A DNA stretch of 48,021 nt from Gammaproteobacteria bacterium (GTDB lineage: Bacteria; Pseudomonadota; Gammaproteobacteria; Steroidobacterales; Steroidobacteraceae). Shown piece by piece: positions 1 to 48,021 of the stretch. The number at the start of each line of letters is the position of its first letter. Position 1 is the stretch's first letter. The notes under the pieces are model-generated. The model was not told the DNA's origin, did no database searches, and was given only the letters and a program-made list of their open reading frames with translations. The position numbers and the translations under genes were made by a program. The stretch lies in NCBI GenBank assembly GCA_025355165.1, contig JANYAD010000241.1, forward strand, positions 1 through 48,021. Direction: 5' to 3'.

Positions 1-992
1 AGGGCAGGCAGACCGGATTCCGCTCCCATGCGCTCCCCGTATGGGGGGTTTGCTACGACCAGACCCACATCGGCTTTCGGCCGGATGACCTCGCTCAAGG
101 AACGCTTTTCGATATGCACCCAATCCGCGACGCCGGCCTGCTCAGCGTTGGCGATCGCCATGCGAACGGCTTCTGAATCGATGTCAGACCCCACAATGCA
201 GCGGCGAGCCGGACGTGCGGCGCGCCGAGCGCGCGCTTCCCCTCGCAGGCGCTCCCAGGTGCCCGACTCATGGCCGCGCCAGCCTAAGAATCCAAAGTAC
301 CCACGGTCGAGGGCGGGCGCCGCATCCGCCGCGATCAAGGCGCCCTCGGTGAGAAACGTGCCGGAACCGCACATGGGGTCGAGCAGTACGCCGCCCTGCT
401 CGGCCACTTGCGGCCATCCCGCGCGCAGCAACACGGCCGCAGCAACGTTTTCCTTCAGCGGCGCGCGGCCGCCTTCACTGCGATAACCGCGGCGGTGCAG
501 GCTCTCGCCCGAGAAATCCACCGATAACGCAGCGGTGCGTCCTTCGACGTGCAAGTGCAGTAATACATCCGGACGTTCCGGTTTGATGTTCGGGCGCTGG
601 CCCGTGGCATCGCGCAAATTATCGCAGACGGCATCTTTGAGCAGCTGCGATCCGTAAATTGTATGCCGGATGGACTCGTTGCCGCCGCTGCAGTCGCAGG
701 CCAGTGTCGCACCCGGAGCGATATGCTCGCGCCAATCGATGCGCTTGACGGCCTCGTACACACTCTGCGAACTGCTCGCATCGATCGATCCTAAACTCAA
801 CAGCACCCGCGTCGCCGTGCGCGACCACAAACAAGTACGGTAGCCCACATCGAGCGTGCCTTGAAATTTCACATCGTGACTGCGCTCGCGGATGTCCTGC
901 GCGCCGAATTGAACTAATTCTTCCGCCAGCACCGAGGCGGCGCCCACCGGCGCGGTGGCGATCCAGTAGCGAACGTTGTCCAGCGTACTCAA
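1..992 (-). CDS. rlmL: 23S rRNA m2G2445 methyltransferase RlmL-like, N-terminal part (cut by window edge)
   Basis: About 330 codons are visible; the 3' end lies outside the window. Residues 1-160 fit the N-terminal ferredoxin-like/THUMP RNA-binding region. They are followed by the UPF0020 methylase core, with the SAM-binding motif DPMCGSGTF near residue 205 and the catalytic motif NPPYGER near residue 315. The family methylates N2 of G2445 in 23S rRNA; E. coli RlmL/RlmKL has the same order and a second methylase domain that cannot be checked here. The best start is TTG at 992, because its frame opens with a typical RlmL N-terminus. The TTG overlaps the TGA stop of the upstream nuclease gene (989-991), so translation is probably coupled. 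The family assignment is firm; whether a C-terminal RlmK domain is fused is unknown. Confidence 0.88.
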   Translation of the reverse strand, partial: MSTLDNVRYWIATAPVGAASVLAEELVQFGAQDIRERSHDVKFQGTLDVGYRTCLWSRTATRVLLSLGSIDASSSQSVYEAVKRIDWREHIAPGATLACDCSGGNESIRHTIYGSQLLKDAVCDNLRDATGQRPNIKPERPDVLLHLHVEGRTAALSVDFSGESLHRRGYRSEGGRAPLKENVAAAVLLRAGWPQVAEQGGVLLDPMCGSGTFLTEGALIAADAAPALDRGYFGFLGWRGHESGTWERLRGEARARRAARPARRCIVGSDIDSEAVRMAIANAEQAGVADWVHIEKRSLSEVIRPKADVGLVVANPPYGERMGAESGLPA

Positions 993-2428
993 GATACGTC
1001 GGCTATTTTCTTGGGTACAAGATCATGCCAATCAATTTTTGGATGTTGCGAAAAATAACGCAGCAATATTTTATAGACAGCCACATCGAATGCTGCGTCG
1101 GCGCGGCGCGTGCTGAGGTCCGCGAGATCGTCCTCGCAACGGGCAGATCCTAGGTAGGCCCACCGCTCGAGCACATGAAACGCCCCGCCACGCGTGCCAT
1201 CGGCTGCAAAGCCGCCCACCGCCCGCTCGCGCAGCGCGATGCGGCCGGGAAATGGCCAACTCTTGATCTTGAGGGCGGATAGAGCCATTTGCACACGCAT
1301 GTTGTGCAGTACCAAGGGCTCCTTGCCAGTACAAGCGCCTCGACACTTGCCAACCTGCAAGGCAAAGCAAGAACCTGCGCTCTGTTCGAGGCCCAAAACT
1401 TTGAAGCACAGCTGCTGGGCGCGCGCGATGTCGGTCAGTGCTTTGCGCGCATCCTTCTCGGAGTGAAAGACACCGAAGCTGTGCAGCAAATCGTCCGCTT
1501 CCAATGTGTCGATGCGCTGCATGTGAACGCGCCCAGATCCGTCCGCTGCGGCACGCAGGGTCGCCGAATCCGCGTCGCTTCTCAGGCCGCGGTTGTAGAG
1601 GGGTTTTTGCGTTCTCGACCAGCTCGACTCCCGCAGCATGGCGCCGAGTTCGCCCGCGGTTTGCACCCAATCGACCCGTCTAACCTGCGCCGCCAATTGC
1701 GCATCTCGCGAGCCATCGCGCGCGTCCGCCAGCTGCGTCAAGATGCGCGTACGCAAGGAATTGCCCTTGCCGATATAGAGCAAGACGTCATTGTCACCGT
1801 ATAACCGATATGCACCCGGCATGTCCGGCAACTCGTCCGCGAGGCCCGGCGGCAGATGCCCGGGCAGTTTCGGCACCGAGAGCACCGCATGGGCAGCGGC
1901 GCTCGAGAGCAGGTCGGCCGGGGTGTCGCGCTGCAATTTCGACCATAAATCCCACAGCACCCGTGCATCGCCCAATGCCCGATGCCGAGCGCTGCAAACC
2001 AGGCTGTGGCGCTGCATCACGGCATCCAAATTATGGCGGGCATGTTCCGGAAACAATCGGCGGGACAGCCGCACCGTGCATAAAACCTCGGCAGCAAAAT
2101 CGATGCCTGTTTTTCGAAACTCGCTGCGCAGGAAAGAGTAGTCGAAGCGGGCGTTGTGGGCGACGAACACCGCGCCGTGCAACTTCTTAAGCACCGTCTC
2201 GGCCAGATCTGCGAACAGCGGCGCGTCGGCCACCATCTCGCTGCTGATGCCCGTGAAAGCCTGAATGTACGGGGAAATGGGGCACTCCGGATTCACCAGT
2301 GAGCTCCACTCTTCGATAAGCACGCCGTTTTGCACCCGCACGATGCCAACTTCGGTGATTCGATGGTAAGCGGGATTGCCTCCCGTCGTTTCCAAGTCGA
2401 CGAATACGAGGTTGTCAGCCGCGTCCAT
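989..2428 (-). CDS. DnaQ-like 3'-5' exonuclease fused to GIY-YIG (Cho/UvrC-like) nuclease
   Basis: A 479-residue fusion. Residues 5-170 form a DEDDh exonuclease of the DnaQ/PolIII-epsilon type: ExoI FVDLETTGG (D11, E13), ExoII AHNARFDYSF (D96) and ExoIII HRALGDAR (H149, D154). Residues 200-285 form a GIY-YIG nuclease (AYR...LYIG, residues 206-220; catalytic-type Glu in LRESSWSRTQKPLYN near 267), as in UvrC and Cho. A C-x7-C-x3-C cluster at 354-366 matches the UvrC cysteine region. Family knowledge suggests a DNA-repair role, incising or trimming near bulky lesions. The open frame extends to 2479, but ATG 2428 directly precedes the exonuclease fold. It overlaps the aguB 3' end by 14 bp and rlmL by 4 bp, so the three are cotranscribed. 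Confidence 0.85.
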   Translation of the reverse strand: MDAADNLVFVDLETTGGNPAYHRITEVGIVRVQNGVLIEEWSSLVNPECPISPYIQAFTGISSEMVADAPLFADLAETVLKKLHGAVFVAHNARFDYSFLRSEFRKTGIDFAAEVLCTVRLSRRLFPEHARHNLDAVMQRHSLVCSARHRALGDARVLWDLWSKLQRDTPADLLSSAAAHAVLSVPKLPGHLPPGLADELPDMPGAYRLYGDNDVLLYIGKGNSLRTRILTQLADARDGSRDAQLAAQVRRVDWVQTAGELGAMLRESSWSRTQKPLYNRGLRSDADSATLRAAADGSGRVHMQRIDTLEADDLLHSFGVFHSEKDARKALTDIARAQQLCFKVLGLEQSAGSCFALQVGKCRGACTGKEPLVLHNMRVQMALSALKIKSWPFPGRIALRERAVGGFAADGTRGGAFHVLERWAYLGSARCEDDLADLSTRRADAAFDVAVYKILLRYFSQHPKIDWHDLVPKKIADVS

Positions 2429-3284
2429 CGAGGGCAAGCAAGGGGTAGTAAAGGTCGGGACGACGGTCGCGGAATACACCCCAGGACTGCCGGTAGCGCC
2501 GGATTTCCTCCAAATCGAACGAGGCGGTCAATACCGATTCGCTTTCGCGATCCGCTTCGGCGAGCTTCTCGCCCGTGTGGGATGCGATAAAAGAAGAACC
2601 GTAAAATGTCATGGTGTACTTCTCGCCCTTCTCGCTGCCGATGCGATTCGAGGCCACCACCGGCATGACGTTGGCGGCGGCGTGACCCTGCATGGTGCGT
2701 TGCCAGTGACCGCTGGAATCAAGGGCGGGGTCTTGAGGTTCAGAGCCGATCGCGGTTGGGTATAGCAGAACCTCGGCACCCATCAACGCCATGGCCCGGG
2801 CCGCCTCGGGGAACCATTGATCCCAGCAAATCGCGACCCCGAGCTTCGCATAGCGCGTATCGAATACCTTAAATCCCGTGTCGCCGGGCGAGAAATAGAA
2901 CTTTTCGTGGTACCCGGGCCCCTCCGGGATGTGTGACTTGCGATAACTGCCCACCACCGAGCCATCCGCGTCGACAATGACCACAGAGTTATAAAAGACA
3001 TTGTTGGCGCGCTCGAACACGCTGATCGGCAGCACCACGGACAGCTCGGCTGCGATGCGGCGAAAATGCTCGACGGCCGGATGACCATCCAGGGGCAGCG
3101 CGAGGTCGAGGTGCCGTGCGATGTGATCCTTGCAAAAGTACGGCGTCTCGAACAGCTCCTGCAGCAGAATGACCTGAGCCCCACCCGCCGCCGCCTGGCG
3201 CACCAAAGCTTCCGCACGCGCCACATTGGCGTCCCGATCCCAACTGCACGCCATTTGCGTTGCCGCTACCGTTACCGTTCTCAT
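2415..3284 (-). CDS. aguB: N-carbamoylputrescine amidase
   Basis: A 289-residue nitrilase-superfamily amidohydrolase of normal AguB length. The triad is visible: E43 (LLQELFETPYF), K116 (SYRKSHIPEG) and C153 (GVAICWDQWFPE). AguB hydrolyses N-carbamoylputrescine to putrescine, CO2 and ammonia in the arginine/agmatine route to polyamines. No agmatine deiminase (AguA) gene is seen in the window, so the upstream step must be encoded elsewhere. The gene lies 51 bp downstream of a cupin-HTH regulator on the same strand, and a transaminase suited to amine catabolism diverges from that regulator. The cluster therefore looks like a polyamine unit. ATG at 3284 gives the canonical N-terminus (MRTVTVAATQMAC). 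Confidence 0.9.
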   Translation of the reverse strand: MRTVTVAATQMACSWDRDANVARAEALVRQAAAGGAQVILLQELFETPYFCKDHIARHLDLALPLDGHPAVEHFRRIAAELSVVLPISVFERANNVFYNSVVIVDADGSVVGSYRKSHIPEGPGYHEKFYFSPGDTGFKVFDTRYAKLGVAICWDQWFPEAARAMALMGAEVLLYPTAIGSEPQDPALDSSGHWQRTMQGHAAANVMPVVASNRIGSEKGEKYTMTFYGSSFIASHTGEKLAEADRESESVLTASFDLEEIRRYRQSWGVFRDRRPDLYYPLLALDGRG

Positions 3285-3335
3285 ATGCCGCTTATGCTAC
3301 CTGAACAGCTTCGATGTGCGGCCAGACAGGTCAGA

Positions 3336-3884
3336 TTAAAAGGTGGGCGGCGCGCTCGCGCTCACGATCTCGCAATCTTCCCGTCCGACATTGCGAAAGC
3401 GATGCGGCACGGAACTCTTGAAATAATAGGCATCTCCGGCGCCGAGTACGCGCGACTCTCCGCCGACCGTGAGTTCGATTTTTCCCCTCACGATCACCCC
3501 GCCTTGTTCGCCGGCGTGAGTCAGCATTTCCTCGCCGGTATCCGCATTGGGCGCGTACCGCTCGTGCAAGATTGCCATGGCGCGTTTCGTCAAGCGCCCC
3601 CCCACCAGGCGCAGCTCGACATTCCCCGTGCCGATGTTGACAAGTTCCTCGCGGGGGAAAAACACCTGCGGCTTGCCTCCCAAGTCGAGGTTGAAAAAAT
3701 CGGCGAGTGTCATCGGAATGCCATCGAGTACTTTTTTCAGCGAGCTCACCGAGGGGCTGACGCGGTTCTGCTCGATCAAGGAAATGAGTCCGTTGGTAAC
3801 TCCGGCACGTTTCGCCATTTCACGTTGGGACAGTCCGTACATTTGCCGCACGGCCTTCAGATGGGCACCCACGTCCAAGCTCAT
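3336..3884 (-). CDS. XRE-family regulator with C-terminal cupin domain (PuuR-like)
   Basis: A 182-residue protein. Residues 8-60 form a Cro/C1-type helix-turn-helix (LSQREMAKRAGVTNGLISLIEQ), and residues 105-175 form a small cupin fold (GEQGGVIVRGKIELTV, then GAGDAYYF and VPHRFRN). This architecture is that of PuuR, the putrescine-responsive repressor of E. coli, and of many amino-acid and polyamine regulators. The start codon sits 1 bp from a perfect palindrome at 3886-3903 whose centre also reads as a -10 element. Autorepression and a leaderless or nearly leaderless mRNA are therefore likely. Adjacent aguB and the divergent transaminase are the obvious targets. The effector is inferred from context and not proven. 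Confidence 0.85.
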   Translation of the reverse strand: MSLDVGAHLKAVRQMYGLSQREMAKRAGVTNGLISLIEQNRVSPSVSSLKKVLDGIPMTLADFFNLDLGGKPQVFFPREELVNIGTGNVELRLVGGRLTKRAMAILHERYAPNADTGEEMLTHAGEQGGVIVRGKIELTVGGESRVLGAGDAYYFKSSVPHRFRNVGREDCEIVSASAPPTF

Positions 3885-3885
3885 A

Positions 3886-3903
3886 TGTCTATTATAATAG
3901 ACA
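3886..3903. promoter_or_regulatory. 18-bp perfect palindrome, probable operator of the cupin-HTH regulator
   Basis: TGTCTATTATAATAGACA is a perfect inverted repeat placed 1 bp upstream of the regulator start codon. Its core contains TATAAT on both strands. On the minus strand the -10 would put the transcription start at about the ATG. Position and symmetry fit an autoregulatory operator shared by the divergent genes. It differs from the described E. coli PuuR box, so the pairing with this regulator is inference. Confidence 0.65.
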
Positions 3904-3923
3904 GTTGACGGTAAGATCCGCCA

Positions 3924-3956
3924 AAAATTGAGCTACGTGTCAATTTTCCTTATCAT
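3924..3956 (+). promoter_or_regulatory. Promoter of the transaminase gene, overlapped by an 8-bp inverted repeat
   Basis: A -35-like TTGAGC (3928-3933) is separated by 17 bp from a -10-like TATCAT (3951-3956), giving a start near 3963, about 27 bp before the ATG. Arms AAAATTGA (3924-3931) and TCAATTTT (3940-3947) form a perfect inverted repeat over the -35 and spacer, a place where a repressor would block polymerase. An AAGGA ribosome-binding site lies at 3980-3984. Confidence 0.5.
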
Positions 3957-3989
3957 TGGCGCGGTATCAGCCTCCCCGCAAGGACCCCC

Positions 3990-5327
3990 ATGAACGCTCA
4001 GCTCACGCCCGCCACGACGAATCCGGAACTCGACGCCTTTTGGATGCCGTTCACCGCCAATCGCCAATTTAAAGCCAGTCCTCGTCTATTGGCTCGGGCC
4101 GAGGGCATGTATTACTGGACCAGCGACGGACGCCAAGTGCTGGATGGCGTCGCGGGGTTGTGGTGCGTCAATGCCGGACATGGTCGACGCGAAATCACCG
4201 AAGCGGTTACCAAGCAGCTGCAAACCATGGAGTTTGCACCTACATTTCAGATGGGCCACCCGATCGCCTTCGAATTGGCAAACCGTTTGGCCAAGATTGC
4301 ACCTCCGCAACTGGACCGGATCTTTTTTACGAACTCAGGCTCAGAGGCCGTGGACACTGCCCTGAAGATCGCGATCGCCTATCACCGCGCACGAGGCGCA
4401 GGTCATCGCACGCGTTTCATCGGCCGTGAAAAGGGCTACCACGGCGTCGGCTTCGGTGGGATGTCGGTCGGCGGGATGGTCAATAACCGCAAGTTCTTCC
4501 CCTCATCCATGCTGCCTGGCGTCGATCATCTGCCGCATACCTTGGACATCGAGCACAACGCGTTTTCTCGCGGCTTGCCTCACTGGGGATCTCATCTCGC
4601 CAACGAGTTGGAACGTCTCATCGCCTTACATGATGCGTCCACCATCGCTGCGGTCATCGTCGAGCCGATCTCGGGCTCGGCGGGAGTGGTTTTGCCCCCT
4701 TCCGGATACCTCAAGCGGCTGCGTGAGATTTGCGACAAGCACGACATCCTGTTGATATTCGACGAGGTGATTACGGGCTTCGGCCGCGTCGGAAAGGCCT
4801 TCGCTAGCCAAGCATTCGAAGTGATCCCGGATCTCATGACCACAGCGAAAGGCCTGACCAACGGTGCCATACCCATGGGAGCGGTGTTTTCGCAGCGCAA
4901 GATTTATGAGGCGTTCATGCAAGGGCCGCAGAACGCGATCGAACTCTTTCATGGCTACACCTACTCGGCGCATCCGGTGGCCTGCGCCGCGGCATTGGCG
5001 GCATTGGATATCTATGAAAAAGAAGAGCTGCTGACGCGCGCCGCTGCATTGAGCGCCCAATGGGAAAACGCGATGCATGCGCTGCGCGGCCTGACTCACG
5101 TCATCGATGTGAGAAACTACGGACTAATCGGCGGGGTGGAGATGGAACCGCGCCAAGGCAAACCTGGGGCGCGGGGCTACGAGGTGTTCCTCAAGTGCTT
5201 TGAACGTGGGGTCATGGTGCGTCAAACCGGCGATACTATCGCCATGTCGCCGCCGCTGATCATCGAACCTAAACAAATCGAGCGCATGGCCGAGACCTTG
5301 GGATCCGTAATCCGCGAAACCGCCTGA
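3990..5327 (+). CDS. Class III aminotransferase, omega-amino acid--pyruvate transaminase type
   Basis: A 445-residue fold-type I PLP enzyme. The phosphate-binding SGSEA is at 116-120, the pyridine-nitrogen Asp is D258 (LLIFDEVITGFGR), and the Schiff-base lysine is K287 (TTAKGLTNGAIPMGAV). The N-terminal FWMPFTANRQFK and the ELFHGYTYSAHPVACA stretch are typical of beta-alanine/omega-amino acid:pyruvate transaminases, which move amino groups from beta-alanine, diamines or monoamines to pyruvate. Divergence from an AguB-linked PuuR-like regulator suggests a role in putrescine or other amine catabolism. The gene has its own promoter and an AAGGA ribosome-binding site, and ends 3 bp before the convergent cupin gene. 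Class assignment is firm, exact substrate is not. Confidence 0.9.
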   Translation: MNAQLTPATTNPELDAFWMPFTANRQFKASPRLLARAEGMYYWTSDGRQVLDGVAGLWCVNAGHGRREITEAVTKQLQTMEFAPTFQMGHPIAFELANRLAKIAPPQLDRIFFTNSGSEAVDTALKIAIAYHRARGAGHRTRFIGREKGYHGVGFGGMSVGGMVNNRKFFPSSMLPGVDHLPHTLDIEHNAFSRGLPHWGSHLANELERLIALHDASTIAAVIVEPISGSAGVVLPPSGYLKRLREICDKHDILLIFDEVITGFGRVGKAFASQAFEVIPDLMTTAKGLTNGAIPMGAVFSQRKIYEAFMQGPQNAIELFHGYTYSAHPVACAAALAALDIYEKEELLTRAAALSAQWENAMHALRGLTHVIDVRNYGLIGGVEMEPRQGKPGARGYEVFLKCFERGVMVRQTGDTIAMSPPLIIEPKQIERMAETLGSVIRETA

Positions 5328-5330
5328 CAT

Positions 5331-5693
5331 TTAAGTTTTCGGTTCGAAGATCGAATACCACTTTTTGCAGGGCTCGTTGACCTCCCAAATGCCCTCGAAG
5401 CCTGCTGGCACGACGAAACAATCGCCGGCTTTGAACTCGTGCTTCTCTCCGGACACCGATTCGATCCGCACGCGGCCCTCGATGATCACGCAAAATTCGT
5501 GCTCGGTGTAGCGAACGCGCCATTTACCGGCGGTGCTGGTCCAGACGCCGCAAAAAAAATCCCCGGTCGCGACGCTGTACTGATTGGAAACGCGCGTGCG
5601 CGGTATACCTGCCAGAATATTTTCGGGGGAGGGATTCGCAGACTCGCCGGTCTGAAATCGATCGAGTACGACAATTTTTGGGGGCACGCTCAT
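5331..5693 (-). CDS. Small cupin protein (DUF861/cupin_3 type)
   Basis: A 120-residue single-domain cupin. The first motif region is around residues 60-80 (WRVRYTEHEFCVIIEGRVRI) and the second around 87-105 (FKAGDCFVVPAGFEGIWEV). The layout matches the DUF861 family, which includes the (S)-ureidoglycine aminohydrolase-type cupins, but most members have no assigned reaction. The usual metal-binding histidines are only partly present (H65 and E66 are seen), so catalysis is uncertain. It converges on the transaminase gene with a 3-bp gap and may serve the same amine pathway by proximity only. Confidence 0.75.
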   Translation of the reverse strand: MSVPPKIVVLDRFQTGESANPSPENILAGIPRTRVSNQYSVATGDFFCGVWTSTAGKWRVRYTEHEFCVIIEGRVRIESVSGEKHEFKAGDCFVVPAGFEGIWEVNEPCKKWYSIFEPKT

Positions 5694-5730
5694 GCGCTAT
5701 CGTAGGCTGAGGGTATGCGCGGAAACAAGT

Positions 5731-5761
5731 GCGGCCCGCTGCTCTTCAGACAGCGGGCCGC
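5731..5761 (-). terminator. Strong hairpin downstream of the OmpA-like gene
   Basis: A perfect 11-bp GC-rich stem (GCGGCCCGCTG / CAGCGGGCCGC) with a 9-nt loop lies 26 bp after the stop of the OmpA-like gene. On the minus strand it is followed by a short T-rich run (ACTTGTTTCC). It probably ends that transcript and insulates the cupin gene downstream. Confidence 0.6.
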
Positions 5762-5786
5762 CTCGGCTCATCATGACCTGGTCAAT

Positions 5787-6560
5787 TCACTCATTCTTGC
5801 CAACCTGGGCGACGGCTGCGCCCGTTTCCATCTGCAGCGTCAATCTGACACGGCGCTCCAGGGCATAGCCATCGTTATCGTCAGCCGTGCTCTGGCTCTT
5901 TCCATAAGCGTTGACTTCAAGCACCTGTTCGTTTACTCCCGAGGCGAGCAACAGGTCGCGCACCGCGTTGGCCCGGTCTTGAGACAGCTTCAAGTTGGCA
6001 TCAACCGTACCGCGAGCATCGGCATAACCATCCACGCGGATCTTGAGTTCCGGGGACTTTGCCACGGCCTGTGCAAGCACTTGAATCTGATGCGCAATAT
6101 CGGGGGTAATATCCGCACTGGCGGTACGGAACAACACATCGCCTTGCAGCCCGTCGAGGACCTCCGAGGCATCTGCTTTCGCGGTTCCTACCATGTCGAC
6201 CTGCGACTGCTCGGCGAGCTTGGCCCCGAGATCTTGGCTGGTTTGGGCAAGCTGGTTTTTTTCCTTCATCAGCGCGGATTTTTCAATCTGCCACTGCGAT
6301 TCATCGCTCACCAGCGTGGCCACCCGGACTTCGGCCTTTTTGGCGTCCCCCGCCCGATGCACTCGATTGCCCAGCCAACCGCCGAGCCCGGCGCCTACCA
6401 CCGCGCCAATCGGGCCGGCCGCAAAGGCGCCGATCACCGCGCCCGTTAGGAAACCAACCGGCTCCTGCGGCGGCCGGCTCTTAGGTTCGCCGGCCAAGGC
6501 CGCGGTGCTCAGGCCCATCAATCCGATCGTCCAAACCAACTTGGGATATCTCGTGCTCAT
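5787..6560 (-). CDS. OmpA-family envelope protein with glycine-zipper segment
   Basis: A 257-residue exported protein. The signal peptide covers residues 1-23 (LVWTIGLMGLSTAALAG). A glycine-zipper membrane-inserting segment follows at 34-65 (GAVIGAFAAGPIGAVVGAGL), then a coiled-coil-like stretch at about 85-125. The C-terminal OmpA/MotB peptidoglycan-binding domain runs from 145 to 245 (GDVLFRTASADI, then VDGYADARG, LSQDRANAVRDLL and YGKS). It probably anchors the outer membrane to peptidoglycan. The open frame extends to 6617, but ATG 6560 has GAGGAG upstream and starts the signal peptide. The layout resembles PdsO-type proteins, but no sortase partner is present here, so that name is not applied. 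Confidence 0.85.
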   Translation of the reverse strand: MSTRYPKLVWTIGLMGLSTAALAGEPKSRPPQEPVGFLTGAVIGAFAAGPIGAVVGAGLGGWLGNRVHRAGDAKKAEVRVATLVSDESQWQIEKSALMKEKNQLAQTSQDLGAKLAEQSQVDMVGTAKADASEVLDGLQGDVLFRTASADITPDIAHQIQVLAQAVAKSPELKIRVDGYADARGTVDANLKLSQDRANAVRDLLLASGVNEQVLEVNAYGKSQSTADDNDGYALERRVRLTLQMETGAAVAQVGKNE

Positions 6561-6703
6561 GACAAACTCCTCGCTCCTCGCCATTCGAGGCGACGACCGT
6601 CGCCCCATGCGAGCCATTACGAGCGTACATTCGGGCGCGGATGCGCTGAGGTCGTGGCAGATTATGGCGATGCTGCGACCAATTGCAGCGGGTGACTCTG
6701 GGT

Positions 6704-7411
6704 TCAGGTCTTCAAGGAGAAAGGCGTGAAATTCGTCTTGATGTCGTAGTAATCCTCGTTTTCGGCTTTCTTTAAAAAGGCGACAACTCGATAGGTCAGG
6801 GGCGTGGCAATGATCTCCCAGCCGCTCTTCAAAGCATATTGCGTCAACATGATGGCGAACAGGTGCGAGAGCGTCATGCGGCCGAAAAAGGCTACAAAGT
6901 AGAACAGCACCGAATCTACCAGTTCACCGCATAGGGTGGAGCCCACGATACGCGTCCAGAGCCAACGGCCGGCGGTCCGGATTTTCATCTTGGCCAGCAC
7001 GTAGCTATTGACGAAGGTTCCGCAAAGAAAAGCGATGATCGATGCCGCAACGATACGGGGCGTGTTGCCGAAGATTGCCTCCACCGCGCCCTGAGTGGCA
7101 ACTGAGTTTGCCGAGGGCGGCAAATGCACCACCACCGCCGCCATGATGGAAGCAAAGGCCAGCGCCGCAAACCCAGCCCACACGACGCGCCGGTCGCGTC
7201 CGTAGCCATACACCTCGGTCAGAATGTCGCCGAAGATATAGGAAATTGGAAAGAACAAGACCCCGGCCAGAAAGGTCACGCTGCCGCCAAATGGAACGGC
7301 AACCGTGGTCTCCTTCGCCGGTCCTATCAAGTTGGAACACAGCAAAACGCAGACGTAGGCGGCCATCACAAAATCGTAATACTTGAATTGGCGTGGGTTT
7401 TTTTCGCTCAT
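6704..7411 (-). CDS. yhhQ: Queuosine precursor transporter, YhhQ/VUT family
   Basis: A 235-residue membrane protein with about six to seven hydrophobic segments. It carries family hallmarks: FYF/YYDFVMAAYVCVLLCSN at the N-terminus, FPISYIFGDILTEVYGYGRDRR near residues 55-75, and GELVDSVLFYFVAFFG near 160-175. YhhQ imports preQ0/preQ1, precursors of the queuosine wobble modification of tRNA. The gene stands alone, divergent from the EAL gene. On the minus strand TACACT lies just before the ATG and could be the -10 of a nearly leaderless transcript. No preQ1 riboswitch was recognisable in the leader. Confidence 0.88.
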   Translation of the reverse strand: MSEKNPRQFKYYDFVMAAYVCVLLCSNLIGPAKETTVAVPFGGSVTFLAGVLFFPISYIFGDILTEVYGYGRDRRVVWAGFAALAFASIMAAVVVHLPPSANSVATQGAVEAIFGNTPRIVAASIIAFLCGTFVNSYVLAKMKIRTAGRWLWTRIVGSTLCGELVDSVLFYFVAFFGRMTLSHLFAIMLTQYALKSGWEIIATPLTYRVVAFLKKAENEDYYDIKTNFTPFSLKT

Positions 7412-7463
7412 ATCTTGCGCAGTGTAGCCGCTAAAGCACCGACCGCCGACGATATGTCATACC

Positions 7464-7482
7464 GGGCGCCTCAAAGGCGCCC
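7464..7482. terminator. Short GC hairpin in the yhhQ/EAL divergent spacer
   Basis: A perfect 7-bp stem GGGCGCC / GGCGCCC with loop TCAAA. Neither strand has a clear T-tract after it and it lies between two divergent genes, so its role is unclear. It could be a leader hairpin of the EAL gene or a transcription pause. Confidence 0.3.
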
Positions 7483-7566
7483 ACTGTCGTGTTTTGGCGA
7501 AGACATCACATCAGGCAGAGCGCCGGTACGGTAGATATAGGGTTATACATTTCAAGTAGCGGATCT

Positions 7567-9228
7567 ATGGAGCAGGGCACCCCCTCAATGCAATCGGATA
7601 GTCCGCTCGTCGATTTTGATGCCGTTTGTCAGAAAGTTCGTGCGGCCATCGAACCGAACCGCACTCACGCCGTATCTTTGCATGACCAGGGCGGCGATGT
7701 GCTGTGGCTGAGCGAAAGCTCCATGGGCCCGGACGAACATAATGCGGTGCGCGAGGCCGCCGAAGCCTTCACCAACCCCGCCGCTGCGCCGGTGCTGTCT
7801 TTTGATTTGGGCGATTCGCGCTCGGCCGTGATGGTGCGGGCCGTGAACGCTCGCCGTGCCGTCGTCGGGTTGGTCATGCTCGTCATGGATACGCGTATCG
7901 TTGCCCACGGCGCGACTAAACTGATGACCCCGAAGCTGCAACGGGCATTGTTACAATTCGCCGCAATGCGGCCGGACCCTGGCGGCGCCACCCTAGCCTC
8001 ACCCTCAGAAACCGGCCTGCACCAAAAACTGGCAAGCGAGGCGGCTGCCGTGCGGGAGGCTGCGCAACCCATTCGCGCCGCTGCGCCGGTGGCGCGTCCT
8101 GCCCCCAGGACGCTCGCGGCCGCACCTCTTTCGGTAGGACCCCGCACCATCGCGGCTCAACTGGAGCAAATTATCTCGCGCACCCCCGTGCGCACACCGG
8201 GCCCCAACCCCGCGAACGTATCGCGGCCGGCGAGCTACGTAAGCCACGTGGGTGCCGCGCGAACAATGGCGCAGGCCGGGAGTGCAGCGCCAGCCCGCAG
8301 TACTGCGCTCGCCCGGAATACCGCGCCCCAAAGTGCAGCGCCCGTCCGCAATACAGCCCCCGTCCAAAGTGCGGCTCCCGCCTCCGCGCCGCCCTTGCCC
8401 CCACCAATCCCCTCCCTTGAACTCTCGGAAAAGTCGCAAGTCCCGAAGGGCGTTCCGCCCGAGATCGATCGGCTGAACGCAGCCATGCGCAAAAGCCCGA
8501 TAGCGCTGCACGTGCAGCGCTTGGTCGCCTTGTCCAAAGGCAGCCATATGAAACGATACGAGGTGTTGCTGCGCTCCGCGTCGGATGAAGCACCCAATGC
8601 CGCGCCGCATGCGATGCTGAAGGCTGCGGTCGAGAACGGCCTCGGTTCCATGATCGACCGACGCGTCATCACGGAACTCATTGGCTGGCTGATACGCCAC
8701 CCGGACACCTGGCAGACGGATCCGGTCATGTTCTCCGTGAATCTCACCACCACCGCGCTGCACGATGAGCATTTCATCAAGTTCGTGGATCTGTGCTTGG
8801 CCAAATCGTCCCTCCCGAAAGGGACCATCGCATTTGAAGTGGACGCGCCAACCGCCCTGACGCTTGCCGACAAAATAAGCGATGTCGCCACGGCGCTTCA
8901 TAGATTGGGTTGCCCGCTGGTGCTCGATGACTTTGCACTGCGCACGGAATGCTTCCAGCTGCTGCGCTTGCCGGGCGTGCGTTATATAAAACTGGCTCCG
9001 GAGATCACAGCGACCATGCGCACCGATAAGGTGTCGCAGGCGTCCATCAGCGGCGTGGTGCAAATGGCGCGGGTACTCGGCATGCACACCGTGGCCAAGC
9101 GTACCGACACAGCGGCAGAGCAGGAATGGTTGACGGCCTTGGGCGTGGACTTCGTCCAATCAAACGCCATCTCGCCAGCGGTGGCCATCGACAGCTTGCA
9201 CAAGCCGGCGGCAGCCCTCAGAAATTAA
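7567..9228 (+). CDS. Degenerate EAL-domain protein with Ala/Pro-rich linker
   Basis: A 553-residue soluble protein. Residues 10-125 are a small alpha/beta domain of unrecognised type. Residues 135-300 are a low-complexity Ala/Pro/Arg linker with near-repeats of APVRNTAP and QSAAP. Residues 305-545 are an EAL fold. EAL phosphodiesterases need a conserved acidic set to bind magnesium and hydrolyse c-di-GMP. Here EAL reads EVL (332-334), the second acidic motif reads FEVDA (E424, last Glu lost), DDFG is DDFAL (454-458), K475 is kept but its partner Asp is Ala477, and AEGVE reads AKRTD. Catalysis is therefore unlikely; c-di-GMP binding or a protein-interaction role is possible. The start is uncertain (TTG at 7489 or ATG at 7588 also possible). 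Its stop overlaps the convergent efflux gene by 4 bp. Confidence 0.8.
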   Translation: MEQGTPSMQSDSPLVDFDAVCQKVRAAIEPNRTHAVSLHDQGGDVLWLSESSMGPDEHNAVREAAEAFTNPAAAPVLSFDLGDSRSAVMVRAVNARRAVVGLVMLVMDTRIVAHGATKLMTPKLQRALLQFAAMRPDPGGATLASPSETGLHQKLASEAAAVREAAQPIRAAAPVARPAPRTLAAAPLSVGPRTIAAQLEQIISRTPVRTPGPNPANVSRPASYVSHVGAARTMAQAGSAAPARSTALARNTAPQSAAPVRNTAPVQSAAPASAPPLPPPIPSLELSEKSQVPKGVPPEIDRLNAAMRKSPIALHVQRLVALSKGSHMKRYEVLLRSASDEAPNAAPHAMLKAAVENGLGSMIDRRVITELIGWLIRHPDTWQTDPVMFSVNLTTTALHDEHFIKFVDLCLAKSSLPKGTIAFEVDAPTALTLADKISDVATALHRLGCPLVLDDFALRTECFQLLRLPGVRYIKLAPEITATMRTDKVSQASISGVVQMARVLGMHTVAKRTDTAAEQEWLTALGVDFVQSNAISPAVAIDSLHKPAAALRN

Positions 9229-10688
9229 TCGCTGCGCGAAACCTGCGGCGGCCCACCCCAGCCGCCCCCCAGCGCTTTGACCAGATACACCGCGGTGGCA
9301 AATTGCTGCCCCTGAATCTGCGCCGCCTGACGTCGATTGGTGAGCAGAGTTTGTTGTGCGGTGATGACATCCAGATAGGTGGCGACGCCGCCCTTGTAGC
9401 GCTCGCTGGCGATCTCAAAGGCCTTTTGCGCGCTGTGCACGCCGGCATCGGCCTGAATTCGCGCCCGCTCAAGCGAGGCTAAACCCGTGATGCCGTTCTC
9501 TACCTCTTCCATCGCGCCTAACACGGTCTGCCGATAGGAGGCCACCGCGGCGCTGTAATCGGCATCGGCAAAACGAACGTTACCCCGGATGTTGCCGGCA
9601 TCGAAAAGCCTTTGCGACGCCGACAGGCCGATAGACCAGATTCTACTCGGTGCCGTCAGTAGATTAGCGAGCGCCGCGCTCTCCCATCCGAGGCCAGGCA
9701 GCGCGAGACCCGGCGCAAGATCGATGATGGGGAAATACGCGGCTTTCGCGACGCCTATCCGGGCGTTCGCCGCCGCCATGGCCCGCTCAGCGGCAGCCAC
9801 GTCGGGCCGTCGCTGCAGCAAGTCCGAGGGAAGCCCCACCGGCACCGTAGGCAAGGGCGGCGCCGACACCGCCGGCGGCAGGGCAAAATTCGGCGCCGGT
9901 GTGCCAATCATGGTCGCAATCGCGTGTTCAAATTGCGCTCGCTGAATTTGCAAAAGCTCCAGCTGCGTCGCCCCCGCTTCGAGTAATGACTCTTGCTGAG
10001 CCAGATCCAACCCTGTTGCGAGGCCCAAATCGTGCCTGGAGGAAACGAAAGCAAGGGCGCCGCGTTCCAGCTCCAGGCTACTTCGCACGACCTCAATCTC
10101 GATGTCGATCTCGCGAAAAGAGAAATAATCTGTCGTCAACTCAGCCATCAGGGTAAGCCGCGTGTTCTCGAAATCCGCTTGGGCCTGTTGCGCGCTGGCA
10201 CGGGCCCCTTCCACTTGGCGGCGCACGCGACCGAATAGATCGATCTCCCAATTGACGCCGGGGCCCACGCGCAAATCGTTTTGCACGGTGGATTGGTTGG
10301 AAAACGAATAAGCGGCCAACGGACGATTCGCTGAAGTCTTGCTGCGGGAAGCCGAAGCAATAAGATCGACGGAGGGGAATAGTGCAGAACGCGCGATGCG
10401 CAGTTGATCGCGCGCTTGCTCCAATCGAGCAGCTGCCACGCGCAGATTCTGATTGTTGCCCAAAGCCTGTTCGACCAGCGGGTTCAATTGCGGATCTTGG
10501 AATAATTCCCACCACTTGCCCTTGAGTACAGTATCGCCAGGCGTCGCCTCCTGCCATGGGGTATCGGACTGCCATGCGAGGGGAATATCGGCGGAAGGGC
10601 GCTGGTAATCAGGACCCACTGTGCACCCCCCAATGAGGCCAGTCAGACCCATTACCACCCACCGTGCCGCTCTCAGACAGCTGCGCAT
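9225..10688 (-). CDS. RND efflux outer-membrane factor, NodT/OprM lipoprotein family
   Basis: A 487-residue outer-membrane factor. The N-terminus has a lipobox (LIGGC) followed by TVGPDYQRP, the classic start of mature OprM/NodT proteins. Two OEP repeats give the alpha-barrel/beta-barrel fold: about residues 70-255, with LRVAAARLEQARDQLRIARS, and about 275-470, with RRPDVAAAERAMAAANARIGV. It should form the outer-membrane duct of the tripartite pump encoded just upstream. It starts 2 bp after the adaptor gene stop, so translation is coupled. The substrate is unknown. Confidence 0.92.
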   Translation of the reverse strand: MRSCLRAARWVVMGLTGLIGGCTVGPDYQRPSADIPLAWQSDTPWQEATPGDTVLKGKWWELFQDPQLNPLVEQALGNNQNLRVAAARLEQARDQLRIARSALFPSVDLIASASRSKTSANRPLAAYSFSNQSTVQNDLRVGPGVNWEIDLFGRVRRQVEGARASAQQAQADFENTRLTLMAELTTDYFSFREIDIEIEVVRSSLELERGALAFVSSRHDLGLATGLDLAQQESLLEAGATQLELLQIQRAQFEHAIATMIGTPAPNFALPPAVSAPPLPTVPVGLPSDLLQRRPDVAAAERAMAAANARIGVAKAAYFPIIDLAPGLALPGLGWESAALANLLTAPSRIWSIGLSASQRLFDAGNIRGNVRFADADYSAAVASYRQTVLGAMEEVENGITGLASLERARIQADAGVHSAQKAFEIASERYKGGVATYLDVITAQQTLLTNRRQAAQIQGQQFATAVYLVKALGGGWGGPPQVSRSD

Positions 10689-10690
10689 GC

Positions 10691-11833
10691 TTACCGGATG
10701 GTTACGAGGTCGCCATCTGCTAGCGAGTCGGCGGGATTTAGGATGATTCGATCATCCGGCTTTAAGCCGTCCGTGACGGCTACGGTGCTGCCGAAATCGG
10801 TCCCCAGCTTAACGGCGCTCAACCGCACCCGCCCTTCTGCGTTCACTGTCGCGACTCGCGGGCCGTCGGGCCGAAACAACAGCACATTGGTTGGAACCAA
10901 GAACGCGGACGCATTTTGTTTGATGGGTAGATTCACTTGCACGAAGGCACCGGCGATGAAAGCGTCATTGGGATTCGGTACGCTGATCTCGACCTGCATG
11001 GTGCGTGTCGCGGTGTCGATGGCGCGCGCGGTGCGCACTATGGTGCCTTTGAACTCTACTGCACCCTGGTCTGCCAAGCTGACTGTCACCTGATCGCCGA
11101 CCTTGACCTGCTGTGCGTAGATCTGCGGAACAAACACGTAAAGCCGCAAAGGGTCGACTTGCGCGATGGAAAACAGCGCTTTACCCGCGCCTCCGTTGCC
11201 GGCATCGACCAAGTCTCCCACATCGATCTTACGGCTGGTCACGACCCCGTCAAAAGGCGCTACCACTTTATTGAAGCCTTGCATATTGCGCAGCCGCGCC
11301 GTATTGGCCTTAGCCGAGGCCAAATTGGATTGGGCCTGAAGGTAAGTACTGAGCCGTTCATCGAGGTCCTGTTGAGTGACGGCGTCTTTTTCTCTAAGGC
11401 TCTTCCATCGCTCTGCCGTACTTTTGGCTAGCGCCTCGCTGGACGCGCTCTGCTGCTGTGCTGCCGCGGCTTGCGATAGCTCCTGATCGATTTCCGGCGC
11501 GGCGATTTCCGCCAACAATTCGCCCTTTTTCACCGAACTGCCTATATCCTTGGTCCAACGCAACACATAACCGCTACTGCGTGCATACAGCGTCGCTTCG
11601 TTTATTCCCTGGAGTGTGCCGGGCAGCGTCAACGGCAATTCCTCCCCGCCCATCTTCGGCGTGGTGGTGGTCACGTATTGCTTGGCATGAATTTCAGTGG
11701 CCGAGGCGAGCGCGGCGGCTTCAAAGCCGCGCAGCACGAAGATAACGATGACGCCCACCACGAGCGCACAGACGATTGCAGCGACGAGCAACTTCGCACG
11801 CTTGACAGCCGAGGGGACGTGGGTGTTTGGCAT
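10691..11833 (-). CDS. RND efflux periplasmic adaptor (membrane fusion protein)
   Basis: A 380-residue adaptor. An N-terminal signal-anchor covers about residues 10-32 (KLLVAAIVCALVVGVIVIFVL). The lipoyl halves lie at about 80-110 (LYARSSGYVLRWTKDIGSSVKKGELLAEI) and 195-225 (VVAPFDGVVTSRKIDVGDLVDAG), flanking an alpha-helical hairpin at 115-190. A beta-barrel and a membrane-proximal domain follow. It bridges the permease and the outer-membrane factor. It lies 2 bp after the permease and 2 bp before the outer-membrane factor gene in one operon. Confidence 0.92.
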   Translation of the reverse strand: MPNTHVPSAVKRAKLLVAAIVCALVVGVIVIFVLRGFEAAALASATEIHAKQYVTTTTPKMGGEELPLTLPGTLQGINEATLYARSSGYVLRWTKDIGSSVKKGELLAEIAAPEIDQELSQAAAAQQQSASSEALAKSTAERWKSLREKDAVTQQDLDERLSTYLQAQSNLASAKANTARLRNMQGFNKVVAPFDGVVTSRKIDVGDLVDAGNGGAGKALFSIAQVDPLRLYVFVPQIYAQQVKVGDQVTVSLADQGAVEFKGTIVRTARAIDTATRTMQVEISVPNPNDAFIAGAFVQVNLPIKQNASAFLVPTNVLLFRPDGPRVATVNAEGRVRLSAVKLGTDFGSTVAVTDGLKPDDRIILNPADSLADGDLVTIR

Positions 11834-11835
11834 GC

Positions 11836-14800
11836 CTAAATTATCCCACGCGCGTGCTTGCGCCGCTCGAGACGTCGATGCATACCGGCGAAAACGGCGG
11901 GCACGAAAAACAATGTTGAAAGAGTTGCAAACCCCAACCCGCCGATCACGGCACGGCCCAACGGTGCATTTTGCTCGGCACCCTCGCCGAGCCCGAGCGC
12001 CATGGGAATCATGCCGATTATCATGGCCAGGGCCGTCATCAGCACGGGGCGGATGCGGGTCGCCCCGGCGTCACGGGCGGCGCTCACCGGATCCAAGCCT
12101 TCGTTCATCCTCTGGCGAGCAAATGACACGATAAGAATGCTGTTGGCGGTAGCGACGCCCATGGTCATGATGGCGCCCGTCATCGCCGGCACGCTCAAAG
12201 TGGTGCCGCTCAAGAACAGCATCCAACAGATCCCGGCGAGTGCCGCCGGTAGAGCGGTGACGATGATGAATGCATCGATCCAGGATTGGAAATTCACGAC
12301 AATCAGAAGATAAACCATGACAATCGCCATCACGAGGCCCACGCCCAACTCGATGAACGAGGCACGCATGGTATGCGCTTGGCCGCGCACCAATATCGAC
12401 GCCCCACGCGGCAATTGCGGACGCATTGCCTCGACCAAGCCTTCGATTTGGGTTGTGATGCTACCCAAGTCCCGCCCTTGCACGCTGATGTAGACATCAA
12501 TGGTCGGGGCCAGGTTATAGCGCGAGCTGACAGCGACCTGGGCAGCCGGCGTTACGTTCACCAAGTTGCTCAGCAGTTGCGATGAAGTACCCGCGGGGTC
12601 GCGCACCGGGGTGCGCAACAGTGCATCCACGCTGTCAATTTGGTACTGCGGCGACTGAGCGGACACGTTGTAGACCACGCCGTTGGATGGATCCAGCCAG
12701 AAGCCCGGCGATGTCTGGGACGTGCCGGCCGTGGTGATGCGCAGATTCTGTGCCACGTCGCTGGCGCTCAATCCGACTGTTTGCAATTGCGTACGGTCCA
12801 TTTGCAGCGCCAGGGTCGGCAAATCCAGCCGCTGATGGATGTGAGTGTCTACGGCCCCGGGGATTTGCCTAATCTGCTTCATGAATTTCGAGGCCAATTC
12901 AAAATTCGTGCGCACATCGGCGCCGGTAAACATCACATCAATGGGAGCGGGCAGCCCAAAATTCAAAATCTGCGCCACCATGTCGGCCGGTTGAAAGAAG
13001 AACTCAACGCCCGGAAAGCGCTTAGGAAGTTGGCGGCGCAATTCCTCGACATAGCGCTGGGTCGAATGATGGCCTTGGTTGAGGGAGATTTGAATTTCAC
13101 CATCCAATGTCCCAAATGTACCGGCGTTGCTGTACGTATTGTTGATACTGCTGATCGCTACGCCCAGATTGTCCAGCACGGTCCCGAGCTCCTTGGCGGG
13201 CACCAGAGTTCGAATGAAGGTTTCGACTTGATCGGCCACGCGGGCAGTCTCCTCGATGCGCGTGCCGGAGGGCATACGCATGTGCATACGAATTTGACCT
13301 GCATCCACCGTCGGAAAGAAATCCCGTCCCAAGACGAATACCAGCGCGCAAGACAACATACAAAAGCTCAGAAAAGCGCTAGCGAAGGCACGCCGCCTGT
13401 CGAGGACTTCAGCCAGGATCTGGCTATAGGCATCCCGAAGCCTTTCGAAGCGTGCGTCGAATGCGCGATATATTCTTTGCAACGAGCTTTGGCGGGCGGC
13501 CGCGTGCGCCGTGTGATCCATCAGCATCATGACCAGAGTCGGTACCAGCGTACGCGAGAGAACGTAAGAAGCGAGCATGGCGAAGACCACGGCCTCCGCC
13601 AGCGGCGCAAATAAATAACGCGCCACGCCGCTCAAAAAAAACATCGGCACGAACACGATGCAGATACATAGGGTAGATACCAGCGCGGGCACCGCAATTT
13701 CTCCGGCACCGTCCAGGATGGCTTTGTGCAGATCCGATCCGAGATGAATGTGTCGTTCGATATTTTCGATCGTGACGGTGGCATCGTCGACCAAAATGCC
13801 GACCGCCAGAGCAAGCCCTCCCAAGGTCATGATGTTCAGGGTTTCCCCTGCAATGTACAGCGTGATGATGGAGCAGAGAATGGACAGGGGGATGGATATC
13901 GCGATGATGCAAGTGCTGCGCCAATTGCCCAGGAACAGTAAAATCAGGATCGCCGTTAGGCAGGCCGCGATCACGGCCTCGCGCACCACTCCGCTGATGG
14001 CAGCCCTGACGAAGCCGGATTGATCAAACAGAGGCGTGATCTTGAAGTCCTTCGGCAAGAGCTGGGCGACCGCCGGCAAAACCTCGCGCAGGGTTTTAAC
14101 GATGTCCAACGTGGAGGAGCCGCCATTCTTAAGCACGGGCATTAATACCCCGCGCTCGCCGTTTTGTCGCACGACATTGGTCTGGGGGGCGTATCCGTCT
14201 CGCACGTGCGCCACTTCGGACAAATAGGTGGTGGCACCATTCCTCGTGACGACCGGAATCCGGTTCAGCCCCGCAATGGTGTCGGGCGAACCGTTCAGCG
14301 CGATCGCATATTCGGTGGATGCGATCTTGACCGTCCCTGACGGCAATATCAGGTTTTGGGCGTTTACCGCATTGACCACATCGGTCGGTGTCAACCCCTT
14401 CGCCAGCAGCGCAGAGGTATCCAAATCGACGGAGATCAGACGAGTTTTTCCCCCGTACGGGAACGGCACTGCGGCGCCGGGGATGGTCACCAGACGCGGA
14501 CGCAAGAAATTAAAAGCAGCATCGAAAAGCGCAGGCTCTCCCAACGTAGCGCTGGAAATGCCCAGCTGTATGACCGGGATCGCGGAAGCCGAATACTTCA
14601 TGATCAGCGGCGGCAACGTTCCTGGCGGAAGCTGTTTCAGCTGCTGCTGCTCGATGGCCACAACCTGTGCAAGGGCGGTCGGAATATTGGCGCTCGGCTG
14701 AAAAAAGACCTTGGTGACGGACATGCCGGCAAAAGTCTGCGACTCGATGTGTTCGATATCCGTCACGGTCGTGGTCAGGGCGCGCTCAGCAACAGCGGTA

Positions 14801-14988
14801 ATGCGCTGACCCATTTCCTGGGCCGACAGCCCGCTATATGTCCAGACGATGCTGACAACGGGTATATTTATTTCGGGAAAAATGTCGGTCGACATCTTTC
14901 TTAGGACAAACGGAGTTGCGAGGAGAATCAGTAGCGCCATCACCAAAAACGTGTATGGGCGCCGCAGCGCAACTTGAACGATCCACAT
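11836..14988 (-). CDS. RND multidrug-type efflux permease
   Basis: A 1050-residue inner-membrane proton/drug antiporter, full length for the AcrB/MdtB group, with 12 TM segments and two large periplasmic loops. It starts with the usual TM1 (RRPYTFLVMALLILLAT). The proton-relay Asp pair is in TM4 (GILVDDATVTIENIE). The second half repeats the fold (PTVDAGQIRMHMRMPSGTRIEETA; FQSWIDAFIIVTALPAALAG). It exports substrates from the periplasm or membrane using the proton gradient. The operon order is permease, adaptor, outer-membrane factor; putting the permease first is less common. No TetR-type repressor is adjacent. A 204-bp spacer upstream (14989-15192) holds the divergent promoters, which I could not resolve. 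Confidence 0.93.
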   Translation of the reverse strand: MWIVQVALRRPYTFLVMALLILLATPFVLRKMSTDIFPEINIPVVSIVWTYSGLSAQEMGQRITAVAERALTTTVTDIEHIESQTFAGMSVTKVFFQPSANIPTALAQVVAIEQQQLKQLPPGTLPPLIMKYSASAIPVIQLGISSATLGEPALFDAAFNFLRPRLVTIPGAAVPFPYGGKTRLISVDLDTSALLAKGLTPTDVVNAVNAQNLILPSGTVKIASTEYAIALNGSPDTIAGLNRIPVVTRNGATTYLSEVAHVRDGYAPQTNVVRQNGERGVLMPVLKNGGSSTLDIVKTLREVLPAVAQLLPKDFKITPLFDQSGFVRAAISGVVREAVIAACLTAILILLFLGNWRSTCIIAISIPLSILCSIITLYIAGETLNIMTLGGLALAVGILVDDATVTIENIERHIHLGSDLHKAILDGAGEIAVPALVSTLCICIVFVPMFFLSGVARYLFAPLAEAVVFAMLASYVLSRTLVPTLVMMLMDHTAHAAARQSSLQRIYRAFDARFERLRDAYSQILAEVLDRRRAFASAFLSFCMLSCALVFVLGRDFFPTVDAGQIRMHMRMPSGTRIEETARVADQVETFIRTLVPAKELGTVLDNLGVAISSINNTYSNAGTFGTLDGEIQISLNQGHHSTQRYVEELRRQLPKRFPGVEFFFQPADMVAQILNFGLPAPIDVMFTGADVRTNFELASKFMKQIRQIPGAVDTHIHQRLDLPTLALQMDRTQLQTVGLSASDVAQNLRITTAGTSQTSPGFWLDPSNGVVYNVSAQSPQYQIDSVDALLRTPVRDPAGTSSQLLSNLVNVTPAAQVAVSSRYNLAPTIDVYISVQGRDLGSITTQIEGLVEAMRPQLPRGASILVRGQAHTMRASFIELGVGLVMAIVMVYLLIVVNFQSWIDAFIIVTALPAALAGICWMLFLSGTTLSVPAMTGAIMTMGVATANSILIVSFARQRMNEGLDPVSAARDAGATRIRPVLMTALAMIIGMIPMALGLGEGAEQNAPLGRAVIGGLGFATLSTLFFVPAVFAGMHRRLERRKHARGII

Positions 14989-15192
14989 CTACTGAATGAC
15001 CCCTTTTCAGCATACTTGCCGATACCGAGGTCGAAATCAACACTCACGTGTGCGCAATCGAGACGTACGGCACTTGCAAATCATTGGAAACAAAGCAAAC
15101 TACACCGGTCTGCAACGAGACACCGGGACCGGGCTAAGTGTTTTGTTAGTCCCATGAGGTTCGGTTCCGGTTCCCACTACGATCCAACTGCC

Positions 15193-15843
15193 ATGACCCT
15201 CACCGCATTAATCGTTGTCTGCGCGCTCATCGGCCTCCTTTTTTTCGTTGCTTCCATCCGCCGTCTGAGGCGGCGTAGATTGATGGGCGGGATAGCGCAT
15301 GGCGCGGCGGCACTCATTTTTTTACTGGCAGCCCTCTGCGCGGTGCTCGTCGGTACTAGTCTGCGCGGCTACCAGCGCCTGAGCTATGAACAAGCGGCAG
15401 CTGAGCTGGGGTTTTCGAAGATCGGGAATCGTCAGTTTAATGCGGTTCTGAGCTATCCGAACGGCGATCGCGCCAATTTTGCTCTCAGCGGCGATGAGTG
15501 GCAGATCGACGCCCGTGTTCTGAAATGGCACGCCTTCGCCAATCTCGTCGGATTCGATGCAGCCTATCGGCTCGAGCGCATCGGCGGCCGCTACTCGCGC
15601 ATCGAAGATGAACGCACCCAGAACCGTACCGCGTATAATTTGCATGCTCCCGGCCGTGTCGACCCCTGGGAGCTGATCCATCGCTATCGCTCATGGATCC
15701 CCTGGATGGATGCTTTGTATGGAAGCGCGACTTTTTTGCCCATGGCGGACGGCGCTTTGTATGAGATCAAGGTTTCGCAGAGCGGCCTGATCGCTCGACC
15801 CTTGAACCAAGCCGCCCGAGAAGCCGTCGGCAGCTGGCATTAG
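15193..15843 (+). CDS. Two-TM membrane protein of unknown function
   Basis: A 216-residue protein. Two hydrophobic helices lie at about residues 1-20 and 38-58, separated by a very basic cytoplasmic loop (RRLRRRRLMGG). A 155-residue periplasmic domain follows (start LRGYQRLSYEQAAAELGF) with mixed beta content and a conserved-looking WIPWMDALYGSATFLPMADGA near the end. Similar proteins are sometimes labelled cation/multidrug efflux proteins, but nothing in the sequence shows transport. It is 13 bp upstream of the MscS-type channel and probably cotranscribed. The start is uncertain (ATG 15154 is also in frame). Confidence 0.65.
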   Translation: MTLTALIVVCALIGLLFFVASIRRLRRRRLMGGIAHGAAALIFLLAALCAVLVGTSLRGYQRLSYEQAAAELGFSKIGNRQFNAVLSYPNGDRANFALSGDEWQIDARVLKWHAFANLVGFDAAYRLERIGGRYSRIEDERTQNRTAYNLHAPGRVDPWELIHRYRSWIPWMDALYGSATFLPMADGALYEIKVSQSGLIARPLNQAAREAVGSWH

Positions 15844-15856
15844 GAGCCCCCACACC

Positions 15857-17713
15857 ATGAAGCGATTAACCCTCGCGGAAAAAATATTCGGTACCGTGCT
15901 GCTGTTGCTGCTGATTTTGGCGGGCTTCGCATGGTGGAAAACGGCTCCGCCGACCCCTCATGGCCGGAAAATTCCGGTGGCCGCGATCACGTCCACGGAT
16001 CTGGTTGACCAAAGCAGCTACGCAACGGCGCAATCGCTACTGCAACTTGCGGCAGGACCAGAAGAGCAGACCCTGGGTCAATCCGCATTGCGAATCGCGG
16101 ACCATGAACTCGATCTTTCCTTCAGTGAAGCATTGCGCGACGCCGAAGCACATCCGCCCGTCTTGGATTCCGGCGCCGCGGCGATTCAAGTGCGTATCAC
16201 CCAGTCACAGGCCTCGCTCGCTGCCGATCAGCAACGTGTCGAGGACCTCACCGCCGCGCTCGTGCAGGCGAAAGGAGATCAGAAGGACAAAATCCAGGAC
16301 CAGTTGGTCTTAGCGCAATCGCAGTCGGAATTGGACAAGGACGAGTTGGAAGAAGCAAACCAGAACCTGGTGGATGCCGGAGGCAATCCCCGGCGACAAA
16401 TCGAGACCATCGTGCAGCAGCACGAGTTGCAAACCAAAGCGCATCCGGCTCCGGCCGCCGATAAAGTCGCCGTGCGCGATGATCAGCACGGCGCGATCGG
16501 TAAATTTCGCGACTGGCGGCTACAGAGACAAAAGGAGCAGGTGCTGGAGGAGGCACGGGCGAGCGCCGTGCTGATGGCTGAGGCTCTGCGCGCCCGCCGC
16601 GCAGCGCTTGCCAACGACCTTAAAGCCAATAAAAGCAGCATCCCGGAACTTTCCGGACGCACCGCCACGCCGAAAACCGCTGATGCAAGTTCGCCGAGTT
16701 CTCAAACGCAGATGCAGCGCACGCAGGCCGATGCCGCTACCTTGGTCGGCCGCACCAAGGCCCTGGCGGCCGATCAAGCCATACTGACCTTGCTCTACAG
16801 GCGCATCGCGGACCAAAACCAGCTAGCAGGTATTTATAGCCAATGGGCATCTTTGATCCGACTGCAGTCGCAAGTCCTTGCGCATGCAATGCTGCTCGAT
16901 GTGCTGATCGTCATCTGCATTCTGCTTTTCTTGCTGTTGCTGGACAGCTGGGCGCAACGGCTGCTTGACAGTCCAAAACTGGATCGGCGACAGGTTGAAA
17001 CGCTGCGCAGCATTACGCGCGTGAGCTTGCGCATCCTCGCCTTGCTGATTGTTGCGCTGATTATCATGGGCATGCCAAGTCAATTTGCCACCACGATCGG
17101 TATTGTCGGCGCGGGCCTGACGGTGGCACTCAAGGACTTTATTGTCGCATTCTTCGGTTGGCTGGTGCTGATGGGGCGCAATGGCATTCGTCTCGGTGAC
17201 TGGGTGGAAATCAACGGCGTGAGCGGCGAAGTCACGGAACTCGGCATGTTCCACACTGTGCTACTCGAAACAGGCAATTGGAGCGATTCCGGGCATCCGA
17301 CAGGCAGACGTGTAACGTTTACCAATAGCTTTGCCATAGAGGGGCACTACTTCAATTTTTCGACCTCCGGTCAATGGCTTTGGGACGAACTGCAGCTAAT
17401 CGTGCCCAGTGGACGGGATCCTTACCCGATAGTCGAAGCCATCACCAAGCAGGTGTCCGAAGCAACCGCCGACAGCGCTCGACAAGCAGAACAGGAGTGG
17501 CAACGCGCGGTTCCAGCACAACGCGGCAAGGTCTTCTCCGGAACGCCGGGCGTCAACGTCAAACCCGTATTCGGCGGCGTCGAAATCGCCGTTCGCTATA
17601 TCACGCGTGCAAACGAAAGGTTTTTAGTGCGCGCAAAACTCTATCAGGCAGCAGTGGACTTGTTGGGTGCGATGCCTGCAGCGCCTGGCGCCCTGGTCGG
17701 TGAAAAAGGGTAA
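15857..17713 (+). CDS. Mechanosensitive channel of the MscS family, large variant
   Basis: A 618-residue inner-membrane protein. TM1 is at about 9-28. A long periplasmic region (50-340) is rich in Ala/Gln/Glu/Asp with coiled-coil character. Three TM helices follow at about 343-366, 390-410 and 413-440; the last is the pore-lining TM3 (GIVGAGLTVALKDFIVAFFG). The MscS beta domain (GDWVEINGVSGEVTELG, about 448-465) and a C-terminal cytoplasmic domain complete it. The family opens on membrane tension during hypo-osmotic shock. The long coiled-coil region is a feature of the MscK/YbdG-like large members. It is the second gene of a two-gene unit. Confidence 0.88.
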   Translation: MKRLTLAEKIFGTVLLLLLILAGFAWWKTAPPTPHGRKIPVAAITSTDLVDQSSYATAQSLLQLAAGPEEQTLGQSALRIADHELDLSFSEALRDAEAHPPVLDSGAAAIQVRITQSQASLAADQQRVEDLTAALVQAKGDQKDKIQDQLVLAQSQSELDKDELEEANQNLVDAGGNPRRQIETIVQQHELQTKAHPAPAADKVAVRDDQHGAIGKFRDWRLQRQKEQVLEEARASAVLMAEALRARRAALANDLKANKSSIPELSGRTATPKTADASSPSSQTQMQRTQADAATLVGRTKALAADQAILTLLYRRIADQNQLAGIYSQWASLIRLQSQVLAHAMLLDVLIVICILLFLLLLDSWAQRLLDSPKLDRRQVETLRSITRVSLRILALLIVALIIMGMPSQFATTIGIVGAGLTVALKDFIVAFFGWLVLMGRNGIRLGDWVEINGVSGEVTELGMFHTVLLETGNWSDSGHPTGRRVTFTNSFAIEGHYFNFSTSGQWLWDELQLIVPSGRDPYPIVEAITKQVSEATADSARQAEQEWQRAVPAQRGKVFSGTPGVNVKPVFGGVEIAVRYITRANERFLVRAKLYQAAVDLLGAMPAAPGALVGEKG

Positions 17714-17744
17714 GCATCAAAAAAGATTTGTCTGCCATCGAGAA

Positions 17745-17775
17745 TTCGGGTCATTACCCCCGCCTTCGCTATAAT
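17745..17775 (+). promoter_or_regulatory. Promoter of tRNA-Thr
   Basis: A consensus -10 TATAAT lies at 17770-17775, 14 bp before the mature tRNA 5' end. The -35 region is weak (TTCGGG at 17745-17750 with a 19-bp spacer). A GC-rich stretch (GGGCGG) follows the -10, as in stringent-type stable-RNA promoters. Confidence 0.6.
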
Positions 17776-17789
17776 GGGCGGTATTCCGC

Positions 17790-17864
17790 GCCGGCTTAGC
17801 ACAGTGGTAGTGCAACGGTTTTGTAAACCGTAGGTCGGGGGTTCGAATCCCTCAGCCGGCACCA
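17790..17864 (+). tRNA. tRNA-Thr (anticodon TGT)
   Basis: The cloverleaf is complete. The acceptor GCCGGCT pairs with AGCCGGC (17854-17860), the D arm is GCAC/GTGC, the anticodon stem ACGGT/ACCGT encloses loop TTTGTAA (anticodon TGT, reading ACA), and the T arm GGGGG-TTCGAAT-CCC carries the invariant TTCGA. The discriminator is A and CCA is encoded. Its 3' end is the attachment site of the downstream island. Confidence 0.95.
17842..17861 (+). repeat. attL-type direct repeat (tRNA-Thr 3' end)
   Basis: TTCGAATCCCTCAGCCGGCA, from the T arm to the discriminator base, is repeated exactly at 21628-21647. Confidence 0.8.
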
Positions 17865-17929
17865 GACCATTCCGGTTTATTCCGGTCAGATCGCTGACGT
17901 TTTATACCGAGCACATGGGTAACTTGGTC

Positions 17930-19091
17930 TCAAGCGGTCATCGAAACACTTGAGCCGAGAATATACGCTGGTGTTTTCCAGTTTAGTGTCTCTCTAGGGC
18001 GGGTATTAAGCTTCTTGGCCACTGCATCGAGCTGAGGTTGAGTGACAGCTGAGAGATCAGCCCCTTTTGGATAGTATTGTCGCAGCAGACCGTTGGTATT
18101 TTCATTGCTTCCACGTTGCCACGGGCTCGAGGGATCGCAGAAATAGACCTGGACATCGGTTGCAACGGTGAATACAGCGTGGTGGGCGAGCTCCGCTCCA
18201 CGGTCCCAGGTCAGCGATTTACCCAGGGCAGTCGGAAGCTTGCGCACTGCCTTGATCAGAGCATCTACGACCGCCTCTGTAGTTTTCTCTGAGAGTTTGA
18301 CGAGCACGACAAACCGCGACTGGCGCTCCACCAAGGTGGCGATGTAGGTGCCGCGAGAGCCTTCTACCAGATCACCCTCCCAGTGACCCGGGACCGCACG
18401 GTCTTCCACCTCTGCCGGACGCTCGCGTATGGAGACCGCGTCGATGATCGCCCCTCGACCCTGCCCTCGATAGGTTGCGTGGCGAGATCGGCGAAAGCGC
18501 CGCTTTGTGCGCAGGTGACCGAGGAGCTCTTTTATCAAGGCGCCCCGCGCCTGGACAAAAAAGGCTTCGATAGATCGTCTCGTGTGACACCCACATCTCC
18601 GGTTGACCGGAATAGTGGTCTCTTAGCCAGCCTGCAATCTGCTGCGGAGACCAGTCCTGCTGCAGTTTAACTGCAACGATCCGCTGCAATTGCTGGTTCC
18701 GGCTGAGGACGCAGCGCTTTGGTCGCCGGGCCGACTCCCAAGCCTTCCAGTCGGCGTGAGCGGCCCGATACCCTCTGCGCCCTCCGTTCCAGGCCACCTC
18801 TTGGCTGATCGTGGAAGCAGCCCGATTGAGCTGTCTAGCGATGTTGCGAAACGAATCCCCGACAGCAAGCCCTCGAGAAATATCCTCGCGCTCACCGAAC
18901 CTCAACACTCTTTGGGAGCGAGTCCTTGGCACAGGCGCAATACCACCCGAAGCTTCCAGCACGCGATGGACATTGGCGCGTCGCTGCCCGAGTGCGCCTA
19001 TGATCCCGAGGACCGACTCACCGGCCTTATATCGCCGCCAAAAATCTTCGCGCTGCGCCGCTGTGATCGTTGAATGACGTCCGGATCTCAT
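17930..19091 (-). pseudogene. IS30-family transposase, interrupted by one frameshift
   Basis: The N-terminal part (19091 to about 18560) has the helix-turn-helix regions typical of IS30 (FGEREDISRGLAVGDSFRNI; LNRAASTISQEV) and ends in VSHETIYRSLF. The reading then continues in another frame with ARGALIKELLGHLRTKRR and the DDE core: D in HWEGDLVEGS, D in LTWDRGAEL, E in SNENTNGLLRQYYPKG. The break coincides with an A6 run (T6 in the gene) at 18557-18562; five T would restore one frame. ATG 19091 has GGAG 9 bp upstream. The stop lies 4 bp outside the inverted repeat. It is a pseudogene, a slippage product or a base-call error. Confidence 0.85.
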
Positions 19092-19137
19092 GCCAAACAC
19101 CTCCTAGCCTTAGATTAGCTGGAGTGTTTCGACGACC
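17936..19137 (-). mobile_element. IS30-family insertion sequence
   Basis: About 1.2 kb with imperfect 20-bp terminal inverted repeats, GGTCATCGAAACACTTGAGC (17936-17955) and GCTGGAGTGTTTCGACGACC (19118-19137), matching at 17 of 20 positions. It encodes one IS30-type transposase in two frames. No clear target duplication is seen. The right end abuts the integrase remnant codon for codon, so the IS landed inside the island integrase gene and the part to its left was then lost. Confidence 0.8.
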
Positions 19138-19254
19138 ATTCTCAGCCGATCGAGGCCGATGAGTAACAACACGGTCAACGCCGCGTTGCGCCGCCTCGGC
19201 TACACGAGCAAGGAGATGACCGGCTACGGATTCAGATCGCTGGCTTCGGCCTAG
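19138..19254 (+). pseudogene. P4-type tyrosine integrase, C-terminal remnant
   Basis: A 38-codon fragment beginning exactly at the IS30 border. The translation contains RPMSNNTVNAALRRLGY and then KEMTGYGFRSLAS, the well-known stretch before the second catalytic Arg box of P4/CP4-type island integrases (usual form EMTGHGFRAMAS). A TAG follows at 19252-19254, where intact genes continue. It reads in the same direction as the tRNA, as expected for an integrase next to its attachment site. Confidence 0.75.
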
Positions 19255-19457
19255 GACACCGAATCATTGGGCATCCTATGTCCCCGGGTCAAGTCCTCCA
19301 GTGTGCGCAGGGCACGATGCGGACTGCCATGCCATAGGTAGGCTTTTGCTCGGGTTAATTCTCTGAGAAGTTCTTCTATATGATTCGGTGAGTCGCCCTC
19401 GATCGGTGGGTCGGTCGATAAACCCTTGATGGATTGCGTGAGCCGGGTCGTGCGCAT
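19251..19457 (-). pseudogene. Probable ISKra4-family transposase remnant
   Basis: An open stretch of 68 codons whose translation includes RLTQSIKGL and AKAYLWHGSPHRALRTLEDL. This resembles the region of ISKra4 transposases with the pattern LWHG-x3-RAL-x2-L-x-DL. There is no start, no upstream half and no detectable inverted repeats, so it is a short relic. The rest of the 19255-19633 stretch holds nothing else that I recognise. Confidence 0.45.
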
Positions 19458-19633
19458 GGGTTGCCATTCCGAGCCTGTGATCTAACAAGAGTCATCCGAC
19501 AATTAATCAGGCCGCCCAGAAACCACCCCGGGGTCGGCTCATGTGATAACTCTTTTTGCGTGCAGTGCAACTTTATCGCCTGATCAGGGTATTGAGCTTA
19601 TTAGTCTCCTCGCCTCAAGTTGGAACACCCAGA

Positions 19634-21052
19634 GTGAAATTTACAGCTAAGAGAATTAGCGTCATCACGATTGGACCGATCCTTTTGGTCGGCATGGTCG
19701 CGGGTGGGTTTCTTGTAGGGATGCAGCGCCACTTTCATCCTTCAGCGCCACAACCACCGTATCCGCCCGCGGCCAACGCTCTTGATGCGCAGCGTCAGGA
19801 CATACGCTATTTCCGCCAACTCATAGCACTGGACCGCTCATTCGCGCCGACCAACCGAGCTGAGACCATTCGAAAACTGGACGCGCTCGAGGCGCTCGGC
19901 ACCGTGCTCGATCGACCTCATTTTCGCGTCTCACTGATGCAAATTGATGCGCTGGCCGATAATGGCCATTCCAGGGTTGAGAACGACCCAGGTGCCGCAC
20001 CGCTTGAACTTCCAGTGCGTGTGGCAGCTTTTTCGGACGGGCTATATATCATGCGCGCGACCGAAATCAATGCGGATTTGCTGGGCAGTCGAGTGACGGC
20101 GATCGATGGAGACTCCATTGACGCCGTCATGACCAAACTCGAGCAGCTGCGTGGCGGTACATCCCAGTGGCGACGTTTGCATGCCTCGCAATATCTGGCG
20201 CTGCAGGATCTATTGTATGGAATTGATGTTACCTCGGACGTGCAGCATTCGAATTGGACGGTGGAGACCCCTTTCGGCGCAACGATCACGAGGAGGCTAG
20301 ACGCCTACGCGCCACCAGCGAGTGAGCCAGCGGTATCCGTCAACCGTTGGTTATCGAGCGAGCCCTTATCGGGCATGATGAGACAATGGCGGGCAGTCGA
20401 ACCCGACCACCCGCTGCCAATAGCATTGACTGATTTTGACAAGGCTTTTCGAAGTTTACCCTTGCCGGGAACGTGCATCCATTTCGTGCAGCTAAAGTCC
20501 AACGCTGACGAAGGCGGTCAGAGCATCAAGGAGTTCTTATCAAGCACTGAAAGCCATCTGCGCCAGGTCAAACCCTGTTATGTGATTCTCGATTTGCGCT
20601 ACGACGGGGGCGGCGACTTCACGAATACCTATGGCTTTGCGCGCGATCTGCCAAGACTTATTCCTGCGAGCGGGAAGATAATAGTGCTGACCGGTCCTGC
20701 GACGTTCTCGGCAGGAATATCTACCGCTGCTTTCGTTAAGCACGCTGGGCAGCGGCGCGTCGTAATTCTGGGCGAACCAGTGGGCGATCGCATGCAGTTC
20801 TTTTCGGAGGGAGGTCGGGCCTGCCTACCCAATTATCCACTGTGCGTCGCCTACGAGACCGGTAAACATGATTACCAATACGCTTGTACCGATTGGAGTG
20901 TCTGCTTCTGGTTGAACTATTTTTATCAGTTTCGAGTCAAGTCGCTCGAACCGGACAACATCATCGCGTTGAGTTTCAAACTTTGGCGGGCGGGCGTTGA
21001 TCCCGTACTCGATCGGGCTATTTCTCTGGCGACGGAAAGTACCCGCAGATAG
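19634..21052 (+). CDS. Membrane-anchored S41-like (tail-specific protease family) protein
   Basis: A 472-residue protein. An N-terminal signal-anchor covers about residues 9-30 (ITIGPILLVGMVAGGFLVG), followed by a Pro-rich linker. A periplasmic region with the C-terminal-processing-protease fold follows: ILDLRYDGGGDF near residue 315, then LTGPATFSAGIST near 360, the pattern holding the nucleophile Ser of S41 peptidases. The PDZ domain usual in CtpA is not obvious; a degenerate stretch (VTAIDGDSIDAVMTKLEQLRG) may be its remnant. The start is GTG 19634 (the frame opens at TTG 19556). It is intact but lies inside the decayed tRNA-Thr island, next to a broken serine hydrolase. The substrate is unknown. 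Confidence 0.65.
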   Translation: MKFTAKRISVITIGPILLVGMVAGGFLVGMQRHFHPSAPQPPYPPAANALDAQRQDIRYFRQLIALDRSFAPTNRAETIRKLDALEALGTVLDRPHFRVSLMQIDALADNGHSRVENDPGAAPLELPVRVAAFSDGLYIMRATEINADLLGSRVTAIDGDSIDAVMTKLEQLRGGTSQWRRLHASQYLALQDLLYGIDVTSDVQHSNWTVETPFGATITRRLDAYAPPASEPAVSVNRWLSSEPLSGMMRQWRAVEPDHPLPIALTDFDKAFRSLPLPGTCIHFVQLKSNADEGGQSIKEFLSSTESHLRQVKPCYVILDLRYDGGGDFTNTYGFARDLPRLIPASGKIIVLTGPATFSAGISTAAFVKHAGQRRVVILGEPVGDRMQFFSEGGRACLPNYPLCVAYETGKHDYQYACTDWSVCFWLNYFYQFRVKSLEPDNIIALSFKLWRAGVDPVLDRAISLATESTRR

Positions 21053-21150
21053 CCACCGGGTCCCAGTTGCAAATAGTTGTACTCTCCTCAATGTCCCTTG
21101 TAGTGGTGCCAGCGGCCCTTATGCTGAAAGTGGAGAAATCCGTAATCTTG

Positions 21151-21491
21151 ATGCGGTTTACCTACACGCTATTACTCTGTCTACTCGCAACGTGCAGCTT
21201 TGCCCAGGACAGGGCCGATGACACGCCGATGGCAGCGCAATCGATTGAACAACTTCAACAACAATCAGAAAAAATACTCAGGGACAGCCATGCACCGGGT
21301 ATGTCCGTTGCGACCGTGCATCGCGAGCATTCCGATTGGTTGCAGGCCTTGGTCAAGCCGACGTTGTCGCAAATCGGCCAGCTGGTCCGGAGACGTTGTT
21401 CCGCATCGGTTCGACCTCCAAAGCGTTTGCCTCGTTGTCCATTCTCAAACTGGTAAACGAAGGGAGACTCTCGCTACAAGATCCAATACGA
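21151..21491 (+). pseudogene. Serine hydrolase (class C beta-lactamase family), frameshifted and truncated
   Basis: It starts with a signal peptide (MRFTYTLLLCLLATCSFAQ), then SEKILRDSHAPGMSVATVHREHSDW. The reading shifts near 21335 to VAGLGQADVVANRPAGPE and LFRIGSTSKAFASLSILKLV, which contains the SxxK nucleophile motif (STSK). Similarity ends at LSLQDPIR, about 105 residues in, where family members run 350-500 residues. The remaining frame to 21595 is unrelated. One indel plus loss of the C-terminal two thirds makes it non-functional. Confidence 0.75.
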
Positions 21492-21627
21492 GGCGTGAGC
21501 CTGCTAGAGCTTCTAATGGCCTGCAACGGGGTTCGAAAATTTCCACCCGGTCGCGGGGGTAGCTGCCGGGGTAACTCGTTTGAGTGTCGCTATTAAGCGC
21601 TTACGAACCAATTTGTTATTGCGATTA

Positions 21628-21647
21628 TTCGAATCCCTCAGCCGGCA
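21628..21647 (+). repeat. attR-type copy of the tRNA-Thr 3' end
   Basis: An exact 20-bp copy of 17842-17861 with no tRNA body in front of it. It marks the distal boundary of the island. Confidence 0.8.
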
Positions 21648-22010
21648 TGCCTTTTCATAGGGTCCTAACCGGGCAGATGGTATCCATTTTTTACGAGACA
21701 TGGGTAACAGTCTGGCACCTAACTGGTTCGGGGGCGCACTCGACGCGACCTGCCTCATGATCAAAAAACCCCAAATCTTAATGCATGAAGCTGACAAACC
21801 AGACTTTCTCCTCGACTTGCGCATCTACATCCCTATTAGTCATCGATACGATCCGGGATTTCTTGGTCTACGCGTCCATTACGCAACGTGATTTACACGA
21901 ACGTTCTTGGTGCTTATTTCAAGCACGCCGCCGAACAAGTTCTTTGGATCTAAAATCGAATTACATCGATCCGCCGTAGCCCTCAGTCACTCGGAGCGTC
22001 GAATTGCGCC
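21648..22010. other. Intergenic stretch, no gene seen
   Basis: Only short open frames without recognisable content. It includes GACATGGGTAAC (21704-21715), which shares ACATGGGTAAC with 17915-17925 at the other side of the island; similar strings occur near the ends of some insertion sequences, so both may be IS scars. Confidence 0.4.
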
Positions 22011-23474
22011 TTAGAGGGTTATGGGGGCTCGGGCAGCGCGCCCGGGGGAAATGCCTGGGGTAAGATTCCCTTCTTTCACGACGGCAACTCCGTTCACAAA
22101 TACGTAGGAGATGCCGGCGGAATATTGCAGCGGGTCTTCGAACGTCGCCTTATCAATGATTGTGTTCGGATCAAAGACGGTGATGTCGGCATCGGCTCCC
22201 ACACGGATACGGCCCTTGTTTTGAAACATCGGCGCGAGCTTTTGCAGTCGTTGTGCCGGAAGCAGCGTCATTTTGCGAAGAGCGGTCATCAGATCGAGTG
22301 TGTTCTCTTCCCGCACATAGTGGCCTAGCACGCGAGAAAACGTGCCCTGGCCGCGCGGGTGAACCTTGGATCCGGTGATCGGCATGCCGTCGCTGGCCAC
22401 CATAACGATGGGGTTCGCCAGAGCCGCGCGGACAGCCGACTCGGGGATGGAGAAGATGATGACGATGCCACCCTCCTTACGGTATTTCTCAAACGTTTCC
22501 GCTGTCAGCCGCTCGCCGGTCTTGGCCCACTGAAGATCCTTGTAGGTGATACCTTGGCTTTCCTGCCAACCGGGATCGAAGATTGCGGATTCGATGGCGG
22601 TGCTACCCGCGGGGTACGGATATGCTTCCGTAGTGACGTCGAGGCCGCGCTTGCGCGCACCTTCGACCATCTCGATCAGTCGCGGCGTATCTTTCATGCC
22701 CATGCTCGTAATGTGCACCACATGTAGAGCGGCGCCGCTGGCCGCAGCAGCAGCTATGACCTCTTCGACCGCCGCGAGCCCAGTATTCGGTTCCGTCAAG
22801 CCGTTGTAGCGAAGATGAACATGGACCGACGCACCGTGAGCAGCGGCTACCTTGAAGATGTCGACAATTTCGCCGTGGGATGCGCCCGCCGTGTAATTGA
22901 TGCCCATGCCGACGGCTAAGGCGCCACTTTGCAGGCCATGTTCGATGTCGGCATCGATCTGCCGCAACTCCGCAGCAGTGGCGGCACGGTGAGCGGCGTC
23001 GCCAACTGGAAAAAAGCTCCCGGGATCGTGCATGACTGCCATGCGTACCGGAATGTGGCCGACACTGACACCGTAGTTGATCAGCGAGCGGCCTTGCCGG
23101 CTGGCGTACCACGCAACGACGTCGGCGGTTCCGGCCTCGAGTTCTAACGAAGTGGTGACGCCGTCGTGGGCTTGAAATTCGTAATTACGAGGCTCCTGAC
23201 CGTGTTCGTGCAAATCGATGAAGCCGGGGGCGACAACCAGTCCATGAGCGTCAATTCTCTGTTTGCCTTGTAGCGGCTGCTCGGAAATGTCGACGATCTT
23301 CCCACCCCGAACACCCACATCTCGGATGGCGTCCAACCCCGACTCAGGATCCATCACGCGGCCCCCGGCGATTACCACGTCGAGGGTGGCGTGCGAATCC
23401 GGGAGTGCACCAACAGCAATCGTGAGTCCCGGCAGCAACACCGCGGAGGTCAATAGAAAAACAACTTTACGCAT
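22011..23474 (-). CDS. N-acyl-D-amino-acid deacylase (D-aminoacylase) family amidohydrolase, exported
   Basis: A 487-residue protein. The signal peptide covers about 1-24 (VVFLLTSAVLLPGLTIAVGA). The amidohydrolase fold has N-terminal DVVIAGGRVMDPESGLDAI, the metal-binding HxH in FIDLHEHGQE, a Glu in TTSLELEAG, His residues in HVHLRYNG and HVVHITSMG, and the late Asp in MVASDGMP. The C-terminal GADADITVFDP and VFVNGVAVVKEG are typical of D-aminoacylases and dihydroorotase-like relatives. It probably hydrolyses N-acyl-D-amino acids or peptides in the periplasm. The frame extends to 23531; ATG 23474 starts the signal peptide and has GAGGT upstream. Confidence 0.85.
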   Translation of the reverse strand: MRKVVFLLTSAVLLPGLTIAVGALPDSHATLDVVIAGGRVMDPESGLDAIRDVGVRGGKIVDISEQPLQGKQRIDAHGLVVAPGFIDLHEHGQEPRNYEFQAHDGVTTSLELEAGTADVVAWYASRQGRSLINYGVSVGHIPVRMAVMHDPGSFFPVGDAAHRAATAAELRQIDADIEHGLQSGALAVGMGINYTAGASHGEIVDIFKVAAAHGASVHVHLRYNGLTEPNTGLAAVEEVIAAAAASGAALHVVHITSMGMKDTPRLIEMVEGARKRGLDVTTEAYPYPAGSTAIESAIFDPGWQESQGITYKDLQWAKTGERLTAETFEKYRKEGGIVIIFSIPESAVRAALANPIVMVASDGMPITGSKVHPRGQGTFSRVLGHYVREENTLDLMTALRKMTLLPAQRLQKLAPMFQNKGRIRVGADADITVFDPNTIIDKATFEDPLQYSAGISYVFVNGVAVVKEGNLTPGISPGRAARAPITL

Positions 23475-24049
23475 GCCGACAAGGTATACCTCGAAACGAT
23501 CCGCGGATAGAGATACGGGCAGTACTTGCACAGCTATGACCGAACATCGCGATGCGGCTCGAAGTCTTCGGTCACAGAACTCCTATCCGCGATTTCTTCG
23601 CCATGGATTGGCGGATGCATTGGAACTTGCTAGGCAGCAACGGCAGGACCCCGCCATCGTCACAGCGCAGCGCGCTCACTACGCAGCGCAATCGCGGCCC
23701 GCCCCGCGGCACGCCTGCACACGTTCTTCGTGGCTCATGGTCAGCTTGTTCTGTGATGGTCGGGCGACGTTGAGAGCCGTCAGCGGCAACCTTTTTTTAA
23801 CAATCCGCCGTACGTTTCATAACGTCGATTTTTCGCTGGTTCAAACCAGCAATACAGGCTGGGTCGAGGACGCCGCGAAGCTCGAACTGGCATTCCGGCC
23901 GCGTTCGCCAGCTGAGCAACAGCCCTTTGCGATATGTCGAATGCGCCTGCATTGCAGTGTGAGAAGCCGATCACAATTTCATGAGCTGTTTTCTACGTGG
24001 GTCGAAAGTCTGTGCAAGATACAAGGATCGCCCCTGTGCGCTGGTCCTT
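23475..24049. other. Intergenic stretch, no gene seen
   Basis: About 575 bp between divergent genes. Open frames exist on both strands but their translations are low-quality (rich in Arg, Ser, Pro) and match no family I know. It must contain both promoters. Confidence 0.4.
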
Positions 24050-26860
24050 ATGAACTTGAAAATTGGCGCACGACGGCTTCAAGGCATCGTGCACAACGCG
24101 GGCGTGTCGGTCCGCCAAATATTTCCGCTTGGAATAACCGCGCGGCTGACACTCTCTTTTATTGCGGTGACAGTGCTTGCCGCCACCGCAAACCTGATCT
24201 CCCATGAGAGCGTCTCCGTCGTCCTATTGAGCAGGCCGCCAACCGAGCCGCTGCCTGCCGCAGTCCTCCTCCCGCCCGCCCTGCCCCCCAACGTGGTTCC
24301 TCAGGCCGATTCCCTAACGGCACAAATCGATAAAAAACGATTGGAAGCGCTGACCTCCGTGGCCGACCGCTTCAAACTTGCCAGCGAACTGCGAGCCGAG
24401 ACAAACTCCGAGGCAAACGAGAGCGAAGACGTGGCCGCGGAAGAGGCCCTGCGGCGCACTGCAAATGACTTTCCGGTGAGTGGACTTGCGAAAACGGCGC
24501 TCGAACGCGCCGTGACGGAATACATTGAGCGCGGTCGCCAAGTCGTACTATTGGCTGACCAGCGGCGCGCTGCGCGGCTCGAGCACTCGAAGCTGATGCA
24601 GGCGATGAGCGATAGGCTGCAATCAACTCTCGAAGGGGCGTGGAAAATCTTCGGTCGGGTGATGGCCCGCCAATCTCTTATTGAGTTACGCGTCCAACTC
24701 GATGCAATTCGTGAGCATGGCGAGAGGATAACTCTTGGAGAATCAGTCGACGCAGCCGAACTTAAGGCCCTGGCGGCGAGCGAAGACGCCTTCGCAGCGA
24801 GCTTTGCGCGCAACCAAACACGCTTCACGAGCGCTCATGGCGCCGACTGGGTCAAGGCTACCAAGGCCGATTTCGATGAATTGGTAGCGTTGCGGCTGAG
24901 CTTAGCTTCGCTCAACGGTCGCTATAACGATGCATTGCATCGTTTTTCACAGAACCACGGCTCGCTGTTTGCGGCGATCAGCATTGCAGGCTCTTCATCG
25001 TATCAACCAACGCTGCGTCAAAAGAGATCCTCATCCTTACCGCCCGCCCCAGCACCGGCAATTGAATCGCCGCCTGCGGCTGCGCCCGCCCCAGCAAACC
25101 TCGCCCGATCGCCTGATGAGCTCCTAGCGACTACCGCTTTTCGCAAAGTGGATCATCATGCGCGGAACTTGATGGCCGGAGTCACGGTCATCGTCTTGCT
25201 TCTAGTCACCGTGATTTCGATTCTGACCGTGCGCAGTGTTGTGCGTCCCGTACGCATGATTTTGAGAGGTACGAATACGCTTGGAGCCGGTAATCATCAA
25301 GTGCAGATTCCTCGAGGCGGTATCAGGGAACTGGATACGTTGGCGGAGGCCTTCAATGACATGGCGGCCAGGATCGCCAGTGCGCAGGCGGCGCGCCGGA
25401 TTCATGCAGAGACACTCGAGGAGGCGGTACTCGAGCGCACGCATAAGCTGCAAACACTGGCGCAGCAGGATCCGCTGACCTCGCTGCCAAACCGACGACA
25501 CTTGTCGACGCTATTGGACAATGCAGTTGATCGGGCCAGTCGAGAGAATCGCCATCTGGGAATCTATTTTCTCGACGTCGATAACTTCAAGAATTTCAAC
25601 GACAGCCTGGGGCATGTCTTTGGCGATCGGGTGCTGATGAGCGTGGCCAATCGCCTCGAAGAATTTGCTGACGGATTAGGCTTCGTAGCGCGCTTGGGTG
25701 GCGATGAGTTCACCCTAGTACATGATAACCCTGCCTCCACGCGGGCCGTTCATGAGACGGGGCTGCGCCTTGTAGAAGCATTCCAGCAACTGCTGTTGGT
25801 TGACGGTCAGGAGTTCAGCGTAAGCGTGAGTGTCGGCGCAAGCATCTTTCCGGAACATGGGTCAGGTGCCGACGAGCTATTGCGCGCAGCCGATTCGGCG
25901 CTGTTCCACGCCAAAGAATTGGGCCGCAGCCGGTGCGCGCTGTTCACGCCCGAATTGATCCAATCGGCGGCAGCGCGCTTTGATATCGAGCAAGGCCTGC
26001 GTCGCGCGCTTGAGCGCGGCGAATTTGAACTCGTCTACCAGCCGGAGGTCGATCTGGCGACAATGCGGGTCGATCTGGTCGAGGCATTGATCCGCTGGCG
26101 CATGCCGGACGGGCGGCTGGCCACGCCGGGGGAATTTCTCGCCGTCGCGGAGCAATCGGGGCTCATTTCGGATATCAGCAAGTGGGTGTTGCGCGCTGCC
26201 GTCCAGGCCGCGGCACAATGGCACCACGGCGGATGGTCCGAGGCGCGAGTCGCGATCAATATTTCACCCCGCCAACTGATGGATCCGCGATTTGCTGATT
26301 CCCTCGCAGAACTGCTGCGGGAGTTTGCGCTTCCAGCGTCCGCCATCGAACTCGAATTAACTGAAACGGTGATGCAAACGGGCGCGGGTACCATTGCGGC
26401 GCTGCGTCTGCTGCACACCCAAGGATACGGCATCGCACTCGATGACTTCGGCACCGGCTACTCCTCGTTGACATCGCTGGAGCAACTGCCCCTGTCGCGA
26501 ATCAAACTTGACCGCAGTTTGATCGCGAGTATCGATTCAAGTCCGCGCTCCGCTGCGATCGCTCGAGCAATCATTGATCTTTGCGAGGGGTTGGGATTGG
26601 CTGTCACCGCCGAGGGTGTTGAACGACCTAAGCAACTGGCCTGGCTTCTGACAAGCCGTTCGATTTTCGTGCAAGGCTTCCTGCTTTCCGATGCAGTCCC
26701 GTTCGAAGAAGTTTTAAGGCGCCGCGCGGCTGTGATCCCAAAACTACACAACTTGGTCCTGTCGCTGGGCGTCGAATCGTATCCGCGAACGACGGATCTT
26801 CGAGTGGCAAGCGGAAAATCGGCGCCCATTCCGATTCACCGCGCCGCCATCAAGTCGTAA
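24050..26860 (+). CDS. Membrane GGDEF-EAL protein with HAMP domain
   Basis: A 936-residue c-di-GMP enzyme. TM1 is at about 30-52 and TM2 at about 370-395 (VTVIVLLLVTVISILTV), enclosing a 300-residue periplasmic helical sensor region. HAMP follows at 395-450. The GGDEF domain (about 475-640) has the intact signature at 550-554 (RLGGDEF) but no RxxD inhibitory site five residues before it. The EAL domain (about 660-905) has an intact acidic set: EALIRW at 678-683, ELTETVMQ, LDDFGTGYSSL, KLDRSL and AEGVE. It could both make and degrade c-di-GMP; the complete EAL set makes phosphodiesterase activity likely. The start is uncertain: the frame opens upstream at ATG 23981. Confidence 0.88.
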   Translation: MNLKIGARRLQGIVHNAGVSVRQIFPLGITARLTLSFIAVTVLAATANLISHESVSVVLLSRPPTEPLPAAVLLPPALPPNVVPQADSLTAQIDKKRLEALTSVADRFKLASELRAETNSEANESEDVAAEEALRRTANDFPVSGLAKTALERAVTEYIERGRQVVLLADQRRAARLEHSKLMQAMSDRLQSTLEGAWKIFGRVMARQSLIELRVQLDAIREHGERITLGESVDAAELKALAASEDAFAASFARNQTRFTSAHGADWVKATKADFDELVALRLSLASLNGRYNDALHRFSQNHGSLFAAISIAGSSSYQPTLRQKRSSSLPPAPAPAIESPPAAAPAPANLARSPDELLATTAFRKVDHHARNLMAGVTVIVLLLVTVISILTVRSVVRPVRMILRGTNTLGAGNHQVQIPRGGIRELDTLAEAFNDMAARIASAQAARRIHAETLEEAVLERTHKLQTLAQQDPLTSLPNRRHLSTLLDNAVDRASRENRHLGIYFLDVDNFKNFNDSLGHVFGDRVLMSVANRLEEFADGLGFVARLGGDEFTLVHDNPASTRAVHETGLRLVEAFQQLLLVDGQEFSVSVSVGASIFPEHGSGADELLRAADSALFHAKELGRSRCALFTPELIQSAAARFDIEQGLRRALERGEFELVYQPEVDLATMRVDLVEALIRWRMPDGRLATPGEFLAVAEQSGLISDISKWVLRAAVQAAAQWHHGGWSEARVAINISPRQLMDPRFADSLAELLREFALPASAIELELTETVMQTGAGTIAALRLLHTQGYGIALDDFGTGYSSLTSLEQLPLSRIKLDRSLIASIDSSPRSAAIARAIIDLCEGLGLAVTAEGVERPKQLAWLLTSRSIFVQGFLLSDAVPFEEVLRRRAAVIPKLHNLVLSLGVESYPRTTDLRVASGKSAPIPIHRAAIKS

Positions 26861-26951
26861 CCGATTTTCCTGGGGCGGTGCGGCGCGGTTGTTCCCGCTG
26901 TAGCTCCGTACTGGTACAGTAGCGGCTCTTCAGCCTATTGAAGGGGAGCCT

Positions 26952-27620
26952 ATGACAACGGCGAGCGGTCGAATCATTGCCGCCATGGCGATGATCCTTG
27001 CTTTTTCGGGCTGCGACATCTCGGTTGATGGGAACGGCTCGACCAAGGTCAACGGCTCGGTTCATGTCCCCGCCGGCAAGGCAGCCGATGAAGCTAAAAC
27101 GGTCAACGGCTCGGTGCACATCGATGATGACGCCACCATCACTTCTGCAAGCACTGTTAACGGCAGCATTACCCTCGGAAAGCATGCGAGCGCGACCTCG
27201 CTCAAGACCGTCAATGGATCCGTGACTCTCGGCGCCGGTGCGCGAGTCTCGGAAAGTGCCGGCTCGGTGAATGGTGATCTGACCCTCGCGGATGGCGCAG
27301 AAGTTGGCGGTCATCTAACGAATGTCAACGGCAAGATACGATTGACTGCCGCGCACGTGGGCGGCGGCATTAAAACAGTGAACGCCGGTATCAGCATCAT
27401 GGGCGCATCGCACGTGGAAAATGGGATCATGGTCGATAAACCTTCCGGAATCATGTTCAACAGTCAAGACCCGGTGATTGTGATCGGCCCGGGAGCGAGC
27501 GTTCAGGGCGAGCTTAGATTTGAGCGTAAAGTGAAGCTTTATGTCAGTGATAAAGCCACTATCGGGACGGTAATCGGCGCCACTGCTGTGCCCTTTACCG
27601 GTGAAACCCCACCGAATTGA
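26952..27620 (+). CDS. Repeat lipoprotein with TVNGSV beta-solenoid-like motifs
   Basis: A 222-residue protein. The signal peptide has a lipobox (ILAFSGC, Cys21). The body has near-repeats of T/KVNGSV or xVNGxI/L followed by 8-10 variable residues, at least seven times between residues 30 and 145 (TKVNGSVHV, KTVNGSVHI, STVNGSITL, KTVNGSVTL, GSVNGDLTL, TNVNGKIRL, KTVNAGISI). The spacing suggests a right-handed beta-solenoid, as in bactofilin-like or DUF4097-like proteins. Function is unknown; an envelope location is likely. It has an AGGGGAG ribosome-binding site and lies 17 bp before the methyltransferase-like gene, so the two are probably an operon. Confidence 0.7.
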   Translation: MTTASGRIIAAMAMILAFSGCDISVDGNGSTKVNGSVHVPAGKAADEAKTVNGSVHIDDDATITSASTVNGSITLGKHASATSLKTVNGSVTLGAGARVSESAGSVNGDLTLADGAEVGGHLTNVNGKIRLTAAHVGGGIKTVNAGISIMGASHVENGIMVDKPSGIMFNSQDPVIVIGPGASVQGELRFERKVKLYVSDKATIGTVIGATAVPFTGETPPN

Positions 27621-27637
27621 AAACCTAAGGAAGCATT

Positions 27638-28450
27638 ATGCAAATTGCTGGCGTGAAATTGTTGTTGGTTGCGGCATTCATTGGTGCGCTCGGTCATGGA
27701 ACGGCATCGGCAGCCGCCGCCGATCCAGCGCTCATCGCAGCCGCAGCGAGTCCCGCGCGTCCTGCCGCCGCGGTCGCGCGCGACAAGGCCCGTCATCCGG
27801 TGGAAGAACTTACTTTTTTCGGCGTCAAACCGGGAATGACGGTAATCGAGCTATGGCCGGGCGGAGGCTACTGGACCGATATTCTCGGTCCCTATTTGGC
27901 GCCGAGCGGCCACTACACGGTTGCATTGCCGCCTGCCGGAGGGGAGGAGAATGCAGGAGTCGTTCGGTTTCGTGCGCATCTCGCTGCCGAGAAGGACAGG
28001 CTCGGTACCATTCATGAGACCACGCTGGGAGCCGGTCACTTTGACCTAGCCCCCCCCGCTTCTGCAGATCTCATCGTTACCTTCCGAAATTTGCACAATT
28101 GGATGGGAGATGGATATGCCGACGAGGCCTTGGCCGCGTGCTTCAGTGCGTTGAAACCCGGTGGCATTTTAGGGATAGAAGAGCATCGCGGTAGCAACGA
28201 GGTGCCGCAGGATCCGAAGGGCAAGAGCGGCTACGTTCGCCAAGACTATGCGATCGCTTTGGCTAAAAAAGCCGGCTTCGTGCTGGTAGGCTCTTCTGAA
28301 ATCAACGCCAACCCCCGTGATACCAAGAATTGGCCCGACGGCGTATGGACACTGCCGCCCACACTCGCGCAGGGCGAGAAAGACCGCGCCAAGTATGTGG
28401 CTATCGGCGAGTCGGACAATTTCGTGCTCAAATTTCAAAAGCCGCGCTAA
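27638..28450 (+). CDS. Exported class I methyltransferase-like protein (COG4798 type)
   Basis: A 270-residue protein. A signal peptide covers about 1-24 (LLLVAAFIGALGHGTASA). A Rossmann methyltransferase domain follows: PGMTVIELWPGGGYWTDIL holds motif I, DLIVTFRNLHNWMGDG is around motif IV and ALKPGGILGIEEHR is motif V/VI. SAM is cytosolic, so a secreted methyltransferase fold is paradoxical; the family is known with this architecture but without an established reaction. ALPPAGGEENAGVVRF suggests an altered nucleotide pocket. It is cotranscribed with the repeat lipoprotein. Confidence 0.75.
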   Translation: MQIAGVKLLLVAAFIGALGHGTASAAAADPALIAAAASPARPAAAVARDKARHPVEELTFFGVKPGMTVIELWPGGGYWTDILGPYLAPSGHYTVALPPAGGEENAGVVRFRAHLAAEKDRLGTIHETTLGAGHFDLAPPASADLIVTFRNLHNWMGDGYADEALAACFSALKPGGILGIEEHRGSNEVPQDPKGKSGYVRQDYAIALAKKAGFVLVGSSEINANPRDTKNWPDGVWTLPPTLAQGEKDRAKYVAIGESDNFVLKFQKPR

Positions 28451-28466
28451 GCGGCTAGCGGGCAAA

Positions 28467-30152
28467 TTAAGCCGTTTTTTGCTCTGACAAGCCGAGTTCC
28501 AAGGTCATGCGTTCACGCATTGCGAACTTTTGCACTTTGCCGGTGATCGTCAGAGGAAATTCAGTGACAAAGCGAATATAGCGCGGGATTTTGTAGTGTG
28601 CGATTTGGTTTTGGCAAAATTCCCGCAACTCCGCCTCGGTGCAGCTGACGTCCGGTTTTAGCTGTATCCAGGCGCACACTTCCTCGCCGAACTTCGCGTC
28701 TGGCACGCCGCATACCTGCGCCGCCTGCACCTTGGGGTGCCGGTAGAGAAACTCCTCGACTTCGCGTGGATATACGTTTTCACCGCCGCGGATGACCAAG
28801 TCTTTCAATCGCCCGGTCACGTTGCCGTACCCTTGCCCATCGATGACGCCAAGATCTCCCGTGTGCATCCAGCCTGCATCGTCAAGGACCTCGCGGGTCC
28901 TGTCGGGATCTTCCCAGTAGCCTTTCATCACCGAATAGCCGCGGGTATGAATCTCACCTTGAGTTCCGCGCGGGACGCAACGTCCTTGCAAATCGACGAC
29001 CTTCACTTGAACATGAGGGTGCACCCGGCCGACCGTCGATACGCGCCGTTCGAAGGAGTCATCGATTGCCGATTGAAAGCTCACGGGACTGGTTTCGGTC
29101 ATGCCGTAGCAGTTGGTGATTTGCGATACATTCATCTCGCTGATGACCCGCTTCATGATCTCGACGGGACACGGCGCCCCCGCCATGATCCCGGTTCGTA
29201 GACTCGACAGGTCGTATCGATCAAATTCCGGAGTCGCCAATTCGGCTATAAACATAGTCGGAACGCCGTAGATCGCGGTTGTTCGCTCTTTGTCGACGGT
29301 TTGCAACGTCTTTACGGGATCAAAGCTTTCAGACGGGTAAATCATCGCTGCGCCATGGGTAATGGCCGCCAAATTTCCCATGACCATGCCGAAGCAATGA
29401 TAGAGCGGCACGGGAATGCAGATGCGATCCTGCTCCGACAGCCCGATACCGCGGCCCACGAAATAACCATTATTCAAAATATTGTAGTGGCTTAAGGTCG
29501 CCCCCTTCGGCAGTCCCGTGGTACCGCTCGTAAATTGGATATTGATGGCATCATCTGGCTGCAGGTCGTCCGCGAGCTGATCCAGCCGCGCGCGATCTGT
29601 TGCTGTGCCCTGCTGGAGGAGCTCTTCAAAGCTCAGACAGCCGCGGCTCTTCACGGGACCCAAGCAGATGACCAGTTTAAGTTGCGGCAGTCTGGCGCTG
29701 TCCAATTGGCCCGGCGCGCAGGCATCAATTTCCGGTGCCAAGACACGGAGCATCGCGAGGTACTCACTGCTCTTGAGTTTCTCCGCCATGATAAGGGCGC
29801 GGCAACCCACTTTCTTGAGGCAGAACTCCAGCTCCGAAGTGCGATATGCGGGATTGATGTTCACCAGGATCAACCCCAGTTTTGCACTGGCGAACTGGGT
29901 CACCGTCCATTCAGCGCAGTTTGGTGCCCAAATGCCGATTCTGTCGCCTTTACTTAGCCCGAGGCACAGCAATCCGCCGGCAAGTAAGTCCACGTGTCTC
30001 TTGAGCTCCGTGTAGGTCCACCGGACTTGCTGATCCGGAACGACCAATGCCTCGCGCAGCGCGAATCGGTGCGCGGTTTCGTCGAATGCGCGGCCAATTG
30101 TTTGATACTTAAGCGCAACATCCGCAGGGCCCTGGACGAAACTCAAAAGCAT
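28467..30152 (-). CDS. AMP-forming acyl-CoA synthetase (FadD-like)
   Basis: A 561-residue ANL-superfamily enzyme that activates carboxylic acids as acyl-AMP and then acyl-CoA. Core motifs are present: the P-loop [62 protein letters not shown] and the C-terminal lysine region [15 protein letters not shown]. Medium-chain or long-chain fatty acids are likely substrates. ATG 30152 gives the usual start ([19 protein letters not shown]); the frame is open to 30242, but that part is not family-like. It diverges from the metallophosphoesterase across about 40 bp. Confidence 0.9.
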
Positions 30153-30194
30153 TGAAAATCCCCATCTTGAACTTTCATTGTACCGCCACCATTG

Positions 30195-31355
30195 ATGATG
30201 CGGATGAACTCCAGCCGGAATGTCCGCCGCCTTTTCTTGCACCCTCTTTGGCTGTTTTTAGCCTTGCCGGGATATGTGGGCTGGCGCCTGCTCTCGGGCA
30301 TGTCGCTCGGGCCGCTCGGTATCGCGGTCGGGATCGCGGTGTTGGTGGCTTTTTGCCTGTTTATCCCTTTTTCGATGCGCGCACGAAGCATGCAAGATCG
30401 AAAGCTTTCGGACCGTCTATCCTGGGTGGGTTTAACCGCCATGGGATTTTTCTCCTCACTCTTCGTGATGACCTTTCTCAGGGACCTGGTGCTGCTGGGG
30501 GTCCGACCGTTCATCGCGAGCGAGAAAGCATGGCTCGCGCCAAGCGCGTATGCCACATTGCTTTTGACTTTTTTAATGACGATCGTAGGACTGATCATCG
30601 CCCGCCGCCGCCCGACCATCGTGAAAATCGACATTCCGGTGACCGGTTTGCCGTTGGCACTGCATGGCTTTTCGATCGCGCAGATTAGCGATGTGCACGT
30701 GGGACCCACCATCAAACGTGGCTTCGTTGAGGGGATTGTCCGTCGAGTCAACGCATTGAAAGCCGACATGGTCGCGGTAACAGGCGATCTGGTCGACGGT
30801 TCGGTTCAGCAACTGTCGTCCCACACGGCGCCGCTGGCGGCCCTGGCCGCCCGCCATGGGGCCTACTTCGTTACCGGAAATCATGAGTATTACTCCGGTG
30901 AGAGTGCGTGGACTGCGGAAATTCGGCGTCTCGGTCTGCGTGTGCTCAAGAATGAGCATGTTGTTTTGAAGCATGATGGTGCTTCACTGGTGCTCGCAGG
31001 GGTGACCGATTTCAGCGCGCATCGTTTCGATCTGGCGCAACGCAGCGACCCGGTGGCTGCAATGTATGGCGCACCCGCGAATGCCGGAGCCCGGATTTTG
31101 CTGGCCCATCAACCAAGTTCCGCAGCGGCCGCTGAGCAGGCCGGGTTCGATGTTCAGATTTCAGGCCATACGCATGGCGGGCAATTCTGGCCCTGGAACC
31201 TGTTTGTGCGTTTCTTTCAACCGTTCACCGGCGGCCTGCATCGACTGAAGAACTTGTGGGTTTACGTCAGCCGCGGCACAGGTTATTGGGGGCCGCCAAA
31301 CCGTTTCGGCGTGCCGTCCGAAATTACCCACATCCGATTGGTCCCGGCCTCGTAA
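30195..31355 (+). CDS. Membrane metallophosphoesterase (YkuE/YaeI-like)
   Basis: A 386-residue protein. Four TM helices occupy about residues 12-150. A calcineurin-type phosphoesterase domain follows with [33 protein letters not shown] and [13 protein letters not shown], the five metal-ligand motifs. YaeI/YkuE relatives act on phospholipid or UDP-linked substrates near the membrane; the substrate here is unknown. The start is ambiguous (TTG 30192, ATG 30195, 30198 or 30204) and no clear ribosome-binding site is seen. Confidence 0.87.
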
Positions 31356-31400
31356 GCAGACACGCATTCCGGCAGTCTTTTCTCAGGCCCGACGCACAGT

Positions 31401-32066
31401 TCATGGAGGCTGGTAGACGGCCGCCACGACGCCAGACCGAAATGGCGTCGCGCTGATTAGTCGCAGATCAACTGGGCTGCGCAGTTGCGAGAACAGTGGT
31501 TGGCCTTGGCCCAATACCACCGGATGAATAACCAGTCGATATTCGTCGATCAGGACGGAGGCAGCGAGGCTTTGGGCGAACTGAGCGCCGCCATGCGCAA
31601 GGATGAAATTGCCGGGCTGCTCCTTCAGTCGAAGAATTTCCTCCACGAGATCGCCGCGAGCCACCCCGGGTGCGGCCCAGGACTGCAGTACCGCCGCCGT
31701 GGGCGTGACGCCATGCCGCTCTGCATTACGCGCTCTTGCTTCGGCGGGCGCCGGCGTAACCTGATCCACCTGCGTGCCGTCCCTGATCCCTTTCCTTGAA
31801 AAAATGATCTTGGGGATAACGTTCATCGGCAGTGCCATCGGCATGTCCGAAAAGGGCCAGAACGCCGCCATATCGTAATAGCTACGGCTCCCCATGATGT
31901 GCACGCCGGCTTCGCGAAGCATACTGAGAACCCACTGCGTGGAGTCCTCGCCGCCCACTGTCCGAAATATCCAGTCGACCTCGCGGTTCGGTCCGGCGAT
32001 AAAGCCGTCGAGAGAGATCGACATCTTCAACACGAGCTTTCTTTTTGTCGCCGTTGCGGTCGCCAC
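31401..32066 (-). CDS. Dihydrofolate reductase/RibD C-terminal-like protein
   Basis: A 221-residue protein of the DHFR superfamily (YyaP/YwjB type). It has KMSISLDGFIAGPNREVDW at residues 13-31, a nucleotide-binding segment (HIMGSRSYYDMAAFWP) and C-terminal LAHGGAQFAQSLAASVLIDEYRL and HPVVLGQGQPLF. Members reduce pteridine-like substrates or confer drug tolerance, but most are uncharacterised. It stands alone. Confidence 0.85.
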   Translation of the reverse strand: MATATATKRKLVLKMSISLDGFIAGPNREVDWIFRTVGGEDSTQWVLSMLREAGVHIMGSRSYYDMAAFWPFSDMPMALPMNVIPKIIFSRKGIRDGTQVDQVTPAPAEARARNAERHGVTPTAAVLQSWAAPGVARGDLVEEILRLKEQPGNFILAHGGAQFAQSLAASVLIDEYRLVIHPVVLGQGQPLFSQLRSPVDLRLISATPFRSGVVAAVYQPP

Positions 32067-32443
32067 TATTTCTCCTGAGCCTTGCGATCGTTCGCCGTAT
32101 CAAAATGCACCCGTCAAATTGGCGTCACGAAGCTACGACGAACGAGGCGAACAATTTCCGACACGGTTCGAGCTTAAGGGATCGTCCAATTTGAGCCGCT
32201 GACGGTGAGCTCGAGAAATTCTTGCTCACCGAAATCGATATTTACGCGATCAAAGGAGCGATCGAGAAAATACCGCTAAGCACGCTACATGCTCGACCGG
32301 TACCGCGTTCTCGAACCGCTATTTCCTCGCCCAATGCGATGACAGATCGCTTCACCAGATAACCCGTGAAATCCCAGCAGTTTGGCAGCCGTACGGTAGA
32401 AGGCCTTGAGTGACGCAAGTCTCAAAAACAATTGAAAGTTAAG
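32067..32443. other. Intergenic stretch with one inverted repeat
   Basis: No gene seen. CGGTGAGC (32203-32210) and GCTCACCG (32224-32231) form an 8-bp stem with a 13-nt loop and no T-tract, so a terminator role is uncertain. Confidence 0.4.
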
Positions 32444-32536
32444 TGGCGGAGAGGGTGGGATTCGAACCCACGTGCCGGAATTACCCGACCATCCGATTTC
32501 GAGTCGGCGCCGTTATGACCACTTCGGTACCTCTCC
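32444..32536 (-). tRNA. tRNA-Ser (anticodon CGA)
   Basis: The acceptor GGAGAGG (32536-32530) pairs with CCTCTCC, the discriminator is G and CCA is encoded. The anticodon loop CTCGAAA gives CGA, reading UCG. A long variable arm (GGTCGGGTAATTCCGGC) identifies a class II serine tRNA, and the T loop TTCGAAT is canonical. The length of 93 nt is normal. I saw no integrated repeat of its 3' end in this window. Confidence 0.94.
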
Positions 32537-32783
32537 GGTTAACTTAAATTTCGCCTTGTTTACTTATGGTTTTACCGCATTAACTTAAAAAACAATTTGT
32601 TTTTACACATCAGCAGCCGGGCCGGAAACGCATTTGTCAAGGGTTCGCGGGAGGGGAATATTCGTTTATTCTAGCTCATCGGAAAAGGGCTCGCCTCAAG
32701 AACCGAACTTGCCCGCACCGCCGCACTCAAATGGACCATCAATCGTGCGAAATGTAGACATAGTTGAAAATTGGCGGCGCTGG

Positions 32784-34145
32784 ATGAAGCTAACGATAGC
32801 CGTTTGCGCCGTTGTTTCGCTGAGCAGCTTCGCGCCGATTCCCAGCTTGATCGTCCAAATCAAGACGCTGGGTGAGCTGCGGGTAGTAACTCGCACCAGC
32901 CCGTTGGCCTTCTATCGCGGTTTTAACGGCCTCCCCGAAGGCCCCGAATACGAGCTCGCGCAACGTTTCGCGGATGAGCTTGGCGTGAAGCTCAAAATCA
33001 CGCCCATGCATAGTTATGCAGAAATCTACGCCGCCCTGACTTCTGGACAAGCACATGTGGCCGCTGCGGGACTCAAGGTTCCGATGCAATCGGTGCCGGG
33101 CATCGAATTTGGACCGGCTTATCAACACGTGCATGAGCATTTAATATATCGGCGCGGCGCTTTGCGGCCGGGCTCGCTTGCTGAAATCGGCAATTCTGAT
33201 TTGGAAATAGCGGCCGGCAGCTCGCACGCAAAGACTCTCCAGGACGCGCGCAATGCCAATCCCGAGTTGGTTTGGGTGGAGAATTCCAGCACCAATTCCC
33301 AGGCACTCTTGGATGGGGTCGCGGACGGCACCATTGACTACACGATCGCCGATTCGACTGAATTCGCATTAGCCCATGACCTGCATCCGGATCTTCGGAT
33401 CGCTTTTGACTTCCCGGGAAACCGTCCTCTGGCATGGGCAGCCAGCAATCACGATCCGAGCTTTGCAGGCGACATGGCGAAGTACTTCGCCCGCTTGAAG
33501 CTCAACGGCGACCTCGCGGCAATCGTAAATCGCTACTACGGCCGTTCCGAGGATGGCGAATTTGCAGGCGGCCCAGGATTCATGCGCCATTTGCAAAGTC
33601 GCTTGCCGCTTTATAAACAGTGGTTTGTGGAGGCCGCGGAACAAAGCAGCCAGGACTGGCGCTTGCTGGCGGCAATCGGCTACCAGGAATCCAAATGGAA
33701 TCCGCACGCATCCTCCTCCGCGGGCGCACATGGTTTGATGCAACTTACGCTCGACACGGCCAGCGAAGCGAAGGTGACCGATCTTTCGGACGCGAGGCAA
33801 AGCATCTTTGGCGGCGCGCGATATTTCCGCCAGGTCTATGCGAAGATTCCATCTCACGTTTCCGAGCCGGATCGAACCTGGTTCGCGCTTGCCGCGTACA
33901 ACATCGGGTACGGCCATGTGGAAGACGCACGCGTGTTGGCGCAAAAGGCCGGCCGTGATCCCGACTCTTGGCAGGAGGTGCGCGACTTTCTGCCATTGCT
34001 CGAGCAGGAACGCTGGTACACCCAGACCGAGAACGGCTACGCGCGCGGACGGGAACCTGTGCACTACGTCGACAACGTCCGCAGTTATCGCGACATGCTG
34101 GAATGGGCCTGGGGCGACGGCCCCAATGCGGCCGCACTGAATTAG
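32784..34145 (+). CDS. mltF: Membrane-bound lytic murein transglycosylase F
   Basis: A 453-residue protein. A signal peptide or anchor covers about 1-20, with no lipobox. A SBP_bac_3-type solute-binding domain covers about 28-255 (GELRVVTRTSPLAFYRG, AAGLKVP). The lysozyme-like SLT domain covers about 280-440, with the catalytic Glu in AAIGYQESKWNPHASSSAGAHGLMQLT, then WFALAAYNIGYGHVEDAR. It cleaves the MurNAc-GlcNAc bond of peptidoglycan to 1,6-anhydro-MurNAc. The frame opens at TTG 32634; ATG 32784 aligns with the E. coli MltF N-terminus. Its stop overlaps that of convergent tadA. Confidence 0.92.
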   Translation: MKLTIAVCAVVSLSSFAPIPSLIVQIKTLGELRVVTRTSPLAFYRGFNGLPEGPEYELAQRFADELGVKLKITPMHSYAEIYAALTSGQAHVAAAGLKVPMQSVPGIEFGPAYQHVHEHLIYRRGALRPGSLAEIGNSDLEIAAGSSHAKTLQDARNANPELVWVENSSTNSQALLDGVADGTIDYTIADSTEFALAHDLHPDLRIAFDFPGNRPLAWAASNHDPSFAGDMAKYFARLKLNGDLAAIVNRYYGRSEDGEFAGGPGFMRHLQSRLPLYKQWFVEAAEQSSQDWRLLAAIGYQESKWNPHASSSAGAHGLMQLTLDTASEAKVTDLSDARQSIFGGARYFRQVYAKIPSHVSEPDRTWFALAAYNIGYGHVEDARVLAQKAGRDPDSWQEVRDFLPLLEQERWYTQTENGYARGREPVHYVDNVRSYRDMLEWAWGDGPNAAALN

Positions 34146-34597
34146 CGGCGGCTTTCGAAAAATTGCCGCAACAAGCCTGCGGATTCCTCGCTGCAGACAC
34201 CGCCGAATACCTCCAGGCGATGAGTCAGTCGCGGCTCGCGCGGCAAATCGATGACGCTGCCGCAGGCACCCGCCTTGGCGTCCCACGCCCCGAACACCAC
34301 CCGCGCCAGCCGGGCATTGAGAACGGCGCCCATGCACATCGGACAGGGCTCCAAGGTGGCATAGAGGGTGGCAGCGCCTACGCGATAATTACGCAAGGCC
34401 TGCGCCCCGGCGCGCAGCGCGATGATTTCGGCGTGAGCCGTCGGATCGTGGGTAGCAATAGGCCTATTCCATCCCTCGCCAATCACCTCATGGTCGAATA
34501 CCAGCAATGCCCCAACCGGCACCTCTCCCTCGTCGGCGGCTCGCCGCGCAAGGAGCAGTGCGCGGCGCATGTACTCGGTATCGCTCGGGGTACTCAA
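34142..34597 (-). CDS. tadA: tRNA-specific adenosine deaminase TadA
   Basis: A 151-residue zinc deaminase of normal length. The active site is intact: H55-A-E57 (TAHAEIIAL) and PCPMC (C85, C88). VPVGALLV at residues 27-34 is typical. It converts A34 of tRNA-Arg(ACG) to inosine, an essential step. Its ATG overlaps the stop of the MFS gene by 4 bp (ATGA type), so the two are translationally coupled. Confidence 0.95.
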   Translation of the reverse strand: MSTPSDTEYMRRALLLARRAADEGEVPVGALLVFDHEVIGEGWNRPIATHDPTAHAEIIALRAGAQALRNYRVGAATLYATLEPCPMCMGAVLNARLARVVFGAWDAKAGACGSVIDLPREPRLTHRLEVFGGVCSEESAGLLRQFFESRR

Positions 34598-35844
34598 GGG
34601 GACGCCGCCGCTTGGCGCTGCCTGGCGATGCGACGGCCCACAAATATCGCGATATACAGCGCCAGCAGCGCCGCTGCACTGTAGCTCAAGGAATTGTGGA
34701 TACCGATGCTCGCACCGAGCAGGCCGACACTGAATCCGCTAAAGGTGCGCATGCCGTTAGCCGACATGGCAAATACGCCAATCACTCTGCCGCGAATCTC
34801 CGCAGGAGCGTTCAATTGCACCAAAGATTGCGCCATCGAATTGAACGCAAGTTCCAAGAATCCGGCGACAAACAACAGAGTGATCGCGATTCCATACGTG
34901 CTCGATCGCGCGAATCCCGCCAGCGCGCAACACCAAAGCATCGCCAAAATAAACGCCGTTCGCACCGTCGGGGGCAACAGTCCACCGCTTTCCAGCAACA
35001 CACCCGCCGACAGGCCGCCTGCGGCGTCCGCCGCCAGCAACATGCTGTATGTGAAGTCGGGGCGCCCAAGGCCTAAATCGACCGCAAATCCCGGCATTTG
35101 GGCCTGGTAGGCATTACCGATAAAAAACGCGGAAGCACCGACCAACACCGTCATCGCCAACAGCACGGGATTTTTTCGTACTACCCGCATCGTCGCAAAC
35201 ATATCGGCCAAACCCCTTAGCCCCTGCGGACGCGCCGGGGTCTTAGCACTGGAGCCATAAGGAGCTTTAATCAGCCAAAAAAACAGCGGCGCGTAAATCA
35301 GCGCATTAACCAAGATACCGCGAATGGGTCCGAGCCACAGCAGCAACGCACCGCCGACGGCTGGGCCCACCAAAAAGGCCAGGTAACGGCCCGTCGCATT
35401 GAGACGAACCGCGCTCGCGAGCTGCGCAGTGCCCACGATCTTGTGGATAAGAACTTGCGATGCCGGCATCCAGATGACTCCCGCTAGTCCGTGAATCAGC
35501 AGCAGCAGCATGGCTTTCCATTGCGCCGTGGACTCGGTGAGAAACATCACGCCCCATCCGATCGAAACCGCCATGAACAGCAGCATTCCCAGCTGAATGA
35601 GACGCCGGACATCGAAACGATCGGCCAACCCGCCCGTATAGGCGGCAAAGACAAGGTACGGCGCCCAGTGACTCACGACAGCAAAGGCGAGCAACGAGGG
35701 CGAGTGAAACTTTTGGAACACGACCCAATAGGAAATCACGTGCTCGATATTGTCCGCCATCATCGCCGCACTGCTGGCAAAGAATAAAATTCGAAAATCT
35801 CGAATCGAAAATGCAGTGGATGTGCGGGTCTGAGTAGCTTTCAA
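34594..35844 (-). CDS. MFS exporter (MFS_3 / enterobactin-exporter-like family)
   Basis: A 416-residue, 12-TM transporter. The N-terminal FRILFFASSAAMMADNIEHVISYWV is helix 1 of the group. The loop 2-3 motif is present as GGLADRFDVRRLIQLGM and LLIHGLAGVIWMPASQVLIHKIV is typical of MFS_3 proteins. A charged N-terminal tail and a C-terminal GRRIARQRQAAASP are cytoplasmic. The substrate is unknown; small-molecule export is likely. It is coupled to tadA downstream and diverges from the S46 peptidase. Confidence 0.87.
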   Translation of the reverse strand: MKATQTRTSTAFSIRDFRILFFASSAAMMADNIEHVISYWVVFQKFHSPSLLAFAVVSHWAPYLVFAAYTGGLADRFDVRRLIQLGMLLFMAVSIGWGVMFLTESTAQWKAMLLLLIHGLAGVIWMPASQVLIHKIVGTAQLASAVRLNATGRYLAFLVGPAVGGALLLWLGPIRGILVNALIYAPLFFWLIKAPYGSSAKTPARPQGLRGLADMFATMRVVRKNPVLLAMTVLVGASAFFIGNAYQAQMPGFAVDLGLGRPDFTYSMLLAADAAGGLSAGVLLESGGLLPPTVRTAFILAMLWCCALAGFARSSTYGIAITLLFVAGFLELAFNSMAQSLVQLNAPAEIRGRVIGVFAMSANGMRTFSGFSVGLLGASIGIHNSLSYSAAALLALYIAIFVGRRIARQRQAAASP

Positions 35845-35926
35845 GGGGCCGATTGTAAGTCCAAAGATCGTAGAAACAGTAGAATATCGTGCTGGCTTTG
35901 CACACTACAAGTAGACGAGGATTTCC

Positions 35927-37975
35927 ATGCGCGGATTTGTGCTCATCGCGGCATGCGCTGCCCTCCTACCCGCGCACGCGGATGAAGGGATGTGGACTTT
36001 CGACAACTTTCCTGCGGCAGCGGTAAAACGAGCTTTCGGCGCTGATATCACGCCGGCATGGCTCGACCATGTGCGGCTCTCGACCGCTCGACTGACGAAT
36101 TGCACTGCGGCCTTCGTATCCTCCTCGGGTTTAATCCTTACCAATCACCATTGCATTGAGTCATGCCTGGCTGAATTGTCCTCTAAAGAAGTAAGTCTGC
36201 TGCAACTAGGCTTCAATGCGCCCGCTCGCAGCGATGAAAAACGTTGCCCTGCGCAGCATGCCGATGTCCTGGTCGGCACCGAGAATATTACCGATGCAGT
36301 CCTGAAATCAGATTCAGGGCTCAACGAGGCTCAAGCCAACATCGCCCGCAAGCAATTACTGACTTCCTTGGAGGGGGCATGCCAGCAAGCAAGCGTGAGG
36401 GCAAAATCGGGTAAGCTTGAATGCCAAGCCGTGAAGCTTTATCAGGGTGGGCAGTATTTTCTATATAAGTACAAACGGTACTCCGATCTTCGTTTGGTGT
36501 TTGCGCCCGAGGCCGACATCGCCGCCTTTGGCGGGGATCCGGATAATTTTCAATTTCCGCGCTGGTCGCTTGATTTTTCAATCCTGAGAGCCTACGAGGG
36601 CAACAAACCGGCCAGAACAACCAGTTATCTGCAGCTCGATTTTTCCGGACCGAGAGTAGCTCAGCTGGTTTTCGTCGCGGGCAATCCAGGGACTACTGCG
36701 CGCCTGCAAACCCGTGCGCAACTCGAATTCCAGCGCGACGTTTCTTTGCCCATTGCTTTGCTGAGATCCTCGGAACTGCGCGGCCGCTTCATTCAATTCG
36801 GCAAGATTAACGCGGGTAATGAACGCATCATCCTTGCGCCTCTTAACAGCTTGCAGAACGGCATCAAAGTATGGCGAAAAGAGCTGGACGCGCTTCACGA
36901 CCGAGCGTTCCTCGACAGAACGATCGACGCGGAAGAGCAGTTGCGCAGAGCCGCGCAACTTGATTCACCGGATCCCTGGGATGAGATTGCGGAAGCCTCG
37001 CAGCGCGAGCGGGCGCTTTATCTGCCGCATCTGTTCCTCGAGAGCGGCGCCGGCTTTAGTAGCGCGCTGTTTCGCAATGCACGCCTCCTGGTCAGAGGAG
37101 CCGACGAGCGTCTGAAGCCCGACCAGGAGCGCTTGCGCGAATTTATTGACTCCGCACTGCCCTGGTTGCAGCGTGATTTGCTGGCGCGGGTGCCTGTATA
37201 TCCCGAAATCGAACAACTGACACTTTCTTTTTCTTTCGAGCGCATGCGCGAATGGCTGGGGCCGGACCATCCCATGGTGCGCAGGCTGATGAACAGCGAA
37301 ACACCCGATGAGCTGGCGACCCGTCTTGTCGCGGAAACCAAACTTGACGATGCCGCATTGCGCAAGCAGCTTTGGGAAGGCGGTAAAACTGCGGTCGATG
37401 CATCTCATGATCCCATGATCGAACTGGCACGCTCGGTGGACGGCGACGCCCGCGCCATCCGCCGACAATACGAAGATGAGGTGGAAGCGCCTACGCTGGC
37501 GGCGACGCAGAGGACCGCTGCGGCGCGCTTCAAAGTCTACGGCACGAATACCTATCCGGACGCCACCTTCACGCCGCGCCTGAATTACGGTACGGTCCAA
37601 GGGTGGGTTGAAAATGGCGCGATGCTCGACCCCGTTACCCATCTCGATCGTGCATTCGAGAGAGCCACAGGCTCCTCGCCGTTTAAGATTCCCGCCAGCT
37701 GGATGAAGGTTAAAACCCGATTGGACTTGAGTACGCCTTTTTGCATCTCGACCAACAACGACATCGTCGGGGGAAATTCGGGAAGTCCCTTAATCGACGT
37801 AGCAGGTAAAATAGTGGGCTTAATGTTCGACGGCAACATACACTCAATTGCCGGCCGCTATTGGTTCGACCCTAAAGATAATCGCGCCATCGCTTTGCAT
37901 CCCGCCATCATTCGCGAAGCGCTCGACAAAGTTTACGGTGCCCGGCAGTTATTGGCAGAACTCGATGGGAAATGA
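35927..37975 (+). CDS. S46-family dipeptidyl peptidase (DPP7-like)
   Basis: A 682-residue periplasmic or outer-membrane-facing protease. The signal peptide is cut after AHA (residue 18); mature DEGMWTFDNFP is the S46 signature. Catalytic residues are His in LTNHHC (74-75), Asp in WSLDFSILR (about 223) and Ser618 in GGNSGSPL. Eighteen residues after the Ser there is Gly636 (LMFDGN). In S46 enzymes Gly here goes with DPP7-type preference for hydrophobic P1, whereas Arg gives DPP11-type Asp/Glu preference. The enzyme releases dipeptides from N-termini, supporting growth on peptides. GAGG precedes the ATG. Confidence 0.92.
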   Translation: MRGFVLIAACAALLPAHADEGMWTFDNFPAAAVKRAFGADITPAWLDHVRLSTARLTNCTAAFVSSSGLILTNHHCIESCLAELSSKEVSLLQLGFNAPARSDEKRCPAQHADVLVGTENITDAVLKSDSGLNEAQANIARKQLLTSLEGACQQASVRAKSGKLECQAVKLYQGGQYFLYKYKRYSDLRLVFAPEADIAAFGGDPDNFQFPRWSLDFSILRAYEGNKPARTTSYLQLDFSGPRVAQLVFVAGNPGTTARLQTRAQLEFQRDVSLPIALLRSSELRGRFIQFGKINAGNERIILAPLNSLQNGIKVWRKELDALHDRAFLDRTIDAEEQLRRAAQLDSPDPWDEIAEASQRERALYLPHLFLESGAGFSSALFRNARLLVRGADERLKPDQERLREFIDSALPWLQRDLLARVPVYPEIEQLTLSFSFERMREWLGPDHPMVRRLMNSETPDELATRLVAETKLDDAALRKQLWEGGKTAVDASHDPMIELARSVDGDARAIRRQYEDEVEAPTLAATQRTAAARFKVYGTNTYPDATFTPRLNYGTVQGWVENGAMLDPVTHLDRAFERATGSSPFKIPASWMKVKTRLDLSTPFCISTNNDIVGGNSGSPLIDVAGKIVGLMFDGNIHSIAGRYWFDPKDNRAIALHPAIIREALDKVYGARQLLAELDGK

Positions 37976-37980
37976 AGCGC

Positions 37981-38826
37981 TCAAACCGTCAACTTGTCGA
38001 AAGCCCGAGCTAACAGGGACCAGTAAGCCCCAGGCCTTAGACGCTGAATGAGATCCAAGAGCCGCGCATCCGCACCGATCAGGATGCGCGGCTCTCGGCG
38101 TTCGATGCCACGAATGATGCGTTGTGCCGCCTCGGGAGCAGTGGTTCGCGCCACGCGGTCGAACTGATCGCCGATCTCGCTCGAGTTTGGGTTTTCACTT
38201 AAGCCGCTTCCCGCTCGAGCCTTGCGCGCGATATTGGTCCTAACGCCCCCGGGATGGACCACGGACAGCGTGACCGGACTGTTGCTCATCGCCAGCTCGT
38301 GGCGCAATGCCTCGGAAAATCCTCGCACCGCGAACTTCGAGGCCGAATAGGCGCACTGCCCCGCTGGCGCAATTATTCCGAAGATACTAGATATGTTCAC
38401 GATATGGGCCTGCGGCCGAGTCTTAAGATGAGGCAGGAATGCGCGCGTTCCGCGGACCACGCCCCAGAAATTGATATCCATCAGCCACGCCATCTGATTC
38501 AGGTCGAACTCCTCGAACTGGCCCAGCAGCGCAACGCCGGCATTGTTGATGACGAGGTTGAGAGCCGGAAACTCGGCCGTGGCCGATAACGCGAACTCTT
38601 GTATCTGCGCTGAATCGGCCACATCGACACGCCTGATTGTCGCGCGCCGCCCGTGGCTCGCTGAAATTTCCTGCGCGATGGATTCCAGCCCTGCTTGGTC
38701 GACATCGGCGAGCGCGACATCTGCGCCTCGCGCCGCAAGTTCCAGAGCCAGCGCCCTGCCGATGCCGCTGGCGGCGCCGGTGATCGCCGCGGCGCACCCC
38801 TGAAATGGAAATTTTCGCACTTTCAC
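37981..38826 (-). CDS. Short-chain dehydrogenase/reductase
   Basis: A 281-residue SDR. It has the nucleotide-binding TGAASGIG (16-23), D43 in ALADVDQ (suggesting NAD(H) preference), NNAG (near 93), the catalytic Ser in NISSIFG and YSASK. The C-terminal 40 residues (RGIERREPRILIGADARLLDLIQRL) resemble the membrane-linked SDRs often found next to FAD monooxygenases, but none is adjacent. The substrate is unknown. It converges on the S46 gene with a 5-bp gap. Confidence 0.87.
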   Translation of the reverse strand: MKVRKFPFQGCAAAITGAASGIGRALALELAARGADVALADVDQAGLESIAQEISASHGRRATIRRVDVADSAQIQEFALSATAEFPALNLVINNAGVALLGQFEEFDLNQMAWLMDINFWGVVRGTRAFLPHLKTRPQAHIVNISSIFGIIAPAGQCAYSASKFAVRGFSEALRHELAMSNSPVTLSVVHPGGVRTNIARKARAGSGLSENPNSSEIGDQFDRVARTTAPEAAQRIIRGIERREPRILIGADARLLDLIQRLRPGAYWSLLARAFDKLTV

Positions 38827-38987
38827 CTGCTTATTTTTGCCGGCTTAGATCCGCTGTGCACCTGCATGTTCTGGATGACGATCTTACGCGGCCTGCAGCT
38901 TAGTTATCCAGACAATCAAAGGAAATTCGCGATAGGGTGCAACGCCCTGGGGTGCAAGAGCAGCAAATAATTACGAGGCGAAGAATC

Positions 38988-39418
38988 ATGGCGAATCAGA
39001 TCGTCAATGGCAGTTGCTTCTGCGGCGAGGTCAAATTCGAGGTATCAGGCGACCGGTCGCCATGGGCTATCGCCACTGCGGGTCCTGCCGTCATTGGTCA
39101 GAGGGTCCGGTGAATGCCTTTTCTCTGTGGAATCCCAAGTCTCTGACCGTGACGAACGGAGTCGCGAGCATCGGCACCTACAATAAGACACCCATCAGCT
39201 ACCGCAAGTGGTGCACGAAATGCGGTGGGCACCTGTTCACGGAACACCCGACCATGGGGCTCCTGGATGTCTATGCGGCGTTGTTGCCGCACTTAAAATT
39301 CGACCCGAGCGTACATGTTCACTATCAGGAATCAGGGCTTCCCATTGGCGGCGGCAAACCGAAGTTTAAAGACATGCCAAAAGAGATGGGCGGATCTGGC
39401 ATCAATCTGCCGGAATAG
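38988..39418 (+). pseudogene. GFA-family (glutathione-dependent formaldehyde-activating-like) protein, frameshifted
   Basis: ATG 38988 with GAGG upstream starts NGSCFCGEVKFEVSG, the first zinc-ligand region. Near 39056 the family reading moves to another frame: PVAMGYRHCGSCRHWSEGPVNAF, then YRKWCTKCGGHLFTEHP and KEMGGSGINLPE to the stop at 39418. One missing base accounts for the shift. All cysteine ligand motifs are present across the two frames, so this is a recent pseudogene or a base-call error. Otherwise it would be a normal CENP-V/GFA enzyme of about 142 residues. Confidence 0.8.
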
Positions 39419-39616
39419 GTGTTTTTTAGGGTGGTTACAGCGAATAGCCCGCGCCCGCACTCAAAATGCATGCACGAGCAAGAGCAATCCTGCACCGGGA
39501 TCACGGCCCCGATCGCTCGCGCGACGCCCTTTCCGGCCGCCGAGAGACGCTCGACAGTGAAGCCGCAGTCACCGCCCAAGGAAAAGATCATCAGCTGTTT
39601 TTTACGTGAGCCACCT

Positions 39617-40759
39617 TTAGGGTGGGTACGCAATATCTGGAACGACACCCTTTGGTGCGCGAACATAAGCGCGAATCAGCTCCGCTTCCGCTGCCCGATA
39701 TGGCGTTCCGTCTGCGCGTAACACGTCGTGATGCCAGACAACAGGTTCACGACCGCCAGTATATGGGACAGACCAGCTATCCCATGGCAGTCGAGTCTGG
39801 GTCTTTCCGTCGACAAAACCCCAATTGAACATTGCTATGTTCCGCCGCTTTGCGATTGGCAAAATGGCCTCGAACGTGGATCCCGCGCCGCGCGCGAGAT
39901 ACTCCGTGCACAGGACAGGACGGCCTTGTACGCGAAGCTTCGCTACGTCTGCCGCGAATGACTCTGGCCAACTGTAGCTGTGAAAAGAAAGAACATCAGA
40001 TTCTGCCAGCTGCTCTCTTTCAATATCTGTCGGCAGATCTTTGGACCATCCACGGTCCGCTCCTCCAATGAGGGGGCTTGTCAGCGGCTGACTCGGGTTC
40101 GCGCCTCTCGCCCACGCGAACGCTTTGGTCATTAGCTCAGCAACCCGAGCCGCGTCCTCTGGTTTCTCGGCACCCGGTTCGTTCCAAACATCCCAGCCAA
40201 GGACGCGCTTATCGTTGGCAAATGCGCCGACAACGCCCTGCACATAGCGCTCGAGGCGCACTTCCTGCGACCTATCACGAACTGCTGTCAGCCCTGGACT
40301 TTGGACCCATCGCGAATTGTGAATACCCGGTATAGGGGGATTCTGCGAGCCAAGATGAGGTTCGGCCTCCCAGCAGCTATCAAACAGCACGAACAACACG
40401 CGGAGATGATGCTTCGAACTGATGGCGAGGAATGTGTCAATCCGCTGCCGAAAACCTCTCGCATCTTGCTCCCAAAGCAGATCATGCAGAAACACACGAA
40501 CGACGTTCATGCCAAGGTTTTCGGCCCAACCGAGTTCCATGTCGATGCGCACTGGATTGAACGATACTGGTTGCCACATCTCAAGCTCGTTGGAGGCATC
40601 TGCGGGGATGTAGTTGACGCCAATCATCCAGGGCTGAGCCTCGTACCAGTCATTTGCGTGAGTTGCCGTCCACCGCTCTCGTGCCTCCGCAACCATCGAT
40701 GTTGTGAGGGCTACGACGAGAAAAGTCGCGCGGATCAATATAGTGCAGAGTCCCGACAT
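39617..40759 (-). CDS. Secreted GH5-like glycoside hydrolase
   Basis: A 380-residue protein. The signal peptide covers about 1-24 (ILIRATFLVVALTTSMVAEA). A clan-A (beta/alpha)8 hydrolase follows, starting at WMIGVNYIPADASNELEMW. The acid/base Glu is in VLGWDVWNEPG (near residue 190) and the nucleophile Glu in VLCTEYLARG (near 285). His in SFHSYSWP and Trp in FNWGFVDGKTQTRLPWDSW are active-site neighbours. Relatives are annotated as cellulases or 1,4-beta-xylanases; the true substrate is unknown. ATG 40759 has TAGGA upstream; the frame opens to 41155, but that extension is not protein-like. Confidence 0.82.
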   Translation of the reverse strand: MSGLCTILIRATFLVVALTTSMVAEARERWTATHANDWYEAQPWMIGVNYIPADASNELEMWQPVSFNPVRIDMELGWAENLGMNVVRVFLHDLLWEQDARGFRQRIDTFLAISSKHHLRVLFVLFDSCWEAEPHLGSQNPPIPGIHNSRWVQSPGLTAVRDRSQEVRLERYVQGVVGAFANDKRVLGWDVWNEPGAEKPEDAARVAELMTKAFAWARGANPSQPLTSPLIGGADRGWSKDLPTDIEREQLAESDVLSFHSYSWPESFAADVAKLRVQGRPVLCTEYLARGAGSTFEAILPIAKRRNIAMFNWGFVDGKTQTRLPWDSWSVPYTGGREPVVWHHDVLRADGTPYRAAEAELIRAYVRAPKGVVPDIAYPP

Positions 40760-41221
40760 GAATCCTACGTGCTTAGGATTGTGGCGTGATGCGCGGCCGG
40801 CAGACAACGCATTGAGAAATAAATCCGATGACGGCCCCACAAGATCCGGAACCTCATCATGGGCCTTAAATGCAGTGGATGCGTTTTCAATCATGGAGCT
40901 TCCCACTATATAACTATCTTTGTATCCGCGATCCCCTGCAAACAAGTTGTCAGCGGGGCAACGCTCTCTCCGATACATCGAATTCACAAGAATACTGATA
41001 AATCCGATTTTTTCAGTGTTATCGCCGGGGTAGAGCACGAAGTCAAATGCGCTCGCAGCTGCCCAGGAAAATATCGACAATCTCTGGGCGGATAGTACTT
41101 TCAAACCACCTCCTCTGCCGTCGCTTCCCGGAAAAACTCTTGCCTGAATCCCCACCGTCCCCCACCTTGCGGCAGGGATCTCGAGACGCAGATCTCCTTT
41201 TATCCGTCTGCACTACTGTGG
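40760..41221. other. Intergenic stretch, no gene seen
   Basis: The minus-strand frame of the GH5 gene stays open here but its translation is unlike a signal or domain. It should contain the GH5 promoter. No RNA gene or repeat is recognised. Confidence 0.35.
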
Positions 41222-41604
41222 GTGTTGGCGTTCCTGACTCCCTTACCTGCTGCTTTTGGGGCACTCCTATACTTCACGTGGCCGCCGTCACATAAGTCTA
41301 CCGGTCTTGGGTTGACCGCACTGATTGCGGCTTCCGGTTGCGCAATCCTCGTATTTCTGTGCGTGTATTGGAACGCAGTAAAGTATCGTGTGGAGTTGAC
41401 GGTTTTGGAACTCACAGCAACTGGTTCAATCGGCAACGGATCGCCCTGGGGGACGTCGCTGATACAAACCTCTTTGACGGGCGGACTGCTGCAGGAAGAG
41501 CCCAGCGGCTAGTTGTAAATCTTCGAATCGGCCAGAGGCTGAGTATTTCAGGAATATTGACACACTTTGATGATCTTACTGGCTCACTGCAATCTAAGAC
41601 TGCG
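41222..41604 (+). pseudogene. Two-TM membrane protein with PH-like domain, frameshifted
   Basis: The first frame gives two hydrophobic helices (FLTPLPAAFGALLYFTW; LTALIAASGCAILVFLCVYW) and then VKYRVELTVLELTATG. Near 41422 sense continues in another frame: WFNRQRIALGDVADTNLF, then RLVVNLRIGQRLSISGIL and FDDLTGSLQ. The joined product alternates strands as in bacterial PH-like membrane proteins (bPH/YdbS-type). The family call is by pattern only. One indel breaks it; the 5' end may begin before GTG 41222. Confidence 0.5.
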
Positions 41605-41922
41605 ACGCAAAATCCGCCATTGCGACATGCGCCAACCACGCCACGGTTATCGACGATTTCCCGCCGCACGAAGGCATGGATCGGGGGCGTGCAAGCGGTG
41701 GTTCGAAGATTTCCAGTCGATGTCAAAGATAAAAGGGATCACGAATCCACGCATCTCGGTCGAGCCGGCGTCGCACACCGAATTGACCAGGGACTTCCCC
41801 TACGCGGTGGTCCCGGTCAAGTTGTCTTTTGATCGCAAAGGGGAACGCGTCACGGACAACGGGATAATGACGGTGGCTTTGCGGCAATACGCTCGGCGGC
41901 TCGGTAGTTCATCTCTATAGCA
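41598..41922 (+). pseudogene. NTF2/SnoaL-like protein, frameshifted
   Basis: One frame reads KSAIATCANHATVIDDFPPHE up to about 41664; with one base missing (the T of a TGG), the next frame continues HGSGACKRWFEDFQ, GITNPRISVEP, then FPYAVVPVKLSFDRKGERVTDNG and MTVALRQ. This is the common layout of NTF2/SnoaL-like (DUF4440-type) proteins, whose usual ending GWR[IV] seems lost to another shift near 41893. No start codon is obvious. It directly follows the PH-like pseudogene, so this stretch has decayed as a block. Confidence 0.5.
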
Positions 41923-41930
41923 CCGATCTC

Positions 41931-41952
41931 ACCCGACCGGGGCGGGTCGGGT
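41931..41952 (+). terminator. Hairpin next to the first guaA-like attachment core
   Basis: ACCCGACC (41931-41938) and GGTCGGGT (41945-41952) form a perfect 8-bp stem with a 6-nt loop, followed by TTAT. It may terminate the transcript of the decayed genes to its left, or belong to the end of a mobile element. Confidence 0.45.
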
Positions 41953-42000
41953 TTATGCCAGTTTCACCTTGTTTCCGGGGAGTTACGGTAGGCAGCCGAC

Positions 42001-42027
42001 TCACTCCTACTCAATGGTCGCCGGCGC
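42001..42027 (-). repeat. Attachment core copy A (guaA 3'-end-like)
   Basis: On the minus strand the 27 bp read GCG CCG GCG ACC ATT GAG TAG GAG TGA, that is APATIE-stop-E-stop. Apart from TGG to TAG this is the C-terminal codons of GMP synthase (APATIEWE-stop). There is no guaA body on either side, so it is a displaced copy of a known integration site. Confidence 0.65.
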
Positions 42028-42072
42028 GCATAACGACCTAATTACTCGAGACTTTTCGAGGCATCGCGTCGC

Positions 42073-42140
42073 TTTTACCGTCAGATCTACCGTCAATACA
42101 CCCCGCTTGGTGCCGATAGTGGGCGATAGACGGCGAAAGA
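42073..42140 (+). repeat. Arm-type repeat block A
   Basis: TTTTACCGTCA is followed 12 bp later by CTACCGTCA, then GCCGATAGTG, GGCGATAGAC and GGCGAAAGAC in a 10-bp tandem. The helical spacing suggests integrase arm sites. It lies 45 bp right of core A. Confidence 0.55.
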
Positions 42141-42254
42141 CTCGATCCATCCAATGCCACTGCGCGAACGAAGACCGAAATTTTCCCGAACAGGCTTCTC
42201 TATCGGCAGGAATGATGATGATTTTCAAACGGCCGACAACACGCTTTCATTTAG

Positions 42255-42833
42255 TCGCGAAGTCAATTGGTGAACTATTCGAGTCTGGGGGCGCCACTTA
42301 GCATGAACCATGTGACGACGCGGAAGTATGCTGACATTTTTGAGAAACTGTTCCTCATCCGAACGCTTGAGCCTTGGTATTCCAACGAACTCAGGCGACT
42401 CGTCAAGACGCCCAAACTCCACTTCCTTGATTCCGGACTGCTGGCTGCCATGCGGAATCTTTTTCCCGTTCGACTGCAATCCGACCGCACGCCCTTTGGG
42501 CCGCTTCTCGAAACCTTTGTTCTTGGCGAACTCCTCAAGCTCGCAAGTTGGAGCCCTGAGCGGTACGATTTTTTCCACTTCCGCGACCGATACAACCACG
42601 AGGTTGATATCGTCATCGATAATCAGGATGGCCAGGTCGTCGGCATCGAAGTCAAGGCTTCTGCTACCGTCCGAGGGGATGATTTCACCGGTCTGCGCAA
42701 GCTGGCGGAAGCCAGCGGCAAACGCTTCGTACTCGGTCTCGTGCTCTACGATCACGATACTATCGTGCCATTCGGACAGCGGATGTTCGCGGCGCCGATT
42801 TCTACGTTGTGGGGAGAAGGGAACGCGCAGTAA
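42255..42833 (+). pseudogene. DUF4143 (AAA-type ATPase) C-terminal fragment
   Basis: About 190 codons of the C-terminal DUF4143 region: SLGAPLSMNHVTTRKYADI, LVKTPKLHFLDSGLLAAM, FGPLLETFVLGELLKLASW, NHEVDIVIDN and GIEVKASATV, the last two being the nuclease-like core. The N-terminal AAA ATPase half (about 200 residues with the P-loop) is absent; an in-frame TAG at 42252 and the arm repeats at 42073-42140 lie where it should be. The gene was cut by the element boundary. A few family-like residues may continue upstream in another frame. Confidence 0.8.
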
Positions 42834-42890
42834 GCAGCCGAGAAACTGACGCGGCCGAAGGCGCAAGCACATTGGCACGCATGACGATCG

Positions 42891-44363
42891 TCAACCGCCG
42901 GCCTCAGGCAAGATATTTTGATTCGAGCGAAACAGGTTGCCAGAATCGTACCGCGCCTTTATCTTCGCCAGCCGAGGATAATTCACCCCATAGATTTCCC
43001 GGATCCTTTCCGGTGGGCTGGGCGGGATGTAATTCACGTAGGCGCGGTGCGCCCATGGACGCAGGGCCGTTCCATACTCCGCCACCCATTGCTGCGACCG
43101 TGCGCGGTCCTCTGGCCGGGTCCATTCGGAGGACAGAATCACACTCAGTCCCGTCCCGCGGAGCGGGTACGCGGTATCAGTCATTCCGATGCGCGCCGCC
43201 ACGCCGCTCGAGAGACCCATCAAGATGTCACCATATCCGCGTCCAGCGATGGCTGCTCGCGCCAGCACACCTGCGGCCCCATCGCTGACGCCCTCCAGGA
43301 ACGCGCCGTCGACAGCCACGGACGTGCTCGCCCAGACTTCCCCTTCGGGATTGGGCGTGGAGGTCGACATTTTCGCATCGAATCGCCGAAATGCCGCTCT
43401 CCACTTCTCAAGATAAGCGGCCGCGGCGGCCGGATCGCCTAGGAAACCGCAGGTCGCCGACGCGCCGGTCTCCGCTCTGACCGCAAACACCGCCCTGACC
43501 TCATCCGGCGTCTCGCGCACGAGACCACCAAAAGCCCGCATGGCCTCGCCGATACCGCTCCAGCCGAATTCAAAGTGGGCGTTGTGCGACGTCAGAACGG
43601 GGTACAGTCTGAAATCCAGACGAGTGACGACGCCGAAGTTACCGCCGCCGCCACGTATCGCCCAGTACAGGTCCTCGTTCTGCTGGGGCCCGAGTTCCAG
43701 CACCGCTCCGTCGGCAGTCACGAGTTGCGCACCGATTAGGTTGTCGCAGGCCGTCCCGTACAAGCCTCTCCCGGCTGTATCGCCTCCCGCGAGCGTTAGG
43801 CCTGCAACGCCAACGGAGCCGCAGCTTCCCATCGGCGTAACCAATCCGGCCGCCAACGTTGCCGTGAGCAATTCTCGAATCCTCGTACCGCCGCACACCG
43901 AGGCGACGCGGCGGCCCTGATCAACCGTGACAGTCGTGAACGCGCCGAGATCTACCTGAAGCGCGCCATCGGCCACACCAAAGCCTGCATAGCTATGGCC
44001 ACCCCCACGGATGGCGACGGGAACACTGTGCCGTCGCCCGAATTCCACGCAGCGCCGCACGTCGTCGATGTCCACACAGCGCGCCATCGCGAGCGGATGG
44101 CGATCGTAGGCCAGGTTCCAAACCTTCCTTGCGCCGTCATAGCCGGGCGACCCATCGCGGAGAAAGCGCCCATGCAGGCTTTGACCAAGATCGTCGAGAT
44201 CGGCAGCAGCTCCGATCGCGGCAGAACCACGCGGCATGCTGGTATGCGCGCAGGCACCAAGCGCGACGGCACAGGCCGTGGCAAGACCAGCGTTGACAAA
44301 ATCGCGACGGGTCCAGTGGGGCTGGTCGATACGGTAGTCGGTCAATGGCTGGTGCTCGGTCAA
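42891..44363 (-). CDS. FAD-linked oxidase (berberine-bridge-enzyme-like), Tat-exported
   Basis: About 490 residues. A twin-arginine-like signal lies near the N-terminus (WTRRDFVNAGLATACAVALGA). The FAD_binding_4 domain has VPVAIRGGGHSYAGFG (the His that often binds FAD covalently), VCGGTRIRELL and GSVGVAGLTLAGG, and the C-terminal BBE motif is VNYIPP...YPRLAKIKARYDSGNLFRSNQNI. Such enzymes oxidise sugars, alcohols or alkaloids with O2. The start is uncertain: TTG 44363 is chosen because it begins just before the Tat signal; the frame extends to 44444. It is intact, unlike its neighbours, and is the main cargo between cores A and B. Confidence 0.8.
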   Translation of the reverse strand: MTEHQPLTDYRIDQPHWTRRDFVNAGLATACAVALGACAHTSMPRGSAAIGAAADLDDLGQSLHGRFLRDGSPGYDGARKVWNLAYDRHPLAMARCVDIDDVRRCVEFGRRHSVPVAIRGGGHSYAGFGVADGALQVDLGAFTTVTVDQGRRVASVCGGTRIRELLTATLAAGLVTPMGSCGSVGVAGLTLAGGDTAGRGLYGTACDNLIGAQLVTADGAVLELGPQQNEDLYWAIRGGGGNFGVVTRLDFRLYPVLTSHNAHFEFGWSGIGEAMRAFGGLVRETPDEVRAVFAVRAETGASATCGFLGDPAAAAAYLEKWRAAFRRFDAKMSTSTPNPEGEVWASTSVAVDGAFLEGVSDGAAGVLARAAIAGRGYGDILMGLSSGVAARIGMTDTAYPLRGTGLSVILSSEWTRPEDRARSQQWVAEYGTALRPWAHRAYVNYIPPSPPERIREIYGVNYPRLAKIKARYDSGNLFRSNQNILPEAGG

Positions 44364-44565
44364 TAGCGCTAAATCAGTTTGAAGGTACAACAATTCCGCG
44401 CCTCGCGCCTCGCAGAACGTAGCTCGCCATATCGCGCGGACCAAACCTCAGGATCGAATTTTTCACTTGAGCGTTCAATCGCGTCCGCAGGGTTTTTGCC
44501 AGTTTCACCCTTTAGGGGGTTACGGATTGAATGCGAACCGTGGCAAAACTCTGTAGGGAGCTCCC

Positions 44566-44592
44566 TCACTCCCACTCAATCGTCGCCGGCGC
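44566..44592 (-). repeat. Attachment core copy B (guaA 3'-end-like, intact codons)
   Basis: The minus strand reads GCG CCG GCG ACG ATT GAG TGG GAG TGA, encoding APATIEWE-stop, the canonical end of GMP synthase. No guaA frame continues upstream of it (the sequence at 44593-44636 is unrelated). It differs from copy A at 2 of 27 positions. Confidence 0.7.
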
Positions 44593-44636
44593 TCGTAAGC
44601 ATTTGAAAACAGTCGACTCCGTGCCGGGGCATGGCA

Positions 44637-44699
44637 ATTTTACCGTCAGGTCTATCGTCAAAACATTTCGCTTGGGGGCGATAGAAGGCGATAGATGCC
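44637..44699 (+). repeat. Arm-type repeat block B
   Basis: ATTTTACCGTCA and CTATCGTCA lie at 12-bp spacing, then GGCGATAGAA and GGCGATAGAT in a 10-bp tandem. It starts 44 bp right of core B, the same geometry as block A, and is about 80 percent similar to block C by eye. Confidence 0.6.
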
Positions 44700-44755
44700 G
44701 AAAAGGTCGAGGTACTCCGGCAGCCATGCGACGCGAATAGCGATCAATGGATCAT

Positions 44756-45046
44756 TTAGCTGCCGAGAACTCCCGGCACGTTTCGGGCACCGTGAAGCGC
44801 TCGCAATATGAGTGCGCCGTCTTCGGACTGCTCGAAGACGATCAGGTAATTTCCGTGTGCGCAAATCCGTATCGTGTCGCCCAGGTCTGGACGCACCACG
44901 TAGTGATGCGGTCCCTCAGCAATCTTTTCGCAGCGTTGTCGCATCTCGCGAATGAACGAAACAGCGCGCCCAGGATTGTCGAGCGCGATGTTGTCGCCGA
45001 TCTCCTCCAAGTCAATTTCGGCTTGTGCCGTGAAGTGCGCGCGCAG
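44756..45046 (-). CDS. parE: ParE/RelE-family toxin
   Basis: A 96-residue toxin if translated from CTG 45046, the codon directly after the antitoxin stop (AAG TGA CTG). This yields RAHFTAQAEIDLEEIGDNIA, the standard ParE N-terminus, then MRQRCEKIAEGPHHYVVRPDLG, ICAHGNYLIVFEQ and ILRALHGARN. The only conventional start in frame is TTG 45010, which would drop the first strand. Either CTG is used through coupling to parD, or the start has mutated and the toxin is weak or silent. ParE toxins inhibit gyrase; the pair would stabilise the mobile element. Confidence 0.75.
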   Translation of the reverse strand: MRAHFTAQAEIDLEEIGDNIALDNPGRAVSFIREMRQRCEKIAEGPHHYVVRPDLGDTIRICAHGNYLIVFEQSEDGALILRALHGARNVPGVLGS

Positions 45047-45313
45047 TCACTTCGCGCGTTCTTTGACCATTCTGGTGTACTTGCGTTCCAGACGGTCAAG
45101 TACCTCGGCGGTGGGTTTCGGCTTGCCGCTGCGGCGACCCCTTTCGATTTCGCCACGTAGACCGTGGATTTCCGCCTTGCGACGCTGCTGCTCTTCTTCC
45201 AGAAGTCGCAGCCCATCCCGAATGACCTCGCTGGCGGAGGCGTAACTTCCGCCCTCCACCTGTTCTTTAACGAAGTGCTCAAAGTGGTCACCGATTGTGT
45301 AGCTTGAGGGCAT
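45047..45313 (-). CDS. parD: ParD-family antitoxin
   Basis: An 88-residue antitoxin. The N-terminal ribbon-helix-helix covers residues 3-40 (TIGDHFEHFVKEQVEGGSYA, SASEVIRDGLRLLEEEQQ). A charged C-terminal toxin-binding tail follows (RSGKPKPTAEVLDRLERKY). ParD neutralises ParE and represses its own operon. ATG 45313 has GGAG 10 bp upstream. parE follows without a gap. Confidence 0.88.
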   Translation of the reverse strand: MPSSYTIGDHFEHFVKEQVEGGSYASASEVIRDGLRLLEEEQQRRKAEIHGLRGEIERGRRSGKPKPTAEVLDRLERKYTRMVKERAK

Positions 45314-45330
45314 GACTCAAAGTCTCCGCA

Positions 45331-45356
45331 TATCATGACTATCGTAATATATCATA
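45331..45356 (-). promoter_or_regulatory. AT-rich parDE control region
   Basis: On the plus strand TATCAT occurs at 45331-45336 and again at 45350-45355, 19 bp apart, inside a very AT-rich stretch just upstream of the parD ribosome-binding site. It probably contains the promoter and ParD operator; exact -10 and -35 boxes are ambiguous. Confidence 0.35.
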
Positions 45357-45425
45357 AACTGATACTACATGCGAGATTGAGGATCTGCGCGCGGCCTTCG
45401 AACTTACGACCAGATATCAAGCGCC

Positions 45426-45709
45426 TCACCGGCAGGCCATCCAGAAGACAATAAGCAGGCCGCCTTTCGCGATGAATGCGTCGATTTGATTCGCTTGATC
45501 CCGTGGCGCGAATGGGCGATATATATAAAGCCGATCAGCCAGTGCTCCAGCCCGTCGCAGATGAAAATCAGACTTCGTTGGACCCACTCGAACTGACCGC
45601 ATATCTCGTTCAAGGCATCTGGCGCAGCGATCGCCGCAAACCTTAGCGGCCCGGGGCTGAAGGAGTACTCCTCCCATCGCAGTCCTAGGCGTCGGTAAAC
45701 GACGATCAA
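45426..45709 (-). pseudogene. Unrecognised small gene, apparently frameshifted
   Basis: One frame reads ELIVVYRRLGLRWEEYSFSP and LNEICGQFEWVQRSLIFICDG as far as about 45535; a second continues ADRLYIYRPFAPRDQANQID and AKGGLLIVFWMACR-stop. Both halves look protein-like and together would make a compact alpha/beta protein of about 95 residues. No conventional start (TTG 45709 at best) and no family recognised. It lies between ParDE and the M20 hydrolase in element 2. Confidence 0.3.
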
Positions 45710-45860
45710 CTCATTGTCGCTCGAGTTCGCAGTCTTTCGCCTCTTCTCGCGGTTTTCGGCGTCAATCGCGGACCCGAGTCACGGCGAATGTCGCAAATCG
45801 ACCCATTGCTGCCGGTCTCGAATGTCTGGTATTGAGTGGTGAACTATTTGCTCGAATTGA

Positions 45861-47171
45861 CTAACGATCGAGCGCACCTGCATCGATAGCCAGTATCGTA
45901 CGCAGCAACACGTTTACGCCGTGCACGATATCTGCGGGAGCAGTGTATTCGCGTGGCGAATGGCTTATACCGCCTACGCTTGGCACGAAAATCATGCCGA
46001 TTGGAGCTATGTGAGCAATGTCTTGCGCATCGTGCCCGGCGCCGCTCGGCATCGCCATTGTCGTCAGCTCAAGCGCACGTGCCGCACCATCGATGATGTG
46101 CTGAATACGGGGGTCGGTCAGTGCTGGCACGGCGGTCGCTTCGAGGTCTCGGAATTCGATGCTGGTGCCATGAGCCTGGGCAATCTCCCCAGCGCGTGCG
46201 CGGACCCGCTCGAACACAGCCTCGATCCGTGCCGCATCGAGATCCCGCACTTCGATGCTGAGTACAACTCTGCCGGGGATCACGTTAGGCGCTCCCGGCT
46301 CCGCCCGGATCTGACCCACGGTCGCAACTTGTCGGCCCGACATGCCTGTCGCCGCGCCGTTCACTGCCATCACCAGCTCGGATGCCGCGAGCAGCGCATC
46401 GTGACGTTGATCCATCGGGGTAGTCCCCGCGTGGTTCGCGACGCCAGTGACGGTCGCCTCCCACCAGTGAATGCCAACGATACCCTGCACGACGCCAATG
46501 TTGGTATGGGTGTGCTCGAGTATGCCTCCCTGCTCAATGTGCAGCTCCACGTAGGCAGTGAGATCACCAGGACTGCGCTGGGCGTGGCCGACGGCATCCG
46601 GATCACCACCGAGGGCGCGGATTCCATCGCGCACACTACGGCCGCTACTGTTCACGAGCTCCAGGGTAGCCGCTGACAGTTCTCCGGCCATGGCCCTGCT
46701 GCCCACAAGCCCACCTTCTTCGTCGGTGAAGTCGACAATCTCGAGCGCATGGCGCAGCCGGACGTGTCGATCGCGCAGCTGCTGCGCAGCCTCGATGCCT
46801 CCGATCACACCAACATCGCCATCGTAGTTGCCACCTTGCGGGACAGAATCCGTGTGCGAGCCTACAACGATCATCGGTAGCTTCCGGTCGGTGCCTTCGC
46901 GGCGGCCGATAAGGTTGCCTGCGGCGTCGATTCGCACATCGAGTCCCGCGGCCTCCATCAGACTCTTTACGTAGGCACGACCGGCAATATCCGCGTCGCT
47001 ATATGCCACTCGACTGACTCCGCCCTCCGGATTTGCGCCCAAATGCGACAGCTCGGTCAGATGCTGCTGCAACCGCCCTGAATCCGCATCCGGTACCTGC
47101 AGCCGCGAAGCCGGCGCTGCGATACCGGGAAGAAAGAGCACAACCGCGCACCAAATCCGCTTGTTGCCCAT
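45861..47171 (-). CDS. Exported M20-family amidohydrolase (N-carbamoyl-L-amino acid hydrolase / allantoate amidohydrolase type)
   Basis: A 436-residue protein. The signal peptide covers about 1-20 (WCAVVLFLPGIAAPAS). The catalytic domain has the di-metal ligands: His in VVGSHTDSVPQGG, Asp in NYDGDVGVI, Glu in DFTDEEGG, His in VELHIEQGG and His in GGISHSPREY. A dimerisation/lid domain sits between about 215 and 330. The family hydrolyses N-carbamoyl amino acids or allantoate; a secreted form points to use of external ureido compounds. Intact and close to full length; ATG 47171. Confidence 0.87.
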   Translation of the reverse strand: MGNKRIWCAVVLFLPGIAAPASRLQVPDADSGRLQQHLTELSHLGANPEGGVSRVAYSDADIAGRAYVKSLMEAAGLDVRIDAAGNLIGRREGTDRKLPMIVVGSHTDSVPQGGNYDGDVGVIGGIEAAQQLRDRHVRLRHALEIVDFTDEEGGLVGSRAMAGELSAATLELVNSSGRSVRDGIRALGGDPDAVGHAQRSPGDLTAYVELHIEQGGILEHTHTNIGVVQGIVGIHWWEATVTGVANHAGTTPMDQRHDALLAASELVMAVNGAATGMSGRQVATVGQIRAEPGAPNVIPGRVVLSIEVRDLDAARIEAVFERVRARAGEIAQAHGTSIEFRDLEATAVPALTDPRIQHIIDGAARALELTTMAMPSGAGHDAQDIAHIAPIGMIFVPSVGGISHSPREYTAPADIVHGVNVLLRTILAIDAGALDR

Positions 47172-47785
47172 AAATCAATTCCCGAATAACACCGCTCTGC
47201 GGGCGGCCATTTCACGCAGCTATCATTTCACTCACGCGGGAACGCCATTCCGTGAGGCCCGCTAGGCCGCTCAAGGGTATCGAACCCCAGACCATCGATC
47301 CGAACGATCTTCTTCGCTGACATAGTGGCTTCGTTCAACTTCACGCACGCTTAAGATCTCAGCCTACCGCATCCCGCGAGCGACCGCTTCAGGGGCCGCA
47401 TTTTTGCCCTGTGAAGGGCCGCTTTTGGGCCGAGAACGGCCCGATTGTTGGCTCCCCACCCGCCATTCGCAGGAACACTTCAACAATCCGTCCTTGGCGC
47501 GCAAAAGGGCGTAGTGAGAATCGAAACTATCAACAAGTGAAACACCGGTGTCGGCTTGCGTTTGTGGGAGTTTCCGGTGTATTTCCCCCGAAACTCCCCG
47601 GTGTATCGGTACGCACTCTATGGGATGCTTTCCAACATGAAGTTCGGACTTAGAGATTTCGACCCGTCGCTAGCCTCGGGATTCGCCGTCGACGGCAAAC
47701 TCTACGATTTCCCAAGCTCGGCGATCCGGCGTGGCAGAACCTCCATTATTTGCCGACTTTCGCGCGCTCCGCGTATCGGCTTGAC
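47172..47785. other. Stretch without a recognised gene
   Basis: Short open frames on the plus strand (47411-47653, 47640-47873) match nothing I know. It holds the inverted repeat at 47566-47598 and GGCC-rich near-repeats around 47390-47445 (GGGGCCGC, AGGGCCGC, CGGCCCG). Confidence 0.4.
47566..47598. repeat. Inverted repeat
   Basis: GGGAGTTTC (47566-47574) and GAAACTCCC (47590-47598) form a perfect 9-bp stem with a 15-nt loop; CGGTGTA follows each arm as a direct repeat. The function is unknown. Confidence 0.4.
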
Positions 47786-47940
47786 GGTAAAATTCCGAAC
47801 CAGAACGCCGAGGAGAATTTTACCATCAGATTTACCGTCAAAACCATTCGCTGGGGGCGATAGATGTAGATAGACGGAGAAAAGCTATCTTTGATATTTC
47901 AGTGAGTTATGCCCGGGAGCCGATAGATGGCGATAGATCC
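47786..47940 (+). repeat. Arm-type repeat block C
   Basis: GGTAAAATTC (47786-47795) and GAATTTTACC (47815-47824) are a perfect inverted pair. The second arm opens the block TTTACCATCA and TTTACCGTCA at 12-bp spacing, then GGCGATAGAT and GTAGATAGAC. A further pair, GCCGATAGAT and GGCGATAGAT (10-bp tandem, 47920-47940), ends 12 bp from core C. It shares consensus with blocks A and B but lies left of its core. Confidence 0.55.
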
Positions 47941-47952
47941 CAAACGGCCAAT

Positions 47953-47966
47953 TCACTCCCACTCAA
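47953..47966 (-). repeat. Attachment core copy C (14-bp guaA-end match)
   Basis: TCACTCCCACTCAA is identical to the matching part of copy B and reads LEWE-stop on the minus strand. Beyond it the sequence diverges from guaA. The last 55 bp of the window hold ACGGGTAC twice (48003-48010, 48014-48021) and no gene. Confidence 0.5.
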
Positions 47967-48021
47967 GGGCGTACCCATATATAAATCAACCACATAACAG
48001 TTACGGGTACGTCACGGGTAC

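Follow-up and report, generated by a model that had tools for sequence, protein, structure and literature searches.

Why should a bacterial contig carry the last codons of guaA three times over, with no guaA gene attached to any of them? The window analysed here, which is the whole 48,021-nucleotide contig C257 of a Steroidobacteraceae genome, contains three such displaced copies of the guaA 3' end (copies A, B and C; Table 1), and their coordinates, their letters, their common orientation and the lack of a guaA body in the window are as described in the first-pass annotation. Read on the minus strand, copy B encodes APATIEWE followed by a stop, and copy A encodes APATIE-stop-E-stop, with an in-frame TAG. 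Of the 27 bases that end guaA in this genome, copies A and B each reproduce 25; copy C, which is the 14-mer TCACTCCCACTCAA, agrees with the first 14 and diverges thereafter, to 17 of 27 overall. With at most one mismatch allowed, the 13-mer CACTCCYACTCAA is found at three places in the window (the average over 100 shuffles is 0.04), and TCACTCCCACTCAA occurs only four times in the 4.16-Mb assembly, namely at copies A, B and C and at the guaA end itself (C104:42-55), each time on the + strand of its contig. The copies are thus neither chance repeats nor dispersed pieces of guaA; dispersed repeats were an alternative that the annotation had itself raised. We consider it probable that they mark an array of small cassettes that lack an integrase, lying one behind another at the guaA 3' end and moved in trans by integrases of the IntG type.

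The annotation had read the copies as att cores stacked at guaA and had placed the gene itself to the right of the window, on the minus strand. This genome has a single guaA match (PF00958), on the minus strand at C104:48-323, with the same end bases as the cores, and contig C104 ends 41 bp past the guaA stop. Since the window ends 55 bp beyond copy C, its join to guaA can only be deduced; overlapping ends that would join C257 to C104 were not found among the loci compared. That guaA probably lies beyond the right end of the window is best supported by the relative G011, where the outer flanking genes (Table 1), the sites and guaA stand on one contig: from guaA (C35:10294) to the S46 peptidase gene (about C35:43.2 kb), it encloses five full sites, at C35 positions 13096, 14056, 15327, 20083 and 29215, and two arm copies. 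This layout supports the stacking of att cores at guaA. Furthermore, site matches and a guaA end occur together at 19 loci, on 18 contigs; in every one of them, with both strands examined, guaA lies on the strand opposite to the sites, in keeping with its expected minus-strand position.

The last part of the window (47901-48021) is 88.5% identical over 122 bp to sequence beside guaA in G015, where the order continues with an ORF start that by eye reads like a VapB antitoxin, a full site, a 0.7-kb cassette with a SnoaL domain and then guaA. Given this sequence beyond the matching stretch, further cassettes probably lie between copy C and guaA in the present genome as well. The relevant relatives are mostly draft assemblies, some with an estimated contamination of 5-7%. 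Several contigs, including the guaA contig of this genome, stop a few hundred bases or less from the guaA end; repeats or strain mixtures could account for these breaks.

Copies A and B form the left edges of conserved attachment sites of about 140 bp, in which the roughly 110 bp to the right of the core, carrying TTTACCGTCA-type and GCGATAGA-type repeats, are common to sites of several genomes. A sequence-only model of nine such sites has matches in 35 of 116 genomes, this genome included (E <= 0.001), in a search run with stricter filters that lose weak matches. When the source of each training site was left out, all nine sites were recovered (E 1e-10 to 2.3e-33), and a search of reversed sequence with the model gave zero matches. 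The sites are uniformly oriented: the 81 matches at E <= 1e-6 fall in 45 loci (a few of them overlapping, or on the same contig as another), and in none of these are both strands matched. Direct copies of the guaA 3' end in the same orientation border the units between the sites, as they do guaA-specific (IntG-type) elements. One genome, G001, has 16 full or partial site matches spread over six contigs, none of them on its guaA contig, which counts against the reading as cassettes at guaA. Partial sites and arm-only remnants also exist among the loci; given these partial sites, and a core in copy A altered by a stop and a base change, parts of the array seem to have decayed. The DNA around site A (41900-42200) had no match among plasmid records.

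The sequence to the left of the cores is conserved as well. About 70 bp ahead of the core fall into two related classes of right end, c1 and c2, which are common to units whose cargo is unrelated. A third class, c3, adjoins guaA beside IntG or beside a transposase fusion. The models of the three classes contain 12 bp of the core, so that the next core is partly built into their matches. Outside the training set, c1 was matched in G011 (1.6e-14) and G004 (1.3e-10) and c2 in G019 (8.5e-19) and G001 (6.5e-17), and a c1 match in L105 (E 3.9e-11) and a weak c3 match in L053 have no adjoining core. Some cores or sites have a right end that fits none of the three classes, which again counts against a reading as cassettes. 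To the left of site A the flank fits c1 weakly (E 0.001), and a same-strand search allowing as many as 7 mismatches in 23 turned up no further core there; the left limit of the array was not located. Ahead of copy C, an arm lies about 72 bp before the site, as at guaA in G065. With this arm and the c3 end, unit B-C is bounded on both sides like an IntG-type element yet has no integrase and, to judge by these ends, could be what is left of an island after loss of that gene.

Table 1. Features of the guaA-end array and its surroundings in the window.
Feature	Position	Strand	Evidence
Outer chromosomal flank: MltF, MFS and S46 peptidase genes	32634..37975		Same order on the G011 guaA contig
Full attachment site A: core, spacer, arm repeats	42000..42139	+	E 1.6e-23, model trained without the window
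Att core A (guaA C-terminal codons, in-frame TAG)	42001..42027	-	25/27 bases as guaA
Remnant in unit A-B	42397..42677		blastn, 90% to array contig G008:C66
Unit A-B cargo: FAD-binding / berberine-bridge-type oxidoreductase gene	42891..44444	-	PF01565, PF08031
Right end of unit A-B, class c1	44499..44566	+	E 2.6e-20, copy in training set; start approximate
Full attachment site B	44565..44703	+	E 1.5e-31, model trained without the window
Att core B (APATIEWE-stop)	44566..44592	-	25/27 bases as guaA
Unit B-C cargo: M20-family peptidase gene	45861..47171	-	PF01546, PF07687
IntG-island-type right end: arm repeats (47816-47881), then c3 into core C	47816..47966	+	Arm-only match E 2.7e-9, model trained without the window; c3 E 2.6e-7, outside training
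Att core C (14 bp, regarded as the minimal common core)	47953..47966	-	14/14 bases as guaA
Probable start of a further cassette, cut by the contig end	47967..48021		Similarity to G015

What lies between the cores is small and varied. Among the loci in which both limits could be placed on one contig (in L105 the right limit was set from an arm copy), we delimited 33 core-to-core units in 18 genomes, of 586-5167 bp (median 2565), which mostly hold one to a few recognisable genes. Forty unit ORFs, picked mainly by size, were scanned against Pfam; 30 had a match at E <= 0.01, some of them under the curated cut-off, and 10 had none. The matches include VapB/PIN, HigB, AbiE with a SIR2 protein, AbiEii/DUF6036 nucleotidyltransferases, AAA-DUF4143, Fic, YceI, two GSTs, a P450, MFS and POT transporters, an amino-acid permease with an amidohydrolase, ornithine cyclodeaminase, a TonB receptor and DUF4331. 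In the window, about 480 bp of the oxidoreductase gene of unit A-B recur, 80% identical, in the array contig G017:C4. The remnant in the same unit is, we presume, reminiscent of a DUF4143 protein; the + strand ORF overlapping it had no Pfam match, nor had six small window ORFs at the E-values used.

An array of small one- or two-gene units with toxin-antitoxin cargo resembles the cassettes of integrons, and the loci might on that ground be taken for a true integron or for a cluster of attC sites lacking its integrase (CALIN). Their core, however, is the end of guaA, and sites A and B fold no better than shuffled sequence on either strand (z 0.47 to 1.30). IntI scored above the curated cut-off in only two of ten array genomes, in both on contigs free of arrays, and in this genome it did not reach that cut-off. 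With IntI unlinked to the arrays and no fold in sites A and B that beats shuffles, integron membership is unsupported, and we give this reading next to no credence.

If not IntI, which recombinase would serve these sites? No integrase catalytic domain was recognisable in the 33 units by tblastn or phmmer, and in two of the units an integrase arm domain is present as a fusion with a transposase. With two IntG queries, tblastn found, besides IntG beside guaA, only the arm domain of the transposase fusion (L063, L117). A phmmer comparison set 1291 frames of the 33 units against 74 taken from integrase loci (from each locus the longest two, and so partly neighbouring genes), and three unit frames matched. 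Two are the transposase fusions of G040 and G042, which match through the arm domain; the third, as judged by eye, matches the neighbouring ATPase gene in one query locus, and we rejected it as an integrase. As a control, the same 74 queries recovered IntG in L123 and L127. A search for Phage_integrase covered 21 of the 35 carrier genomes, 16 of the 18 unit-bearing ones among them, and the present genome was searched separately; in these 17 of the 18 unit-bearing genomes all matches listed (E to about 5e-10) lay outside the units. G040 was in neither search, and its unit was covered by the tblastn and phmmer scans. On five guaA contigs a listed Phage_integrase match lies 29-50 kb away. As no integrase catalytic domain was found within the units or between one and the next, they do not qualify as ordinary islands that bring their own integrase, and since no IntG-type integrase or remnant was matched in the 33 units, we do not class them as autonomous IntG elements. 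In being flanked by two att sites and devoid of an integrase gene, they resemble non-autonomous units like CR2-sul2.

Candidate integrases are found beside guaA in other genomes. In G065 and G070 a 418-residue integrase of the P4 type, with arm-binding, middle and catalytic domains, adjoins guaA, and the start of IntG is preserved at contig ends in G069 (first 70 residues), G054 (50) and G035 (27). Among the best 80 of 250 relatives in named genomes, which are 59-100% identical and include Mesorhizobium, 73 of the 80 homologues lie 287-320 bp from the guaA end, 59 of the 80 loci have the arm of the site between IntG and guaA (E <= 1e-3), and 55 of the 80 show both. The arm repeats of the arrays are thus those found between guaA and IntG in guaA-specific elements. 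In L207, a contig of a named MAG, one full site separates guaA from an IntG of 94% identity, and a weaker site lies beyond that IntG. The present genome has no IntG homologue at E <= 1e-40, which counts against the cassette reading; its genus has no high-identity homologue, the best matches being about 41% identical or less.

The same observations bear on the possibility that the array is a stack of fossils, in which successive ordinary IntG islands were each worn down by deletion to a few cargo genes. Such wear would suit the mutated copy A, the partial sites and arm-only remnants, and unit B-C, which combines an IntG-type right end with the lack of an integrase; erosion of a full island is possible, for unit B-C in particular. 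Nevertheless, the 33 units hold no integrase remnant beyond the arm domain of the transposase fusion in two of them, many units have c1 or c2 right ends of their own that differ from those of IntG islands, and the same unit occurs in different genera with its limits at the core. We therefore regard a fossil stack as unlikely.

This recurrence of units suggests that they have moved. One unit is common to G024 and G069, with 85.7% identity from 4 bp ahead of the unit start through the end of the following site. Another is common to G001 and G022 (81.9%), and here the similarity runs from just inside the left site to 26 bp past the unit end, after which guaA follows in G022 and another site in G001. 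G001 and G008 have a unit in common, in pieces of 80% and 78% identity, of which a close copy exists in G022. Finally, in G017 a flank of 165 bp is followed directly by guaA, and in G021 the same flank (163 of 165 bases) is followed by a 3.5-kb unit and then by guaA. Some units thus recur between genera, bounded at the core; other units compared have only parts of their cargo in common.

Could RecA alone have produced this pattern, swapping cassettes through the similar sites of 140-200 bp with no site-specific integrase at work today? Sites are indeed alike from cassette to cassette, and the genus lacks a close resident IntG. Between a cassette and guaA, however, identity extends over only 14-27 bp, which is short for RecA exchange, and yet cassettes are found directly at guaA; moreover, the switch between G017 and G021 falls inside the core. 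Homologous recombination is, in our judgement, a very improbable account, if one less remote than the integron.

We return, then, to cassettes served in trans, a reading that covers most of the observations. Each would consist of the core, about 46 bp, the arm repeats, the cargo and a right end leading into the next core. The arms would be bound by a tyrosine integrase of the IntG family (P4-type), encoded on a guaA island or on some different element and provided in trans, and this enzyme would exchange strands within the 14-bp TCACTCCCACTCAA. Recombination between two neighbouring sites would excise the cassette as a circle, and the circle could then insert at guaA or at a cassette boundary, with the last codons of guaA kept. 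From the sequence patterns above we infer catalysis by IntG in trans, the circles and activity at the present day. The wider proposition is that these loci belong to a cassette system independent of integrons, with open-ended one-directional arrays at guaA and two-sided att sites, circulating among gammaproteobacterial genera by means of IntG-type integrases acting in trans; on this we are evenly divided. If true, bacteria can assemble ordered arrays of small cassettes with neither IntI nor attC, a phage-type integrase and the terminus of an essential gene serving instead, and the single toxin-antitoxin, Fic, transporter and enzyme genes that sit at the guaA hotspot with no island would be explained. 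The signature of about 200 bp would make such DNA searchable as mobile DNA, which integrase-based island finders would be expected to miss.

Our searches of one open-access library gave no title or abstract on integrase-less cassette arrays at guaA. Integrons and CALIN are likewise one-directional arrays of small cassettes, with or without an integrase nearby, and have the layout seen here; unlike them, the guaA arrays have no link to IntI and no folding site, and their target is guaA. In SCC elements at rlmH, dif modules and tycheposons, too, units that are in tandem or carry only cargo lie between recombination sites, and some of these units, like the guaA cassettes, have no recombinase of their own; the recombinases and target sites involved are different ones. 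The IntG of Mesorhizobium belongs to an integrase family with about 60% identity to that at the guaA loci described here and has the same arm repeats beside guaA. In a paper on the Mesorhizobium tripartite ICEs, IntG is one of three integrases and guaA is among the integration sites (PMC8627217); those elements are large and conjugative and have an integrase of their own, whereas the cassettes have neither. In another source, guaA serves merely for typing (PMC13310844). A published precedent is GIsul2, whose integrase acts at guaA and both excises and inserts the integrase-less CR2-sul2 unit in recA-deficient E. coli (PMC9376610). There are three att sites at guaA in that system, and the unit is placed between the internal and an end site (PMC9376610), so that, as in the arrays described here, a unit with no integrase gene lies between two att sites at guaA. 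GIsul2 involves one unit on one integrase-bearing island (PMC9376610), whereas the loci reported here, with no integrase in any assembled unit, hold many unrelated cassettes with conserved ends.

The terminal stretch of the window to the right of core C (47953-47966, the 14-bp copy of the guaA end), at positions 47967-48021, carries a repeated ACGGGTACGT-type motif in place of the usual arms. Repeats of this type are common to this stretch and to genome G015 (L139), and they are perhaps a second arm type. At four loci an IS6/IS240-type DDE transposase bears the arm-binding domain of a P4 integrase at its C-terminus (table). In G040 and G042 this fusion adjoins the guaA arm, which is the position usually taken by the P4-type tyrosine integrase IntG.

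To the left of att site A (42000-42139), a GH5-type glycosidase gene is possibly the cargo of an additional unit; no left site of this candidate unit was found in the window.

Coordinates of the fusion genes and of the glycosidase gene
Feature	Locus	Positions	Remark
Transposase with arm-binding domain	L063	434-1432	
Transposase with arm-binding domain	L129	11679-12770	
Transposase with arm-binding domain	L117	6961-7956	
Transposase with arm-binding domain	L177		
GH5-type glycosidase gene	window	39617-41155	left of site A

Tandem guaA copies of a different kind were seen at L053, L054 and L055 (G033, G060, G046); they are spaced 0.8-7.4 kb apart and lack the arm repeats of our site model, and in some of them the stretch matching the end of guaA is 83 bp or longer.

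In genome G035, contig C4 ends (L116) in a Fic cassette followed by a full site, within which the contig stops, and contig C9 ends (L122) 27 codons into an IntG gene that adjoins guaA. The two ends may be joined, in the order guaA, IntG, cassettes.
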